Positions 1-64,000 of a DNA stretch of 64,000 bases are shown piece by piece. This DNA comes from Thiovibrio frasassiensis. GTDB lineage: Bacteria > Desulfobacterota > Desulfobulbia > Desulfobulbales > Desulfurivibrionaceae. Position numbers and translations under genes: made by a program. Position 1 is the stretch's first letter; each line of letters begins with the position of its first letter. The notes beneath the pieces were generated by a model. That model was not told where the DNA came from, made no database searches, and saw only the letters and a list, made by a program, of their open reading frames with translations. The stretch covers positions 1,951,530-2,015,529 of the forward strand of contig NZ_JAPHEH010000001.1 of NCBI RefSeq assembly GCF_029607905.1, read 5' to 3'.

Positions 1-483
1 TAATACCATCGGTCTTTTGGAAAAAAAGAGCATGCCGGTAGCGCTGATATTTTTCAGGGTCAGGCCGGTGTGCAGATTGTTGTTGCTCCGAAAGGAAACA
101 TGGCAGCCAGAGGGAACATCGACCCGGTAACGGGCCCGGCGCTGCAAGCGGAAAATCTCTCCAGGCAGGGAGGATTGTAAGGTGTCCGCAGATTCAGACA
201 GGATGTGTACATCAAAATGGTTGGCAAGCTTTGCCTTGTCTTTAAAACTAAGACGGATCTTTTGGCAAGATTGCCAGTCGCGCGGTTTATCGATGAGCAA
301 CCCCTGATCGTTGGTGCCGATCAGGATGGCGGGTCCGGACTGATACCCCTTGCCGGCAAGAAAGATCGGCACATGTCCGGCCACGAGCCGTGCGATGGTT
401 CGGTCGATAAGTTCGCTTGAGATGGAGGATTCATAATCTGCGCCAATATCGAGCCAGCCCGGAACGGGGAGTGTTTTTTTCAT
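1..483 (-). CDS. PilZ-domain c-di-GMP receptor (partial, C-terminus off the left edge)
   Basis: 161 codons are visible from ATG 483 and the frame stays open to base 1, so the C-terminus is missing. Residues about 1-105 form a YcgR-N-like beta-rich region. The PilZ signature follows: RxxxR at R116-R120 within RLQRRARYR, then NxSxxG at N145-G150 (NISATG). These are the residues that wrap c-di-GMP in known PilZ proteins. There is no signal peptide or membrane segment, so it is probably a cytoplasmic effector acting on motility, pili or polysaccharide. It is the last visible gene of a minus-strand run with two diguanylate cyclases, which supports the assignment. Its start lies about 60 bases downstream of a short leader motif shared with the neighbouring cyclase gene. 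Confidence 0.85.
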   Translation of the reverse strand, partial: MKKTLPVPGWLDIGADYESSISSELIDRTIARLVAGHVPIFLAGKGYQSGPAILIGTNDQGLLIDKPRDWQSCQKIRLSFKDKAKLANHFDVHILSESADTLQSSLPGEIFRLQRRARYRVDVPSGCHVSFRSNNNLHTGLTLKNISATGMLFFSKRPMVL

Positions 484-541
484 GATCTCGGAACGAGTCC
501 CTTGAACGAATTAATATGCAAAAGACCTTACGCCGAACGGT

Positions 542-592
542 ACAGGCAGGCAATAAGGGGGGCTCTGTATTTTTTTACGAAGGGAGTCAGGG
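542..592 (-). repeat. Leader motif copy B, upstream of the PilZ gene
   Basis: On the plus strand this reads ACAGGCAGGCAATAAGG, then GGGGCTCTGTATTTT, and ends in AGTCAGGG. The first 32 bases match copy A (1870-1915) at 27 positions, and the AGTCAGGG end is also shared. It overlaps the stop codon of the heme cyclase gene and lies 59-109 bases upstream of the PilZ start. Read on the minus strand, a TTGCCT element is followed 17 bases later by TAAGGT, which could be a weak promoter. Confidence 0.6.
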
Positions 593-1843
593 TGCGATGC
601 CAACGCGGTTTCGGCCGGCTTTCTTGGCTTCGAGCATTGCGGCATCGGCTTGGTTGATAATAACGGACCGATCAGGTTGGGGAACGGTGGTCTCGGGTGA
701 GTAGCACGCCACGCCAAAGGTGGCAGTGATCCGGATCTGCGGGTGGTCGGCAATGCTGGTTTGGTGCTCGATGGCTTGCCGCAACCGCTCCGCCAGGGCG
801 GTCGCCTGTTCTCGTTCGGTTTCCGGTAAAATCATGAGAAATTCTTCCCCGCCGTAACGGCCAAGAATGTCGGTCAGGCGGCATTGCCCTTGCGCGGTGG
901 TGCTGATGGTTTTGAGGACCTCATCGCCTGCTTCATGGCCATACGTGTCATTTATTTCTTTGAAGTGGTCTGCATCAAAAAAGATACAGGAAAGGGGATG
1001 GCGGTAACGGGTGGCGCGTTCGATTTCCTCTGCGAGCCGATTGAGCAGAAAACGGCGGTTTTTCAGTTTGGTCAGTTCGTCGGTTGTCGCCATCTCCCGG
1101 ATAGTTTCTTCCGCAGCAGCCAGTTTTTTCTTGAGAGAGCCAACCAGGCTGAAAACGATTCCCAGTAAAGAAGCAAGCGTTACCGTGAACAGCAGGGCAA
1201 GAAGCAATTTATTCAGCACCAAGGCCCGTTCCATCTTCTCAATATTGAAGCGGATGCTGATGCCGCCACGGACATCGCCAATTCGGTATCCTTGGTCAGC
1301 ATGGCAGGAAAGGCATGATTCTTCAACGAAGAGCGGTGCCATATACCTGTAATAGGTGGCGTTCCCGTTCTTTTCCTTGAGGATCGTCTCGGATTTCCCT
1401 TGGGCAAAACTCAGGAGCGCTTGGCGCTCAAAGGTGTCCGGCGCATTGCCGGGATTGAGTGGCCTGAGGCTGGTGATGTGGAACTGGAACGCGCCTTCTT
1501 TGTCGGCGATTTCCGAGATCTCCCGGGTCATCAGGGCGGGGTTTTTCTTGGTATAGGTCTTGCCGTTACTGGCGGTGATATCGGGGCTCTGGAGGTAGGG
1601 GTTGGACACCATGCCCGGTGTTTTTTCGACAAAGACACCGCCGTGCAGGGCATTCCATTTCCGGGTGATGATAATGCTGTTGAAAAGCGCCTGCGCCCGC
1701 CCCTTGAGCTCTTGATCGAGGGCCTTCTGGTGATTGAGGTAGATACCGGTGAAAAGTGCGGAAATAAACAGCAGGATGACCATGCTGATATTGACGGCAA
1801 ACCGTTTCAGATGGGCACGATGATCTGATTTGGATGGGAGCAT
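587..1843 (-). CDS. Diguanylate cyclase with periplasmic heme-c (DUF3365/Tll0287-like) sensor domain
   Basis: 418 residues. A membrane segment at about 17-37 is followed by a periplasmic domain that ends in a CXXCH heme-c motif at C177-H181 (CLSCH). A second membrane segment lies at about 212-235, then a GGDEF domain with an active GGEEF at 331-335. The RxxD inhibitory site is present five residues before it (R322-D325). The expected role is making c-di-GMP from two GTP in response to redox state or a small ligand at the heme, with product feedback inhibition. The DUF3365 assignment rests on the topology and the C-terminal CXXCH. No good ribosome-binding site precedes the ATG. A short leader motif shared with the PilZ gene lies 27-72 bases upstream of the start. 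Confidence 0.88.
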   Translation of the reverse strand: MLPSKSDHRAHLKRFAVNISMVILLFISALFTGIYLNHQKALDQELKGRAQALFNSIIITRKWNALHGGVFVEKTPGMVSNPYLQSPDITASNGKTYTKKNPALMTREISEIADKEGAFQFHITSLRPLNPGNAPDTFERQALLSFAQGKSETILKEKNGNATYYRYMAPLFVEESCLSCHADQGYRIGDVRGGISIRFNIEKMERALVLNKLLLALLFTVTLASLLGIVFSLVGSLKKKLAAAEETIREMATTDELTKLKNRRFLLNRLAEEIERATRYRHPLSCIFFDADHFKEINDTYGHEAGDEVLKTISTTAQGQCRLTDILGRYGGEEFLMILPETEREQATALAERLRQAIEHQTSIADHPQIRITATFGVACYSPETTVPQPDRSVIINQADAAMLEAKKAGRNRVGIAP

Positions 1844-1869
1844 AGTGTGTCTGTATATCCGAGAAAGAG

Positions 1870-1915
1870 ACAGGGGGGCAATAAGGAGTACTCTGTATTT
1901 TCTTCTCAGTCAGGG
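1870..1915 (-). repeat. Leader motif copy A, upstream of the heme diguanylate cyclase
   Basis: Plus-strand text ACAGGGGGGCAATAAGG, AGTACTCTGTATTTT, then AGTCAGGG. It matches copy B (542-592) at 27 of 32 positions in the first block. It sits between the two cyclase genes and ends 27 bases before the heme cyclase start. On the minus strand TTGCCC is followed 18 bases later by TATACA, a plausible sigma-70-type promoter within and just beyond the motif. Confidence 0.6.
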
Positions 1916-1983
1916 AGCTGGACAGCGCAAACTTGTAGCGTGTCGAGGATCGCATGGGCTTGCTCTTTAAGTCGGATTTGCGG

Positions 1984-2766
1984 TCAAGATGGCAGTATGC
2001 TTCCGGAGGATTCGCCTGCGGGAAGCTCGGAGTAAGCGGTCACCTTGTTGCGGCCTGCTTCCTTGGCCCGATACAGGGCTTGGTCGGCAAAGGTCAGCAG
2101 CTCTTCCGGCTTTTTCGGGGAGTGGGCCCGGTTCGAGGCCAGACCAATACTGATGGTGACCCGCATGGCAAGCCCCTTGTCTTGATGGGTATATTCTTGG
2201 GCTCGGGCGCGGATCCGTTCGGCAATGCGGGTGGCGCCTTCCAGGTCGGTGTTGGGCAGGAGGATGGCAAACTCTTCTCCACCATAGCGGGCTACGATAT
2301 CTGTGGTGCGGGCCTCGTGGAGGATCTGTTCCGCAGTGCCTTTCAGGACCAGATCGCCGAAGGGGTGGCCGCAGGTATCGTTGACCTCCTTGAAAAGGTC
2401 GAGGTCGAGCATCATACAGGACAACTCCGTCCGGTACCGTTGGGAGAGAAGGAATTCATGGCGGAGCATTTCTTGGAAGTACCGGTGATTGTAGAGCCCG
2501 GTCAGGCTGTCGCGGCTGGACTGTTCGCGGAGGGTTTTGTTGAGGAGGCTGAGCTCATGGGCGACCTTGGTCATGCGATTGGCGTGGGAAATGAGCAGGC
2601 TGAGCAGGAGGGCGGTGATGGTCGCGGTTAGCCCGCCCACCAGGAGATGTTCCGGGTCAAAATAGGGGATTTCCGGGTGCAGAAAAGAATCGATGACCGG
2701 ACTGATGTTGGCCATGAGCAGGATAATGGCCAGATAGATCAGGGCTCGGATCATCTGTTGGCGCAT
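1984..2766 (-). CDS. Membrane-bound diguanylate cyclase (GGDEF)
   Basis: 260 residues from ATG 2766, chosen because GGGAGAA lies six bases upstream; an in-frame ATG 20 codons earlier (2826) has no ribosome-binding site. Two membrane segments (about 6-20 and 41-60) flank a short periplasmic loop with no recognisable sensor domain. A GGDEF domain follows with GGEEF at about 162-166 and the RxxD inhibitory site at about 153-156 (RTTD). It should be an active, product-inhibited c-di-GMP synthase at the inner membrane. It is the first gene of the minus-strand c-di-GMP cluster. The input signal cannot be told from the sequence. Confidence 0.88.
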   Translation of the reverse strand: MRQQMIRALIYLAIILLMANISPVIDSFLHPEIPYFDPEHLLVGGLTATITALLLSLLISHANRMTKVAHELSLLNKTLREQSSRDSLTGLYNHRYFQEMLRHEFLLSQRYRTELSCMMLDLDLFKEVNDTCGHPFGDLVLKGTAEQILHEARTTDIVARYGGEEFAILLPNTDLEGATRIAERIRARAQEYTHQDKGLAMRVTISIGLASNRAHSPKKPEELLTFADQALYRAKEAGRNKVTAYSELPAGESSGSILPS

Positions 2767-2872
2767 GCTTTTTCTCCCGTTTCCTGAAAGATTCAAAACC
2801 TGTCGTCGGCTGAATTTGCTGTGCATCTTAGTGTAGCAAGGAAGAACAGGAAAGTACAGCGGTTGCGGTTTT

Positions 2873-3946
2873 TTATAATTCCCCAGCGAGGCGGTTGATT
2901 AAGCTGCGATGGGGAGCGGGAAAAGCGAAATTTTCAAGTTCCTCCGGGGCTGCCCAACGGTATTCCTGAGCGGCCTTGAGAATCGGTTCTGTCTTGCTGG
3001 TTTGTAGGTGGCAATGATAACAATGGAGTGTAACCCGGTATCTGGTGAAGCTGTGTCGGATGGCGGCGATTTTTTCTAAGCGGTGGATGGTAAAGCCTGT
3101 TTCTTCATAATACTCGCGAACCAGCGCCTCTTCCGGCGTCTCCCCTTCTTTAATCCGTCCGCCGGGAAATTCCCAGAGATTGGGCCAGACATCATCGGCC
3201 AGACGTTTTTGGATGTAGATCTTGTCTTGGTGGTGGAGTATGCCGGTTGCCATACTGATTTTGATGATCTCCTTTGGTTTGCCGGTAACCGGCCTCTCGG
3301 ACACAACACCCATGGCAAAGGCTTCGCAGTGGTCGCGAAGCGGACAAAGATCGCAGCGGGGGGAACGGGGTTGACAGATCAAGGCGCCAAGCTCCATGAG
3401 GGCTTGGTTGAAAAAACGTGCCTTGCCCTTGGGGATAAGCTTGGCTGCCATCTGCCAGATGAAAGCGTGGGTCTGCTTTTCCTTGACCGGAGCCGCCAGA
3501 TTGAAGAGCCGCGAGAAAAGGCGTTCCACATTGGCGTCCACGATGGGGTGGTTTCGGTTGAAGGCCAGACTCATGATGGCCCCGGCGGTGTAGCGGCCAA
3601 TACCGGGAAGCTGAAGCAGGGCGGTATGGTCTTCCGGCAGTCCGCCACCATGGTTGCCGCTGAGCAGCCCGGCTGTCTTGAGGATATTTTTGGCTCGGGA
3701 GTAATAGCCCAACCCTTCCCACAAACGGAGGACCTCCTCTTCCTTGGCCTTTGCCAGGCTGGCAATGTCGGGGAAAGATTCGAGCCAGCGGTTGAAGTAG
3801 ACAACGACCCGATCCATCTGGGTCTGCTGCAACATGATCTCTGAAATCCAAATGTGGTACGGGAGGTAGGTGCGGCGCCAGGGAAGGTCGCGGCCATTAT
3901 TGGCGAACCAGTGGAGCAGTCCATCCTGGAGGGTAAGCGGCGGCAT
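2873..3946 (-). CDS. mutY: A/G-specific adenine glycosylase MutY with C-terminal Nudix domain
   Basis: 357 residues from ATG 3946 (AGG seven bases upstream; a TTG two codons earlier is possible). It removes adenine mispaired with 8-oxoguanine or guanine. Visible parts are the SEIMLQQTQ segment with the catalytic Glu near residue 33, the helix-hairpin-helix LPGIGRYTAGAI with catalytic Asp near 137, and the 4Fe-4S loop C-x6-C-x2-C-x5-C at about 185-203. The C-terminal 120 residues contain a complete Nudix box at about 255-277 (GGRIKEGETPEEA, then REYYEETGF). In most MutY proteins this domain only recognises 8-oxoG and its box is degenerate; here it could also hydrolyse damaged nucleotides. It lies 12 bases downstream of the SNF2 gene stop, same strand. 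Confidence 0.93.
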   Translation of the reverse strand: MPPLTLQDGLLHWFANNGRDLPWRRTYLPYHIWISEIMLQQTQMDRVVVYFNRWLESFPDIASLAKAKEEEVLRLWEGLGYYSRAKNILKTAGLLSGNHGGGLPEDHTALLQLPGIGRYTAGAIMSLAFNRNHPIVDANVERLFSRLFNLAAPVKEKQTHAFIWQMAAKLIPKGKARFFNQALMELGALICQPRSPRCDLCPLRDHCEAFAMGVVSERPVTGKPKEIIKISMATGILHHQDKIYIQKRLADDVWPNLWEFPGGRIKEGETPEEALVREYYEETGFTIHRLEKIAAIRHSFTRYRVTLHCYHCHLQTSKTEPILKAAQEYRWAAPEELENFAFPAPHRSLINRLAGEL

Positions 3947-3958
3947 GGTCAAACCTGT

Positions 3959-6900
3959 TCAAGCTTCCTTCAACAGACGCAAGAGGTCTGCGGGATTCAT
4001 GGCGTGGCTGATATCGGTTCCTTCCAGCAGGCTGTCCGCCAAGGCTCTTTTTTCATGGTGGAGATGGACGATTTTTTCCTCGATGCTGTTTTTTGCCACC
4101 AGGCGGTAAATGGTTACCGGGTGTTTCTGGCCGATGCGATGGGCCCGGTCCGAGGCCTGATCTTCCACGGCGGGATTCCACCAGGGATCCATGTGGATCA
4201 CGTAGTCGGCGGCAGTGAGGTTGAGGCCAACCCCGCCGGCCTTGAGACTGATCAAAAACAGGTCGCCATTGCCCGCTTGAAATTCCTGGACCTGGCGCTG
4301 GCGCTCCTTGGAGGGGGTGCTGCCGTCCAGATATCTGTAGGAAATCCCTTCTTTGTCGAGATGCTCCCGGACAAGGCTTAAATGATCGACAAACTGGCTG
4401 AAGACCAGGGCCTTGTGGCCATTTTCCCGCAATTCGTCGACAAGCTTGGCAAAGAGGGTGAGCTTGGAGCTGGGGATGTCCGTATCCGGCAGTACCAGGC
4501 GCGGGTTGCAGCAGGCCCGGCGCAGTTTCATGATCTCGGCCAGAATCTGCAGCGAGCGTTTCCCCGGCGGTCCGCCTGTCTGGCGCAGGTTTTCCAGGGC
4601 CCGCTGCCGGAGGGCGGTATAGAGCGCGGCCTCCCTTTCTTCCATCTCCACCTGCAGGAGGATCTCGGTGCGTTCGGGCAACTCCTCGAGAACCTGTGAT
4701 TTGAGGCGGCGCAGGATAAAGGGGCTGATCAGTTTCTTGAGTTTTTTCCGGGCCTCCGGGTCGTTGCCCCGTTCAATGGGGATGGCAAAGCGCTGGTTGA
4801 ATTGATTCAGGGAGCCGAGGAGCCCTGGGTTGATGAATTGAAACAGGTTCCAGAGCTCGGTGAGGTGATTTTCAATGGGGGTGCCGGTGGTGACCATCTT
4901 GAATCGGCCTTGCAGCAGCATGGCAGCCCGCGAGCGTTTGGTGATGAAATTCTTGATGGCCTGGGCCTCGTCCAGGATGATGGTTTCCCAGTTCTGGGTG
5001 GCAAGGAGTGCGGATTCTTGCTGGAGCAGGCCGTAGCTGCAGATGAGCAGATCGAAGGGGCCAAGTTCCGAGAGCATTTTTTTCCGCTGGCGTCCGCCAA
5101 AAAGAACCACCCTGAAGGTCGGGGCAAAGCGGTTTGCCTCCTCTTCCCAATTGGGGCACACCGAGGTAGGGGCCACCACCAGGGTCGGCCCCTGCACCGC
5201 GCGGTCAAGGGCCAGGGCCAGGGCCTGAACGGTTTTGCCAAGCCCCATGTCGTCCGCCAGGCAGGCGCCCACCCCCCAGTTGGCCAAGCGGGCCAACCAG
5301 TTGAACCCTTCCAGCTGATAATCGCGCAGTACGGCCTTGAAGGTGGATGGTATCTTGGGCTCGTACTCCTGGGCCTCTTTGAGACGGTTCTGCTGCTCTT
5401 GCCACCGCTCGTCCGTGTGGAGTTCTCCCACCCCGTTGGTGAAATCCTCCAGGGCCAGGGCGGCAAGAGGGTGCAAGCGGACCGTGCTTTTCTTGAGTTC
5501 GGCAAAGGCGGCGATTTCGTCCAGCCGTTTGCGCAGCTCCCGGGACAGGGAGAGGAAATGGCCATGCCCCAAGGGGATGAAGCGGCTGCTGTTTGTCTGG
5601 GCCAGTTCGAGCAGGGTGCGCATGTCGAGCACCAGGGATTCGTTGAGCTTCAAGGTTCCGCTCATCTCAAACCAATTGTTGCGTTCTTTTACGGTGAGGA
5701 GAAATTGGTTGAGCTCAGCCGGCGGGCTCACCGTCAGCCGTTCCCCTTCGGGCCATTCTATGATGACATTATCCGGCAGGCTTTGCAGCTCTAGGAGGAG
5801 CTGCAGGCATTCTTCCGGGTCCTGTAACAACCATTCCCGCTCAAGATCCGTCCCCTTTGCCAGCATGGGGCAGGATTCTTCGACAAGGCGTCCGTTTTTT
5901 TCTTCCAGTTCCAGGTCGCGCTTTGTCTGCGTCCGTTTGCCGCCGCTATGGGCGATGATGGTTTTGGGCCCTTCTCCCGGCCTTTGGTACGGGCCGTCCG
6001 GTTGTAACGGTCTGACGAGCATGGCCAGTCTGAACCCCGGGCCGTAAGGCAGGAGCTGCATGTGGATGCGCGAATCCGGCTGCACCTCGGCAACTCCCAC
6101 GGATTTGCCTTCGATGGTTGAGTGGACGGTCATGAAGGAAGAGATGTTGCCCAAGGTGGCAAAAAGTTCGTCCTTGCCGCCCAAGGGAACACTCAAACCA
6201 TTGGGCCCGATAATCTCCGCCACCCGGCGATGGTCCATGGTGATGGGGTAAATTTTGAAACGGGCCGGGGTTTCCCGGAGGACTATTGCGTCGGTATTGT
6301 CGGGCCATGGCGAGAACTGGATCAGCAGTGATTCGCCCTGCTGATCAACCCGCAACTCCGGTTCGCCCTGCAGAATCTCAACCGGGGTTTTGGGCGAGTC
6401 GGCAAGGAAGGCATGGGGGTGACCGATGAGGACCACCAGGGCATCGGGCATGGTAAAGCGGAAAAAAACGCCCCGGCTGTCTTTGCTTTCCGTAATGGTT
6501 TCACACGCGAGAAGATCCTGCGGGCTTAAATAGGAAGGTTTGTTTTTGCGATACAGCTTTCTGAGTGCCACCGATCTGCCCTTGGTCCATTGGCCACGGG
6601 CGGTAAGATTCTGAATCTTCGGCGCCAGGGAGATGAGGCCATCCTGGCTGCGGTAATCAATCATCCAGGCCAGTCGCGAGGAGGTCGTGGGCGGGGGGAG
6701 GTTCAGGGCTGGAGCCGAGCTGAAATTGAGGGCACGCAGGGCGCGTTGCCATTGCTCTTCCGGGGTAATGGCCGTGACAAGCGAACAGACTTCCGGAGGT
6801 TCGGGCGTGATGGCCGGGGGAGTTGATTTTTCTCCGGCCAGACGCAACAGGGAAGCATATTCGCAGGCAAGCCACAGATAGCCATGGGCCGCGGCTTTTT

Positions 6901-8116
6901 TCTGGTAGGCCTTGAGGTAAGGGAGGCAGACCGGGCTGGGCCTTCCTTCAATCCAGTAAGTGACCAGGCCCAGAAAAAGTGTGGTGATGCTGTGCGGTTT
7001 GGGCAGGATGCTCACGGCGGTGAGTCGGTCGCGGGCCAGATCAAGGCGGTTTTCCTTGGCTTCCACCAGGGCGAGGAGAAGGAAGTAGGAGGGCAGAAAA
7101 GGGTTGTGGGGTTGAATAGCCTCAAGGTCGCTAATAATGTCCCGGATCTGCTGGTGCGCGGTGTAATCCCCATTTTGCAGCAGGGCCATCAAGTAGAAGA
7201 GCCCCTCGACTCCGGTAAAATAAGCCTGTGCGTTCTGGTTGGCCTTTCTGATCTTGGCGAGATCTTCTTCGTAGCAGTGAATCGCTGCCGTGGTATCTCC
7301 GGCCAGCAACTGTTGCCAACCCTGTATGCCCAACGGCGGGAGCTGTTGCTGGCTTGCCTTGAGCCAGGTGGAGGCTGCCCGGGTTTCTCCCCGGATAAGC
7401 AGATGGGAGGTGAGCAGGTAAGAGAATGGCTCACGGTTCTTGGCGGGAAGTCCCTTGAGGAACCGCTTGTCTTGCAAGTATTCGAGAGGCAGGATGATTT
7501 CCGTCAGGTGGAGCAGTCCGCTGAGAAATATTTGGTGCAGGGCGTAGAGTTGGATATGCAGGGGGAGTCCGGCAAACCAGAGCGGGTCAAAAGAGTTGCC
7601 ACAGAGCGTGACCAGAGGGTTTTCCTGGAAACGCTCGGGGAATGTCTCCTGGAGTTCAAGAAGGGTAAGGAGATTGTGAGTATATTCGGTTTCGTCCCCA
7701 GCAAGGAGCGCAAGGCGAAGATCGCGCAGGACGCGATGCCACAGGGTGTCCGGGTCGGGGTTTTCTTCCGGGCGTGGGGTTGGCCAGGCATGTTGGATGG
7801 CGGAGGCAAGTCTCGGGAAGTATTTCTGTTTCCGGCAATCCCGCGCCACGATTTCGGCCATCTCTGCGGAGCAGACCCCTTTTTTTAAGAGATTTGCCTC
7901 TGCGAGTTCAGCGAGGGCGGCCAGGAGTTCTTCTTCGGTGGCCGTCGGCCACATTTGCCTTGGAGCCGAGGGGAAGAGGCAGGCAGTCAGGGCGGTTTTC
8001 CGAAGTGGTTCTCCGGCCAGAGCGCAAGCCTGCAAGGCGAAACGGGCTTTGGCTGGCAGGGATTGGTATATGTTCCAAAATGGGTTCTGAACTTTTTGCG
8101 AGATGTGTAATGGCAA
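3959..8116 (-). CDS. Very large SNF2-family DNA-dependent ATPase with helical N-terminal region
   Basis: About 1385 residues from TTG 8116, chosen because AGGA (overlapping the upstream stop codon) lies eight bases before it; the frame is open further upstream but would overlap the thioredoxin gene. The C-terminal 450 residues are a full SNF2 motor: motif I DDMGLGKT near 955, motif II LDEAQ near 1050 (DEAQ rather than DEAH), and motif VI QASDRAHRIGQ near 1325. The preceding roughly 900 residues are rich in Leu/Ala helices resembling TPR or STAND-type repeats in the first half, with a more beta-rich stretch after it. It probably remodels protein-DNA complexes; its partner is unknown. It is encoded between thioredoxin and mutY with short gaps, suggesting one transcript. 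Confidence 0.82.
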   Translation of the reverse strand: MPLHISQKVQNPFWNIYQSLPAKARFALQACALAGEPLRKTALTACLFPSAPRQMWPTATEEELLAALAELAEANLLKKGVCSAEMAEIVARDCRKQKYFPRLASAIQHAWPTPRPEENPDPDTLWHRVLRDLRLALLAGDETEYTHNLLTLLELQETFPERFQENPLVTLCGNSFDPLWFAGLPLHIQLYALHQIFLSGLLHLTEIILPLEYLQDKRFLKGLPAKNREPFSYLLTSHLLIRGETRAASTWLKASQQQLPPLGIQGWQQLLAGDTTAAIHCYEEDLAKIRKANQNAQAYFTGVEGLFYLMALLQNGDYTAHQQIRDIISDLEAIQPHNPFLPSYFLLLALVEAKENRLDLARDRLTAVSILPKPHSITTLFLGLVTYWIEGRPSPVCLPYLKAYQKKAAAHGYLWLACEYASLLRLAGEKSTPPAITPEPPEVCSLVTAITPEEQWQRALRALNFSSAPALNLPPPTTSSRLAWMIDYRSQDGLISLAPKIQNLTARGQWTKGRSVALRKLYRKNKPSYLSPQDLLACETITESKDSRGVFFRFTMPDALVVLIGHPHAFLADSPKTPVEILQGEPELRVDQQGESLLIQFSPWPDNTDAIVLRETPARFKIYPITMDHRRVAEIIGPNGLSVPLGGKDELFATLGNISSFMTVHSTIEGKSVGVAEVQPDSRIHMQLLPYGPGFRLAMLVRPLQPDGPYQRPGEGPKTIIAHSGGKRTQTKRDLELEEKNGRLVEESCPMLAKGTDLEREWLLQDPEECLQLLLELQSLPDNVIIEWPEGERLTVSPPAELNQFLLTVKERNNWFEMSGTLKLNESLVLDMRTLLELAQTNSSRFIPLGHGHFLSLSRELRKRLDEIAAFAELKKSTVRLHPLAALALEDFTNGVGELHTDERWQEQQNRLKEAQEYEPKIPSTFKAVLRDYQLEGFNWLARLANWGVGACLADDMGLGKTVQALALALDRAVQGPTLVVAPTSVCPNWEEEANRFAPTFRVVLFGGRQRKKMLSELGPFDLLICSYGLLQQESALLATQNWETIILDEAQAIKNFITKRSRAAMLLQGRFKMVTTGTPIENHLTELWNLFQFINPGLLGSLNQFNQRFAIPIERGNDPEARKKLKKLISPFILRRLKSQVLEELPERTEILLQVEMEEREAALYTALRQRALENLRQTGGPPGKRSLQILAEIMKLRRACCNPRLVLPDTDIPSSKLTLFAKLVDELRENGHKALVFSQFVDHLSLVREHLDKEGISYRYLDGSTPSKERQRQVQEFQAGNGDLFLISLKAGGVGLNLTAADYVIHMDPWWNPAVEDQASDRAHRIGQKHPVTIYRLVAKNSIEEKIVHLHHEKRALADSLLEGTDISHAMNPADLLRLLKEA

Positions 8117-8126
8117 TGGGTACGTC

Positions 8127-8573
8127 CTAGGTTCGGAGGAAATTGTCGAGTTTGGCGATAAGAGCGCCCTCGGGCAAGGCCCCGACAATCTGGTCGACAA
8201 CCTGGCCGTTTTTAAGGAAAAGAAGGGTTGGGACCCCTCGGATTCCGTATCGTCCGGCGCTGAGATGGTTTGTGCTGGTGTCGATCTTGGCGATGATCGC
8301 TCGTCCGAAAAATTGCTGCGCCAGTTTTTCAATAACCGGAGCCAGCATCCGGCAGGGACCGCAACTCGGCGAATAGAAGTCGAGGAGCATGGGCAGGTCC
8401 GCCTCGGCGATCACCTGCGCAGCCTCCTGATCGGTAAGTTCAACCGGCGTGGCGTAAGCGGCCATGGGAAGCGGGGTCTGGCACTTGCCGCAACGCGGCT
8501 TGCGGTGTTGTTTGCTGGCCATCATTTTATTTTTGCTCTTGCAGCTTGGACATGCAACAATCAGGGTATTCAT
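8127..8573 (-). CDS. Thioredoxin 2-type protein with N-terminal zinc finger
   Basis: 148 residues from ATG 8573, where the zinc-finger domain begins. Cysteine pairs C8-C11 and C28-C31 form the N-terminal zinc ribbon typical of TrxC (thioredoxin 2). The thioredoxin fold follows with active site C71-GP-C74. The usual Trp before the first Cys is replaced (SPSCGPC), which may alter redox potential. The cis-proline motif GVPTLLF is present. It should reduce protein disulfides in the cytoplasm under oxidative stress. It is the first gene of the minus-strand run trx - SNF2 - mutY and starts 48 bases from a divergent hydrolase gene. Confidence 0.9.
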   Translation of the reverse strand: MNTLIVACPSCKSKNKMMASKQHRKPRCGKCQTPLPMAAYATPVELTDQEAAQVIAEADLPMLLDFYSPSCGPCRMLAPVIEKLAQQFFGRAIIAKIDTSTNHLSAGRYGIRGVPTLLFLKNGQVVDQIVGALPEGALIAKLDNFLRT

Positions 8574-8621
8574 GGTATGCTGTCGATCAAGTGAGATAAA
8601 AGAATAAAAAGGTCGCTGTGC

Positions 8622-9380
8622 ATGAAAGTCCATTTCTTGGGGGTTGGCGAAGCCTGTGACCCGGAACACTGTAACACCTCGCTTCTGGTTTTAAGCGGGA
8701 GCAAAAATCATTATATCCTACTTGACTGCGGATTTACCACCCCCCATCGATATTTTAAAGATTGTTCCGATCCGGAGCAGCTTGAGGCCCTGTGGATTTC
8801 GCATTTTCACGGCGATCATTTTTTCGGGGTTCCCTTGCTGCTCCTTCGCTTTTGGGAGATGGGGCGGACCCGTCCGCTGCTGCTTGTCGGGCCCTCTGGC
8901 TTGCAGGAGAAAGTTGAAATGGCCCTTGACTTGGCGTATCCTGGATTTGGTAGAAAATTGCGTTATGCCGTGCAATATCTGGTGGTAGCCGAGGGGGACT
9001 CTTTTACGGCGGCAGGCTTTGCCTGGCAGACCGCGGCAATGGACCACTCCCAGCCTTGCCTTGCCGTCAGGCTGACAAGCGAAGGGAAGTCATTGTTGTA
9101 CAGTGGTGACGGCCGGTGTACCGGCCCGGTGGCTGACTTGGCGCGGGGATGTGATTTAATTATTCAGGAGACGTACCGTGTTTCCGGGGAGACTCCCGGG
9201 CATGGGAGCGTTGCCGGGAGCCTTGCTCTTGCCAGGCAGGCCGGCTGTCTTAAGCTGGCGCTGGTGCATATCGGGCGTCTTGAGCGGGAAGGGGCGGCGG
9301 AAAAACTGCGGAAGCTGTGTCCACAGGGAGAAGTGTTGGCGGTGTTGCTGCCGGAAGCGGGTGAGACCTTAGTGTTGTAA
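8622..9380 (+). CDS. Metallo-beta-lactamase fold hydrolase, RNase Z-like
   Basis: 252 residues. It begins with MKVHFLGVGEAC and has the metal-binding motif HFHGDH near residue 66, a later DHS, the SGDGR strand (Asp ligand) and a C-terminal LVHIGR (His ligand). The layout resembles RNase Z / arylsulfatase-type MBL proteins, which hydrolyse phosphodiesters or esters with two zinc ions. The exosite arm of true tRNase Z is not evident, so the substrate is uncertain. Divergent from the thioredoxin gene and 31 bases upstream of a permease gene. Confidence 0.78.
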   Translation: MKVHFLGVGEACDPEHCNTSLLVLSGSKNHYILLDCGFTTPHRYFKDCSDPEQLEALWISHFHGDHFFGVPLLLLRFWEMGRTRPLLLVGPSGLQEKVEMALDLAYPGFGRKLRYAVQYLVVAEGDSFTAAGFAWQTAAMDHSQPCLAVRLTSEGKSLLYSGDGRCTGPVADLARGCDLIIQETYRVSGETPGHGSVAGSLALARQAGCLKLALVHIGRLEREGAAEKLRKLCPQGEVLAVLLPEAGETLVL

Positions 9381-9411
9381 TATCGGGATGGATACAATCA
9401 GGAGTGGGTAA

Positions 9412-10494
9412 ATGGAGCAGATGGAACAGATGGAGCCGGAAGCGCAGAAGGCTGCAGTGCGAAGGTATGGCCCCCAGGAGATTGCTGCCTGGCTGGTGAT
9501 CGTGGTGCTGGTTACCCTCATCGTGAAAACCCTTTCTTTTATTTTTATTCCCCTGAGTGTGGCGGTTCTCGTTTTTTTTGCGGTGGGCATGCCCATGGAG
9601 TTTCTTCGGCGGTTTGGGGTGCCCGGCTGGCTTCGCATCCTGCTGGTCGTTTCTTTCATCCTTGATGCATTGTACTGGGTTGGCGGGTTGTTGCAGGCGA
9701 ATATCATGGAGTTTGTCGGTCAGCTCCCTGTCTTTACGCAGAAGCTGTCCGAGTATGCCGCCATTGAATTGCAATCGTATGGGGTAACCGCCGAGCAGGG
9801 AAAGGAGATTCTGGATGCTTTTGTCGGCAATATGGATGGGAAGAAGATGGAGCCGTTGGGTTCGTTTCTTCATGCTGCCGGCGGTTCTTTTTTTCAGTTT
9901 ATCGGCAATCTTGTTTGGGTGGTGCTGTTCCTTATTTTTATGTTGGCCGAAAGGGATGGCATGGAAAATCGGCTGCACAATGCCTTTGGCCAGAGGCGCG
10001 CTGAAAAGATCATCAAGGTCGGGGGGAGGATCAGTCAGTCAATCGAAGAGTATCTTGGCCTGAAAACCTTGATCAGTCTCCTTGCCGGGGTGCTTACCTC
10101 TCTGGCGCTTTGGTTGTTTGGTGTCCAGTTCGCGTTGCTTTGGGGGGTTCTTGCTTTCCTGTTGAACTTTATACCCAATGTCGGGGCGCTCCTCGCCACG
10201 GTCCCTCCGGTGCTTATGGCCCTGTTCCAGTCCGGCTCCCCAGGCTTCGCCCTACTCGCGGCCAGCGTCCTTGTCGCCATTCATTTTGTCGTGGGAAATT
10301 ATCTGGAACCAAAGATCATGGGACGTGGTCTTAATCTCAGTCCCCTGGTGGTACTCTTCGCCCTTATTTTCTGGGGCTGGATGTGGGGCGGGGTCGGCAT
10401 GCTGCTGGCGGTTCCCTTAACCGCGGCGTTTAATATCGCCATGGAAGAGTATGATCCGTCCATGCCCCTGGCGAAAATGATCAGCGCGGAATAA
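9412..10494 (+). CDS. AI-2E family transporter (PerM/TqsA-like permease)
   Basis: 360 residues; ATG 9412 is preceded by AGGAG seven bases upstream, which picks the first of three in-frame ATGs in the MEQMEQMEPE repeat. It has the family's two N-terminal membrane segments, a soluble loop of about 110 residues, then about five more membrane segments including the conserved LNFIPNVGALLATVPP stretch. Members export small molecules or act as Na+(Li+)/H+ antiporters; actual autoinducer-2 export is proven for few of them. The substrate here is unknown. Confidence 0.85.
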   Translation: MEQMEQMEPEAQKAAVRRYGPQEIAAWLVIVVLVTLIVKTLSFIFIPLSVAVLVFFAVGMPMEFLRRFGVPGWLRILLVVSFILDALYWVGGLLQANIMEFVGQLPVFTQKLSEYAAIELQSYGVTAEQGKEILDAFVGNMDGKKMEPLGSFLHAAGGSFFQFIGNLVWVVLFLIFMLAERDGMENRLHNAFGQRRAEKIIKVGGRISQSIEEYLGLKTLISLLAGVLTSLALWLFGVQFALLWGVLAFLLNFIPNVGALLATVPPVLMALFQSGSPGFALLAASVLVAIHFVVGNYLEPKIMGRGLNLSPLVVLFALIFWGWMWGGVGMLLAVPLTAAFNIAMEEYDPSMPLAKMISAE

Positions 10495-10570
10495 TGACTT
10501 TTTGGGGGAGAATGCTTAAACGTTTTAAACGTCTGTCTCGAACTTTCAATTTTTAGAGCAAGGAGAAATT

Positions 10571-11287
10571 ATGTACAGCAGTGACAATGGCAGAACAATG
10601 GTTATTGATCAGTCCCGCTCCCAGGCGGCAACCCTTTTCCTGGCCAAGGTTTTCAATTGGATGGCCATTGGCCTGGCTCTTACCGGGGTTACCGCCTTGG
10701 TGGTCGCCAGTACTCCGGCCCTGCAGCAGGCCATTCTCGGGAACAAGATCGTGTTTTACGGCTTGATTTTCGGGGAACTTGGCATGGTAATCTATCTCTC
10801 CGCCAGGATCGAACAGATGTCGGCCCGCATGGCGACCAATCTTTTTCTCGGCTATTCCATCTTGAACGGGGCGACCATTTCCGCCATCCTCCTCCTCTAT
10901 ACTGGCGCTTCTGTTGCCACCACTTTCTTTGTCGCGGGCGGGATGTTCGTTACCATGGCGGTCTACGGCACGGTGACCAAAAAAGATCTTACCAGCATGG
11001 GGTCCTTTCTCTTCATGGGACTGGTGGGGATGATCATCGCCTCGGTGGTGAATATCTTTCTCGGCAGTTCCATGGTTTCCTGGGTGGTGTCCGCCATCGG
11101 CGTGATTGTTTTTACCGGCCTCACCGCCTATGACGTACAGAAAATCACCCGGATCGGTTCCGGCGGGATCATGGAAAACGGTCAGGCGGCGATCCAGAAG
11201 GGTGCAATCATGGGGGCTTTGGCCCTGTATCTTGATTTCGTGAATCTCTTTCTCATGCTGTTGAGGTTCCTGGGAGATCGCCGCTAA
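10571..11287 (+). CDS. Bax inhibitor-1 / YccA family membrane protein
   Basis: 238 residues with about seven membrane segments and the family signature TAYDVQKI near residue 185. ATG 10571 follows AAGGAGAAATT, a strong ribosome-binding site. Bacterial members behave as pH-sensitive calcium leak channels (BsYetJ) or bind the FtsH protease (E. coli YccA). An SPFH/NfeD set, also linked to membrane-protein quality control, lies about 30 kb away. The gene is closed by a strong terminator just downstream. Confidence 0.88.
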   Translation: MYSSDNGRTMVIDQSRSQAATLFLAKVFNWMAIGLALTGVTALVVASTPALQQAILGNKIVFYGLIFGELGMVIYLSARIEQMSARMATNLFLGYSILNGATISAILLLYTGASVATTFFVAGGMFVTMAVYGTVTKKDLTSMGSFLFMGLVGMIIASVVNIFLGSSMVSWVVSAIGVIVFTGLTAYDVQKITRIGSGGIMENGQAAIQKGAIMGALALYLDFVNLFLMLLRFLGDRR

Positions 11288-11312
11288 CTCCGGCGTTGCA
11301 TCCTGCGATAGG

Positions 11313-11350
11313 AAAAAGCGATTGTCCGGGGCGACAATCGCTTTTTTTTT
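11313..11350 (+). terminator. Rho-independent terminator after the Bax inhibitor-1 gene
   Basis: Perfect 9-bp stem GCGATTGTC / GACAATCGC (11318-11326 and 11333-11341) with a six-base loop, followed by nine T residues. Confidence 0.93.
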
Positions 11351-11459
11351 CGATTTGAATCTCTCCCCCGTTCTGCGGTACATTAATAATCCGATTGCCT
11401 GTGGCTTGGGCTTGCACAGAACAAGAAGGAAATTACTTTTACCCGAGAGGAGAATATTT

Positions 11460-11624
11460 ATGCGGAATGGAACAAATATATGGTCGCGCGGGGTGAAAAT
11501 AGCCACCGTGCTGGTATGCGTGGCAGTATTTATGGGCGCCGTGGGTTGCGCGAGTCAGACCGGGGAGACAGCCCCCAAGAAACCCGGGGGCGGCTGCCTC
11601 AGCTTTTTGCAGTTGTTTTCATAA
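11460..11624 (+). CDS. Tiny lipoprotein
   Basis: 54 residues from ATG 11460, preceded by GAGAGGAGAATATTT. A signal sequence of about 30 residues (positively charged start, hydrophobic core) ends in the lipobox AVGC. The mature part is only about 24 residues and carries a PKKPGGGC segment with a second cysteine. It is set off by a terminator on each side, so it is probably a single-gene unit. In position and size it resembles the small entericidin/Lpp-like lipoproteins, but I recognise no family. Confidence 0.7.
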   Translation: MRNGTNIWSRGVKIATVLVCVAVFMGAVGCASQTGETAPKKPGGGCLSFLQLFS

Positions 11625-11650
11625 TCACACTTTCCTGACCTCGGGAAGAC

Positions 11651-11689
11651 AAAAAAATCCGGCCGGAGAGTTCCGCGCCGGATTTTTTT
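11651..11689. terminator. Bidirectional terminator between convergent genes
   Basis: Perfect 13-bp inverted repeat AAAAAAATCCGGC (11651-11663) and GCCGGATTTTTTT (11677-11689). It gives a T-tract on both strands and serves the tiny lipoprotein gene (plus) and the anchored unknown protein (minus). Confidence 0.92.
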
Positions 11690-11716
11690 ATGCGCTTCGC
11701 CAAAAAAAGAACAGGT

Positions 11717-12661
11717 TTATTGTGTGGAGACAGTCGCGGCGTTCTTCGCTCCGTACCGGGCAAGGTATTTGTCCCGCAGCAGGATGAGGCGGGCCAGATA
11801 GGTGTCCCGTCCGGTGAGGTTGGAGGTGTTTTTCATCTCGTCGAGCAGGGAATCCACCGAGGGTCTGATGTCGATGCCGTGGCGGTTCAGGGAGGCGTCG
11901 TTGGCCCGGTCAAGGACCAGGATCGAATAATATTTTCCCAGCAGCCGCACCCGAGAATCCCGCCGGTACAGATAGGACTGCCCGCCAAGGGTGTTGAGAA
12001 AAAAGCCCGCATATTCGTAGAGCCCGCGGAGGGGTAGGCGAATCGCGGTCTTGGAAGGCTCGCATTTGGGAGCAAGCTCAGACCAGCGATAGAACAGGGC
12101 CATGGCGGATTCCACCGAATCGTTTTCCTGGGTGAGAATTTCCTTGATGAGCGCGACATCATTTTTTCCAAGGACGCGGTAGAGGTGGGCGGTGTTGCGG
12201 AGAATGGAAGTGAGGCTTTCCCGCTCCCTTGCGACCACCGGCGGTTTAGCCATGAGTTTGTCGATGCGCAGGGTGAAATACCTTTGGCTGCCGTCCTTGA
12301 GCTGTCGGGCGCCGATATAATCCGCATTATCCAGGGAACTGAAAAACGAGGCGATTTCTTCCTCTGTCTGTTCACAGGCGGAGGCAGTGTTCGTCTGGGG
12401 CTCAGTCGGTCCCTGCGTCTGGTTCGAAGGCGTGTCTTTGGTTGTATGGGGCTCAGCAACGGGTGGGGTGGCCGGGGGCGTGACTGCTGTGGTGGAAGGC
12501 AGATCAGTCATTGGCGCTGCGGGCTTAGGGGGAGGTGTTTGCTCCGGTCCCCTGAAGAAATACCAGCCGGCGGAAAGACCGAGAACCGCAAGGATTATAA
12601 TGGTGATGCTGAGTGGGGAAACAGCTTTTTTGGGGGCACCAGGCTTATTCGGTTGGCTCAT
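11717..12661 (-). CDS. Membrane-anchored protein of unknown function with Pro/Thr-rich linker
   Basis: 314 residues. A cytoplasmic N-terminus of about 17 residues (MSQPNKPGAPKKA) is followed by one membrane segment at about 18-36. Next comes a Pro/Thr-rich linker to about residue 95, then an all-helical domain of about 215 residues outside the membrane. Only one Cys begins the domain and another lies mid-domain. No catalytic motif is visible and I do not recognise the family. The layout suits a periplasmic domain held at the inner membrane. It stands alone between a terminator and the AAA/VWA pair, 142 bases from the latter. Confidence 0.72.
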   Translation of the reverse strand: MSQPNKPGAPKKAVSPLSITIIILAVLGLSAGWYFFRGPEQTPPPKPAAPMTDLPSTTAVTPPATPPVAEPHTTKDTPSNQTQGPTEPQTNTASACEQTEEEIASFFSSLDNADYIGARQLKDGSQRYFTLRIDKLMAKPPVVARERESLTSILRNTAHLYRVLGKNDVALIKEILTQENDSVESAMALFYRWSELAPKCEPSKTAIRLPLRGLYEYAGFFLNTLGGQSYLYRRDSRVRLLGKYYSILVLDRANDASLNRHGIDIRPSVDSLLDEMKNTSNLTGRDTYLARLILLRDKYLARYGAKNAATVSTQ

Positions 12662-12803
12662 GTTGTCTCGCTACCAGGATATGTTGCGGCAAGGGAACGC
12701 CAAGAAAATTTAAGTCTATCGCAGGGAGGTTGCGAGGTCAAATAAAAATCGGGAGGTTGCCGGCCGGAGGCTTATCAGTAGAGCCAGTGAAAATGTAGGT
12801 TTG

Positions 12804-15149
12804 TCAGGAGGTAAGCCCACGGTAGATCTCGGGAATGCGGCTGGGGAGTTTCTTGACCTCGTCGATGCAGATATAATTCACCTCCCCGTACATGTGGGGG
12901 AGATAGGCGTGCGCCTGTTTGTCAATGGTGATGCAGAATGGATGCACCCCCTGCGCCTTGGCTTCAATTAAGGCATGGCGGGTATCTTCAATGGCGTAAT
13001 CCCCTTTGTAGTCATCATAATCCTCGGGCTTGCCATCGGAAAGGGTGATAAGGAGTCGGATTCTGGCGTCGTCCTTGGCGAGGAGAGTGGTGAGATGCCT
13101 GATGGGCGGTCCCATCCGGGTATATTCCTGGGGAGCGATGGCGGCGATCCTTCCCTTCACCTCTTCACTGTAGGGTTCGGCAAGATCCTTGATCTGAAAG
13201 AGTTCGGAGCGCGTACGGCGCATGCCGGAGAATCCGTAGATGCCGTAAGTGTCCCCCAAGACTTGAAGGGCTTCGCACATCAGGATCAATGATTCTTTGA
13301 TGGCGGTATTCACCCAGCCTTCGGTCGAGGAGGACATGTCGACGAGGAAGAGGACGCTGATGTTGCGTTTGTCGCGGCAGAGCCGGATAAAAAGTTCCTC
13401 CGAGGGGGAAAGGCCTGCCTTGATGTCGGCAAGGGTTTCGATGAGGGCGTCAATATCGATTTCGTCCCCGTCTTTCTGGCGTCGGACAAAGCGTTCCTGA
13501 TTCCGCATCATTTCGAACTGTCGTTTGAGCTGGGCCAGGTGGCCTCGGTACTTCTCCAGGGTGTTGCCGACAAAGGTGCCCGTGACCGGGATAATTTTTT
13601 TGACAAGAAGAGAGCACCAGTTTTTGCGGAATCCGGAGCGTCGGTAGTCCCATTCGTCATAGATGAAGAGGTCTGTCCCGCTGAGCGGATCACCCTCTTG
13701 CGGAGGGGGGGAGTTTCCCTGGGCCAGCGCCTTGCCCGCCGACTGCATGGCGCTCGAGATGTACTGGCTCGGGATCTGGCCGAGATCATCGACGATTTCC
13801 CTGGCCATTTTCCTGAGTTCGTCGGGGAGTTCGATGTGGCTATCGTTGATGGTGATGAAGTCAAGGGTTTCCTCTCCTTGCCGCTCGCTCTCCATCGTTG
13901 CTTTTCCTGTTTTCTCAGGCAGGATGATCGCTGCGTTCTGGCCATCAAGCTCGGGAAAAACAGTGTCCGGCACCTCGTTCCCCTCGTTTTCGGCAGGGAT
14001 GTCTTGGTTCGTCTGTGCCGCAATGATGGCGGCAAGTGCCGCGACGAATTGCTCCTTGGCTGCCGCTCTTTTCTTCTGCTTGGCCGCCATCACCTCTGCC
14101 GGCCGCAGTATTCCCTGAAAGATGATGGGCAGGCAGGGCTTTTCTGCCTGGGCATAGAACGCGTCATAGGCGTTGCTGACAAAAAAAGCGGAGTCGCGGC
14201 TGGTCGTGTCCTCTTGGAATAAGGCGCTAAAAAGGTCGGTTATGGCTGGTGGCGCAGCAAGTGAGGGGGCGTGGCTCTGTTGGGCGGCATGGTGGAGAAT
14301 GGTTCTTTGCAGCTCTTCCGTGGAGCATCCGGCGGTGAGGGGGATTTTTTGGGCAAGGGCCTGGAAGAGGGGCCCGCTTTCCCGCATAAGCCCGGGAAGT
14401 CTCTTTGCGAGAAAGGCGGTGGCCCGGGCTGTCTCGCCAAGGTGAAAAAGATGGGAGGCAAGGGGCGGGGCCGGGAAGCGATTGAGGAACTCGCTCAGGC
14501 TTTCAAGTGGGGGCAAGCCGGTATGGTACTGTTGAGGCGCGGAGGATATCTCCGGGCGGGACTCTGGAAGATGGAGCGAAAAGGTGCCAATGGCGGTAAA
14601 CGCCCATTGAAAGGAGACCATGAGTTTGTAAAGCAGGAAATTGTCGCTCCGCTTCGGAAAAACGGCGATTCTGGGGGGGAGATAGATTGATGCGGTGTCC
14701 GTGTATAACTCGGCTCCTGTGAGCAGTTCGAGAGGGTGTCCGGCCAGTCCGGTTGCATAGGGCTGCAACCTGCCGGTAATCTCGGGAAAGCTGATGCCGG
14801 TTTCGCCGCGAACCGTGCAAAGAAATGTTTCCTCCACCCGCTCCAGGAGCGGCCTGGCCTGATGGAGTCCTCCGGACTCATAGGCAGCGAGAATGGCCTT
14901 GGCCCAATCGCTAAGCTGGGAGTGGGGCAGGCAGGTCAAGGCATGCGGGACCGCATGGAGAAAGTTGTTGCACAGGGCATGGCTCACCGGCCAGATAACG
15001 GTAATCTGCCGGAAGATTTCGTTCAGCGCTCCATCGGGCAGGCCGTGTAAGGGCTCAATAATCTCTTCGATTTCCCAGTCGTTCAGAATATCCGGCAGGA
15101 CCGCTTGGGCAAACCTGAGTGTGAGTCCGTGTGTGTCCAGAACAATCAC
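12804..15149 (-). CDS. VWA-domain protein, NorD/CbbO-like partner of the MoxR ATPase
   Basis: About 781 residues from GTG 15149, seven bases past the upstream stop; an ATG at 15209 would overlap that gene by 53 bases and encode a stretch unlike the rest. The first 500 residues are helical and variable. The C-terminal 200 residues form a von Willebrand A domain with the MIDAS motif DMSSS (DxSxS), a Thr in the TRMGPP loop and a late Asp (TLSDGKPED). In CbbO and NorD such proteins dock the AAA motor onto a metalloenzyme. No rubisco, NO reductase or other client gene lies in this window, so the target is unknown. Confidence 0.82.
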   Translation of the reverse strand: MIVLDTHGLTLRFAQAVLPDILNDWEIEEIIEPLHGLPDGALNEIFRQITVIWPVSHALCNNFLHAVPHALTCLPHSQLSDWAKAILAAYESGGLHQARPLLERVEETFLCTVRGETGISFPEITGRLQPYATGLAGHPLELLTGAELYTDTASIYLPPRIAVFPKRSDNFLLYKLMVSFQWAFTAIGTFSLHLPESRPEISSAPQQYHTGLPPLESLSEFLNRFPAPPLASHLFHLGETARATAFLAKRLPGLMRESGPLFQALAQKIPLTAGCSTEELQRTILHHAAQQSHAPSLAAPPAITDLFSALFQEDTTSRDSAFFVSNAYDAFYAQAEKPCLPIIFQGILRPAEVMAAKQKKRAAAKEQFVAALAAIIAAQTNQDIPAENEGNEVPDTVFPELDGQNAAIILPEKTGKATMESERQGEETLDFITINDSHIELPDELRKMAREIVDDLGQIPSQYISSAMQSAGKALAQGNSPPPQEGDPLSGTDLFIYDEWDYRRSGFRKNWCSLLVKKIIPVTGTFVGNTLEKYRGHLAQLKRQFEMMRNQERFVRRQKDGDEIDIDALIETLADIKAGLSPSEELFIRLCRDKRNISVLFLVDMSSSTEGWVNTAIKESLILMCEALQVLGDTYGIYGFSGMRRTRSELFQIKDLAEPYSEEVKGRIAAIAPQEYTRMGPPIRHLTTLLAKDDARIRLLITLSDGKPEDYDDYKGDYAIEDTRHALIEAKAQGVHPFCITIDKQAHAYLPHMYGEVNYICIDEVKKLPSRIPEIYRGLTS

Positions 15150-15156
15150 CTTGGCT

Positions 15157-15963
15157 TCAAAAGAGAGAGTTAGACATCTCCTCGAGGGCTGCCAGCATTT
15201 CGTGGTCATCGGTCAGGGTTTCCGTGATCGCGGCCTTGCAGGCAGTGCGCGGGGGGATGTTGCTTTTGATGAGTTTCCCGGCATGGATCAAGAGCCGGGT
15301 GCTGGCCCCCTCCTGCAGGCCTGAGTCTTTCAGGCTTCTGGTCATGGCGGCCAACCGGACAAGTTTCAAGGCAAGCTGGTGCTCGATGCCGGATTCTTCT
15401 TGGACAATACTTGCCTCAAGCTCCGGCGTTGGGTAGTTGAATTCAAAGGAAACGAAACGCTGCCGGGTGGACTGCTTGAGGTCCTTGAGCACACTCTGGT
15501 AGCCAGGGTTATACGAGATGGCCAGCATGAATTCAGGCGGTGCGCTGAGGGTTTCCCCGAGTTTCTCAATGGGCAGTTCCCGGCGGTCATCGGCAAGGGG
15601 ATGGATGACCACGGTGGTGTCTTTCCGGGCTTCCACGATTTCGTCAAGATAGCAGATGGCGCCGGCCCGTATAGCCGTGGTGAGGGGGCCATCCATCCAG
15701 ACCGCTTCTCCACCCTTGATGAGAAAACGACCGACAAGGTCACTGGTGGAAAGATCGTCATGGCAGGAAACGGTGATGAGCGGGCGCGCAAGTTCCCAGG
15801 CCAGTCGTTGCATGAACCGGGTTTTGCCGCAGCCGGTAGGGCCTTTTAGCAGTATCGGCAGACGGTTATGGTATGCGGTCTTGGCGATGAGCAGTTCATT
15901 CGCCTGTTCCAGGTAGAATGGTTTTTCGGTAATCATATGCTCTGTCATAGCGATGTGTTTCAT
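15157..15963 (-). CDS. MoxR-family AAA+ ATPase, NorQ/CbbQ-like
   Basis: 268 residues from ATG 15963, with AGGAGG nine bases upstream; longer in-frame starts lack a ribosome-binding site. Walker A is GPTGCGKT near residue 42 and Walker B is ICYLDEI near 105. The C-terminal CbbQ/NirQ/NorQ-type helical lid is present. These hexameric chaperone motors, with a VWA partner, insert metals into or reactivate enzymes (rubisco, NO reductase, gas vesicle proteins). The VWA gene follows directly, so the two are almost certainly a functional pair. Confidence 0.88.
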   Translation of the reverse strand: MKHIAMTEHMITEKPFYLEQANELLIAKTAYHNRLPILLKGPTGCGKTRFMQRLAWELARPLITVSCHDDLSTSDLVGRFLIKGGEAVWMDGPLTTAIRAGAICYLDEIVEARKDTTVVIHPLADDRRELPIEKLGETLSAPPEFMLAISYNPGYQSVLKDLKQSTRQRFVSFEFNYPTPELEASIVQEESGIEHQLALKLVRLAAMTRSLKDSGLQEGASTRLLIHAGKLIKSNIPPRTACKAAITETLTDDHEMLAALEEMSNSLF

Positions 15964-16156
15964 CGTTCTGTTCCTCCTTGATAAAAAAAAGAATAAGGAC
16001 GGTTCGCGCTGCAAGCAAATGAAAATCCGGCGTCAGGACAAAATAACTTGCCGCTGGCAGCCGGCAAGGGTAGGAATGACAAATACACTCGTGATATCCC
16101 CATGGGGAATCAAACAAAGATTCTTTTTTTTTCTGAGTTGGGGTAGGACGGGAAAT

Positions 16157-16708
16157 ATGGTCACAGGAGCAGGGGAAACGGTAGTGAAAAAACGGAAATG
16201 GTATGAGAAATACCTGCCATTTGTGGCCAGAAGTCCGGAGATGCAATTGCGCTGGCTTGAATCTGCTTTTAGGAAAGGGGTTCTGACTCCCAATGAAATT
16301 ACCCCATACATCAAGCTGTTTATGGCGCCGGACGGGGAAGGAAATCTGGCAAGGGTGCGCGGTCTGCTGCACTCATTGAACGGCAGCGGGATTGAGAAAA
16401 TGTTGGGGGCTGCTGATATCTATGACGTGCCAGATCTTTTCCGATGTATTGCCGAGCCCACGGTTTTTCAGGCGGTTGTCGCCATCAGCAAGGTGCCCCC
16501 GCCCTATGAAAAAGCGCCGCAGTTGGTGGTAGATAAGGTTTTTCAGGCGGTGTATGACTGCTCCGAAGAACTTTTGGCTCAGGCGGCGGCGAGGGTGGCG
16601 GAAAATGCGGAAAGGCCCGCCCATTTTCAGGAGGCCTATGAGCGATTCAAGGAGATCAAGGAGGACGAGAAGTTGTTGAGTGCTCTGTATCCCAAAGCAA
16701 TACTGTAA
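16157..16708 (+). CDS. Hypothetical helical protein
   Basis: 183 residues from ATG 16157 (AGGA eight bases upstream). A GTG at 16184 with AGGGG before it is an equally good start and would give a 174-residue protein beginning MKKRKWYEKYL. Sequence is helix-rich and soluble, with an RSPEMQLRWLESAF segment near the start; Cys residues are few and no motif is visible. I do not recognise it. It is divergent from the AAA/VWA pair across about 190 bases containing a 12-bp palindrome (16097-16108), and convergent with the PxxKW gene. Confidence 0.6.
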   Translation: MVTGAGETVVKKRKWYEKYLPFVARSPEMQLRWLESAFRKGVLTPNEITPYIKLFMAPDGEGNLARVRGLLHSLNGSGIEKMLGAADIYDVPDLFRCIAEPTVFQAVVAISKVPPPYEKAPQLVVDKVFQAVYDCSEELLAQAAARVAENAERPAHFQEAYERFKEIKEDEKLLSALYPKAIL

Positions 16709-16738
16709 TTGCACTCTATTTGCTTCTGCGCAATCCAC

Positions 16739-16773
16739 AAAAAAAGGCCTTTCCGGATACGGAAAGGCCTTTT
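16739..16773. terminator. Bidirectional terminator between hypothetical gene and PxxKW gene
   Basis: 12-bp perfect stem AAAGGCCTTTCC / GGAAAGGCCTTT with loop GGATAC. An A-run of seven on the left gives the minus-strand T-tract; on the plus strand the T-run is short. Confidence 0.85.
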
Positions 16774-16794
16774 AAGTTTTGTAATGAAAGAAAG

Positions 16795-17061
16795 TTATTT
16801 CTTTTTGCCAGCCGTGGCTGCGCGTTTTGATGCCTTCAAGGGGTTGATCTTGAGGGTGGAGACGCTGATCTCATGTTTCACATGGGTTGCAAAATTGCAA
16901 AGCCCCAGACGCCATTTGGCTTCCGGCATAGTGTAGGTTGAGCAATATTTTGCTGACTCGACCTCAACCATGCGCTCGCAACCTTCACATTTGTCGATGA
17001 TCTGCTGAAACTTGCCAGTGGTGTATTTGCTGGTCATATCTTTGGGAGCCGCTTTTGCCAT
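16795..17061 (-). CDS. PxxKW-family cysteine-rich small protein
   Basis: 88 residues from ATG 17061, selected by GGAGG six bases upstream. It carries four Cys in a C-x2-C-x12-C ... C pattern (CEGCERM, YCSTY, LCNFATH) and the name-giving PEAKW. The C-terminal tail is Lys/Ala-rich (KASKRAATAGKKK). The family is found mainly in sulfate- and metal-reducing Desulfobacterota. Its function is unknown; the Cys set suggests zinc or iron binding. A consensus-like promoter lies upstream on the same strand, so it is probably transcribed alone. Confidence 0.82.
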   Translation of the reverse strand: MAKAAPKDMTSKYTTGKFQQIIDKCEGCERMVEVESAKYCSTYTMPEAKWRLGLCNFATHVKHEISVSTLKINPLKASKRAATAGKKK

Positions 17062-17182
17062 TGTCATCCTCCGAATGAAACCCATATCGGGAATCGCGTT
17101 CATCCCTGGTCGGGGTGCTGTTGGTTGGGGGTAGTCAGGATGGTGCCGCAAACCAAGGCAACATCTCAGTAATGAATCAGCT

Positions 17183-17211
17183 TATTTAAAGTATCCCACC
17201 TGGTGTGTCAA
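17183..17211 (-). promoter_or_regulatory. Sigma-70-type promoter for the PxxKW gene
   Basis: On the minus strand a perfect TTGACA (17206-17211) is followed after 16-17 bases by TTAAAT/TAAATA (17183-17189). The PxxKW start is about 120 bases downstream. It lies in the 321-base gap between PxxKW and pilC. The rest of that gap is AT-rich and holds no gene that I can support. Confidence 0.55.
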
Positions 17212-17382
17212 TAAAAAAAGCAGCAGGAAGCACGAGCACGAGATGGGTTCTCTTGATGAAAAATAGAGAACAAAGGGGATTTTTAGGTGTAAATAAACGC
17301 TATCTATCTATTGTTTTTGAGAAAATCTTACGATATAAGAGAGAGGTGGCGGTTTAATTTCTTACAAGAGAGGGAAAGGGAT

Positions 17383-18594
17383 ATGCCGTTTTATATCTGG
17401 AAGGGGGTCAACTCCTATGGGGAAAAACGCAAGGGCAAGATAGAGATGCCCAATGAGGCCATGGCACAATCGCATCTGAAAAAGATGCGGATAACAGTGT
17501 CCATGCTCAAAGAAGCCCCCAAGGACATGTTTGAAAATATTGAGTTTTTAAAACCGAAGGTGACCGGCAAGGATGTGGTTATCTTTACCCGCCAGTTATC
17601 CACCATGATCGACGCAGGGTTGCCTTTGGTGCAAAGTCTGGAGATTCTCGGGGAGCAGATGGAAAATCCCACCTTCAAGAAGGTGTTGCGGGCAATCAGA
17701 TCGGATGTCGAGACCGGCACCACCTTTGCCGATGCCATGAAGAAGCATCCCAGCTGTTTTGATACTCTGTACTGTAACATGGTTGAGGCCGGTGAGGTCG
17801 GCGGTATCCTGGATACCATCTTGAACCGGCTGGCATCTTTCATGGAAAAAAACATGGCGCTCAAGAAAAAGGTCAAGGGCGCCATGACCTATCCTGTTAT
17901 CTGTATCTGCATTTCCTTTGTGGTCATGGCCGTGATGCTTGTTTTTGTTGTTCCGGTTTTTGAGAAGATGTTTGCGGATTTTGGCGGCGCTTTGCCAGCG
18001 CCGACTCAGATGGTTGTTGATATGAGTGCGTTTGCCCAAAAGAATTTTCTTCTTATCATCGGGGCGATGTTTGGCGCGGTGTTTTTGGTGAAAAAGATCT
18101 ACAAAACGGAGAAGGGTCGTATTGAGATGGACCGAATGCTGTTGAATATGCCCATTATCGGACCACTTTTGCGCAGGGTGGCGGTGGCCAAGTTTACCCG
18201 GACCCTTGGCACCATGCTGCAAAGCGGTGTGCCTATCCTGGAATCCTTAAATGTTGTCGCAAGAACCGCCGGGAACAAGATTATTGAAATGGCGGTGTTT
18301 CGGGTAACGGACAGTATCAGCGAAGGACGGGCCATTGCCGAGCCTCTTGAAGAGACGGGGGTGTTTCCGGGAATGGTGGTGCAGATGATCAATGTCGGTG
18401 AAGCCACCGGCGCCCTTGATGTCATGCTGACCAAGATTGCTGATTTTTATGATGAAGAGGTCGACCAGGCCGTTGAGAATCTGACTGCGGCAATTGAACC
18501 GTTGATGATGGTTTTTCTGGGCGGCATGATCGGCGGATTGGTTATTGCCATGTACCTGCCCATCTTCAGTATGGCCGGGGCTGTTGGCGGTTGA
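17383..18594 (+). CDS. pilC: Type IV pilus inner-membrane platform protein PilC
   Basis: 403 residues from ATG 17383 (AGGGAAAGGG upstream). It is a GspF/PilC-family protein with two repeated cytoplasmic T2SSF domains. Each has the FTRQLSTMIDAGLPL- or FTRTLGTMLQSGVPI-type motif, and three membrane segments lie at about 170-190, 220-240 and 375-395. It forms the platform through which PilB/PilT ATPases drive pilin assembly and retraction. No other pilus genes lie beside it: eno follows and PxxKW precedes, so this is an isolated pilC. An alternative is a type II secretion GspF, but the length and N-terminus (MPFYIWKGVNSYGEKRKG) fit PilC. Confidence 0.9.
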   Translation: MPFYIWKGVNSYGEKRKGKIEMPNEAMAQSHLKKMRITVSMLKEAPKDMFENIEFLKPKVTGKDVVIFTRQLSTMIDAGLPLVQSLEILGEQMENPTFKKVLRAIRSDVETGTTFADAMKKHPSCFDTLYCNMVEAGEVGGILDTILNRLASFMEKNMALKKKVKGAMTYPVICICISFVVMAVMLVFVVPVFEKMFADFGGALPAPTQMVVDMSAFAQKNFLLIIGAMFGAVFLVKKIYKTEKGRIEMDRMLLNMPIIGPLLRRVAVAKFTRTLGTMLQSGVPILESLNVVARTAGNKIIEMAVFRVTDSISEGRAIAEPLEETGVFPGMVVQMINVGEATGALDVMLTKIADFYDEEVDQAVENLTAAIEPLMMVFLGGMIGGLVIAMYLPIFSMAGAVGG

Positions 18595-18629
18595 TTTTCA
18601 GGGTATATCCTGTATCGGTTTTTTAATAA

Positions 18630-19964
<1,335 letters not shown>

Positions 19965-19987
19965 AGGCCAATAAAGGAGGGTGCCCC

Positions 19988-20272
19988 ATGACCCTGACAA
20001 AGGCGGATCTCGTCCAAAAGGTTTACCAAAATCACAACTTCACCAAGGCTCAGGCTGCCGAGGCCGTTGAGGCCTTTCTGCGCATTGCCAAAAAATGCCT
20101 GAATACCGGGGAGGATCTCTTGATCAGTGGTTTCGGCAAGTTTAACGTGAAAAAGAAAAATGCCCGGCGGGGGAGAAATCCTCAGACAGGTGATGAGTTG
20201 ATTCTTGATGCCAGAAAGGTTGTAACCTTTAAGCCGTCCGGCCTTCTGCGTTCCAGAATCAACGGAGAATAG
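19988..20272 (+). CDS. ihfA: Integration host factor alpha-type DNA-binding protein
   Basis: 94 residues, the usual length of HU/IHF subunits. It begins MTLTKADLVQKVY and carries the DNA-intercalating arm GRNPQTGDELILDARKVV. The alpha assignment follows from the start sequence and the FKPSGLLRSRIN ending; HU is the alternative. IHF bends DNA by about 160 degrees and assists sigma-54 promoters, and one such promoter lies at 38.1 kb. It is closed by a strong terminator. Confidence 0.9.
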   Translation: MTLTKADLVQKVYQNHNFTKAQAAEAVEAFLRIAKKCLNTGEDLLISGFGKFNVKKKNARRGRNPQTGDELILDARKVVTFKPSGLLRSRINGE

Positions 20273-20316
20273 CGGCGTATAGCCGGCCGTGTATTTTCAA
20301 CGCTGACACGTTTATC

Positions 20317-20368
20317 AAGACGGGTTGTGTTTCCCTTGCCAGCAAGGAAGCAACCCGTCTTTTTTTTT
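20317..20368 (+). terminator. Rho-independent terminator after ihfA
   Basis: Stem AGACGGGTTG (20318-20327) pairs with CAACCCGTCT (20351-20360), with an inner TTCC/GGAA extension, then eight more T residues. Confidence 0.9.
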
Positions 20369-20521
20369 AGGAGCCGGTAACACTGTTGCGGTTCCTTGCG
20401 CCGCTTTGCTGCTGTCGACCGTGGTGTTTTAATGTCGCAGTTGCTTGTGAACACGGTGAACTTTTTTTCTTATGCTTCGGGATGTTGCAGTCCATCCGAC
20501 AGAGAGCGAGAGGGAGAGGCT

Positions 20522-21595
20522 ATGGCTGGGAAGAAGATACGTCTTGCGGAACTGGTTGTATTGGTTCAGGGAGAATTGGTCGGTGATCCTGAGCTGCTCA
20601 TTTCCGGCGTTGCGGATTTTGACAGTGCTGGCGAGGGCGAGATAACCTTTGTCGCAGATCTTAAGCGCGGGGCTCGGCTTGACGAATGCAAGGGTTCGGC
20701 GATTATTGTTCCTCTCGCGGTCACCGAGATCAGCGGATCGGCGATTCGAGTAAAAAACCCTTATCTGGCCGTGGCCCGCATCCATGCCCTGTTTGTCGAA
20801 GAGCCGTTTGTTGCCACCGGTGTCGATGCTCGGGCGGTTGTCGGCGATGATTGTCATATCCCCGCCGAGGTTGCCATCAGTCCCTTGGTTTTTATTGGCA
20901 ACCGGGTCCATCTTGGGCAGCGGGTTACCCTGCACCCCGGGGTGGTTGTCTACGATGACGCGGTTATCGGGGACGATGTGGTGCTGTACGCCAATGTAAC
21001 CATTGGCCGTGGCTGCCGGATCGGGAACCGGGTTATTATCCACAGCGGTGCGGTGATCGGCAGTGACGGCTTTGGCTATGCCACCGATGGAAACGGGCAT
21101 CACCTTAAACGGCCGCAGGTTGGTGTGGTTCAGATTGATGACGATGTTGAGATTGGGGCCAATACCTGTATTGACCGGGCTACCTTCGGCAGAACCTGGG
21201 TCAAGCGAGGAACAAAGATTGATAACCTCGTGCAGTTGGGGCATAATGTGGTGATTGGCGAGGACGCATTGCTTGTTGCCCAGGTGGGCATGGCAGGCAG
21301 TACGACCACCGGCAACAATGTAGTCATCGGTGGGCAGGTCGGTCTCGGCGGGCATATCCATCTTGGGGACCGAGTAATGATTGCGGCCAAATCCGGGGTG
21401 CATAACAATCTGGAGCCTGGCTCCATTGTGGCCGGTATTCCGGCGATTCCCCATAAGAATTGGCTGCGTGCCAGTGCTGCCTATGCGAAACTCCCGGATA
21501 TGGTGCGGGAGATGCGGGAGTTGAAAAAGAAGGTTGCCGAGCTGTCCCGGGCAATGACCCCGGGCAGAGATGACAGCCCCGGCAACGATGCGTGA
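20522..21595 (+). CDS. lpxD: UDP-3-O-acylglucosamine N-acyltransferase LpxD
   Basis: 357 residues from ATG 20522 (GGGAGAGG upstream). It adds the third acyl chain in lipid A synthesis. An N-terminal uridine-binding domain (about 1-100) is followed by a left-handed beta-helix of hexapeptide repeats (such as [15 protein letters not shown]) holding the catalytic His in the QLGHNVVIG region. A C-terminal helix ([12 protein letters not shown]) closes it. First gene of lpxD-fabZ-lpxA-lpxI. Confidence 0.96.
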
Positions 21596-21665
21596 ATAGC
21601 CGGACTGATTGCTGGGGAAAATATGGCTTGGCCGCGTCGGCTCAGTGAAAAGAGAGGAGAATGGG

Positions 21666-22112
21666 ATGAGTATTGATCTGCAACAGCTTGATATTATGGA
21701 AATACTGAAAATATTGCCGCACCGGTATCCCTTTTTGATGGTGGATCGAATTCTTGAAATGCACCTTGGTGAGTCCATCCGGGGCTATAAAAATGTGACC
21801 ATGAATGAGAATTTTTTTCAGGGCCATTTTCCCGCGCAGCCGGTGATGCCCGGGGTCTTGATCCTCGAGGGCATGGCCCAGGTAGGCGCGATCCTTGCCT
21901 ATGTCACGGACCCCGATGGCGTTGCCAGTAAACTCGTTTATTTTGCCGGGCTTGACGGGGTGAAATTCCGGCAAAAGGTTGTGCCCGGCGATCAGCTCCA
22001 TTACGAACTGTCGGTTAACAAGCGGAAGTCCAGATTCTGGAAGATGGACGGCAAGGCCTATGTCGATGGCAAGCTCGTGGCCGAAGCGGAGCTCATGGCT
22101 ACTTTTGCTTGA
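21666..22112 (+). CDS. fabZ: 3-hydroxyacyl-ACP dehydratase FabZ
   Basis: 148 residues from ATG 21666 (GAGGAGAATGGG upstream). Hot-dog fold with the catalytic His in LPHRYPFLMVDRI and Glu in PGVLILEGMAQ. Dehydrates 3-hydroxyacyl-ACP in fatty acid elongation and competes with LpxA/LpxD for the same hydroxyacyl-ACP pool, which explains its place in the lipid A block. Confidence 0.96.
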   Translation: MSIDLQQLDIMEILKILPHRYPFLMVDRILEMHLGESIRGYKNVTMNENFFQGHFPAQPVMPGVLILEGMAQVGAILAYVTDPDGVASKLVYFAGLDGVKFRQKVVPGDQLHYELSVNKRKSRFWKMDGKAYVDGKLVAEAELMATFA

Positions 22113-22178
22113 ACCGTTTCCCTCTCGCATCATTTTCGATTGTGATCTCCTCCCTAATCAAACCCAAGCGAAGGCGCA

Positions 22179-22982
22179 ATGAATATACATCCTACCGCAG
22201 TTATTGATCCCGAGGCGCAGGTCCATGCCTCCACCACGGTTGGTCCCTATGCCGTTATTGAGAAAGGGGTGGTGATCGGCCCTGATTGCGTGGTCTGTCC
22301 CCATGCCGTGGTCACCGGTTTGACCACCATCGGTGCCCGCAACACCATCGGTTCTTTTACCAATATCGGCGGGCCGCCCCAGGATTTGAAATACAATAAC
22401 GAGCCCACCCGTTTGGTCATCGGCGACGATAATCAGATCCGCGAATACGTTTCCATCCACCGCGGAACCCCGGGCGGCCATGGAGTGACCACCGTGGGCA
22501 GCGGCAACCTGTTGATGGCCTATACCCATATCGCCCATGACTGCGTGGTTGGCGATCATGTCATCATGGCCAATGCCGCCACCTTGGGCGGCCATGTCGA
22601 GGTTGCCGACCGGGTGATCATCGGGGGGCTCACCGCCGTGCACCAGTTTGTCCGGATCGGCGAATATGCCTATATCGGCGGGATGTCCGGGCTCAGCAAA
22701 GATGTGCCCCCCTATGTGATCATGGCCGGGATTCGCAACCAGATGCGGGTAACCGGCATTAACCGGATTGGCTTGCGCCGTTCCGGCTTTACGGCGGACG
22801 ATATCAAAAAGCTGGGGCAGGCCTACAAAATTATTTTTCGGAGCCCGGAATTACTGCTCCAGGAAGCACTTGCCAAGACCCTGGCGGAGATCCCCGACTG
22901 TGAGCCGGTTGCCAAACTGGTGAATTTCTTCGCCACCTCGAAACGTGGGGCGGTACGCATGGCCGGTGATGACGAAGAATAG
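22179..22982 (+). CDS. lpxA: UDP-N-acetylglucosamine acyltransferase LpxA
   Basis: 267 residues. Catalyses the first step of lipid A synthesis, moving a 3-hydroxyacyl chain from ACP to UDP-GlcNAc. It has a left-handed beta-helix with hexapeptide repeats, the catalytic His in MAYTHIAHDC, and the C-terminal helical part starting at GINRIGLRRSGF. Its last 14 bases overlap lpxI, showing tight coupling. Confidence 0.97.
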   Translation: MNIHPTAVIDPEAQVHASTTVGPYAVIEKGVVIGPDCVVCPHAVVTGLTTIGARNTIGSFTNIGGPPQDLKYNNEPTRLVIGDDNQIREYVSIHRGTPGGHGVTTVGSGNLLMAYTHIAHDCVVGDHVIMANAATLGGHVEVADRVIIGGLTAVHQFVRIGEYAYIGGMSGLSKDVPPYVIMAGIRNQMRVTGINRIGLRRSGFTADDIKKLGQAYKIIFRSPELLLQEALAKTLAEIPDCEPVAKLVNFFATSKRGAVRMAGDDEE

Positions 22983-23805
22983 GATCGGCATCATCGCCGG
23001 CTCCGGTCAGTTTCCGAAACTCTTTGCCGAGGCGGCCAAAAAGGCGGGGCGCGAGGTGGTAATCGTTGCGCACCAGGGGGAGTCCTGGCCTGAGCTTGAA
23101 AGCATCGCCGATAGGTTCTGCTGGGTAAAGCTCGGCCAGCTTGGCAAGATCATCGGCTTTTTCCGGGAACATGGCGTGACGGAAACGGTTTTCCTCGGGG
23201 CGATTACCAAAACAAAAATTTTCAAGGATGTCTGGCCGGACCTCAAGGGGCTGACCCTGTGGAATAAAATAGACGCCCGGCAGGACGACGCGATCTTACG
23301 GGCGGTGGCAGAGGCCCTGGAAAAAGAGGGCATTCACGTTCTCGAATCCACCCTCTACCTCAAGGATCTGCTCTTTCCCAAGGGGGTTCTGACCAAAAAG
23401 AAGCCCTCTGCCGAGCAATTGGATGATATCCGCTTCGGCTGGCAGGCCGCCAGGGCCATCGGCGCCCTTGATATCGGCCAATGTGTTGTGGTCCGCGACC
23501 GCACCGTCCTGGCCGTTGAGGCAATCGAGGGAACGGATGCCGCCATCATGCGGGGCGGCACCCTGGGGAAAGAGAAAACCGTGGTCGTCAAGGTGAAAAA
23601 GCCCAAGCAGGATTTCCGCTTCGACCTCCCGGCCATCGGCGTAAAAACCATCGAGACCATGTCCGAGGTCAAGGGTGCTGTACTGGCGGTGGAAACCGGT
23701 CAGGCCCTGCTTTTTGACCGGGAGGCCGTGATCGAAGCCGCGAACCGGGCCGGCATTGTCGTGGTTGGGGTGGAGGAACTGCCGGACTCCACCCTGTCTT
23801 TATAA
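22969..23805 (+). CDS. lpxI: UDP-2,3-diacylglucosamine pyrophosphatase LpxI
   Basis: 278 residues from ATG 22969, overlapping the lpxA end by 14 bases. This is the DUF1009/LpxI type used where LpxH is absent. It begins KNRIGIIAGSGQFPKLFA and has the conserved DARQDDAI and later EGTDAAIMRGG motifs, the latter near the active site. It releases UMP to give lipid X. The next pathway gene, lpxB, is not in the window. Confidence 0.94.
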   Translation: MTKNRIGIIAGSGQFPKLFAEAAKKAGREVVIVAHQGESWPELESIADRFCWVKLGQLGKIIGFFREHGVTETVFLGAITKTKIFKDVWPDLKGLTLWNKIDARQDDAILRAVAEALEKEGIHVLESTLYLKDLLFPKGVLTKKKPSAEQLDDIRFGWQAARAIGALDIGQCVVVRDRTVLAVEAIEGTDAAIMRGGTLGKEKTVVVKVKKPKQDFRFDLPAIGVKTIETMSEVKGAVLAVETGQALLFDREAVIEAANRAGIVVVGVEELPDSTLSL

Positions 23806-23853
23806 GTCTTCTGTTTTTCGTTATCCATACTCAGTCATCAGGATGTATTTGCT

Positions 23854-24750
23854 ATGAAAGCCATGGTTCTGGCCGCAGGATTCGGGACACGCCTGCGACC
23901 CTACACCCTGAAGCGTCCCAAGCCACTCTTCCCGGTGCTGGACACCCCGATTTTGCTCCATACCCTGACCCAGCTTCGGCGAAATGGGGTTGAGGGGATT
24001 GTGGTCAATGCCCACCATCTCCGGGAGCAGGTCAAAGTCCTGCTCCATGACCACGAAGACGTTCAGGTTCAGATGGAGGATGTCGAGCTGGGTACCGGCG
24101 GCGGTCTGCGTCTCGCACAACCCTATTTTGCGGAAGCACCCTTTCTTGCGGTGAATGGGGATATCGTCCACGACTTTGATCTGGCTGCGCTCTATCAGGC
24201 CCATTGCGCCTCCGACGCGGAGGTGACTATGCTGTTGCATGATTGCCCGCGTTTTAACAATGTGCGGGTGGATGGCGAGGGCAGGATCGTCGGGTTTACC
24301 GGTCCAGCTGGCGAGGGGGAGCGTCTCCTCGCTTTTACCGGGGTGCAGGTCCTCAATCCGGCTGTGCTTAACCCGATCCCCGCGGGTGTTTTTTATAACA
24401 GCATTGACTGTTATGCCGAGGTGATCAAAAGCGGGGGACGCATTCAATCCTTGATTGTTTCTGGTCATTTTTGGACCGATATGGGCACTCCCGCTGATTA
24501 CCTGAAGCTCCACGAGGATATTTTGCTCAAGAAGCTTCCCGGATTTTCCTCCGGAAACGCTGACACCCCTTTTTATCTTGGCAAAGACCTTGTGCTCGGA
24601 GCCGGGGTAAGCATGCAGGATTGGGTTTCCATCGGGCACGGTGCAACGATCGGCGAGGGGGCGAGCCTGACGCGGGTTGTGGTCTGGGATGGGGCTCGGG
24701 TTGCCCCAGGCAGTATTCTGGTGGACAGCATCATCACGGAGGGCGAGTAA
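23854..24750 (+). CDS. Sugar-1-phosphate nucleotidyltransferase, MurU-like
   Basis: 298 residues. An N-terminal nucleotidyltransferase fold has the signature AGFGTRLRPYT followed by KPLFPV, and a metal-binding VNGDIVHDF. The C-terminal 80 residues form a short hexapeptide-repeat tail (GAGVSMQDWVSIGHGATIG), longer than Pseudomonas MurU. The next gene, two bases away, encodes an AmgK-like kinase. This pairing suggests the MurNAc recycling shunt (kinase then UDP transfer). A mannose- or heptose-1-phosphate enzyme is the alternative. Confidence 0.82.
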   Translation: MKAMVLAAGFGTRLRPYTLKRPKPLFPVLDTPILLHTLTQLRRNGVEGIVVNAHHLREQVKVLLHDHEDVQVQMEDVELGTGGGLRLAQPYFAEAPFLAVNGDIVHDFDLAALYQAHCASDAEVTMLLHDCPRFNNVRVDGEGRIVGFTGPAGEGERLLAFTGVQVLNPAVLNPIPAGVFYNSIDCYAEVIKSGGRIQSLIVSGHFWTDMGTPADYLKLHEDILLKKLPGFSSGNADTPFYLGKDLVLGAGVSMQDWVSIGHGATIGEGASLTRVVVWDGARVAPGSILVDSIITEGE

Positions 24751-24751
24751 G

Positions 24752-25795
24752 GTGTTTACCGAGGAGCACAGGCAGGCGCTGGGGAGATTGTTGGCCGCGC
24801 AGGGTCTTTCCCCGGATATTCCGGTGGCGGACAGGATGGCCGGGGATGGTTCTGATCGGCAGTTTTTCCGGTTTTCTGTAGGCGATCTTTCCCTACTGGC
24901 TGTTTTGCCAAGCCCTACTCTGCCATTGGGCATGGCCGAAGCACGGGCCGCCCATGCAATAGGGCTTCATTTTTCCACGCATGGGGCAGCGGTCCCGAGA
25001 ATCTACGGTTTTGCCGAGGAGTGCGGCCTCATTCTCTTTGAGGACCTGGGCGATACCAAGCTCCATGATCTGGTTCTCCTGTATGGCGCAGAATCGCCGG
25101 AGGTAGACCTCTTCTACCGAGAGGCTCTTGCGGCCTTGGCCCATTTGCAGACCGAGGCGTCCCAGGATTTTCAGCCGGCGTGGTGTTGGGATACCCCTCG
25201 TTATGACCGCGAACTTATGCTGACCAGGGAGTCCGGATATTTTCAGAAGGCCCTGTGCGAGGATTTTTTGGGGATGAACAACCTGCCCCGAGGGCTGATC
25301 CAGGAGTTTGTTTTTCTGGCGGACCGGGCTCTGCAGGAGCCGGCTGATTTTATTTTGCATCGTGATTTTCAGTCGCGCAACCTCATGGTCCATAAGGGGA
25401 AAGTCAGGATCATTGATTTTCAGGGTGCCAGAATGGGGCCGTTGGGGTATGATCTTGCCTCCCTGCTCATCGATCCCTATGCCGGTTTGTCTCTAGACCG
25501 GCAGCAGGCCCTCCTTGGATGCTACCTGGATGCGCTCGCCTCTCATATTCCCCTTGACCGGGGCCGATTTATTGAGGGATATTATTACATGGCTCTGCAG
25601 CGTAACCTGCAGATTCTTGGCGCGTTTGCTTTTCTCTCGAAGATTCGCGGAAAACAGTTTTTTCGGCAGTTTATCAAACCTGCGGCCCGTACCCTTCATG
25701 AACACCTGGCTGCGCCGCAGGGGCGGGATTTCCCCACTCTGCGCGCTGTGGTTCAGCAGGTGAGAAATTTACTGGAAGCCCATGACCAGGAATAG
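24752..25795 (+). CDS. Sugar kinase of the aminoglycoside phosphotransferase family, AmgK-like
   Basis: 347 residues from GTG 24752, with GGAGG ten bases upstream and one base after the previous stop. The kinase-like fold has the catalytic HRDFQSRNLM (HxDxxxxN) near residue 208 and the metal-binding IDFQGAR. In AmgK this fold phosphorylates the anomeric carbon of MurNAc/GlcNAc, bypassing de novo UDP-MurNAc synthesis. The adjacent nucleotidyltransferase supports that reading, but the sugar is not proven. Confidence 0.82.
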   Translation: MFTEEHRQALGRLLAAQGLSPDIPVADRMAGDGSDRQFFRFSVGDLSLLAVLPSPTLPLGMAEARAAHAIGLHFSTHGAAVPRIYGFAEECGLILFEDLGDTKLHDLVLLYGAESPEVDLFYREALAALAHLQTEASQDFQPAWCWDTPRYDRELMLTRESGYFQKALCEDFLGMNNLPRGLIQEFVFLADRALQEPADFILHRDFQSRNLMVHKGKVRIIDFQGARMGPLGYDLASLLIDPYAGLSLDRQQALLGCYLDALASHIPLDRGRFIEGYYYMALQRNLQILGAFAFLSKIRGKQFFRQFIKPAARTLHEHLAAPQGRDFPTLRAVVQQVRNLLEAHDQE

Positions 25796-25890
25796 CAGTG
25801 TTGCTCATGTTGCTGGAAACGGCAGCAGTGTAGACTTCGATACTTCTTTCGCAACCGCACCTCAACCCAACACGGAAATTCAAAAATAAC

Positions 25891-27231
25891 ATGCAAACCC
25901 GATATCCCATCGTTGCTCTGGTTGGCCGACCCAATGTCGGCAAGTCGAGCCTTTTCAACAGATTCTCCAAGCATCGCAAGGCCATTGTTGATCCCACTCC
26001 CGGTGTAACCCGTGACCGGCATTATGAGCAGGTGACCATTGAGGAACGGACTTTTATCCTTGTTGACACCGGAGGTATCGAGGGCGACGGCCGGGAAATG
26101 ATGGCTGGCTTGATCCGCGAGCAGACCATGCAGGCCATGCGGGAAGCGGACGTGATTCTTTTCTTGCTTGACGGCAAGGAGGGGGTGCTGCCGGAAGATT
26201 TTGAGGTGGCCGATTACCTGCGGCGCACGGAAAAACCGGTGCATTTCCTGGTCAATAAGGTGGACAGCCCCGAGCTTGAGCAACGCTTGATACCCCCCTT
26301 TTATGAATTGGGGGTGGATACGCTCTGGCCTGTTTCCGCCGCGCATGGGTACGGGGTAAAGCCGTTTTTTGAAGCCTTGCTCGAAACCCTGCCGGTTTTT
26401 CCGGAATCAGAAGACATTCCGCCGGATACCATAAGCCTGGCTTGTCTGGGTCGACCCAATGTGGGGAAGTCTTCCTTGATCAACCGCTTGCTGGGGGAAG
26501 AGCGTATGGTGGTCTCCGATGTGCCGGGCACCACCAGGGATTCGGTGGACACCCTGCTCACCGTGGGCAAGCAGCCGTATCTGCTCATTGACACCGCAGG
26601 GATCAGGCGCAAGGGCAAGGTGCAGGAAAAACTGGAGAAGTTCAGCGTGCTCCAGGCTTTGGGCGCACTGGAACGTTGTGATGTGGTGCTGATCCTCATC
26701 GACGCCGGAGAAGGGATTACCGAACAGGATACCAAGGTGCTGGGCTATGCCTTTGAGCGCGGCCGGGCCTGCATGATCCTGGTCAACAAATGGGATCTGC
26801 TCCACGGGGATGCGAAGCGGCAGAAACAGTTGATGGAGGAGATTGCCCGGGCAACGAGTTTTGTTGAGTATGCCCCGGTGCTTAAGATCTCCGCTCTTAC
26901 CGGTGCGGGGGTGAAGCAGTTGCTGCCCACGGTGGCAAAGATTTACAAGCAGTATTGCGGCTCCTTCTCAACCGGCAAGCTCAACCGGATTTTACAGGAT
27001 GCGCTGGAGGGCCATAACCCGACCATGCATCAGGGGCGTCGTCTCAAGTTCTACTACACGACCCAGATTTCCACGAAGCCGCCCACCTTTATCATCTTTA
27101 CCAACTACCCGAAGGGGGTTCATTTTTCCTACCTCCGCTACCTGCTGAACCAGTTCCGGGCCGGGCTCAAGCTCGATTCCATTCCCATCAAGATTATTCT
27201 TAAGGAACGGCAACGAAAAGAATATGGCTAA
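25891..27231 (+). CDS. der: Ribosome assembly GTPase Der (EngA)
   Basis: 446 residues with two tandem GTPase domains. G1 motifs are GRPNVGKSS at about 10 and again at about 188; G3 are DTGG and DTAG; G4 are NKVD and NKWD. A C-terminal KH-like domain (about 360-446) binds rRNA. Required for 50S assembly. Its last eight bases (ATGGCTAA) overlap the start of the histidine kinase gene. Confidence 0.97.
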   Translation: MQTRYPIVALVGRPNVGKSSLFNRFSKHRKAIVDPTPGVTRDRHYEQVTIEERTFILVDTGGIEGDGREMMAGLIREQTMQAMREADVILFLLDGKEGVLPEDFEVADYLRRTEKPVHFLVNKVDSPELEQRLIPPFYELGVDTLWPVSAAHGYGVKPFFEALLETLPVFPESEDIPPDTISLACLGRPNVGKSSLINRLLGEERMVVSDVPGTTRDSVDTLLTVGKQPYLLIDTAGIRRKGKVQEKLEKFSVLQALGALERCDVVLILIDAGEGITEQDTKVLGYAFERGRACMILVNKWDLLHGDAKRQKQLMEEIARATSFVEYAPVLKISALTGAGVKQLLPTVAKIYKQYCGSFSTGKLNRILQDALEGHNPTMHQGRRLKFYYTTQISTKPPTFIIFTNYPKGVHFSYLRYLLNQFRAGLKLDSIPIKIILKERQRKEYG

Positions 27232-29290
27232 AGGCAAGCTGCTGGGTAAGAATCTTGGATTGTTGCTTAACGATGGTCAAGGGCTGCGTGAAGCCTTTGC
27301 CCATGAAGTGCAACAGACCGGATACGCCCAGTATTTTGCCTTGCAGGAGGATGGTTGGCGCCTTTTTGTCTCCCGTTTGACGGAGGGGCTTGCTGATTTT
27401 CTTCAGGCACCGGCGCTAGCGGGGAAAGAGGGTTCCAAAGCCCCAGGGCAGGGCAGCCCTGATTGCGCCAACGCTCTTACCCTGGATATCCCCACCGCGC
27501 TTGCCCGTGAAGCAGTGCAGCTTTTTCGGCAGGATGGTTTGCCCTTTGCCGTCTTTTTTTCTTTGCTTAAATGCCTCCACCGGACCGTGCTCAACGATCC
27601 GACTTTGCCTCCCCTTCCTCAGTCTCACAGTGTCTTGTTTTTTGACCTCCTGGAAACAGCTGCCGCCGACTGCTGGCTCAAGGAGGAGGGGCTTGCCGCC
27701 CAGCGCCGGCTGCGGGAGGCGAAGCATTTTATTCTGAATGAAAAAAGACGCTATGCCACGATATTTCATCGAATGGCGGAGCCTGCTTGTATTGTTGATC
27801 AGCAGGGATGTCTGCTTGATGTCAATGCTGCCTTTGCGGAATTTTTTAAGGAGGGGGGCGAGAGACTGCTTGGCAAGTCGTGCCTTCAGCTTTTCGGGGT
27901 ACAAGCCTGTAAGGCCTGTTTGCTTGAAAAGAATCTGGCTGAACATGGTTCCTTTGCCAACATTGAAGTGAATCTTCCGGTAGCAGATGAGATCCGGACG
28001 GTCTTGATCAGCGGTGCGTCTTTGGGTCGGGTGCGCGGGGTGCCGGGGGGCATTGTCATTTTGCAGGATATCAGCGCACAAAGACAGACAGCGCAGGCCT
28101 TGCAGGAAAGCGAGGAACAGTTCCGCAGCCTGGTGGAAAATGTGCCGGATGTCACCTGGCAGGCGGATGCAGAGGGGACTCTGCTCTATCTCAGTCCCAA
28201 TATTAAAAGAATCTGTGGCTTCACCCCTACTGAACTGCTTGGCCGAAGCAGGTTGGACCGCGTGCATCCCGAGGATGTTGAAGAGGTCCGGAAGCGGTAT
28301 CACCGTCTTTTTGCCAAAGGCAGGGATTTTTCCTTCCGCTACCGTTTTCGGCATAAAAACGGAAAATGGCTCTGGGTTCATGACCGGGCCCGGGTTGCGG
28401 GTACGTATGCCACCGGGGTTTTTTCCGATGTCACCAAGCTGCGGAAGATGGAAGATGAGCTGAAGGAATACCGTGCTTGGCTGGAGGACATGGTTGAGGA
28501 ACGAACCCAGGAGGCCGAGGCAGTGAATCGGCAGCTGCTGCTGGAGGTTGCCGAACGCCAGCAGGCGCAGCAGCAGTTGGAACTGTTGGCGGCCAGTCTC
28601 AAGCGTTCCAACGCCGAGTTGGAGCAGTTCGCCCATGTGGCCTCCCACGATATGAAAGAGCCGCTCCTCCTTATTGTCGCCTTTGTCGAGCGTTTGCAGG
28701 CTAGATGGCCGGAAAAATTTGACGGCAAGGCGGGTGAATACCTCGCGCGGATCCTCAGGGCCGCCCGGCAATTGCAGGAATTGGTGGATGATATCCTGCA
28801 TCTCTCCAAGGTGCGTACCTGTGACCGCCCTTTCGGGGTGGTGGAATTGGATGATCTTTTGCGGGAGGTGCTGGGTGATTTTGAAGAAAGGATCAGCCAG
28901 GTGGAGGGCAATGTCTGTGTGGATGGCTTGGTGGCCGTTGTGGGAGACAAAACCCAGCTTCGGCAGTTGTTTCAGAATCTTATTGCCAACGCCCTGAAAT
29001 ACCGGCAGAAAAATCTCTCCCCGGTCATTGCGGTGAAGGGCAGAACGCTGCCCGGTAAAATCTACGAAATCACGGTGCAGGACAACGGCATTGGCTTTGA
29101 GGAAAAGCACGCGGAGCGAATTTTCCAGCCCTTTGTCCGCTTGCATGGCCGCAATGAGTATGAGGGGACCGGGATCGGCCTGGCAACCTGCGAAAAAATT
29201 GTCGCCCGGCATCGTGGGAAAATAACGGCCAAAAGCACCCCCGGCGAGGGCTCGATTTTTATTATCCAGCTGCCTCTTGGCCCATCATAG
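27224..29290 (+). CDS. Soluble PAS-domain histidine kinase
   Basis: 688 residues with no membrane segment. A unique N-terminal region (1-165) is followed by two PAS domains (about 175-290 and 300-415); the first holds a Cys-rich VQACKACLLEK stretch that could bind a ligand or cluster. A coiled coil leads to HisKA with the phospho-His in HVASHDMKEPLL near 475, then the HATPase domain with N, G1 (DNGIGF) and G2 (GTGIGLA) boxes. The start overlaps der by eight bases, so it is translationally coupled to a ribosome-assembly gene. No response regulator adjoins it. Confidence 0.88.
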   Translation: MAKGKLLGKNLGLLLNDGQGLREAFAHEVQQTGYAQYFALQEDGWRLFVSRLTEGLADFLQAPALAGKEGSKAPGQGSPDCANALTLDIPTALAREAVQLFRQDGLPFAVFFSLLKCLHRTVLNDPTLPPLPQSHSVLFFDLLETAAADCWLKEEGLAAQRRLREAKHFILNEKRRYATIFHRMAEPACIVDQQGCLLDVNAAFAEFFKEGGERLLGKSCLQLFGVQACKACLLEKNLAEHGSFANIEVNLPVADEIRTVLISGASLGRVRGVPGGIVILQDISAQRQTAQALQESEEQFRSLVENVPDVTWQADAEGTLLYLSPNIKRICGFTPTELLGRSRLDRVHPEDVEEVRKRYHRLFAKGRDFSFRYRFRHKNGKWLWVHDRARVAGTYATGVFSDVTKLRKMEDELKEYRAWLEDMVEERTQEAEAVNRQLLLEVAERQQAQQQLELLAASLKRSNAELEQFAHVASHDMKEPLLLIVAFVERLQARWPEKFDGKAGEYLARILRAARQLQELVDDILHLSKVRTCDRPFGVVELDDLLREVLGDFEERISQVEGNVCVDGLVAVVGDKTQLRQLFQNLIANALKYRQKNLSPVIAVKGRTLPGKIYEITVQDNGIGFEEKHAERIFQPFVRLHGRNEYEGTGIGLATCEKIVARHRGKITAKSTPGEGSIFIIQLPLGPS

Positions 29291-29420
29291 CGGCAGTAAA
29301 GTTCCGGATCCTGTGTTGGCCTAAGTGCCGACAACCGAGTTTCGTTCGCTTGATCTTGTCTAACCGTTGAATGGTGCAAATGGCTTGCCCGCCTCCTGTA
29401 ACAGGGCGCAGTTCCTTCAT
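29262..29420 (-). CDS. Candidate 52-residue basic protein
   Basis: A short frame from ATG 29420 is preceded by GGGGAGG five bases upstream on the minus strand, a near-ideal ribosome-binding site. It encodes a basic peptide (MKELRPVTGGG start, LDKIKRTKLGCRH middle). It runs into the end of the histidine kinase gene by about 29 bases. No family is recognised and there is no other support for it. It would be transcribed divergently from nrdJ. Confidence 0.3.
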   Translation of the reverse strand: MKELRPVTGGGQAICTIQRLDKIKRTKLGCRHLGQHRIRNFTAAMMGQEAAG

Positions 29421-29482
29421 TTTTTCCTCCCCTTTTTTTATCTGAAAAAGTGCTTCCTTCCCGGCCCCTCTTTGGGTATGCT

Positions 29483-29531
29483 GTACCATATATTGTGGTG
29501 GTATATGCTGCAGATGTGCCATATCGTGTTT
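29483..29531 (+). promoter_or_regulatory. Tandem NrdR-box-like operator upstream of nrdJ
   Basis: Box 1 at 29483-29498 (GTACCATATATTGTGG) matches about 12 of 16 positions of the NrdR consensus acaCwAtATaTwGtgt. Box 2 at 29516-29531 (GTGCCATATCGTGTTT) is weaker. Their starts are 33 bases apart, about three helical turns, the usual NrdR spacing. They lie about 180 bases before nrdJ in the 419-base gap after the histidine kinase gene. The rest of the gap shows no riboswitch or firm gene. Confidence 0.65.
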
Positions 29532-29709
29532 TGTCCCGCGATAATCAAGATGGACGTGTAAAAAGAGAAAAAGGCCACAGGTCCATAACGCAGGGAAACA
29601 AGCCTGTGAGATATAGAAATCAAAGAGTTGCCAAACAATCACCGTTGTAATCGAGGCTTTTTGAAGTTTGCGGTTGCAACAATCATGACATTTACCCGAG
29701 GGGTGCCCG

Positions 29710-31893
29710 ATGGAGTTACCAATCAGTTTTGATGAAGCGCTGAAGGAGTGGGAGCGTTTTGAAGAGTATCTGGTCCAGGCCAGGTATGCTGTCCGCAATA
29801 ATAAGACCGGGCTGCCCATGGAAAAAGACATGAGCCAGGTGTTGTTGCGCATCAGTAAGCAGTTCAAGCACCCTGCGGTGGCCAAGGCCCTGGTCCACGG
29901 AACCATTATTACAGCGACGCCTTTTCTGATGAACGGCGGCAACCCCTATACCCGGCGGGCGGGTTATTATTCCTGTTATCCCTTGGGCGATGTGGAAGAT
30001 TCCACCGATGCGATCTTTGATATGGAGCGGGATCTGGTCAGCATCTTCCAGCATGCCGGCGGCGGTGGCATCGATGTGACCAAGATCCGGCCCAAGGGAA
30101 CCATTGTGGACAACGGCCAGGGGCTTGCCTCCGGTCCGGTTTCCTTTGCCAAGGGGTTTTCCCACCTTTCCGAGCGCATCAGCCAGGGGGGTAAACGTCG
30201 GGGCGCCCTGATGATTCAAGCGGACTGGGATATCAAGGACGTCAAGGAATTCGTCACCTTTAAGGGGGATAATCCTGGCCGCTACACCGGCTGTAATATC
30301 TCGCTCAATGTCACCGACGAGAAGTTTTGGAAGGATGAAGAGCTCACCAATCTGGTGGCCGAATACATCTGGAAGTCCGGTGATCCCGGCCTGCTGTTTA
30401 CCCAGAAGAGCATGGCCAATACCCCGGTGCTGGCCAAATACAATCCGGTTTTTTCCAACCCGTGCGGCGAATATCTTTCCACCAAGGATACTGCCTGCAA
30501 CCTGCTTACGGTCAACCTGTCAAAGTGCCTTGAAGAGGAGCAGGAGAAGTTTTTTGACCGCGTTTTCGAGGCAGCCAGGCTCGCGGCCGTGGCCGGCAAT
30601 GAGATCCTCGATCTGGGGGGCTTTCCGCCCATTGAGCGGATCAAGGCCAACACCCTCAAGTTCCGTCCCATCGGTATAGGCTTTACCGGGTTGCACCATG
30701 CCATGAACCATTTTGGGGTTTCCTATGCCGATGAGCATGAGGCCCCGCTCTTTGCCAAGGCGACTCAGTTGGTCCTGATGCTGGGCTCCATGCAGGGCAG
30801 TCTCGACTACGCCGAGTTCATTAAGAAGGAGGGCAAGCAGAAGAAGCTCACTCCCCAGGAATGGAACATGACCTATGTCGATAAGATCGACAGCGAGGCC
30901 GCGGCCTTCATCGAGTCGGATATGCCCAACAAAGCGCAGTGGCACAAGCGTGCGGGCGATATATTTACTACCCTGCGCAAGCTCGGCGGTCTGTATAACT
31001 CGGTGACCACCTCGCAAGCCCCCACCGGTTCCATCTCCCAGTTGATGCGGGTGGCCTGTACCGGGGTGGAGCCCTATTTCTCCATGATCCAGCGCCGCAA
31101 GGTCAAGGATGTGGATGATTCCTGGAAGGAGTTCATTCTCGTGCCCCTGGAGTTTTACCAGTACGAGGAGGAGAAGTTGGAATGGGTTGCCGAACAGACC
31201 GCGCACAAGATCGAGCCGTATCAGCAGATCCGGATTCTCGAGGCGTGCCAAGCTTTCAATCATACCGCAGTTTCGAAAACCATCAACCTGCCCGCCGACA
31301 CCACGGTGGAGGATATCAAGAAGATCCTCCAGTATGCCCGGAAAAGCAATCTCAAGGGCATCACCATGTTCCGCGATTCCTCCATGGAGGGGGTGTTGAG
31401 CGATCATGGCGGCAAGCTGGCGGAGACCTGCGAATTCTGCGATATGGACGTGCGCAGCGGCAGCACCTACAAGTTCCGGGGGCCTGCGCCGTTGTATATC
31501 ACGGCGAACAAGGGCGGACAGGGGCATGTGCGCGAGATTTTCCTCAACACCACCAAGTCCGGTTCGACTCTGCATGGGATGAGCGAGGCCCTGGGCCGGG
31601 TTATTTCCGTGGCGCTCCAGCACGACTACCGGCTGGTGGGTAAGATTGCCAGGACCTTGGAGGATATCTCCTCCGACGGTGCCTGGATCAGCGCCTCGCT
31701 GGGCAGGGTCTATTCCATCCCCGCGGCCCTGGCCAAGGTTCTTGATAAGAATGCGGAGAATGAGGTGGAGGGCGATCCGGAACCCTATGTCGAGCCTTCC
31801 TCCTATGCTTCCTGCCCGGCGTGCGGCAAGTTGAGCCTGCGGCGAAGCGGCGGCTGCAACCAGTGCGTGAGTTGCGGGTATTCCTCCTGTTGA
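29710..31893 (+). CDS. nrdJ: Adenosylcobalamin-dependent (class II) ribonucleotide reductase
   Basis: 727 residues; GAGGGG precedes the ATG. Reduces ribonucleotides to deoxyribonucleotides using a radical generated from B12. Seen are the substrate-site NPCGE motif, a paired Cys (GYYSC) early on, TSQAPTGSISQL near the middle, and a Cys-rich zinc-ribbon-like tail (CPACG ... CNQCVSCGYSSC) that also carries the redox Cys pair. No nrdB or nrdG lies nearby, as expected for class II. Length is that of the short bacterial class II type. Upstream NrdR-like boxes suggest repression by NrdR when dATP is high. Confidence 0.93.
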   Translation: MELPISFDEALKEWERFEEYLVQARYAVRNNKTGLPMEKDMSQVLLRISKQFKHPAVAKALVHGTIITATPFLMNGGNPYTRRAGYYSCYPLGDVEDSTDAIFDMERDLVSIFQHAGGGGIDVTKIRPKGTIVDNGQGLASGPVSFAKGFSHLSERISQGGKRRGALMIQADWDIKDVKEFVTFKGDNPGRYTGCNISLNVTDEKFWKDEELTNLVAEYIWKSGDPGLLFTQKSMANTPVLAKYNPVFSNPCGEYLSTKDTACNLLTVNLSKCLEEEQEKFFDRVFEAARLAAVAGNEILDLGGFPPIERIKANTLKFRPIGIGFTGLHHAMNHFGVSYADEHEAPLFAKATQLVLMLGSMQGSLDYAEFIKKEGKQKKLTPQEWNMTYVDKIDSEAAAFIESDMPNKAQWHKRAGDIFTTLRKLGGLYNSVTTSQAPTGSISQLMRVACTGVEPYFSMIQRRKVKDVDDSWKEFILVPLEFYQYEEEKLEWVAEQTAHKIEPYQQIRILEACQAFNHTAVSKTINLPADTTVEDIKKILQYARKSNLKGITMFRDSSMEGVLSDHGGKLAETCEFCDMDVRSGSTYKFRGPAPLYITANKGGQGHVREIFLNTTKSGSTLHGMSEALGRVISVALQHDYRLVGKIARTLEDISSDGAWISASLGRVYSIPAALAKVLDKNAENEVEGDPEPYVEPSSYASCPACGKLSLRRSGGCNQCVSCGYSSC

Positions 31894-31913
31894 ACGGATA
31901 GGAGCGGATTGGC

Positions 31914-33866
31914 ATGCAATCAGGCCCGCAACAAGGCAGATATAACAAGGCGGTCATGGCTTTCATGGCCGTCTTGTTTTTTTTTATGGCCTTGGGTGAT
32001 TTCATCATTGCCCACCACCAGCGGGATTTTTTGTATTCTCGGGCGGAAAATCAGGCCCGTCGCGATCTGCAGTTGATGGCGGCCAATTTCATTGAGCCTC
32101 TGATCAAGTATGATTACGAATCGATAACCCGATTCATCCTGCGTTGGGGCGAAGAACATCCGGAGGTTGTTCGCCTGGCTGCGGTGGGTCCCGCAGGGCG
32201 AGATTTGATCACCTTCAGCCGCCCGAAAGAAGAGGGGAAGTTTTTTCTGGTAGAGGAGAAGGTCCGTTTTCAGGGCAAAGGACTCTTAATCCTCCAGATG
32301 GTCTCTTCTTCCACCGAGGTGGATGGGCTTCTGCGCAAGCTGCATTGGCAGTTGGGGCTTGCCTCGTTTCTCATGACGGCCATAGCGGGAATCGTCCTGT
32401 GGTTAACCCTGAGGCGTATCGCCCTCGCCCCTCTGGAAATGGAAATCGGCCTGCGTTTGGAGACGGAGCAGAAGCTGGCCTCGGCGCACCAACAGCTTGA
32501 GGAGCGGGTCCGAGAGCGGACCGTCGATTTAGAAGGAGCCAATCTTCTCTTGCAGAAAGAGATTGCGGTGCGTCATGCCGCGGAAGAGCAGTTTGCCAGA
32601 TTGCATCGGGAGTATGAGCTGATCTTGAAATCCGCCGGCGAGGGGATCTATGGCTTGGACACCCAGGGACGACTTACCTTTATCAACTTGGCTGGCTTGC
32701 AGATCCTTGGTTTCGAGGAAGTGGAATTGATCGGCAGACATCTCCATGATTTTCACCATCACGTGCGTTGGGATGGTGACCCCTATGGCCGTGAAGATTG
32801 TCCGGTGTGTGCTGCCTATGGTGAGGGAAGGAAAAACCGGGGAGGAGAAAGCTACTTCGGCAGAAAAGACGGTACTGTCTTTCCGGTGGAGTTTGTCTGT
32901 ACCCCCCTGGTGGAAGGGGAGAAGGTTCTGGGTACGGTGGTGGTCTTTGAAGACATCACCGTGCGCAAGCAGGCCGAACATGATCTGCTTGCCCTGACCG
33001 ATACCCTGGAGCGGCGGGTCATGGAGCGTACCGCCCGCATGGACGCCGCCAATCTTGAATTGCGGGAAACTCTGGGGCAGTTGGAACAGACCCAGGCCCA
33101 ACTCGTGCAATCGGGAAAGATGGCGGCCCTGGGTGATCTGGTGGCAGGCGTTGCCCATGAAATCAACACCCCGGTGGGCGTGGGCGTAACAGCGGCCTCG
33201 CACCTGGAAAACAAAACCCGTGAGATTGTGGCGCTCTATGCGGAAGGGCGTATGAGCCGCAGCGATCTTGATCGGTATCTTGCCCTCTGTCAGGAAGCGG
33301 CGAATCTTATTTTCTCCAATCTCAACCGGGCAGCGGAGCTTATCCGCAGCTTCAAACAGGTGGCGGTGGATCAATCCGGGGAAGGGCGCAGGCCTTTTCG
33401 GGTTAAGGAGTACCTGGCCGAGGTCTGCCTGAGCCTCAGGCCGGTTTTAAAGAATACCGGCCATCGCCTGGAGATCTCCTGTCCCGAGGATTTGGAGTTG
33501 AACAGCTACCCCGGTGCCTTTTCCCAGATCGTTACCAACTTCATCACCAACTCGTTGACCCATGCCTATGATGAGGATCAGGCCGGCTTTCTGCATGTGG
33601 AGATCGGGCTGGAGGGAGGCAATGTCCGGTTTGCATACAGCGACGACGGAAAGGGTATGACCGCCGATCTGGTCAGCCATGCCTTTGATCCCTTTTTTAC
33701 GACAAATAGGGAAAAAGGGGGGAGCGGTTTAGGGCTGCATATCGTATATAATCTTGTAACCCAGAAATTACTGGGGACAATTATCTGCGAAAGCATGCCA
33801 GGAAAGGGGACATCCTTTGTCCTGTTTTTCCCGGCTGTCATACCTGGGGGGGTATCGCATGGTTGA
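31914..33866 (+). CDS. Membrane histidine kinase with PAS domain
   Basis: 650 residues. A membrane segment at about 13-32 and another at about 148-168 bracket a periplasmic sensor of about 115 residues. A coiled coil follows, then a PAS domain (about 235-355) with a CPVCAAY insert, and a second coiled coil. The phospho-His lies in AGVAHEINTPVG near 415, and the HATPase domain carries DDGKGM and GSGLGLHI. The H-box type (HEINTP) is that of the HisKA-like group in Desulfobacterota. Its end overlaps the next gene by eight bases (ATGGTTGA), so the pair is a coupled two-component system. Confidence 0.9.
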   Translation: MQSGPQQGRYNKAVMAFMAVLFFFMALGDFIIAHHQRDFLYSRAENQARRDLQLMAANFIEPLIKYDYESITRFILRWGEEHPEVVRLAAVGPAGRDLITFSRPKEEGKFFLVEEKVRFQGKGLLILQMVSSSTEVDGLLRKLHWQLGLASFLMTAIAGIVLWLTLRRIALAPLEMEIGLRLETEQKLASAHQQLEERVRERTVDLEGANLLLQKEIAVRHAAEEQFARLHREYELILKSAGEGIYGLDTQGRLTFINLAGLQILGFEEVELIGRHLHDFHHHVRWDGDPYGREDCPVCAAYGEGRKNRGGESYFGRKDGTVFPVEFVCTPLVEGEKVLGTVVVFEDITVRKQAEHDLLALTDTLERRVMERTARMDAANLELRETLGQLEQTQAQLVQSGKMAALGDLVAGVAHEINTPVGVGVTAASHLENKTREIVALYAEGRMSRSDLDRYLALCQEAANLIFSNLNRAAELIRSFKQVAVDQSGEGRRPFRVKEYLAEVCLSLRPVLKNTGHRLEISCPEDLELNSYPGAFSQIVTNFITNSLTHAYDEDQAGFLHVEIGLEGGNVRFAYSDDGKGMTADLVSHAFDPFFTTNREKGGSGLGLHIVYNLVTQKLLGTIICESMPGKGTSFVLFFPAVIPGGVSHG

Positions 33867-35415
33867 ATCACCTGAGGCGGTTTTTTTTGCCGATGAACCG
33901 GAGGGGAGTGTGTCACCCCGACAACAGGCTGTGGGTAAAGGTGCCTGGAAGGTGCTGGTGGTTGACGACGAAGAAGAGGTGCATGCCGTCACCAAGCTGG
34001 TTCTCGCGGATTTTTCTTATGAGAATAAAGGGCTGCTTTTTCTCCATGCCTATTCCGGCAAGGAGGCCAGGGCTCTTATTGCCGAGCATCCCGATACCGC
34101 CATTATTTTTCTCGACGTGGTCATGGAGAAAAACGATGCCGGGCTTGAAGTGGTTCGCCATATCCGGGAGGAGCTGAAAAATTCCTTTGTCCGGATCATT
34201 CTGCGCACCGGCCAGCCTGGCCAGGCGCCTGCGGAAAAAGTAATCATCGAGTATGACATCAATGATTACAAGGAAAAGACCGAACTCACCGCCCAGAAAC
34301 TTTTCACCACCATGGTTGCTTCCCTTCGTTCCTATCGGGACATCCTCACCATCGATGCCAACCGAAAGGGACTGGAGAAGATTATCGATGCGGCCACCTA
34401 TATCTGCCGCCTCCGCTCGATCAAAAATCTGGCCAGCGGAGTCTTGACCCAGCTGGTTTCCATCCTGCATCTCAGCGAAAATGCCCTCTATTGTCAGACC
34501 TCGGGGATCGCGGTGGCTAATTTACAGGGTAATTTTAAGATGCTGGCCGCCACCGGGGCTTATGAGCCGTATATCGATGCCGAGACCAAGGGGGACTTGC
34601 CTGACAATGTTCTTGATTGTGTCCAGCAGGTGACGACGCTCAAGAAATCTATTTGTCTGGATAATCGGTATATCGGTTATTTTTGCAGTGAGCGTGGAGA
34701 AGAAACGGTTATTTATCTTGAGGGATGGCGGGACCTCAGCGTCCTTGACCGGCGGATGATCGAGGTTTTTTGCAGCAACGTGCAGGTGGCCTATGAAAAT
34801 GTGCTCCTGAATCAGGAGATAGAAGGAACCCAGAAGGAGATCATCTATACTCTGGGCCAGCTTGCCGAGATGCGGTCCCTTGAAACCGGCAATCATGTCC
34901 ATCGGGTGGCCGAATACAGTCGGTTGCTTGCGGAGAAACATGGCTTAAGCCAGCGGGAGGTGGAGGTGATCCGTCTGGCTTCTTCCATGCATGATGTGGG
35001 CAAGGTCGCCATCCCGGATGCCATCCTCAATAAAACCGGGCCGTTGAGCCCCGCTGAGTTTGAGGTCATGAAGACCCATACCATCCGGGCTCAGGAGATG
35101 CTGGGCCTTTCCGATCGGGAGATTGTCAAGGCCGCCATTGTCATTGCCATGCAGCACCACGAAAAGTTTGACGGCAGCGGCTACCCCAAAGGGTTGAAGG
35201 GGGAGGAGATCCACATCAGTGCGAGAATCACGGCCATAGCCGATGTGTTTGATGCCTTGGGTAGTGACCGTTCGTATCGCCAGGCCTGGGAGATGGAGGC
35301 CATCCTCGATCTTATCCGGACGGAACGGGGCGCGCATTTCGACCCGGTTCTGGTGGATCTCTTTTTTGAAAATATCGAGGCGATCCTGGCCATCAAAATC
35401 ACCCTGGCCGAGTAG
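33859..35415 (+). CDS. Response regulator with DUF3369 and HD-GYP c-di-GMP phosphodiesterase
   Basis: 518 residues from ATG 33859, overlapping the kinase gene by eight bases. REC domain at about 30-155 with the phospho-acceptor Asp near 86 (FLDVVME). DUF3369, a GAF-like input domain, spans about 165-310. The HD-GYP domain (about 325-515) has SSMHDVGKVAIPD near 377 and HHEKFDGSGYP near 433, all key residues present. It should degrade c-di-GMP when phosphorylated by the adjacent kinase. It opposes the two cyclases at the left end of the window. Its stop is three bases from the stop of the convergent ParB-like gene. Confidence 0.92.
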   Translation: MVESPEAVFFADEPEGSVSPRQQAVGKGAWKVLVVDDEEEVHAVTKLVLADFSYENKGLLFLHAYSGKEARALIAEHPDTAIIFLDVVMEKNDAGLEVVRHIREELKNSFVRIILRTGQPGQAPAEKVIIEYDINDYKEKTELTAQKLFTTMVASLRSYRDILTIDANRKGLEKIIDAATYICRLRSIKNLASGVLTQLVSILHLSENALYCQTSGIAVANLQGNFKMLAATGAYEPYIDAETKGDLPDNVLDCVQQVTTLKKSICLDNRYIGYFCSERGEETVIYLEGWRDLSVLDRRMIEVFCSNVQVAYENVLLNQEIEGTQKEIIYTLGQLAEMRSLETGNHVHRVAEYSRLLAEKHGLSQREVEVIRLASSMHDVGKVAIPDAILNKTGPLSPAEFEVMKTHTIRAQEMLGLSDREIVKAAIVIAMQHHEKFDGSGYPKGLKGEEIHISARITAIADVFDALGSDRSYRQAWEMEAILDLIRTERGAHFDPVLVDLFFENIEAILAIKITLAE

Positions 35416-35418
35416 CGC

Positions 35419-36384
35419 CTATTCCGGCTTCAAGGCAGTAGCGATGAGCGGCCAGGCCCTGTGCAGTGCTTCCCGGTTGGCAAAGGGGATGGCAAGCTGT
35501 ACCTGATCCTGTTCAAAAGAGGGCGAGTGGTTCAAGGTGATACCCCCCGGCAGCTTGAGGGTGGCAACGAAGGTGCGGAATTCCTCTTCCGCCTCCCCGA
35601 GCCTCGGGAAACGCTGTTCGGTGAGCCACTGCATGAGGCGGGCGGTTTTTTGCGGGATGTTGGTTTCTTTGGGGTCAAGGATTTCCCGTACCTCGGGCTG
35701 GCTGAGGAGGGCCATGATCGAGGTCTGGTTTCTGGCTGCCAGCTCCCGACTGATGACGGTGATTTTTTTCTGGTTGCTGACGCTGAGGCTGAGCATTTCC
35801 ATGACCTCGTACAGGGAGAGGCGGTCGGTGAAATTCAGGGCCAGTAATTCCCTGGCCACTCCATCGTGCAGCCTCCCTTCATGGAGCGCCGTGAGCAGAT
35901 GATCTTCAAGCCCGAGGAGCTGCAGCAGGCTGTGCAGGTGATGGCGGTGCGGTTCCAGACCCAGGGCGGGAAGAAATCGCTGGGCCGCCTCGTTTTCTTC
36001 CAGATGTTCGAGGATTTTTTCGAAAAAGATTGCCTGCTCCACCACGGTGATATTGCCCCGGAGGATGGTGTCTTCCAGGTTGATGGCCAGGGCTTCCGCC
36101 CGCGGGGTATCCGCCGGTAAAACCAGGCAGATGGTTGAGACGCTGTCCCGAGCTTCCGCAGCCGCCATCAAACGTCTGCGGCCGCTGACGATCTCCATGG
36201 TGGTCCGGCCCTGTTCCCTGAGGATGGGAGGATGGAGGATTCCGCTTCGGGCAACGGAGGCCAGCAGCTCCGCGCTTGGCTGCGGTGCTTCTTCCGGGCT
36301 CAGGCTGTTGCTGAAGTCCTGAAAGTTGATGTGGTGCAGATTGACGAGACTTGAGCGGAAGGCATGGGGCATTGGCGTTCTCAT
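35419..36384 (-). CDS. ParB/Spo0J-like N-terminal-domain protein
   Basis: 321 residues from ATG 36384; an in-frame TTG at 36441 and an ATG four codons further in are alternatives, none with a clear ribosome-binding site. The N-terminal ParB-like domain (about 30-130) has the SGRRRLMAA (GxRRxxA) CTPase-type motif. A helical centre rich in Leu follows. No helix-turn-helix is obvious and no ParA gene lies nearby, so it is not an ordinary chromosome partitioning ParB. Divergent from a RibD-C gene by about 135 bases. Confidence 0.75.
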   Translation of the reverse strand: MRTPMPHAFRSSLVNLHHINFQDFSNSLSPEEAPQPSAELLASVARSGILHPPILREQGRTTMEIVSGRRRLMAAAEARDSVSTICLVLPADTPRAEALAINLEDTILRGNITVVEQAIFFEKILEHLEENEAAQRFLPALGLEPHRHHLHSLLQLLGLEDHLLTALHEGRLHDGVARELLALNFTDRLSLYEVMEMLSLSVSNQKKITVISRELAARNQTSIMALLSQPEVREILDPKETNIPQKTARLMQWLTEQRFPRLGEAEEEFRTFVATLKLPGGITLNHSPSFEQDQVQLAIPFANREALHRAWPLIATALKPE

Positions 36385-36518
36385 GGACTGTTGAGGTTCG
36401 TGGATGCTTGACTCTATGGGAAAAAACCCCCAGCTTGTCAATGAAATTTACAGGCTTTTTTTGCAATCATCCGTCGGGCTTCTGGCATTTGTCGCCGGGA
36501 CGGTTGGGAGGGGGCGGT

Positions 36519-37163
36519 ATGAAAGTAATCATCATAGCGGCCAGCACCATTTGCGGGCGCATCGGTCCCGGCCTTACCGGCAGCTCGGTTGATCGTGGGT
36601 TTCTTGAAAATATGCGGGCGCTCACCGATGTCAGCCTGCTGGGGGCGGAAACTCTGCGCCAGGGGGATCCGGAGATGCGGGGCCCTGGCGGGCATCTTTT
36701 GCCGAATCGGATCAGGGGGGTCGTCAGCCAGTCCGGAGATATCCCGCTGGCAGGGAAAAAAATATTTCAGGAAGGGGCGGGGCCACTTATTTTTACCGGG
36801 GTGGCGGCGGCAATTGGGTTGCAGCACAAGCTGGGTGGCTTGGCTCAGGTCGTGCCCCTTCCGACGTATATCAGCGGAGGGCTTTCCTTGGCAGCGGCCC
36901 TTGCCCATCTGGCAGAACTTGGCGTTTCTTCGGTGCTGGTCGAAGGCGGAGGCAGGTTGAACTACGCTTTCCTGCAACAAGGGGTTGTTGATGAGATTCT
37001 TCTCACCCTGACCCCGCAACTTTCCGGAGACCTGCAGGCACCCTCCTTGTGCGGCGGCCCTGGTCCGTTGGGTGATCCCTTTCTGCCGCTGGACCTGGTC
37101 TCGTGCGAGACAGCCAATACTGGGGAACTGTTCTTGAAATATCGCGTAATCAAGGGGGCGTGA
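36519..37163 (+). CDS. RibD C-terminal/DHFR-fold reductase-like protein
   Basis: 214 residues from ATG 36519 (GGGAGGGGGCGGT upstream). Lacks the deaminase half of RibD. Has the NADPH-type DHFR-like fold of RibD-C: the start MKVIIIAASTICGRIG, a mid VPLPTYISGGLSLAAAL, and VSSVLVEGGGRLNYAFL (the EGG motif), then DEILLTLTPQLSG. Such stand-alone proteins may reduce riboflavin or pterin intermediates. Two bases upstream of a PP-loop ATPase gene, so probably one operon. Confidence 0.75.
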   Translation: MKVIIIAASTICGRIGPGLTGSSVDRGFLENMRALTDVSLLGAETLRQGDPEMRGPGGHLLPNRIRGVVSQSGDIPLAGKKIFQEGAGPLIFTGVAAAIGLQHKLGGLAQVVPLPTYISGGLSLAAALAHLAELGVSSVLVEGGGRLNYAFLQQGVVDEILLTLTPQLSGDLQAPSLCGGPGPLGDPFLPLDLVSCETANTGELFLKYRVIKGA

Positions 37164-37165
37164 CC

Positions 37166-37915
37166 ATGCAGCAGGAACTGGCGATCTTGTATTCCGGAGG
37201 AACTGACTCCCTCGCCCTCTATGCCTTGGCCAGCGCCGGCCATCATCCCGGCCTGGTTCGGCCGGTGCGCATCCATCTGCTCCACATGCTCAACGGCATG
37301 GGCCGCTTTGTTGATTTTCCCAGGAACCGCTTTCTGGCTGCGAAAAAGATTCTCCTGGCCAATGCCGCCGAGCCCAGCAAAATACCGGAAGCGGAGATGG
37401 TGGAGTTGGACATGGGCCGACTCTTTCAAGGGTTGTGGTTGGACCGGTATGAAGAATACATGCCGCTCTATGGCGGGAAAAATCTCGTCTGCGTGGCCTG
37501 TAAACTCGCGATGCATGCCCGGGCCATCATTTATTGTCACGAGCATTTCGTCCCCCATTTCGTGGCCGGCTACACCAAAAAACAGGGGCATTACCCCGAG
37601 CAGACCCCGGTCTTCATGGAAAAGATCGCTGAGCTCTCCGCCCGGTTCGGGATCACCGCCACCTTCCCTGTGTACGAGGATTTTGACGACCAGATGATCA
37701 CCCGGCATGTGCTGGAGGATTTCGGCCTGCCCTCCACGGGCGGGGGGGAAAGAAAATGTCTGTTCTGTCAGACCCTGACCACGGCAACGGAGAAGGAGAT
37801 CGGTCAGTACCTTGATGCTATGCTGCCACGGGTTGGCGAATATATTGAACACCGGTTGGCCGGTCGGATTCGGCAGGCTGCGCTCTGTTTTCCTCCCGGG
37901 AATCAAAGGGTGTAG
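37166..37915 (+). CDS. PP-loop ATPase of the adenine nucleotide alpha hydrolase superfamily
   Basis: 249 residues. PP-loop LYSGGTDSLALY near residue 8 places it with the QueC / thiouridine-type enzymes that adenylate a substrate carbonyl. Cys residues at CVACK (near 113) and ERKCLFCQT (near 197) could bind a metal or a sulfur. It is shorter than MnmA and does not show the QueC C-terminal four-Cys zinc cluster. Its substrate is unknown. The coupling to a RibD-C-like reductase hints at a pterin, deazaflavin or deazapurine route. Confidence 0.72.
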   Translation: MQQELAILYSGGTDSLALYALASAGHHPGLVRPVRIHLLHMLNGMGRFVDFPRNRFLAAKKILLANAAEPSKIPEAEMVELDMGRLFQGLWLDRYEEYMPLYGGKNLVCVACKLAMHARAIIYCHEHFVPHFVAGYTKKQGHYPEQTPVFMEKIAELSARFGITATFPVYEDFDDQMITRHVLEDFGLPSTGGGERKCLFCQTLTTATEKEIGQYLDAMLPRVGEYIEHRLAGRIRQAALCFPPGNQRV

Positions 37916-37930
37916 GATTGCGGCTGTAAC

Positions 37931-37952
37931 GGGCGCAAGATATTTTGCGCCC
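37931..37952 (+). terminator. Hairpin downstream of the PP-loop gene
   Basis: Perfect 8-bp stem GGGCGCAA / TTGCGCCC with a six-base loop. A T-rich tract follows about ten bases later, so it is a probable but not ideal terminator. Confidence 0.5.
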
Positions 37953-38113
37953 TTGCGGTGTTTCTTCTTGTTTTTTTGTTGTTATTTTAATATGTCACTC
38001 TTCTTTTGCTCCTTTGTCGTCAAAATTAATTGCCCCCCTTTTCTTCGGGAATCTCTCCGCAATATTTGTTTTGTGTCGTGAAATCATCCCCTTGTCTGTT
38101 TCTTCCTACACTG

Positions 38114-38129
38114 GCACTTAATTTGCTTT
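38114..38129 (+). promoter_or_regulatory. Sigma-54 promoter for the octaheme cytochrome gene
   Basis: TGGCAC (38114-38119), five bases, then TTGCT (38125-38129) is an exact match to the -24/-12 consensus TGGCAC-N5-TTGCW. The gene starts about 79 bases downstream. The 292-base gap upstream of the gene is otherwise T-rich and holds no other gene. Confidence 0.75.
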
Positions 38130-38207
38130 GCCTACCCTTGAGAACAGCTGTGTGCTGTTGTTGGCTTTTTTGTCTTCGTTCTGAGGTCGGAAAAGGAGGG
38201 AAGTGTG

Positions 38208-39680
38208 ATGGCTCATTTTTTTAAGGAGAAGAGGGGCGCTATGAAAAAATACGGTGTGTTTTCTGCATTAGTGGTTGTTTCTGCTATTGCCGCGGGAGGG
38301 TCGGCTTATGGTGGGGAGGCGCATAAGGGTATTACCGGTCCTTTTGCCACGCCCATGGATGTTACCAAGAAATGTCTGGAGTGCCATGCGGATGCGGCAA
38401 CGGACATCATGAAGACCAGCCATTGGACTTGGTCTACTGAGCAGGATATCGAGGGCAAGGGCAAGGTGATGCTCGGCAAGAAAAATGCCGTCAATAATTT
38501 CTGTATCTCCATTGATTCCAACTGGCCCCGTTGCACCAGCTGCCATATCAGCTACGGCTGGAAGGATGCCAAGTTTGATTTCAACGACAAAAACCGGGTC
38601 GATTGTCTGGTCTGCCATGACGGATCAGGAACCTATAAAAAGGCGCCTCCGGCAGCCGGGATGCCCTTTGGCTTTACCGGCAACCCCGAGTTGGATGCCA
38701 AACCGATTGACTTGGTGGCGGTAGCGCAAAGCGTGGGCAAGCCCGCTAAGAAAAACTGTGTCTCTTGCCATGGTTTCGGCGGCGGCGGCAACAACGTCAA
38801 ACACGGCGATATCGATTCCTCCATGGTTAACCCCACCAAGGCTATTGATGTGCACATGGGATCCGACAGCCTGAACTTTCAATGCACCGAATGCCATACC
38901 ACCCAGAAGCACAACATCAAGGGCAACGCCATGATCGTTACCCCTGGCGGCAAGAATCAGCTGGAGTGCACCCAGTGCCATGATGCCAAGCCCCACAAGA
39001 ATGCCAAGCTGAACACGCACACAGCCACCGTGGCCTGTCAGACCTGCCATATCCCCACCTTTGCTAAGGCCATGCCCACCAAGGTGGAGTGGGATTGGTC
39101 CACAGCCGGTCAGGACATTAAGCCGGAAGAGCAGGTGTTCGGTTCGGAGAAGCGGGACAGCTATGATAAAAAGAAAGGGAATTTCAAGTGGGCGAAAGAT
39201 GTGGTCCCTGCCTACAAATGGTACAATGGCAAGGCCACCGTCTATCTGCGCGGTGAGAAGATCGATCCTGCCAAGGTCACTGAGCTGAACGCGCCGGTGG
39301 GCAGCATCAAGGATAAAAGCGCCAAAATCTATCCCTTTAAGATCCATAGCGGCAAGCAGATCTATGACAAGGAGAACAAGTATTTCCTGACCCCCAAGGT
39401 CTGGCCGACCAACAAGGAAGACAAGGAAGCCTACTGGAAGAATTTTGATTGGGACAAGGCGGTCAAGGCAGGGAGCGAGGCCTCCGGTCTTGCATACAGC
39501 GGCAGCTTTGATTTTGCCCCCACGGTCATGTACTGGCGGATCAACCACATGGTTGCTCCGGCTGCCGAGGCCTTAAAGTGCAACGACTGCCACGCCAAGA
39601 ACGGCCGTCTTGACTGGAAGGCCCTCGGCTACAAGGGCGATCCCATGAAAACAAAAGGCGCTGCCAGGATGAAGAAGTAA
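38208..39680 (+). CDS. Octaheme c-type cytochrome, tetrathionate reductase (OTR) family
   Basis: 490 residues from ATG 38208 (AGGAGG eight bases upstream); ATG 38241 (479 residues, MKKYGVF start) is a second option. An export signal ends near SAYGG. Eight CXXCH motifs follow in order: CLECH, CTSCH, CLVCH, CVSCH, CTECH, CTQCH, CQTCH and CNDCH. The count, spacing and length fit the OTR family, which in Shewanella reduces tetrathionate and also nitrite or hydroxylamine in vitro. It should work in the periplasm. Single gene between a sigma-54 promoter and a terminator. No quinol partner lies beside it. Confidence 0.9.
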   Translation: MAHFFKEKRGAMKKYGVFSALVVVSAIAAGGSAYGGEAHKGITGPFATPMDVTKKCLECHADAATDIMKTSHWTWSTEQDIEGKGKVMLGKKNAVNNFCISIDSNWPRCTSCHISYGWKDAKFDFNDKNRVDCLVCHDGSGTYKKAPPAAGMPFGFTGNPELDAKPIDLVAVAQSVGKPAKKNCVSCHGFGGGGNNVKHGDIDSSMVNPTKAIDVHMGSDSLNFQCTECHTTQKHNIKGNAMIVTPGGKNQLECTQCHDAKPHKNAKLNTHTATVACQTCHIPTFAKAMPTKVEWDWSTAGQDIKPEEQVFGSEKRDSYDKKKGNFKWAKDVVPAYKWYNGKATVYLRGEKIDPAKVTELNAPVGSIKDKSAKIYPFKIHSGKQIYDKENKYFLTPKVWPTNKEDKEAYWKNFDWDKAVKAGSEASGLAYSGSFDFAPTVMYWRINHMVAPAAEALKCNDCHAKNGRLDWKALGYKGDPMKTKGAARMKK

Positions 39681-39706
39681 CCTTCCTGGTTTCCGCACCC
39701 TCCCTT

Positions 39707-39742
39707 AAGCCCCCTTCTTCTTTGAGGAAGGGGGCTTTTTTT
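39707..39742 (+). terminator. Rho-independent terminator after the octaheme cytochrome gene
   Basis: Stem AAGCCCCCTTC (39707-39717) pairs with GAAGGGGGCTT (39727-39737), nine-base loop, then T residues to 39742. Confidence 0.93.
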
Positions 39743-39924
39743 GTATAAACGCCAAGCAGCACAGCATTTGCGTGGTCTCGCGCTGCTTGCTGAGCTGTCT
39801 TCGGTGTGCATCTGCGGCGCTGCTGATTGGTTACGGTTGGGACTTTAGGGGATTCAGAAGTGGAAGAGAGGGTTGACTGGCGGTGGGTTTCTGCGTAAAG
39901 CACAAAAGACGCCGTGCTGGTTTA

Positions 39925-40299
39925 TCACAAGGTTTTCCGGTGGCGGCGCGTCAGAAAGATATATCCGTAGATAGTCAGGTTTATAAAGACAAGGCCTAAT
40001 CCAAGGAGATAACGCAATTCAATGGTGAGATTCTCGGGGTAGAGCAGCAGGGAAACGTAATGGTCGATAAACCCGCCCGCATACCCCGCCTCGCCGCCTT
40101 GTACCCGCAAAGCGTTTTCCAGCGGCGTAAGCGGACAGATCCAGTCAGCCCATTCGATCACAACTCCCCAGAGAACGGCGGCGAGATGCACCCAGAGAAG
40201 GGAGGGGCGGCGCAACACCAGCAAGCCTCCAAGAACAGTGAAAAGAGTGAAGGTGAGGTGCAGCAGGAGGATGGTGTCGGCCCCGATGCGGTAGATCAT
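39925..40299 (-). CDS. DUF2784-like small membrane protein
   Basis: 124 residues from ATG 40299, which overlaps the stop codon of the SPFH gene (ATGA). Three to four membrane segments; conserved look of DUF2784 with IEWADWICPLTPLENALR near the middle and a basic end (TRRHRKTL). Function unknown. Being coupled to an SPFH protein suggests a role in membrane organisation. Confidence 0.75.
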   Translation of the reverse strand: MIYRIGADTILLLHLTFTLFTVLGGLLVLRRPSLLWVHLAAVLWGVVIEWADWICPLTPLENALRVQGGEAGYAGGFIDHYVSLLLYPENLTIELRYLLGLGLVFINLTIYGYIFLTRRHRKTL

Positions 40300-41189
40300 T
40301 TTCCGATCTTGAGGCCAAACATCCCCTGGAGCGCTGCGGGCAGATCGGCAGGCAGGACCACGGTCTTGGCGTTTCCGGAAAGACCCAGTTCCTGCAAGGC
40401 GCCAATATATTTCTCGCCCAGCAGGTAGAGGGCCGGCAACTGCTCGTTGCCGATTCCTTGTTGCACCAAGGCCAGGGCATCCTTGGTGGCTTGCGCCAGA
40501 ACGATGCGGGCTTCGGCTTCCCTTCGCGATGCTTCCAGGCCGCCCTCCGCCTCCAGGATGGCTTTCTGCTTCTGGCCTTCCGCCGTCAGAATGGCAGCCT
40601 GTTTTTCGCCTTCGGCCTCGGTGATGGCCGCCCTGCGGATCCGTTCCGCCGCGGCCTGCCGTTCCATGGAGGCCTGCATGGTGCTCGATGGCTTGATGTC
40701 CTGAATCTCGATACTCTTGACCGTCAAGCCCCAATCCTCCAGATCATTGGCAATGGCCTGGATAAGTTTCACCTTGATCTGCTCCCGGGAGCTGAGGGCG
40801 TCATCCAGGTCCATCTGGCCGATGATGGCCCGCAGGTTGGTCATGATCAGATTCTTGGTGGCATGTTCGTAGAAATCGATGCCGAAAATGGCTTTGTGCG
40901 GGGTGTGGATGTTGATAAAGGCGATGGCGTTGGTGATGATCACCGCATTGTCCCGGGTGATGACCTCCTGGCTGGGGATATCCAGGGAGATATCCTTTCT
41001 GGTTACCTTGGCGGCAATGGTGTCGATATACGGGATGATCAGGTTCAGGCCCGGCGTCAGCGTCGTATGGTATTTGCCGAGCCGCATGATGACAAACTCA
41101 TACCCCTGCGGCACGATCTTGACCCCGTTGGCAATGGTCACAAACACAAGAACCAGAATGGCAACGACGATAATGAGTCCCACATCCAT
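40296..41189 (-). CDS. SPFH/Band 7 (stomatin/paraslipin, QmcA-like) protein
   Basis: 297 residues; GGAGGAATAGTAT precedes the ATG. One N-terminal membrane segment (about 3-20), then the SPFH domain (IVPQGYEFVIMRLGKYHTT start) and a long Ala/Glu-rich coiled coil (about 185-245). Such proteins form large ring cages at the inner membrane and partner with NfeD proteins or FtsH protease. The nfeD gene lies 32 bases upstream in the same run. Confidence 0.92.
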   Translation of the reverse strand: MDVGLIIVVAILVLVFVTIANGVKIVPQGYEFVIMRLGKYHTTLTPGLNLIIPYIDTIAAKVTRKDISLDIPSQEVITRDNAVIITNAIAFINIHTPHKAIFGIDFYEHATKNLIMTNLRAIIGQMDLDDALSSREQIKVKLIQAIANDLEDWGLTVKSIEIQDIKPSSTMQASMERQAAAERIRRAAITEAEGEKQAAILTAEGQKQKAILEAEGGLEASRREAEARIVLAQATKDALALVQQGIGNEQLPALYLLGEKYIGALQELGLSGNAKTVVLPADLPAALQGMFGLKIGK

Positions 41190-41221
41190 ATACTATTCCT
41201 CCAGGTGAAGATTAAACTCCG

Positions 41222-41689
41222 TTACAGCACTTTTTTCACTTTAAGAATCCGCTCTCCCTGGTCTGAAACGAGAACCGCGATAACCCGAACCCGGTTGCCT
41301 GTTTCAATGGGTTCGTCCGCCAGATACATCCACGATTCCTCTCCCAGCACCGGGACGGAAAACGCCACCCGGCCATGCTCTCCCGGAACCAGGGCCCGGG
41401 TGGCGGCAATTCCCATCTGGCCGATGGCTGCCTGGTCATCAGCCAGCAGGGTTTTGGTTTTTTTTCGTGGCACGAAGAAACGGAACCAGAAAAAGGTGAA
41501 CCCGAGACTGGACGCGGAAAATACCAGTAACTGCCACTTGAGCGAAACGTCCGGGAGCGCGGCCAGCAGTAGGCCGGTCACCACCGCCCCCAGGCCGAAC
41601 CAGAAAATAGTGAACGACGGCACCACGATTTCCATGAGTATTAGAATGATTCCCAGGACAATCCAGTGCCACCAGAGGATGTTTTCCAT
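41222..41689 (-). CDS. NfeD family membrane protein
   Basis: 155 residues; AAGGAAGGG precedes the ATG. Membrane segments at about 8-45 and 50-70, then a C-terminal OB-fold domain (GRVAFSVPVLGEESWMYLAD). This short form lacks the serine protease domain of long NfeD. It is the usual partner of an SPFH protein, as encoded next. The trio nfeD-SPFH-DUF2784 is one operon. Confidence 0.9.
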   Translation of the reverse strand: MENILWWHWIVLGIILILMEIVVPSFTIFWFGLGAVVTGLLLAALPDVSLKWQLLVFSASSLGFTFFWFRFFVPRKKTKTLLADDQAAIGQMGIAATRALVPGEHGRVAFSVPVLGEESWMYLADEPIETGNRVRVIAVLVSDQGERILKVKKVL

Positions 41690-41815
41690 TGCCCTTCCTT
41701 GTTGTAGATTTTTGAAAAATTCGAGCCTATTATGTGGGGATACTACTCATTACGGTTTGGTTTTGAGACAAATAGGTATTGTGTCTCGGATATCGAACTT
41801 GGTAGTTCTTGAGGC

Positions 41816-42118
41816 TCATTGATCCGATGTCCGGTCAATCCAATACTCGGGCTTGCGGTGCTGGTGGGCTATCGCAATGAGGTAGATCTGATCGTTTTCA
41901 ACCGAGTACAGCAACTTGTAGGGGAACCGGCTCAAGGTCAGGCGTCGGATATCTCCTTGCTCGACCGGGCAAGACAAAGGCCAAGTCTGGACGCGCGGCA
42001 AGGCCTCCTTGATTTCTGTCCGGAATTCGTTGCCAAGACGGGGTGCTTGGCGATTGTCGTAGCGCTCGGCCTCCTCGAACTCGCGCCGCGCTTCGGGTGA
42101 GAAGATTACGCGCATCAT
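41816..42118 (-). CDS. RelE/ParE-type toxin
   Basis: 100 residues; the ATG shares one base with the antitoxin stop (TAATG). The family layout is visible: MMRVIFSPEARREFEEAERYD at the N-terminus, RRLTLSRFPYKLLYSV in the middle and IAIAHQHRKPEYW near the end. The C-terminal HxHRxPxYW pattern is usual for the ParE side of the group, whose members poison gyrase; RelE-like mRNA cleavage is the alternative. Paired with the upstream antitoxin gene. Confidence 0.88.
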   Translation of the reverse strand: MMRVIFSPEARREFEEAERYDNRQAPRLGNEFRTEIKEALPRVQTWPLSCPVEQGDIRRLTLSRFPYKLLYSVENDQIYLIAIAHQHRKPEYWIDRTSDQ

Positions 42119-42321
42119 TATTCGCCGAGGATTTCCTCTGCGGGGATGCCTTGTACCTTGCCGGCGCGGTAGGCCGCCAGGCGGCGTTCCGCTTCGTCAA
42201 GCCAGAGGCGGTCGATTTCCGGATCGGGTTTGTCGAGACAGTGCAACACTTGGTCAACCAGGTCGAAACGCTCCGCCGGATCGAGCTTCAAGGCCATTGC
42301 CACCAGTTCCTGCGTGCCCAT
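42118..42321 (-). CDS. Addiction-module antitoxin (TIGR02574-type)
   Basis: 67 residues from ATG 42321, with AAGGAG six bases upstream; longer in-frame starts are rejected. Helical and acidic: ALKLDPAERFDLVDQVLHCL, then DRLWLDEAERRLAAYRAGK. This is the usual short antitoxin of ParE/RelE pairs. Translationally coupled to the toxin gene. Probably represses its own promoter with the toxin. Confidence 0.85.
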   Translation of the reverse strand: MGTQELVAMALKLDPAERFDLVDQVLHCLDKPDPEIDRLWLDEAERRLAAYRAGKVQGIPAEEILGE

Positions 42322-42606
42322 GTGCATCTCCTTTTCAATGGGGTTATTAGGGAAACACAAAAAAAGAAGCCCCCATTTTTTCGTTGGTTCCAACAGTTAG
42401 TGATTCTATGTGGCACGGGATTGAAAGGCAAGGAGAAAATCGGTCGAGACCCTGCCCGCCTCCCGTCTTGTTCAGACAGGCATGTCGAATCCATCCCCTT
42501 GGAGCAGTCCAGTTTTATGTGTTATGCTGGAGACTGGGCAGCATGCCTTCCTGCCCGGTACAGCGTACCCTCGTCAGACAGAGCAAAAGGAACCATCACG
42601 ACGACC

Positions 42607-43407
42607 ATGCGGATCAGTTGCGTAATCCCCACCAGAAACCGGCCGGAGATGACCTGCCGGGCCATTGCCAGCGTGGCCGCTCAGGATACTCCGGTGAGCG
42701 AGATCATTGTCGTGGACGACGGCTCGACGGATCACACCGCTGCCCTGGTTGCCGCGCGGTTTCCCGGGGTGCGGCTGCTGCACCGCTCCGGCCTTGGGCC
42801 TGGTCTGGCGAGAAACGCCGGGGTTGTCGAGGCCTGCGGCGAGGTGGTTATGTTTCTTGATTCCGACGATGTCTGGCTGGAGGGCCATGTCGCACGCTTG
42901 GTGCGGACAATGGCCCGCGGCTTTCCGGTGGCCTATGGCGTGACCAGGAACTGCGATCAGGTCGGCGGCGGGGAATTTTGCCTCCCCGAGCCGGGCATGA
43001 CCTTGGAAGGGCATTGCCTGGCCGCGTTGTCCCGCTGGTGTTTTCTGGTCCCCTCGGCAATGGCGGTGGAGAAAGAGGCCTGTGTTGCGGTGGGGGGCTT
43101 CGGTCCCGGAGAGTTGGGTGAGGATTGGTCGTTTTTTATCCGGTTGGCCCAACGTTTCCCCTTTGGCTTTTGCGGGGAGGAACCCATCACCCTGCGGTAT
43201 CTCCATCATGGCAGTCTGTGCAATGGCGCGAACAGCGAACGGCTGGAGACCCTGCTGGCCACGGTCTTCTGTGCCCTGGCGGAAACCGGGGCCGCAGCCG
43301 AGAATCTTGTCCGGTTTCAGGCCCTGGCCGACTGGACCAGGCAACAGGGGGATTGGCAGACGATTCAGCAGTGGTATATTTCCTTGAAACAGGAGGAGCT
43401 TCTTTGA
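42607..43407 (+). CDS. Family 2 glycosyltransferase
   Basis: 266 residues from ATG 42607 (no good ribosome-binding site near it). GT-A fold with the nucleotide-sugar motifs VVDDGSTD (near 37), LARNAGV, and the metal-binding DSDD near 83. A later GEDWSFFIRLA is the usual acceptor-side ED motif. No membrane segment. Donor and acceptor are unknown; polysaccharide or lipopolysaccharide is likely. Its last four bases overlap the folE2 start. Confidence 0.85.
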   Translation: MRISCVIPTRNRPEMTCRAIASVAAQDTPVSEIIVVDDGSTDHTAALVAARFPGVRLLHRSGLGPGLARNAGVVEACGEVVMFLDSDDVWLEGHVARLVRTMARGFPVAYGVTRNCDQVGGGEFCLPEPGMTLEGHCLAALSRWCFLVPSAMAVEKEACVAVGGFGPGELGEDWSFFIRLAQRFPFGFCGEEPITLRYLHHGSLCNGANSERLETLLATVFCALAETGAAAENLVRFQALADWTRQQGDWQTIQQWYISLKQEELL

Positions 43408-44297
43408 AACCATCCATATCCCCCCAAGACCATGCCCGGGTGCTGGCGGAAGGGGTTGACATTCCCCAGCAGCATCCTGCCTTTGGGCTGCCCCTGCCGG
43501 AGGTCGGCATCTGCGGAAAAACCGTCTGGGTCCGGCTGCCCGAAGGGCTGATTCCTTTTGCGGCCCGGCTGGAGGTGAACCTGGCCGCGGAGGTCCGCGG
43601 CATCCATATGTCCCGCATGGAGGAGGTGGTCGCCGGTCTGTACGATCGGGAGTTTTCCGATCTCCGCGACTACGGCTTGCAGATCGGCAGGGAGATGATG
43701 GCGCGCCAGGGTGCGAATCGCGGCAGGGTGCGGCTTACCGGCCAGTTGCCGCTCATCCGCACGGCCAAGGTCAGCGGCAGGCAATCGGTGGATTCCATTG
43801 CCGTGTCCCTTGACCTGAAGCTGGCCGGGCAGGGGGATACTCTGCAGAGTGTGGCGGTGTTCGGTGTGGGTGTGGCCCACATTACGGCCTGTCCTTGCAC
43901 CCAGGCGTATAACCAGACCCTGTTTCGCAAGGAGGGTGAGGAGTGCCCCATGCCCACCCATTCGCAGCGCTCCCAGACCACCCTTTCCCTTCAGTCGGCA
44001 GGACTTTCCCCATCTATTGCTGAACTGTTGGCTTGCCTGGAAGAGGCCCTGCATGTGACCCAGGACCTGTTGAAAAGAACCGATGAGGCGCAACTGGTCT
44101 ACACCTCGCACACCCAGCCGCAGTTTGCTGAGGATGCGGTGCGGGAAGTGGCCCGGCGGGCCGGGGAGCGGTTCGGCAAGGTGTTGCCGCCGGAAACCTC
44201 GGTGATTATCGAGTCCTTGAGCCTGGAGAGCATCCATATCCACGACGTTTGTTGTCGGCTGGAAACCACCCTGGCGGAAATCGTCAGGCATCTGTAA
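43404..44297 (+). CDS. folE2: GTP cyclohydrolase I type 2 (FolE2)
   Basis: 297 residues from TTG 43404, which overlaps the glycosyltransferase stop (TTGA) and has AGGAGG seven bases upstream. Converts GTP to dihydroneopterin triphosphate for folate and queuosine synthesis. Visible: the start DHARVLAEGVDIPQQHPAFG, the metal-site VAHITACPCTQ near 160, and C-terminal ESLSLESIHIHDV. Unlike FolE1 it can use metals other than zinc. Confidence 0.93.
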   Translation: MKPSISPQDHARVLAEGVDIPQQHPAFGLPLPEVGICGKTVWVRLPEGLIPFAARLEVNLAAEVRGIHMSRMEEVVAGLYDREFSDLRDYGLQIGREMMARQGANRGRVRLTGQLPLIRTAKVSGRQSVDSIAVSLDLKLAGQGDTLQSVAVFGVGVAHITACPCTQAYNQTLFRKEGEECPMPTHSQRSQTTLSLQSAGLSPSIAELLACLEEALHVTQDLLKRTDEAQLVYTSHTQPQFAEDAVREVARRAGERFGKVLPPETSVIIESLSLESIHIHDVCCRLETTLAEIVRHL

Positions 44298-44305
44298 GGG
44301 ACGAC

Positions 44306-45790
44306 ATGGCAGCAGTGTTAGCGGCGAGGCAATTGAGCCAGGATTGGCTGCAAACGTATCCCGAGGAGCTTCGGTCTGTCCTGGGCCAGATTGCACAGCA
44401 CAGCGGACAGCCCATGTATGTGGCGGGCGGGCCGGTGCGGGACTGGCTGCTTGGGGTGGTGGCCAAGGATCTTGATCTTGCCGTACCGAAGGGCGCTGTG
44501 GCTTGCGCCCGCGAGGTCAGTGCTCTGCTGGGAGGCACCTTTGTCCTGCTTGATGCAGCTGAAGACGTGGCCAGGGTTGTCTGGCAGGGGTTTACCCTTG
44601 ATTTTTCCGGTTTCAGAAATCACACCACCAGTATTGAGGACGATCTCGGCCAGCGGGATTTTACCATCAACGCCATGGCCGTTCCCATTGCTCCTGGCAC
44701 CGGCGCCCTTGGCGAGCTCACGGTTATTGATCCTTTCGGCGGCGTGGCCGATCTTGCCCAAAAACGCATCCGGACTCCGGCCCTAGCCAATCTCCTGGCC
44801 GATCCCCTTAGGTTGTTGCGGGCCTACCGTTTCGCGGCCACTCTGGATTTCAGTATCGAATCTGCGACCGAGGCGGCCATTGTCGCCCATGGCGAGCTGC
44901 TGGTCGAGTCGGCCATGGAGCGGGTGGCCTATGAACTGGGTCTGATCATCGGTTCTCCCCGTGCCTGGGAGACGGTGCGTGCCATGGCGGCAAGCGGGCT
45001 CCTCTGGGTTGTTTTTCCGGAGCTTGTTGCGGGTTGCGGTCTGGTCCAGCCTTCCAGCCATCATCTCGATGTGTTCGGCCATAGTCTGGAGGCCTTGCGC
45101 TGTGTGGAGGCAATCATCTCGAAGCCCGAAGCATATTTTCCTGATCAGGGCGATCAGTTCCGGAAGGCGGTCCAAGAAAAACGGGGCGTATTGCTGAAAT
45201 GGGCAGCCCTGTTTCATGATCTGGGCAAACCGGAGACCCACAGACTGATTGAGGAAAAGATCACCTTTTATAACCACGATCAGGCCGGAGCCGCTATCTT
45301 TGAGGGGATCGCCGAACGGTTGCACTGGCCCAAAGATGACCGTAATCGGGTGGCCCGGCTCATTAGTCTGCACATGTGGCCATTTCATCTCAGCAACGCC
45401 CGGCTGCACACCGGAATCAGCCGCAAGGCGTGTCTGCGTTTGGTCAAAGCGGTTGGTGACGATCTGCCCCTTCTTTTTCTGCTGACCATGGCGGATAGCC
45501 TTGCCGGGCAGGGTCCCGGCAAGCCCGAGGAGATGGAGGAGAATCTGGCCGCGCTTTGGGCGGAGGTGCATGAGGTACACGTAGAGTACATCCAGCCGGT
45601 CTTTACCAGCCCGCCGCTGCTCACGGGGCATGATCTCATCACCATCTTTGCCCTTGAGCCAGGTCCGCTTTTCAAGGAGATCCTTGAGGGGTTGGAGGGT
45701 GCGCAGGTGGAGGGTGTGGTTGCGGACCGGGAACAGGCTCTGGCCTGGGTGAAAATGTTTCTTGAGTCAGGGTCAGTAACGCCGCTATAA
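44306..45790 (+). CDS. tRNA nucleotidyltransferase / poly(A) polymerase with HD domain
   Basis: 494 residues from ATG 44306 (AAGGG upstream). Class II nucleotidyltransferase head: VAGGPVRDWLLG (GGxVRD), the DLDLAV catalytic Asp pair, the RRDFTINAMA-like QRDFTINAMAV and the DPLRLLRAYRFA motif. The centre has an HD domain (LFHDLGKPETH) typical of long CCA enzymes, giving phosphatase/phosphodiesterase activity. Adds or repairs the CCA end of tRNAs, or only its CC or A part if a second enzyme exists elsewhere. Confidence 0.9.
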   Translation: MAAVLAARQLSQDWLQTYPEELRSVLGQIAQHSGQPMYVAGGPVRDWLLGVVAKDLDLAVPKGAVACAREVSALLGGTFVLLDAAEDVARVVWQGFTLDFSGFRNHTTSIEDDLGQRDFTINAMAVPIAPGTGALGELTVIDPFGGVADLAQKRIRTPALANLLADPLRLLRAYRFAATLDFSIESATEAAIVAHGELLVESAMERVAYELGLIIGSPRAWETVRAMAASGLLWVVFPELVAGCGLVQPSSHHLDVFGHSLEALRCVEAIISKPEAYFPDQGDQFRKAVQEKRGVLLKWAALFHDLGKPETHRLIEEKITFYNHDQAGAAIFEGIAERLHWPKDDRNRVARLISLHMWPFHLSNARLHTGISRKACLRLVKAVGDDLPLLFLLTMADSLAGQGPGKPEEMEENLAALWAEVHEVHVEYIQPVFTSPPLLTGHDLITIFALEPGPLFKEILEGLEGAQVEGVVADREQALAWVKMFLESGSVTPL

Positions 45791-45814
45791 CGGCATAAGG
45801 GTCCGTAATTCTAC

Positions 45815-45876
45815 GGGGCAAAAAAAAGGTTATTCCATGACGGCCCCTAAATAAGTTTGACTGTTTTTTTTGCCCC
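45815..45876. repeat. Inverted repeat upstream of glycogen phosphorylase
   Basis: A perfect 13-base inverted repeat, GGGGCAAAAAAAA at 45815-45827 and TTTTTTTTGCCCC at 45864-45876, with 36 bases between. It lies in the 159-base gap between the nucleotidyltransferase and phosphorylase genes. It may be a large terminator for the former or a control site for the latter. Confidence 0.6.
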
Positions 45877-45949
45877 ATTGTACCCTGTGGGGAGCAACGA
45901 TTGCTATTGAGGATGGGGGGATTGGTTTTAATTCAGGTCAACCTTAAGG

Positions 45950-48439
45950 ATGCAGACCACAACTATGAATGACAAGATCCCGCAAGGCCCGTATTGTGCC
46001 GTTTTTAAATCGCTCACCAAGAAGGATTTTCTCAGCACGATCAACCACCACATGCTGAGTTTTCTCGGCCGTGACCCGCAACGGGCCGGAAGCAGGGATC
46101 TCTACAAGGCCCTGGCCTACACCATCCGTGATTTTTTGGTCGAGCGCTGGATTGCAACGCAAAAGGGGTATTACGCCAAGGGCAAGAAGCGGGTCTACTA
46201 TCTCTCCCTGGAGTTTCTTATCGGCCGGTCGTTGGGCAACAGCCTGATCAACCTCGGCTTTTATGATGAGATGGCCGGCGTTTTGCAAGAAATGGGCTAC
46301 GATCTTGAGGAAATCCGGGAGGAGGAGGACGATGCCGCCCTCGGTAACGGCGGCCTCGGCCGGCTGGCCGCCTGTTTTCTCGATTCCCTGGCAACCTTGG
46401 GCATTCCGGCCTACGGATATGGCATCCGCTATGAGTACGGCCTTTTTTATCAGCGCATCGTGGACGGTTTCCAGATGGAATATCCCGACAACTGGCTGCG
46501 CTACGGTACCCCCTGGGAGTTTGAAAGGCCCCAAAATCTGTATCCGGTCAAATATTACGGCCGGGTGCAGCGCTACCGCAACAACAAGGGGGAATTGCGG
46601 ACCGAGTGGATCGAGACGAAAGAGATTATGGCCATGGCCTGTGATGTCCTGGTGCCCGGCTTTAACAATGACAATGTCATCAATATGCGTCTCTGGACCG
46701 CCAAGGCCTCTCGTGAGATCGATCTCGGCTCCTTCAATCGGGGCAACTACATCTCGGCCGTGCAGGAAAAGGTGCAGTCGGAAACGATTTCCAAGGTGCT
46801 CTATCCCTCGGACGATATCCGGGAGGGGCAGGAACTGCGCCTCAAGCAGCAATACTTTTTCGTAGCCGCCACCTTTCAGGATATCCTCCGCCGGCATAAA
46901 AAAAAGCACGAGGGGTTCGATTCGTTTGCCGATGAGATCGCCGTCCAGCTCAACGATACCCATCCGGCCATCGCCATCCCGGAATTCATGCGGATCCTGG
47001 TGGACGAGGAGTCGGTTCCCTGGGATAAGGCGTGGCAGATCTGTGTCGGCACCTTTGGCTACACCAATCATACCCTGATGCCGGAGGCCCTGGAGACCTG
47101 GCCCGTGGAGTTACTGGGCAGGGTGCTGCCCCGGCACCTTGAGATCATCTACGAGATCAATCGCCGGTTCCTTGAGTTGGTTGCGGCCCGGTATCCGGGC
47201 CGGGACGATTTGCTGCGGGAGATGTCCATCATCGAGGAAAGCCCGGTGAAAAGGGTGCGCATGGCGTATCTGGCCATCGTGGGCAGCCATTCGGTCAATG
47301 GGGTGGCAGAGCTCCACACCCATCTTCTCAAGACCAGGCTTTTTAAGAATTTTCACGACTTTTATCCCGGCCGCTTTAATTGCAAGACCAACGGCATAAC
47401 CCAGCGGCGCTGGCTGCTCAAATGCAATCCCGGCCTGGCCGGCTTGATCACCGACACCATCGGCGGCGAATGGGTCACCAATCTTGATTACCTGCGCAAC
47501 CTTGAGCCCTATGCCGAGCAGGCGAAGTTTCGCCAGAAATGGGCCAAGGTGAAAACGGAGAACAAAAAAAGGCTGGCCGCCCTTATCAAACAGGAGTGCG
47601 GGGTGGTGGTCAATCCCAATACCATGTTCGACGTCCAGGTGAAGCGGATCCACGAGTACAAACGGCAGCTGCTCAATGTCCTGCATGTTATCACCCTCTA
47701 CCACCGGATCGCCAACGGCGAGGATACGGATTCTCCCCCCCGCACCGTTGTGTTTGGGGGCAAGGCCGCGCCCTCCTATTTTAAGGCAAAATTGATCATC
47801 AAGTTGATCAATTCGGTGGCCGAGGTGATCAACAACGATTCCCGGGTGGGCGATCGCCTTAAAGTGGCGTTCATCCCCAATTATGGTGTGTCGGTTGCCG
47901 AAAAGATCTTTCCGGCCTCAGACCTTTCCGAGCAGATCTCCACCGCGGGCACGGAGGCCTCCGGCACCGGAAATATGAAATTTTCCTTGAATGGCGCCCT
48001 GACCATCGGCACCCTGGACGGGGCCAATATCGAGATCCTCGAGGAGGTGGGGGCAGAGAATATCTTCATCTTTGGCATGACCACGGAAGAGGTCGAGGCG
48101 GCCCGCCAGAATCCAGACCACAACGCCTTTACTGTCTATCGCGACAATCCGGAGGTGAAACGTACCCTGGACAGCATTGGCAACGGCTCTTTCAGTCGGG
48201 GCGATACCGCCCTGTTTGCTCCCATCGTCGAGGGGTTGCTCAATAGCAATGATCCCTATCTGCTGCTGCTCGACCTGGAGGATTATCTCCGCTGCCAGAA
48301 AGAGGTGGGCGCGCTGTATCTTGATCAGCCGAACTGGATCCGTAAATCCATTCTCAATGTGGCCCGGATGGGCAAATTTTCCAGCGATCGGACCATCCGG
48401 GAATATGCCCGTGAGATATGGGGAGTTCCGGTGGATTAA
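45950..48439 (+). CDS. glgP: Glycogen/starch phosphorylase
   Basis: 829 residues, the usual bacterial length. Releases glucose-1-phosphate from alpha-1,4-glucans. GT35 landmarks are GNGGLGRLAACFLDS near 125, VQLNDTHPAIAIPE near 345, VKRIHEYKRQ near 565 and the PLP-lysine motif EASGTGNMKFSLNG near 680. The first ATG (45950) has AAGG right against it; ATG 45965 is the alternative. It is flanked by inverted repeats on both sides. Confidence 0.95.
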   Translation: MQTTTMNDKIPQGPYCAVFKSLTKKDFLSTINHHMLSFLGRDPQRAGSRDLYKALAYTIRDFLVERWIATQKGYYAKGKKRVYYLSLEFLIGRSLGNSLINLGFYDEMAGVLQEMGYDLEEIREEEDDAALGNGGLGRLAACFLDSLATLGIPAYGYGIRYEYGLFYQRIVDGFQMEYPDNWLRYGTPWEFERPQNLYPVKYYGRVQRYRNNKGELRTEWIETKEIMAMACDVLVPGFNNDNVINMRLWTAKASREIDLGSFNRGNYISAVQEKVQSETISKVLYPSDDIREGQELRLKQQYFFVAATFQDILRRHKKKHEGFDSFADEIAVQLNDTHPAIAIPEFMRILVDEESVPWDKAWQICVGTFGYTNHTLMPEALETWPVELLGRVLPRHLEIIYEINRRFLELVAARYPGRDDLLREMSIIEESPVKRVRMAYLAIVGSHSVNGVAELHTHLLKTRLFKNFHDFYPGRFNCKTNGITQRRWLLKCNPGLAGLITDTIGGEWVTNLDYLRNLEPYAEQAKFRQKWAKVKTENKKRLAALIKQECGVVVNPNTMFDVQVKRIHEYKRQLLNVLHVITLYHRIANGEDTDSPPRTVVFGGKAAPSYFKAKLIIKLINSVAEVINNDSRVGDRLKVAFIPNYGVSVAEKIFPASDLSEQISTAGTEASGTGNMKFSLNGALTIGTLDGANIEILEEVGAENIFIFGMTTEEVEAARQNPDHNAFTVYRDNPEVKRTLDSIGNGSFSRGDTALFAPIVEGLLNSNDPYLLLLDLEDYLRCQKEVGALYLDQPNWIRKSILNVARMGKFSSDRTIREYAREIWGVPVD

Positions 48440-48514
48440 GAGGATTTCACCCTCAGGCACAACACCGCTTTCCCCCAAAAGACATTGACTTTTCGCCCTA
48501 TTGTTGATAGCTAG

Positions 48515-48558
48515 CAGGATGTTAAAAAAAGCTCTTCTCCGCTTTTTTTAACATCCTG
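48515..48558. repeat. Perfect 18-base inverted repeat after glgP
   Basis: CAGGATGTTAAAAAAAGC (48515-48532) pairs exactly with GCTTTTTTTAACATCCTG (48541-48558) around an eight-base loop. It can act as a bidirectional terminator for glgP, though the stem is AT-rich and no T-tract follows it. It lies 97 bases before the MetE-like gene. Confidence 0.7.
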
Positions 48559-48654
48559 ATTTGTGTTAGGGCGCATGTCTGCCGCGCCATCGCCGTAAAT
48601 AGCAGCGCAAGCGCAGCAGGATAGCGGCGTTGCTCCCGATATTGGAATAAAGCT

Positions 48655-49761
48655 ATGACTCAAGATAATATTTCCTCGCGATTTCAGGCAAATGGCCTGG
48701 CGACCCTCATCGGCAGCCTGCCGGTTACAGACCTTACGGAAGCGTTTGCTTTGATCTTTGCGCATACCCCCGACATTCCGCTGTGGCCGCAAATGCCGAG
48801 CAACCCCAAGGAGGGGATGCTCAGTCAGTTCAGCGAAGGGATGCCCGGCATAGTCGAAGAGGCGGACCGCACCTATTTTGATATCCAGACCGAGACCTTT
48901 GCTGAGGAGATGCTGCACTACTTCGAGCAGTATCTGGCTGCGGTGGAAGACCCGGCCCTGTTGCCGGATTCCCCTTTTGCCGTATCGAGGGAGAGAGCCC
49001 AGGGCCTTTTCGCCCTGCAGGAGGCAATCGCTGCTGCTGACGGTAAAAATGTGGCCGCCGTCAAGGGGCAGATGACCGGGCCGTTTACCCTGCTCACCGG
49101 CCTCCATGACCGGGAAGGGAGGGCCGCCTATTATGAGCCGACCATTCGGGAAATGGTGGTGAAGGGGCTGTCCCTCAAGGGTGCATGGCAGGTCAAGCTT
49201 CTCGCGCAGGTGCAGGTTCCGGTCATTCTCTTTATCGACGAACCTGCCCTGGCCGGTCTTGGCTCCTCCGCCTTCCTCACCGTTTCTCTGGACGAGTTGG
49301 GGGAGGATCTCAATGAGATTATCGGTGCGGCCCAGGCAGCGGGCGGCCTGGTGGGCGTCCATGTGTGCGCCAATACGGATTGGGAATTTCTCTTGTCCAC
49401 CCAGTTGGACATTGTCAGCTTTGACGCCTACGGTTTTTTCGATAAGCTTGTCGCCTGCAAGGAGGCGTTGTTCTCCTTTCTGGAACGGGGCGGTATTGTT
49501 GCCTGGGGGATCGTGCCCACCTCGGAGAAGGAATATATCGAACAGGAAACGGCTGAGTCGCTTCTTGCCCGTTGGGAGTCTCAGGCCGAGCAGTTGGTGG
49601 GCAGTGGCAACGGCAATGGCTCCTGGGATTATCAATCCCTGCTCCGTCAGACCCTGATAACCCCAAGCTGCGGCACCGGTTCGCTGTCATTGCCACATGC
49701 CCAAAAGGTGCTGGCTCTGACCCGGGATCTTTCCAAGCTCTTGCGTGACAAATATCTCTAG
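48655..49761 (+). CDS. MetE/UROD-superfamily methyltransferase (core-MetE-like)
   Basis: 368 residues, the size of the C-terminal half of MetE only. The TIM-barrel shows the start GLATLIGSLPVTD, the KGQMTGPFTLLTG region, VILFIDEPAL, and the metal ligands HVCANTDW (His, Cys) and PSCGTGSLS (Cys). This is the zinc set of MetE catalytic domains. Anaerobes with such core MetE proteins are thought to make methionine from a corrinoid-bound methyl group rather than folate. Other thiol methyltransferases are possible. Confidence 0.75.
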   Translation: MTQDNISSRFQANGLATLIGSLPVTDLTEAFALIFAHTPDIPLWPQMPSNPKEGMLSQFSEGMPGIVEEADRTYFDIQTETFAEEMLHYFEQYLAAVEDPALLPDSPFAVSRERAQGLFALQEAIAAADGKNVAAVKGQMTGPFTLLTGLHDREGRAAYYEPTIREMVVKGLSLKGAWQVKLLAQVQVPVILFIDEPALAGLGSSAFLTVSLDELGEDLNEIIGAAQAAGGLVGVHVCANTDWEFLLSTQLDIVSFDAYGFFDKLVACKEALFSFLERGGIVAWGIVPTSEKEYIEQETAESLLARWESQAEQLVGSGNGNGSWDYQSLLRQTLITPSCGTGSLSLPHAQKVLALTRDLSKLLRDKYL

Positions 49762-49822
49762 ATACCGGCATTGGCCGGCGTTTCTTGTATCCAACCATTT
49801 TAAAAAAGTTTGAGTATTGACC

Positions 49823-51298
49823 ATGGAAGAACTGAATCAGGTTTTGAAGCAACGTCGTCAAAAGGCTCAGGAGCTAGCAGATCTGGGCGTGAATCTCTAT
49901 GCCAACGATTTTCGGCCTGCGCATCGGATCAGTGAGGTTCTGGCGAAAAACGATAACCCGGATGCGCCGCTGGAAGAAGGGATCAAGTCGGTTGCCGGCC
50001 GGATCATGGCCCTGCGCAAGTTCGGCAAGGCAGCCTTCCTCCATATCCAGGACGAATCGGGCCGGATCCAGGTGTATGTCAAACGGGACGAGGTTGGGGT
50101 GGATGCCTACCAGATCTTCAAGAAGCTCGATGTCGGCGATATCGCCGGTTTTGGCGGCACCCTGTTCCGCACCCAGACCGGAGAGCTGACCATCGAAGCG
50201 GCAAGTGTCAAGCCGATCACCAAATCCCTGCGTCCCTTGCCGGAGAAGTTTCACGGCCTCACCGATGTGGAAACCCGCTACCGTCAGCGTTATGTCGACC
50301 TGATCATGAACCCGGAGGTGCGCGACACCTTTCGCAAGCGGGTGGAGATCATCCGTTTGATCCGTGATTTTCTGACCAATCGGGGTTTCATGGAGGTCGA
50401 GACCCCCATGATGCAGGCCATTGCCGGCGGGGCCACGGCCAAGCCTTTCAAGACCCATCATAATGCCCTGGGCATGGATCTCTATCTGCGTATTGCTCCG
50501 GAGCTCTATCTGAAGCGGCTGCTGGTGGGTGGCTTTGAAAAGGTCTTCGAGATCAACCGCAATTTCAGAAACGAAGGGCTTTCCACCCGGCATAATCCGG
50601 AATTCACCATGCTTGAATTCTACCAGGCCTTTGCCACCTACGAAGATCTCATGGATCTCACCGAGGAGATGGTTTCCTACATCGCCGCCGAGGTCACCGG
50701 CTCCATGGTCGTGAGTTACCAGGGGCAGGAGGTGGATCTTTCCCCGCCCTGGAAGCGCTACACCATGGACGAGGCGATCATCGAGGTGGGCGGGGTTGAC
50801 AAGGATATTCTCGCCGATCCGGCCCGCACCCGGCAGTTGCTTCTGGACAAGGGCATTACCCTTGAGCCGCTGGCAGGACACGGCAAGGCCAAGACCGAGC
50901 TCTTTGAACTGCTGGTGGAAGAAAGACTGGTCAATCCTACCTTCGTGACCCAGTATCCCACCGAGGTCTCGCCCCTGGCCCGCCGCAACGAGAATAATCC
51001 CGAGGTCACCGACCGTTTCGAGCTTTTCATGACCGGGCGGGAAATAGCCAATGCCTTCAGCGAGCTCAATGACCCCATTGATCAGAAACAACGGCTGCAA
51101 AAGCAGATTGATGAGCGGGGCAATGACGAGGAGATCTTTCCCGTGATGGACGAGGATTTTGTCCGCGCCCTGGAATACGGCATGCCCCCCGCGGCAGGGG
51201 AGGGAATCGGGATCGACCGGTTGGTGATGCTGCTGACCGACTCGCCCTCGATCCGCGACGTTATCCTCTTCCCGCATCTGCGGGCGGAGAACAAGTAA
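49823..51298 (+). CDS. lysS: Lysyl-tRNA synthetase, class II
   Basis: 491 residues from ATG 49823; a TTG two codons earlier is less likely. OB-fold anticodon domain (about 55-150) then the class II core: motif 1 MEVETPMM, motif 2 FRNEGLSTRHNPEFTMLE, motif 3 GEGIGIDRLVML. Charges tRNA-Lys in the cytoplasm. Precedes the lol and bamA genes on the same strand. Confidence 0.98.
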   Translation: MEELNQVLKQRRQKAQELADLGVNLYANDFRPAHRISEVLAKNDNPDAPLEEGIKSVAGRIMALRKFGKAAFLHIQDESGRIQVYVKRDEVGVDAYQIFKKLDVGDIAGFGGTLFRTQTGELTIEAASVKPITKSLRPLPEKFHGLTDVETRYRQRYVDLIMNPEVRDTFRKRVEIIRLIRDFLTNRGFMEVETPMMQAIAGGATAKPFKTHHNALGMDLYLRIAPELYLKRLLVGGFEKVFEINRNFRNEGLSTRHNPEFTMLEFYQAFATYEDLMDLTEEMVSYIAAEVTGSMVVSYQGQEVDLSPPWKRYTMDEAIIEVGGVDKDILADPARTRQLLLDKGITLEPLAGHGKAKTELFELLVEERLVNPTFVTQYPTEVSPLARRNENNPEVTDRFELFMTGREIANAFSELNDPIDQKQRLQKQIDERGNDEEIFPVMDEDFVRALEYGMPPAAGEGIGIDRLVMLLTDSPSIRDVILFPHLRAENK

Positions 51299-51329
51299 GC
51301 CGCAATCGTTTCAGCAAGTGAGGGATATT

Positions 51330-52562
51330 GTGCAATTTGAATGGTTTGTCTGCCTGCGATATCTTAAAGCCAAGCGCAAGCACGGCTTCATCTCGCTTAT
51401 TTCGCTGATTTCCATTGCCGGGGTTATGGTCGGGGTTATGGCCCTTATCGTGGTGCTTGCCGTGATGACCGGTTTTACTTCCGAATTTCGCGACAAGATC
51501 CTCGGCATCAACTCCCATGTGGTGGTCCAGGATTATACCGGCAATATCCGGGGTTACGAGGAGGTTGCGGCAAAGATTCGCGCGGTGGAGGGGGTAAGCG
51601 GGGTCACCCCTTATCTCTACAGCCAGGCCATGATCACCAGCGGCGAGGGCGGAACCGGCGCGGTGTTGCGCGGTCTTGATCCTGCCACAGCCCCCGGCGT
51701 ACTCAGTCTGGCAAAACATCTGCGGAGCGGTTCAATCGCCGCCTTGTCGCCGGTCCAGACGGAGGGGAGAGCATTGCCCGGGATCATCCTTGGCAAGGAG
51801 CTTGCCGCCCAGTTGCATGTCTCGACCCATGACCGGGTCAGGCTGATCTCGGCCTCAGGTCCTTTGACGCCCATGGGGGTAATCCCCAAGGTTTCCACCT
51901 GTCAGGTTGTTGGGGTTTTTGAAACAGGCATGTACGAGTATGATTCCGCCCTGGCCTATGTCTCCCTGGAAACGGCGCAACGTTTTTTTGGCCTGCCCGG
52001 CGCGGTGCATGGCTTGGAGGTGAAAACTGTTGATCTCAATGCGGCGGATCAGGTTGCCAAGCGGATCGAACATGCCCTGGGCCCAAATTTTTATGCCAAG
52101 GACTGGATGCGGATGAATCGGAACATCTTTTCCGCCCTTGCTCTGGAAAAAACAGCCCTCTCGGTGATCATGGCCCTGGTGGTGATGGTGGCCGCCTTCA
52201 ATATCGTCAGCACCCTGATCATGGTGGTCATGGAAAAGAACAAGGACATCGCCATCCTGAAATCCATGGGCGCCACCTCCGGAAGCATCATGCGGATTTT
52301 TATCTACGAGGGTCTGGTTATCGGCCTTGTCGGCACTACGCTCGGGGTGCTGGGCGGCCTTGGTCTCTGCGCGATTCTCAGCCGGTATCAGTTTATCAAG
52401 CTGCCCGATGTGTATCCGATTTCCACCCTGCCGGTGCTGGTCCTGCCTTCGGATGTTCTTCTCATCGCCCTTTCCGCCACGGTTATTACTCTGCTGGCCA
52501 CCCTGTATCCGTCCTGGCAGGCGGCCAAGATCGATCCTGCCGTGGCCCTGCGCTATGAATAG
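51330..52562 (+). CDS. Lipoprotein-releasing ABC transporter permease LolC/LolE
   Basis: 410 residues from GTG 51330 (AGGG upstream); GTG 51318 is possible. Four membrane segments: one near 20-45 and three at about 265-400, with a large periplasmic MacB-like domain between. Start EWFVCLRYLKAKRKHGFISLISLISI is typical of LolC/LolE. Only one such gene is present here, so it probably forms a homodimer (LolF-type) with LolD and hands lipoproteins to LolA. Confidence 0.93.
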   Translation: MQFEWFVCLRYLKAKRKHGFISLISLISIAGVMVGVMALIVVLAVMTGFTSEFRDKILGINSHVVVQDYTGNIRGYEEVAAKIRAVEGVSGVTPYLYSQAMITSGEGGTGAVLRGLDPATAPGVLSLAKHLRSGSIAALSPVQTEGRALPGIILGKELAAQLHVSTHDRVRLISASGPLTPMGVIPKVSTCQVVGVFETGMYEYDSALAYVSLETAQRFFGLPGAVHGLEVKTVDLNAADQVAKRIEHALGPNFYAKDWMRMNRNIFSALALEKTALSVIMALVVMVAAFNIVSTLIMVVMEKNKDIAILKSMGATSGSIMRIFIYEGLVIGLVGTTLGVLGGLGLCAILSRYQFIKLPDVYPISTLPVLVLPSDVLLIALSATVITLLATLYPSWQAAKIDPAVALRYE

Positions 52563-52575
52563 GGGCGGGGGGGGT

Positions 52576-53292
52576 ATGCAAGACACCGCACCGGAAGCAC
52601 CCTGTTTTTTTGAAGCGCGGGATATTTACAAGGAATATCGTAACCACGGTAATCTGCAGGTCCTTGCCGGGGTTAATCTGCGGTTGGTCACCGGGGAAAT
52701 GGTCGCGGTGGTCGGCGCTTCCGGCACCGGAAAAACAACCCTACTGCATATTCTCGGGGCCCTCGATCAGCCCAGCCAGGGGCAGCTTTTTTACCGGGGC
52801 GAAAATGTTTTTGAGAAAACCGATGACCAACTGGCCCAATTCCGCAATCAGGTTATTGGGTTTGTCTTTCAGTTTCATCATTTGCTGCCGGAGTTCGACG
52901 CCCTGGAAAACGTTCTGCTCCCTGGGCTCATCGCCGGGCAGAAACGGTCCGCCCTCGTCGGGTATGCGGAATATCTTCTCGATCGGGTTGGTGTCTTGAA
53001 TCGTGCCAGCCACAAGGTGGGGGAGCTTTCCGGCGGTGAGCAGCAGCGGGTTGCGCTGGCCCGGGCCTTGGTCATGAAGCCTGCGGTTCTTCTTGCGGAC
53101 GAGCCCACCGGGAACCTTGATCCGAAAAGCGGCCTCAAGGTTTTTGAGCTCATTCGGGAGTTGAGCGAGACCCTTTCGCTGGCAACGGTCATGGTGACGC
53201 ATAACCTTGAGCTGTCCCGGCGGATGAGCCGTTGTCTCACCTTGCGAGACGGGGGCTTGTTCGAAACCCGGGATGAGAGCAAAGATTCTTGA
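52576..53292 (+). CDS. lolD: Lipoprotein-releasing ABC transporter ATPase LolD
   Basis: 238 residues. Walker A GASGTGKTT, signature LSGGEQQRVALARAL, Walker B AVLLADEPTG, H-loop MVTHNLEL. Powers removal of outer-membrane lipoproteins from the inner membrane. Starts 13 bases after the permease gene, so they form one unit. Confidence 0.95.
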   Translation: MQDTAPEAPCFFEARDIYKEYRNHGNLQVLAGVNLRLVTGEMVAVVGASGTGKTTLLHILGALDQPSQGQLFYRGENVFEKTDDQLAQFRNQVIGFVFQFHHLLPEFDALENVLLPGLIAGQKRSALVGYAEYLLDRVGVLNRASHKVGELSGGEQQRVALARALVMKPAVLLADEPTGNLDPKSGLKVFELIRELSETLSLATVMVTHNLELSRRMSRCLTLRDGGLFETRDESKDS

Positions 53293-53399
53293 CAGGCGGC
53301 GCAATGCCTGATAATTCTGATAAACTTATTAATAGATCGTCAGCACGTCCGCATATCTTGGGGCGGTCACTCCGGTCCTTTCACAGCGAAATCGAGAGT

Positions 53400-56126
53400 A
53401 TGAAACAAGACAACTCAGTCCGATACCTGGTGTCCTCCCGCGGTTTTTTGGGGGGCATGAAGATTGTTGTTCTCGCCCTTGCTCTTTTTGTAAGCCTGGG
53501 TTTTCTGCCTTTGGCAGGAGCGGCCGTTGCTGCGGGGCTCGAGCCGAATACCGTTATGATCCCCCCCCGGATCAATGCCCAGGCCGGAGTTGAGCAGCTG
53601 CTTGCCCTGAGTGACAAGACTCTGAAGGAGGTAGTGCAGAGTAAGGGATTGGCAATGCTTTCCAGGGAGGAAGTACAGGCGAAACTCGGTTATGAGCATT
53701 GGCCCCCCAAGGTTGAGGCCGTCAAGCCCTTGATTGCCTCTCCTGCCGTCAACTATGTGGCGGTTGGCAGTATTACCAAGCTTGGGGAACAGCTCAGCCT
53801 GGACTATGTCGTCTATGACATCTTCGGCAACAATCCACCCAAATTTTATTATCAGGTCAGCAACAACGAGGCCGAGCTGCAGAAATCTTTTAACCAGATG
53901 GTTAACGATATTCTCTCGCACACCGGGCAATATTTTCTTGTGCAGTCCATTGCCATTGCCGGGAATACCCGGGTGGATTCCGGGGCCATTTTGCGTCAGG
54001 TGAAAAGCCAGGCAGGGGATCGCTATGCTCCGGAACTGTTGCGGGCGGATTTGAAAAACATCTTTCAGATGGGTTACTTTGACGATGTGCAGATCCTAGT
54101 GACCGATACGGAAAAAGGCAAGGAGATCACCTTTCAGGTCACGGAAAAAGCGGTAATCGGCCAGGTGCTCGTTAATGGAGAAAATGAGCTTGAGGAGAAA
54201 GAGGTGAAAGAGGTGGTGAGTGTTTCGCCCAACACCATCATCAACACCAAGGAGGTGCAGACCTCCGTTGAAAACATCCGCAAGCTTTATAAAGACAAGG
54301 GGTTTTATCGGACCAACGTTGCCGCCAAGCTCAACTATGTTGCTGATGACAAGGTGAATGTTACCTTTGATATCGAAGAAGGCGTCAAGATGTATATCAA
54401 GGGCATCCGTTTTGTCGGCAACAAGGCCTTCACTGAAAAGGAATTGCGCAAGGAGATGACCACCTCGGAAAAAGGGTTGCTCTCCTGGTTTACCGAGTCG
54501 GGCAAGCTGAAGCGTGATCTGCTTGAGCAGGATCGTTCCCGGATCGGCGCAATGTATCATAACAGCGGCTATATCGAAGCCAAGATCAGCGAACCGGAGA
54601 TCAGCGATGAAGGCGACTGGCTGTATGTTACCTTTGATATCCAGGAAGGCGATCGCTACCGGGTCGGCACCATTGAAATCGAGGGGGATATCGTTGGCGA
54701 GAAAAACGATCTGTTCAGCCTGCTTGAGTTGAGCAAGGAGAAGTTCTTCAGCCGCAAGATTCTGCGGGAGGATGTCCTGCGCTTGACGGACCGTTACGCG
54801 GAAAGTGGCTATGCCTTTGCCGAGGTTGACCCCAAGCTGAGCAAGAATGAGGAAGACAAACGCATGGATTTGTCGCTCAAGGTTGCCCAGGGAACTCTGG
54901 TGCACATTAACCGGATCAACATCAAGGGGAACACCCGGACCAGGGACAAGGTCATCCGGAGGGAAATGCAGGTCAAGGAGGGCGGCCTTCTTGATGCAAG
55001 CGCGGTCAGAAAGAGCAGCGAGCGGCTGCAGCGGCTTGAATTTTTCGAAGAGGTGAATGTCACCCCGGAGCCGACCGTGCAGGAGGATCTCATGGATGTT
55101 GTGGTCGAGGTCAAGGAAAAGGCCACCGGCACCTTCAGTGTCGGAGCCGGCTACAGCTCGGTGGATAACATGATGTTCATGGGCGAGGTCAGCGAGAAAA
55201 ACTTCCTCGGCAAGGGCCAGCACCTCTCCTTGCAGGCCAACGTGAGCTCCCGCAGCAGCCGTTATAACTTCAGCTTTACCGAGCCCCACCTCAACGATAC
55301 CAAGCTGTTGTTCGGCTATGATATCTATAACTGGTCCCGGGAATACGATGATTATACCAAGGATTCCACCGGCGGTGCCCTGCGTTTTGGCTATCCGATC
55401 TGGAACAAATGGATGCTGGGCTGGGCCTATGGCTATGATGATACCAAGATGACCGATGTGTTGCTGGACAATGTCTCGCAATCTATCCTTGATTCCTTGG
55501 ACATCGAGACTACAAGCTTTTTTCGGATCGGTGTGAGCAAGGATACCCGGAATAAATTCACGGATGCCTCAACGGGCTGGCTTACCAGCTATTCCATCAA
55601 GCAGGCGGGCGGCCCCTTGGGCGGGGACAGTGCCTTTACCAAGTACGAGGCCACTTCCGGCTGGTATTATCCCCTGTGGTGGGATACAACCTTCCATGTC
55701 AAAGGCTCCATCGGCTATGTCACAGAAAATGAGGATAAGAAACTGCCGGTGTTTGAAAAATTCTATCTGGGCGGACTCAATACCATCCGCGGATTTGACA
55801 GCGGCAAGATCAGCCCTCTTGAGTTAAATCCGGATGGCACGACCTATTCCAAGGTCGGCGGTGAAAAGATGTGGTATGGCAATGTGGAGTATATCTTTCC
55901 CCTGGTCTCTGAGATTGGCCTGAAAGGTTTGGTGTTTTTTGACCTGGGCAACGTCTACACCGATTCGGACACCTGGGATGTCGCCGATCTTCGCTACAGC
56001 ACCGGTGTTGGCTTTCGCTGGCTCTCGCCCATGGGGCCGCTGCGCCTTGAATGGGGCTACAATCTCGATCCGAAAGAAGGTGAGAAGCAGGGGGTTTGGG
56101 ATTTCAGCATCGGCGGGGCCTTTTAG
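53400..56126 (+). CDS. bamA: Outer-membrane assembly factor BamA with an extra N-terminal domain
   Basis: 908 residues from ATG 53400; ATG 53457 starts right at the signal peptide (MKIVVLALALFVSL) and may be the true one. Between the signal and the first POTRA lies an extra domain of about 125 residues resembling the TolB-N/FlgO fold (NYVAVGSITKLGEQLSLDY). Five POTRA domains follow, each with the IxGN-type start (SIAIAGNTRV, GIRFVGNKAF, INIKGNTRTR). A 16-strand barrel ends in the terminal Phe (SIGGAF), with GLNTIRGFD, the VRGF-type lid-lock loop motif. Inserts beta-barrel proteins into the outer membrane. Confidence 0.95.
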   Translation: MKQDNSVRYLVSSRGFLGGMKIVVLALALFVSLGFLPLAGAAVAAGLEPNTVMIPPRINAQAGVEQLLALSDKTLKEVVQSKGLAMLSREEVQAKLGYEHWPPKVEAVKPLIASPAVNYVAVGSITKLGEQLSLDYVVYDIFGNNPPKFYYQVSNNEAELQKSFNQMVNDILSHTGQYFLVQSIAIAGNTRVDSGAILRQVKSQAGDRYAPELLRADLKNIFQMGYFDDVQILVTDTEKGKEITFQVTEKAVIGQVLVNGENELEEKEVKEVVSVSPNTIINTKEVQTSVENIRKLYKDKGFYRTNVAAKLNYVADDKVNVTFDIEEGVKMYIKGIRFVGNKAFTEKELRKEMTTSEKGLLSWFTESGKLKRDLLEQDRSRIGAMYHNSGYIEAKISEPEISDEGDWLYVTFDIQEGDRYRVGTIEIEGDIVGEKNDLFSLLELSKEKFFSRKILREDVLRLTDRYAESGYAFAEVDPKLSKNEEDKRMDLSLKVAQGTLVHINRINIKGNTRTRDKVIRREMQVKEGGLLDASAVRKSSERLQRLEFFEEVNVTPEPTVQEDLMDVVVEVKEKATGTFSVGAGYSSVDNMMFMGEVSEKNFLGKGQHLSLQANVSSRSSRYNFSFTEPHLNDTKLLFGYDIYNWSREYDDYTKDSTGGALRFGYPIWNKWMLGWAYGYDDTKMTDVLLDNVSQSILDSLDIETTSFFRIGVSKDTRNKFTDASTGWLTSYSIKQAGGPLGGDSAFTKYEATSGWYYPLWWDTTFHVKGSIGYVTENEDKKLPVFEKFYLGGLNTIRGFDSGKISPLELNPDGTTYSKVGGEKMWYGNVEYIFPLVSEIGLKGLVFFDLGNVYTDSDTWDVADLRYSTGVGFRWLSPMGPLRLEWGYNLDPKEGEKQGVWDFSIGGAF

Positions 56127-56190
56127 CAAATGTCCGTCACCCGGAATAATTTGACTATCTTTGGCGTTTCTGCCGCCCCCCAGATAAGAA

Positions 56191-59100
56191 ATGGACAATA
56201 GACTGGCGGCCCTCTTCACCGAGGGCCGCTCCGTTAATATCATCGGCCTGCGGGGAAGTGCCGCCGCTTTGTATATCGGCCGCACATCTCTGCTTGCCCG
56301 CCGGCCCATCCTCTGTCTTACCCCGAGTGAGACTGCGGCCCAGCACCTTGTTCAGGATCTTTCCCTGTTCAGCGACACTCCCGTTCATTTTTTTCCCGGT
56401 CATGAAATTCCTCCCTATACCCCCTTGTCACCGGACAGTCGAACTGTGGCCGATCGTCTCGCCACCCTGTTTCAGGTACACAGCGCCGATAAGCCGTTTA
56501 TCCTGGTCATGTCCATTGAGGCCCTGCTGAGAAAGGTTTTGCCCCGTGCTTCCCTGGCAAATCTCGCCGAATTGGTTATGCGGGGTGAGGATACCGACCT
56601 TGAGGGATTGATCGCGTCGCTTACCGCCTGTGGCTATGATGCGGCGGCTCTCGTGCAATCCGTTGGCGAGTTCAGTCTGCGCGGTGGTATTCTGGACATT
56701 TTCCCCACGGGCTTCGAGATGCCTGTCCGGCTCGATTTTTGTGGCGACACCGTTGAGTCTATTCGCAAGTTTGATCCCATCAGTCAACGCTCGGTTGAAG
56801 ACCTGGAAGAGGTCGTCCTTCTGCCGGTCAGTGATATTCTCTTTCCTGATGCTGAGCAAGAAGTGCAGCAACTGGTCGCTCGTTTTCAGGGCGTTGCCGA
56901 GGATCTTGGCTGGGACAGTGAACGGGTCAGGGTCGTGGAGGATTGCCTGCAAAATCGCCAGCGTTTTCCCGGTATTGAGTTTCTGCTCCCCTTTTTTTAT
57001 GAAAACCCTGCCACCGTGCTTGATTATCTAGCTGAGGATACCCTTATCTTTTTTTCCTCTCCGACCGCGATCGACGACAGTCTGGCTCTTTGTCGGGAAA
57101 GGATTCAGGCGAATTTTGCCGAGGCCTCCGCTGCTGGTCTGCCTGTCTTGGTGCCTGAACAAATATTTCTCTTGGAAGAGGAGTGGCATGAGCGGGTGGC
57201 TCGTTTCCAGCGAGGGCGATTCTACGACTTTATCCATCCGGATATGGCAGAGGGGGAAACCCTGGAGATCCCTTGCGGCAATCATGTCCTTCTTCGGCAG
57301 CAGCTCGAGTTGCAGCGGAAAAATCAAGGGATGCTGCCGGAGCTTGCCAGGCAGCTGCACGTCTGGCTTGGGGGGGGAGATACGGTCTTTTTTGCTTGCC
57401 GGACTATGCGCCATGCCGAACATATGGCGGAACTGCTCCGCCAATACGAGCTGCCGGTTGTCATAGCCGAAGCCCCGGTGCTTGCGCCGGCAACTGTTGG
57501 GCGACAGATTTTCCTGGTGGATTCGCCGCTTGCCGCTGGCTTTGATCTGCCGGTGGCACGGCAGCATTGGGTTTCGGAAAGCGAACTTTTCGGCGAGCTC
57601 CGGTTGGGAACGGGCAAAAAGAAAGGGGTCCAGCGGCACCGACCCGCGATAAGCTTTGAAGAGCTCAAGGTCGGCGATGTTGTGGTCCATACGGCCCATG
57701 GCCTTGGCAGATACGAAGGGTTGATCAACATTGAGCTCGGCGGCATCGCCAACGATTTTTTCCAGCTCGTATACCGCGACGAAGACAAGCTCTACGTGCC
57801 GGTTGACCAGCTCAAGGTGATCAGCAAATATCAGGGGCTTTCCGACACCGAACCGAAGCTCGACAAGTTGGGCGGCAAGGTCTGGCAGGCCCGGCAGGCA
57901 AAGGTCAAGGAAGAGGTCTGGAAGGTGGCCCAGGATCTGCTTGGCCTGTATGCCCGGCGCGCCATGGTGGAGGGGCATGCCTTTTCGCCGCCCGACGAGT
58001 TGTACCATGAGATGGAGGAGTCCTTCCCCTTTGATGAAACCGCCGGCCAGCTCAAGGCGATCAACGAGGTACTTGACGATTTGAGCGCCCCCAGGCCCAT
58101 GGATCGGCTGGTCTGCGGGGATGTGGGCTACGGGAAGACCGAGGTTGCCATCCGGGCGGCTTTCAAGGTGGTGGGCGATAATTTTCAGGTCGCGATTCTG
58201 GTCCCGACCACGGTACTGGCCGAGCAGCATGCCGCCACTTTTCGGGAACGGCTGCAGGGGTTTCCCGTCCGAGTGGAAAGCCTCACCCGTTTCCGCAGTC
58301 CGGCAGAACAGAAGCAGATTGTTCAGGAAGTGCGTGCGGGGAGAATTGATATCGTGATCGGCACCCATCGCTTGCTCTCACAGGATGTCGTTTTCAGGCG
58401 TCTCGGTCTCCTGATCATCGACGAAGAGCACCGTTTTGGCGTTTCTCATAAGGAAAAACTTAAAAAACTCAAAAGTCAGGTGGATGTCCTTACCCTTACC
58501 GCCACCCCGATTCCCAGGACTCTGCAGCTCTCGCTGCTCAGTATCCGCGACCTTTCCGTGATCAGTTCGCCGCCCGAGTTTCGCCGGCCGGTGAAAACCT
58601 TTGTGGCCCGTGATGACGAGTTGGTGATCAAGGAGGCCGTGGTTCGGGAGATGCAACGTGGGGGGCAGGTTTTTCTTGTTCATAATCGGGTCCACTCCAT
58701 CCAGGAAATGGCCTCCAGGGTGCAGAAGCTCGTGCCGGAAGCACGCTTGGCTGTAGCCCATGGTCAGATGCCGGGAAAGGCCCTTGAAGAAATAATGGTC
58801 CGCTTTGTCAAGCGGGAGATTGATGTGCTTGTCTGCACCACTATTATTGAGTCCGGCCTTGATATCCCCAACGCCAATACCATAGTCATCACCAGGGCGG
58901 ACCGGCTCGGCTTGGCGGAAATCTATCAGCTTCGCGGCAGAGTTGGGCGGGGACGGGAGCAGGCCTATGCGTATCTGCTGGTTCCCTCCCTGGACGGGTT
59001 GTCCAAGGATGCCCAGCAACGTTTGCGGGCGCTCATGGACTACAACGAGCTGGGCGGCGGTTTCAAGCTGGCAATGAGTGATCTGCAAATCCGGGGCGGA

Positions 59101-59682
59101 GGCAACATCCTTGGGATCTCGCAAAGTGGCAATATTGCCGCGGTGGGCTATGATCTCTATCTTGAACTGCTGCAGCAGACCGTGCTCGATTTAAAGCGAA
59201 AAGGGGCTGGAGTGGAACATCCCCTTGAGCAGATCGAGCCGGAAATCAACCTCAAGATCTCGGCGTTTCTGCCGGAACGGTACATTCCCGCCACGGAACA
59301 GCGCTATATCGCCTACCGCCGCCTGACCAACGCGGAGCAGGTCGAAGAGCTGATGGACCTGCGGGATGAATTTGCCGACCGTTACGGGCAACTTCCCCCG
59401 GAGGCCATTACTCTGTTTGAGGTGATGGCGCTGAAAACCATGCTCCGGCGTCTGTGGGTCAGCAAGTTGGAGCAAGGGGTGGGGAATCTTGTTTTTTCCT
59501 TCCATGAAAAAACCCCGGTGACCCCGGAGAAGATCATGCACCTGCTTGAAAAATACAAGGATCGGGCGCGTTTTACCCCGGAGGGCAGGCTGATTGTCAA
59601 AACAGAGGTCGGTCTTTTGCCGGAACAAATCCTTGAGAATGCGCAAAAAATTCTTGCTTTGCTCGTGGGAGATGACATTTGA
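56191..59682 (+). CDS. mfd: Transcription-repair coupling factor Mfd
   Basis: 1163 residues, full length. UvrB-like domain 1 in the first 330 residues, an RNA polymerase-binding CarD-like domain near 490-560 ([16 protein letters not shown]), SF2 translocase with [10 protein letters not shown] near 642 and DEEH near 745, [17 protein letters not shown] near 915, and the TRCF C-terminal domain. Displaces stalled RNA polymerase and recruits UvrA. Confidence 0.97.
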
Positions 59683-59750
59683 AAATGACTGTGGTAGAAT
59701 TTGCCGGCTAAGATGTCTTACAAGATTAAAAACAATATTTTTATACTGTT

Positions 59751-60740
59751 ATGAGTGGATCAGTGAAATTTTCCTTACATGTCTTATGCGCAGCCCTGTC
59801 TCTTTTCGGTTTTTTCCATCCCCCTGTCGCCCGGGCGGAAATGGTGGACCGGATCATCGCCATTGTCAACGATGATGTCATTACCTTTTCCGACCTCAAT
59901 CGGGAAGGGGCGTCCGTCTTTCGGAGGATCACGCAGGAGGCTCCGCCGGAACAGGTTGAGCGGACCTTGCTGAAGGCAAGGGAGGATATTCTTTCCAGCT
60001 TGATTGATAAGCTCATTGTTGCCCAGCGGGCCAAGAAGGTTGGGATTTCGGTGGCTGATTCGGAGTTGGACAATTCCATCAGTCGAATCGTCGAACGCAA
60101 CAAGACCACTCCGGAAAAGTTTTGGCAGCAGATAGTGCTCATGGGCTCGAACGAACATGACTACCGTGAACTCATTAGAAGCCAGATCCTGCAAGAAAGA
60201 TTGATCGACTACGAAATCCGTTCCCGGGTGGTGGTGAATGAGGAGCGGATACGTGAATATTATGACAAGAATTATGCCCAGAAAATCAAGGAGGATGCCT
60301 ATCATGTTCTGCAGATGGGGTTCGCCTGGCAGGAAAACACCCCGGCCGCCAAAGCTGATGCCCTGCGGCGGGCTGAAGCATCTCGGCAGCAAGCTCTTGC
60401 CGGCCAGGATTTTCGCACACTGGCGCGGCAATCTTCCGATCTGCCTTCGGCCAAGGATGGGGGTGATATCGGGGTTTTTAAGAAATCGGAAATGGCAGAC
60501 TACATGAGCGCAAGCATTAGCGGTCTGCGGGCGGGACAGATAGGCACCATTCAAGAGACTCCGGGCGGGTATCAGTTTTTTAAGCTTCTTTCCGACCGGG
60601 GCGATATAGGCCTTCAGGCTTCCTACGAAGCGGTGAAAGAGCAGATCAGGAAGCAGTTGTATGAGGAAGCGATGAACAGCCAGTTTCAGAAATGGGTCAA
60701 AGAGCTTCGCGATCAGGCGTATATTAAAAAGATACTTTAG
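59751..60740 (+). CDS. SurA-like periplasmic chaperone/peptidyl-prolyl isomerase
   Basis: 329 residues. Signal peptide about 1-29 (ends VARA-EM). The SurA N-terminal domain is DRIIAIVNDDVITFSDLN. One parvulin domain at about 178-285 (QSSDLPSAKDGGDIGVF, the usual GGDxG turn) and a C-terminal helix. E. coli SurA has two parvulin domains; this form has one. Escorts outer-membrane proteins to BamA, encoded 3.6 kb upstream. Confidence 0.88.
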   Translation: MSGSVKFSLHVLCAALSLFGFFHPPVARAEMVDRIIAIVNDDVITFSDLNREGASVFRRITQEAPPEQVERTLLKAREDILSSLIDKLIVAQRAKKVGISVADSELDNSISRIVERNKTTPEKFWQQIVLMGSNEHDYRELIRSQILQERLIDYEIRSRVVVNEERIREYYDKNYAQKIKEDAYHVLQMGFAWQENTPAAKADALRRAEASRQQALAGQDFRTLARQSSDLPSAKDGGDIGVFKKSEMADYMSASISGLRAGQIGTIQETPGGYQFFKLLSDRGDIGLQASYEAVKEQIRKQLYEEAMNSQFQKWVKELRDQAYIKKIL

Positions 60741-60862
60741 GCGCTGGGATACGGATAGGCACTGCTGTTAACAGGAGTGTAAGCAGCGGAGCTACCCTTT
60801 CAATTCATGGAAACGGTTTAGTCTCGTTTATCCCCATAACCTCTGGAAAAGGGATGTTTCTC

Positions 60863-62002
60863 ATGACCAAGGATTCACTAACTGCTGATGATGCAATTGA
60901 GCAGCCGAGGGCTTTATCACGAGCCGATGAAACCCTTGGCAGTTTTCTAAAAAGACATCGACAAAGTCAGGGAAAAGAACTCGAGGAAATCGCGCAAAAG
61001 ACCCGCATCCATGCCTCAACGCTTCGGGCCATCGAGGAGGACAATCCCAAGGCTTTGCCGGCGGATGTCTTTACCCGGGGTTTTGTGAAAAATTATGCGC
61101 AGTATCTTGGCCTTGATCCAAACGAGGCATTGGCTTGGTATATCGAGCAGAACGATGGGGAGGCCAGGCCTACGGGAAAAATTAATGTTCAGGAGGTTCT
61201 CGCCGGCGAAGCCATGGCCGAGGAGCGGACCTTCCCCTTTGGGCGCCTCATCGGGTTTTTCATTGTCGTGGGCGCACTTTTCTTTGCCGTATATCTGGTC
61301 TTAAATTTTTTAGATTCGACCGCCCCTCCAGTCAGTGTTTCCATGCACGAGGCTACTCCTCCTCCCTTGGTGGAACCCCCTTCGCCGCTGTCCGTACCCT
61401 TGCCCGCTGAGTCCGGTGCTGATCCCTCCCTCGGTATGGTGGCAACTGAGCAGGGTGGTTTGCCTGTGACGCAGGGTGGAGTTGAGGTGGCTGCGCCTCC
61501 CGTTTCCGGTCCTGGAAAAACAGGGCCAGACATAAAGGCGGCTGTATCCGTGCCCGAAAAGGCTGGGCCGGAGATACAAGCCCAGAAGGTGGAGACTCCG
61601 CAGGAGCCAGGGGCCCAAAGCAAGACAGTTGATGGTAAGCCTGTGATTCTGCCGCGGGCCACCAAAGAAAAACCGGTCCAGGTCCCGGCGCCTCAGGAGG
61701 TGGTCAAGCCTGCTCCGGTATCGGCAGTTTCCCCCCCGCCTTCCACGGTAAAAGCTCCGGGGATGAATTATGTTCTGGAGGCGAAATTTACCCAGGAGAC
61801 CTGGCTCTCCGTGCAGGTGGACAAAGAAAAGAAGAAGTCCGGCGTATATAAGCCTGGAGACCATTTGGTCTGGCAGGCAGAAAAAAAGATTTCCCTTTTT
61901 GTCGGGAACGCCGGGGGGATCATCCTTACCCTGAACGGGAAAAAGGTCCCTCCCCTTGGCAAGGTAATGGAAAGTACCCGGGTTTCCTTTCCGGCTGAAT
62001 AG
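60863..62002 (+). CDS. RodZ-like helix-turn-helix membrane protein
   Basis: 379 residues from ATG 60863 (AGGG nine bases before; the first ATG at 60854 lies right against its Shine-Dalgarno). The cytoplasmic helix-turn-helix (about 28-95, LGSFLKRHRQSQGKELEEIAQ) is of the HTH_25 type that binds MreB in RodZ. One membrane segment is at about 130-150, followed by a long Pro/Val-rich linker and a C-terminal DUF4115 beta domain (ETWLSVQVDKEKKKSGVY). Rod-shape maintenance is the likely role. Confidence 0.88.
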   Translation: MTKDSLTADDAIEQPRALSRADETLGSFLKRHRQSQGKELEEIAQKTRIHASTLRAIEEDNPKALPADVFTRGFVKNYAQYLGLDPNEALAWYIEQNDGEARPTGKINVQEVLAGEAMAEERTFPFGRLIGFFIVVGALFFAVYLVLNFLDSTAPPVSVSMHEATPPPLVEPPSPLSVPLPAESGADPSLGMVATEQGGLPVTQGGVEVAAPPVSGPGKTGPDIKAAVSVPEKAGPEIQAQKVETPQEPGAQSKTVDGKPVILPRATKEKPVQVPAPQEVVKPAPVSAVSPPPSTVKAPGMNYVLEAKFTQETWLSVQVDKEKKKSGVYKPGDHLVWQAEKKISLFVGNAGGIILTLNGKKVPPLGKVMESTRVSFPAE

Positions 62003-62017
62003 GTATAGCGAGAGCAG

Positions 62018-62770
62018 ATGTCCTTGCGGCAAAGCCTGGGGATTGTACTCCAGGTTAAAGATTATGGTGATTCCGACAAGATTGTCACCCTTTATACCCT
62101 GGAACACGGCAAAATTGTGTTGATCGCCAAAGGCGCCAAGCGCAGTAAGATCCGTTTTGTCAACAAGCTTGAGCTTTTTTCCCTCCTCTCCGTCCTCTTT
62201 GCCCCAAATCGTCACAGTTCGCTGATGCGCCTGGATCAGGCCGAGTTGCTGGATTCCTTCCCCCGGCTGCGAGAGAACTATGCGCTGTACGCCGCAGCCT
62301 CCCTGCTGTGTGAGCTTGTCCTGCACTGGACCAGGGAGCATGATAGTGATGCAGAGCTTTTTCGTTTACTTGGCTGGGGTATCGAGGGACTGGCTTTGGC
62401 AGAAGGGGCGGTGCACCGGAGGATTATTTTTTTTCACGTCAAGATGCTGGAGATCCTTGGCTATCGGCCTGACCTGACTGGGTGTCTTGATTGCGGTCTT
62501 TTGGGCGGTCCCGGGATATTGTATCGTTTCAGCTCCTTACGCAACGGTTTGGTGTGCAGCCGTTGCCAACCCCAGGCTACAGGCAATAACTCTTCACCCC
62601 TTTCCATCCAGACCATCCAGCTGTTGCGTAAGGTGCAGGATATGGAGCAAGACAAACTGGCGCGGCTCCATTTTTCCCCGGCGGCCCTCAGGGAGGCCAT
62701 CGATTTGTTGAAACGGCATGACAACCATCTCTTGCAGCGTGAAGTGCAGTCCTGGAATTTCTTGGGCTGA
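62018..62770 (+). CDS. recO: DNA repair protein RecO
   Basis: 250 residues. OB-fold start LGIVLQVKDYGDSDKIVTLYT, then a helical core and a zinc site CLDC near 152 with CSRC near 177. Loads RecA on gapped DNA with RecR. Its stop is four bases from the convergent flavoprotein gene. Confidence 0.94.
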   Translation: MSLRQSLGIVLQVKDYGDSDKIVTLYTLEHGKIVLIAKGAKRSKIRFVNKLELFSLLSVLFAPNRHSSLMRLDQAELLDSFPRLRENYALYAAASLLCELVLHWTREHDSDAELFRLLGWGIEGLALAEGAVHRRIIFFHVKMLEILGYRPDLTGCLDCGLLGGPGILYRFSSLRNGLVCSRCQPQATGNNSSPLSIQTIQLLRKVQDMEQDKLARLHFSPAALREAIDLLKRHDNHLLQREVQSWNFLG

Positions 62771-62774
62771 TAGG

Positions 62775-63353
62775 TTATTCAGCCTTGATTTTCTGAAGGA
62801 CCCAGGCCATGTTGCGTCCCAGGTCGCGCATGGTTTTCATGCCTTCCTCGTCCTTGGTCACCTCGCCCGGCTCCCTGCCAATGCCGATGTTCCAGTAAGA
62901 GGAGCCCACCACGATCATTTGGCCGATCAGGAAAAAGGCGTTGAGGGAATTGAATACCTGATAGGCCCCGGCCCGACGGGCCGCAACCACTCCGGCCCCG
63001 GCTTTGCGCTTGAACAGATCGCCGTTGGCCCGGGAAACCATGCCGCACCGTTCGATCAGGGCTTTCATCCCCGCGGAAACATCGGCGAAGTAGGTGGGGG
63101 AGCCGAGAAGGATGCCATCGGCTGCGATCATCTTCTCAAGACAATCATTGATGATGTCATTTCCCACGGCGCAGCGATTGTCCTTGTTCTTGAAACACTG
63201 ATAGCAGGCGATGCAGCCTGAAATCGGCTGGCCTGATAACTCCACCAGCTCTGTGTCGATTCCCTGTATGGACAATTCGTTCAGGGCGGTATTCAGCAAT
63301 GTTGCGGTATTTCCACCCTTGCGGGCGCTTCCGCTAAAAGCGACGACTTTCAT
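62775..63353 (-). CDS. Iron-sulfur flavoprotein (Isf-like)
   Basis: 192 residues from ATG 63353 (GAGGAG six bases upstream). Flavodoxin-like FMN-binding fold with the P-loop-type GSARKGGNTATLLN and GSPTYFADVS. It carries CIACYQC-x7-C near 47-61, the compact C-x2-C-x2-C-x7-C set that holds the 4Fe-4S cluster of Isf proteins, so it should form FMN/FeS dimers. In methanogens and sulfate reducers Isf proteins take electrons from ferredoxin, and some detoxify O2 or H2O2. Its role here is not clear. Confidence 0.85.
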   Translation of the reverse strand: MKVVAFSGSARKGGNTATLLNTALNELSIQGIDTELVELSGQPISGCIACYQCFKNKDNRCAVGNDIINDCLEKMIAADGILLGSPTYFADVSAGMKALIERCGMVSRANGDLFKRKAGAGVVAARRAGAYQVFNSLNAFFLIGQMIVVGSSYWNIGIGREPGEVTKDEEGMKTMRDLGRNMAWVLQKIKAE

Positions 63354-63433
63354 GGTATGCTCCTCGGACGTTATGCTGCGTTTAGGGGGTACCATGATAG
63401 TGTAATCGAGATTGAAAAAGAGAGGAAATGATT

Positions 63434-63473
63434 TTGAAAAAAACCAGTCGGGGAAGAGCCCCGACCGGTTTCA
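63434..63473 (-). terminator. Rho-independent terminator after the radical SAM gene
   Basis: On the minus strand a stem of AAACCGGTCGGGG with TCCCCGACTGGTTT (one G-T pair) and a short loop is followed by a T-run (A-run at 63437-63443 on the plus strand). Confidence 0.85.
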
Positions 63474-63484
63474 ATAAGACAAGG

Positions 63485-64000
63485 TTACTTCCAGCAGTAG
63501 GATATTTCTGTCTCACTCTGCCAGCTGTCCCAGAGATAGGCCTCCTCCCGTTGTTGGGCAATGGTCCGGAAGGCATAGCGAACCTGCTCCTCAAAGAAGC
63601 TGCAGTAGGGGCTTGGCGCATTGATGTCGCCGGACACCTTGTAGATCTCAGCCGGGCAAGGAGCCCCGCAGAAATGCCGGATGGCGCATCCTGCGCAGGG
63701 GAGAATCTTTTCCACCTTCCGGTTCGTCACCTCTTGAAAGGGCTTGCTGGCCAGAATATCAACAGGGTCATCACGGAAGATGTTTCCGCCGGAGAACTCG
63801 TTCATGCCGATGAATTCACTGCACGGCACGACCTCGCCGTCAGCGGAAACGGCAAAAAAGCAACGGCCGCCGCCGCAGGGAGAGATGTCGCACATCAACC
63901 TGCGTCCGGTCGGGCCGATAACTCCCGCCAGGACATTGGCGAAGTTGGCGATGACAAGTTTTCTCCCGGTTTGTTCAAAAAGCTTAAAGGAGTGGTCCAG
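63485..64000 (-). CDS. Radical SAM/SPASM protein (partial, N-terminus off the right edge)
   Basis: 171 residues are visible and the frame is open to base 64000, so the N-terminal radical SAM core with its CxxxCxxC is outside the window. Visible is the SPASM domain that binds extra 4Fe-4S clusters: RLMCDISPCGGGRCFF, GEVVPC, then CAGCAIRHFCGAPC (C-x2-C-x5-C-x3-C) and a late Cys (SPYCSFFEEQV). SPASM enzymes mature peptides or sulfatases. The CDISPCGGGRC stretch resembles peptide-modifying enzymes such as CbpB from memory; unverified. A precursor peptide gene, if any, would lie right of the window. Confidence 0.8.
   Translation of the reverse strand: MDHSFKLFEQTGRKLVIANFANVLAGVIGPTGRRLMCDISPCGGGRCFFAVSADGEVVPCSEFIGMNEFSGGNIFRDDPVDILASKPFQEVTNRKVEKILPCAGCAIRHFCGAPCPAEIYKVSGDINAPSPYCSFFEEQVRYAFRTIAQQREEAYLWDSWQSETEISYCWK

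Follow-up and report, generated by a model that had tools for sequence, protein, structure and literature searches.

The octaheme cytochrome gene at positions 38241 to 39680 of the window, i.e. of the whole 64,000-nucleotide stretch of Thiovibrio frasassiensis DNA that was analysed, is best explained, with a probability of roughly two in three, as the target of an NtrC-type activator that would act through two upstream dyads on a sigma-54 promoter, as part of a regulon that would include a rhodanese operon and answer a sulfur signal. In the mechanism that we propose, the activator would bind two CAA-N6-TTG enhancers, situated some 91 and 176 bp before the promoter, and remodel the sigma-54 polymerase at 38112-38127, leading to transcription of the OTR-family gene and production of a predicted periplasmic octaheme cytochrome. 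The likeliest activator is a response regulator encoded at G000:C1:1862696-1864117 (G000 being the genome of the window) together with a neighbouring histidine kinase, and the same two-component system would drive the adjacent operon for a single-receiver protein and a triple rhodanese. Such a regulon would pair OTR with an exported sulfurtransferase and would thus probably respond to a sulfur compound (tetrathionate, polysulfide or thiosulfate). Elsewhere in the order, in other families, a promoter of this type would depend on a divergently encoded PAS-domain activator acting at GTTAAC boxes. The features of the window that enter into this reading are the following.

37934..37949, + strand: distal enhancer candidate UAS1, CGCAAGATATTTTGCG; its CAA begins 176 bp upstream of the sigma-54 site.
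38019..38038, + strand: proximal enhancer candidate UAS2, GTCAAAATTAATTGCCCCCC; its CAA starts at -91.
38112..38127, + strand: sigma-54 promoter (-24/-12), TGGCACTTAATTTGCT; from pattern match and conservation.
38241..39680, + strand: OTR-family octaheme cytochrome c, 479 amino acids; from TIGR04315, Cytochrome_cB, 1sp3 and eight CxxCH motifs.
39707..39737, + strand: intrinsic terminator, 14-pair stem and T run; from a terminator scan.

By its sequence the gene product is a member of the TIGR04315 family, scoring 607.6 bits against a curated cut-off of 375, while tetrathionate, nitrite or hydroxylamine reduction is a putative activity here. It begins with a signal peptide, as judged by eye, and carries eight CxxCH heme sites (residues 45, 98, 122, 173, 215, 243, 266 and 447). 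The sole solved relative found by sequence was 1sp3 (582.9 bits, aligned over approximately the whole chain), which we take to be the octaheme tetrathionate reductase (OTR) of Shewanella oneidensis; it belongs to the same family, also has eight hemes, and shares a cysteine (chain position 64) and a lysine (chain position 153), with which C88 and K187 of the window protein align by hand count. Both residues are invariant across 12 aligned OTRs, and in 1sp3 they are presumably the active-site cysteine and the distal ligand of heme 2, respectively. Translation could start at GTG 38205 or at ATG 38241, the latter 113 bases past the sigma-54 site. The earlier note had placed the promoter about 79 bases before the gene, which fits the GTG; the ATG is the likelier start because an AAGGAGGAG-like ribosome site, the ATG codon itself and the signal peptide are all kept in relatives (by eye). 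The gene is monocistronic and has its own terminator, as the earlier note had stated, and the next likely gene (40296-41189) lies on the opposite strand. Inspection of the open reading frames of the window, with family profiles run on the upstream neighbours only, revealed no cytochrome or electron-transfer partner beside OTR, and the ohcB and ohcC partners that mark Ohc-type octaheme operons were absent from the OTR operon. The view that no partner is encoded beside the gene thus stands for the window; yet a divergent activator adjoins OTR in 9 of 32 relative loci, and the probable activator and a co-target lie elsewhere in G000. When the neighbours of OTR were listed in six relatives, same-strand downstream genes were seen in some of them.

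The promoter itself matches TGGCAC-N5-TTGCT exactly at 38112-38127; the earlier note had recognised it and set its start two bases late. Its -24 GG (38113-38114) and -12 GC (38125-38126) are ten bases apart, which is the spacing that the sigma-54 rule demands, and by the same rule transcription would start at about 38138. The window has no other exact TGGCAC-N5-TTGCW. Genome-wide there were 14 exact sites, versus three for the reversed pattern, and several of the 14 precede amtB, nifE, nrfH, flgI and fliK (genes read by eye), which are typical sigma-54 targets. G000 has one rpoN and 22 strong plus four weak matches to the activator AAA+ domain.

Conservation of the site was examined in relatives, as the earlier note had advised. 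Of 193 genomes searched for OTR, 42 had matches that exceeded the cut-off, and the best 30 matches were taken as loci; four loci of Sec type and one with short upstream DNA (L038) were set aside, leaving 25 of Cys type. Using a score with hand-set weights on the sigma-54 consensus, a strong sigma-54 site was found in 18 of these 25, compared with a mean of 0.085 and a maximum of two in 200 shuffles, and in 23 of 3000 random windows from the same loci, the OTR promoters included. Later additions of more distant Cys-type loci (L077-L080; L083 had no upstream DNA) yielded no strong site, so that the final count was 18 of 29 scorable Cys-type loci in the sample with a strong site and 11 without. 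None of the three scorable Sec-type loci had one, the fourth having 56 nucleotides upstream. In a wider scan of 80 named OTR loci, three of them (L141, L168, L175) with less than 300 nucleotides upstream, four reached the strong score, and their DNA was identical to that of genomes already counted (G135, G091, G059, G065); the other 76, a few of which also belong to the order, fell below it, the best being one Shewanella locus at 18.0. Sigma-54 control of OTR is therefore a trait of part of the order. Within it, the site recurs in the family of the window, and loci from four further families have it as well.

Further upstream, two CAA-N6-TTG dyads, which the earlier note had not mentioned, were found in all eight OTR promoters compared (seven loci of the genus and one of a sister genus), one at -166 to -178 and the other at -91 to -94. 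Each upstream stretch contained exactly two, against about 0.08 expected per 320 nucleotides by a rough rule, and a ninth promoter, that of a fragmented gene in G095, had them at -176 and -93. In G129, which represents a third genus of the family, three dyads precede OTR (-212, -195 and -117, measured from a weaker site scoring 18.0) and their spacing differs. Together, the conservation of the site and these enhancer-like dyads strongly support the claim that OTR is under sigma-54 with a dedicated activator. The exact form CGCAA-N6-TTGCG was tried as a genome-wide marker and discarded as too weak alone, since it occurred at four places in G000 versus two for its reversal; the longer form GYCAA-N6-TTGCNCCYY occurred at two places, the OTR promoter being one of them.

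The dyad and the promoter were then combined into a composite pattern (dyad, 60-90 nucleotides, -24/-12) and searched in 27 family genomes. The pattern matched 27 times, in 16 of the 27 genomes, and its reversal never; nine were OTR promoters, 13 preceded a rhodanese operon, two were nifE-like and three belonged to other genes. Of the exactly two composite sites in G000, one is that of OTR; the other belongs to an operon located near G000:C1:1862.5 kb, whose products are a single-receiver protein and a protein with three rhodanese stretches, the latter exported as judged by eye. Across the 13 genomes the rhodanese gene lies behind the composite site in every case and the receiver gene in 11. 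In the 13 rhodanese promoters the dyad sits at -91 to -93; this proximal dyad was the only one found there, and on inspection by eye it is the best-kept block upstream of the -24/-12. In G118 the -24/-12 before the rhodanese operon is weaker (17.5), and two dyads, at -169 and -94, reproduce the OTR geometry.

Just upstream of the rhodanese operon, on the same strand, lie a histidine kinase gene and the gene of the NtrC-type activator (G000:C1:1862696-1864117), and it is this protein, beside a shared composite site, that the search for an enhancer-binding protein suggested by the earlier note brought up. It consists of a receiver (REC), an AAA+ domain with a GAFTGA loop and HTH_8; the kinase scores well over the cut-off for HATPase_c and just under it for HisKA (25.4 versus the Pfam value of 26.9). 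The order kinase-activator-receiver-rhodanese is the same in G000, G059, G052 and G118, while in G064 the receiver gene was not found and the rhodanese gene lies about 3.7 kb from the activator with its composite site kept. An ortholog of the activator with at least 77% identity is present in all nine genomes with the OTR composite and in all 13 with the rhodanese composite. The activator accompanied by no sign of this OTR was seen in G064, G082, G102, G122, G132 and G138 (the last with a piece), all of the genus, and in G076. Because of the shared composite site, the adjacency of the activator and the co-occurrence of its orthologs, we infer that one two-component system drives both OTR and the rhodanese operon, which implies that this activator would recognise the dyads.

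Other explanations of the same DNA can be envisaged for each of its elements. A single exact match could be luck, and at least one such site indeed appeared in 8 of 100 shuffles of the window (mean 0.08 sites), so that OTR might in principle be read from a sigma-70 promoter. The conservation of the site upstream of orthologs, which extends from the window's own family to loci from four others, puts it beyond chance, however, and just one sigma-70-like match was found in 37800-39900, on the opposite strand and inside the OTR gene; the idea is hardly credible, and the sigma-54 promoter is almost certainly real. It is also improbable that the upstream gene terminates at UAS1 and that UAS2 alone matters. 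The UAS1 palindrome does follow soon after the stop of that gene, a weak 5-pair terminator-like stem occurs at 37947-37961, and in the rhodanese promoters of the genus the proximal dyad alone is seen; but no T run directly follows the palindrome, and the same type of dyad recurs at UAS2, at the G118 rhodanese promoter and, by eye, in G126 beside a different upstream sequence. Regarding the activator, a paralog at G000:C1:85095-86489 has 52% identity and a similar recognition helix, its HTH being close to that of the proposed protein, and it is present in most family genomes; within G000, the protein that best matches the divergent PAS activator of other families is an 805-amino-acid multi-PAS activator. 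If either of these served the real sigma-54 promoter, the link to rhodanese would say less about function. This is rather unlikely, considering that the dyad sits at the very promoter that adjoins the proposed activator and is the best-kept block there, that no sigma-54 site scoring at least 18 occurs in the 18 kb around the paralog, and that the HTH of the multi-PAS protein is different.

The remaining alternative concerns the signal and the substrate: nitrogen oxides would induce the cytochrome, which would act on nitrite/hydroxylamine or in nitrosative stress, two of the signals that the earlier note had listed being nitrite and hydroxylamine. According to the available excerpt of PMC4484225, the substrates that OTR reduces in Shewanella include nitrite and hydroxylamine besides tetrathionate; the enzyme is placed in a nitrite electron pathway there and receives electrons from a periplasmic cytochrome of that pathway. 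Two octahemes of Desulfurivibrio dismutans increase during growth with nitrate, of which one has a CXXCK heme and the other is not identified as OTR in the excerpted text (PMC12142623); the window OTR, unlike the former, lacks a CXXCK heme. Sigma-54 control of the nitrite response is moreover known in Desulfovibrio vulgaris (PMC4641369, excerpt). Against this stands the finding that in G000 nrfHA (NrfH read by eye, NrfA identified by PF02335) lies behind a sigma-54 site of its own, which is situated some 2 kb away from another activator; no CAA-N6-TTG dyad was found upstream of nrfH. In addition, the co-target of OTR is a triple rhodanese. The nitrogen reading is accordingly possible but unlikely, and a nitrite or hydroxylamine signal is less favoured than the third one in the earlier list, tetrathionate or another sulfur compound being plausible. 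As a regulator of OTR, the nitrite activator was rejected for want of the dyad before nrfH. We thus favour, on sequence grounds, a sulfur signal over nitrite for the induction of OTR, since OTR has a rhodanese as its co-target, sulfur transport is linked to a relative of the other activator (see below), and nrfHA is separate; the control sites that OTR shares with the sulfurtransferase suggest that it may work on sulfur rather than nitrogen compounds.

The NtrC-type arrangement does not extend through the whole order. In 9 of 32 extended loci, all of other families, OTR lies head-to-head with an orthologous PAS-AAA+-HTH activator; all nine have at least one GTTAAC upstream, and eight have a strong -24/-12 (L066 scoring only 14.5). 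Conversely, GTTAAC was absent from the 480 nucleotides upstream of all eight OTRs of the genus and sister genus. Given dyads in the window's genus and its sister genus versus a PAS activator with GTTAAC in other families, the OTR promoter appears to be served by two different activators across the order. On a maximum-likelihood tree of OTR with 27 rows (12 of them labelled GTTAAC from the boxes, nine of these shown with the neighbouring activator), the regulation labels cluster, requiring four changes versus a shuffled mean of 12.5; the GCAA-dyad rows need one change, at a fork of poor support (51/6), and the GTTAAC rows need three. The simplest reading would be that activator and enhancer were exchanged while sigma-54 control was kept. 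This looks like a natural example of a single type of promoter that is paired with two activator systems, which group on the tree of the gene itself. A close ortholog of the divergent activator was not found in G000 (best 44%, with a different HTH), and this protein was dismissed as the regulator there. The GTTAAC composite had 29 matches in 24 of 193 genomes across the order, versus five for the reversed control; seven were OTR, one was a usp-like/transporter operon of G129, two preceded an outer-membrane-like protein and 19 were various. Outside the order, besides L127, an activator-like gene lies near OTR on the same strand in L163, L183 and L199 among the 80 loci, and none of these three has a strong sigma-54 site before OTR.

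Several known systems invite comparison. The Shewanella OTR loci that we examined had no comparable sigma-54 site and no adjacent activator, the best score being 18.0 in one locus, at -62. In D. vulgaris, nrfHA is the target of DVU0621, whereas in G000 it is a separate unit near another activator and lacks the OTR dyads. DVU0621 itself, a nitrite-stress response regulator, is a two-component sigma-54 activator, as is proposed here (PMC4641369, excerpt). The same paper describes DVU3142-ohcBAC, an octaheme operon for which a sigma-54 promoter has been predicted, as have sites for its divergently encoded activator; the layout resembles that of the nine divergent-activator OTR loci; because it was already predicted there, an octaheme cytochrome under sigma-54 and a divergent activator is of a known kind (PMC4641369). 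OhcA, however, is encoded with the membrane partners OhcB and OhcC (PMC4641369), whereas the window OTR stands alone. The triple rhodanese also has a counterpart, since D. dismutans carries one that is exported and has three rhodanese domains like that of G000, Desulfurivibrio probably being of the same family; it belongs to the polysulfide reductase (psr) operon, and Psr is expressed more strongly in sulfur disproportionation (PMC12142623, excerpt). The G000 gene, in contrast, follows a receiver gene and the kinase-activator pair, and no psr gene was recognised by eye in a 20 kb list of open reading frames. Among the matches listed from the open-licence literature (titles and abstract openings), no earlier report of sigma-54 control of OTR was found. 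What is new, as far as these matches show, is the placing of OTR under sigma-54, with its two enhancer systems, and the site that it shares with a triple rhodanese. The cellular role of OTR is debated, and its regulation offers independent evidence on function: OTR and an exported sulfurtransferase share a sigma-54 control site beside a two-component system, while the nitrite reductase forms a unit of its own.

A broader and more speculative picture, which we consider doubtful and put forward tentatively, is that OTR in Desulfurivibrionaceae and relatives belongs to the sulfur side of metabolism, as an oxidoreductase of persulfides or polythionates that works with the exported Cys/Sec rhodanese under a sulfur-sensing two-component system. 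Its active-site cysteine (selenocysteine in a sister group of OTRs) might handle sulfane sulfur at the Lys-ligated heme, and activator and enhancers might have been exchanged within sulfur circuits with sigma-54 kept.

A number of additional observations were made in the course of the analysis. The gene 5' of OTR (37166-37912) encodes a product with an SGGTDS-like start, presumably that of a PP-loop ATPase, which had no Pfam or NCBIfam match at 1e-3; a similar gene also adjoins OTR in G129. Rfam returned no match at the gathering threshold in 37900-39800. At 31914-35415 of the window, a sensor kinase gene (PAS, HATPase) is followed by that of a receiver-DUF3369-HD protein, the two being a probable c-di-GMP phosphodiesterase pair. 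In L287 (G129:C44), an operon whose first gene is usp-like and which includes a YeeE-like sulfur transporter (PF04143) lies head-to-head with a relative of the PAS activator; it has GTTAAC boxes and the sigma-54 site TGGCACGGGCTTTGCT. In L292 (G063) and L293 (G007), a sigma-54 site and eight to nine GTTAAC-type boxes precede similar coiled-coil outer-membrane-like proteins, which the PAS activator might likewise control. Five cysteines of the PAS domain are invariant in all nine divergent activators (positions 65, 70, 73, 85 and 98 in L055) and possibly form a metal, Fe-S or thiol sensor; an AlphaFold model of the L127 PAS domain from a single sequence, in which clustering of the cysteines was sought, had a pLDDT of 44.5 and was discarded.

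Seven genomes had an OTR match over the cut-off with one TGA; four of the seven were looked at, and in all four (L010, L017, L018 and L037, the OTRs of G186, G043, G165 and G181) the in-frame TGA replaces exactly the codon of the active-site cysteine. A perfect 7-pair hairpin lies about 20 nucleotides past the TGA in three of the four. Folding energies there (-15 to -18) did not separate them from five Cys forms (-8 to -18), and selB, present in all 12 genomes tested, did not discriminate between Sec-type and Cys-type OTRs. A 2026 review lists the OTR family as a GenBank-annotated selenoprotein, with no site motif given (PMC13188914). In the triple rhodanese (L249:7179-8495 and orthologs), an in-frame TGA occurs in the motif YCGGxT-x-GMS in 11 of 14 genomes and a cysteine in the other three, which suggests that this TGA encodes selenocysteine.
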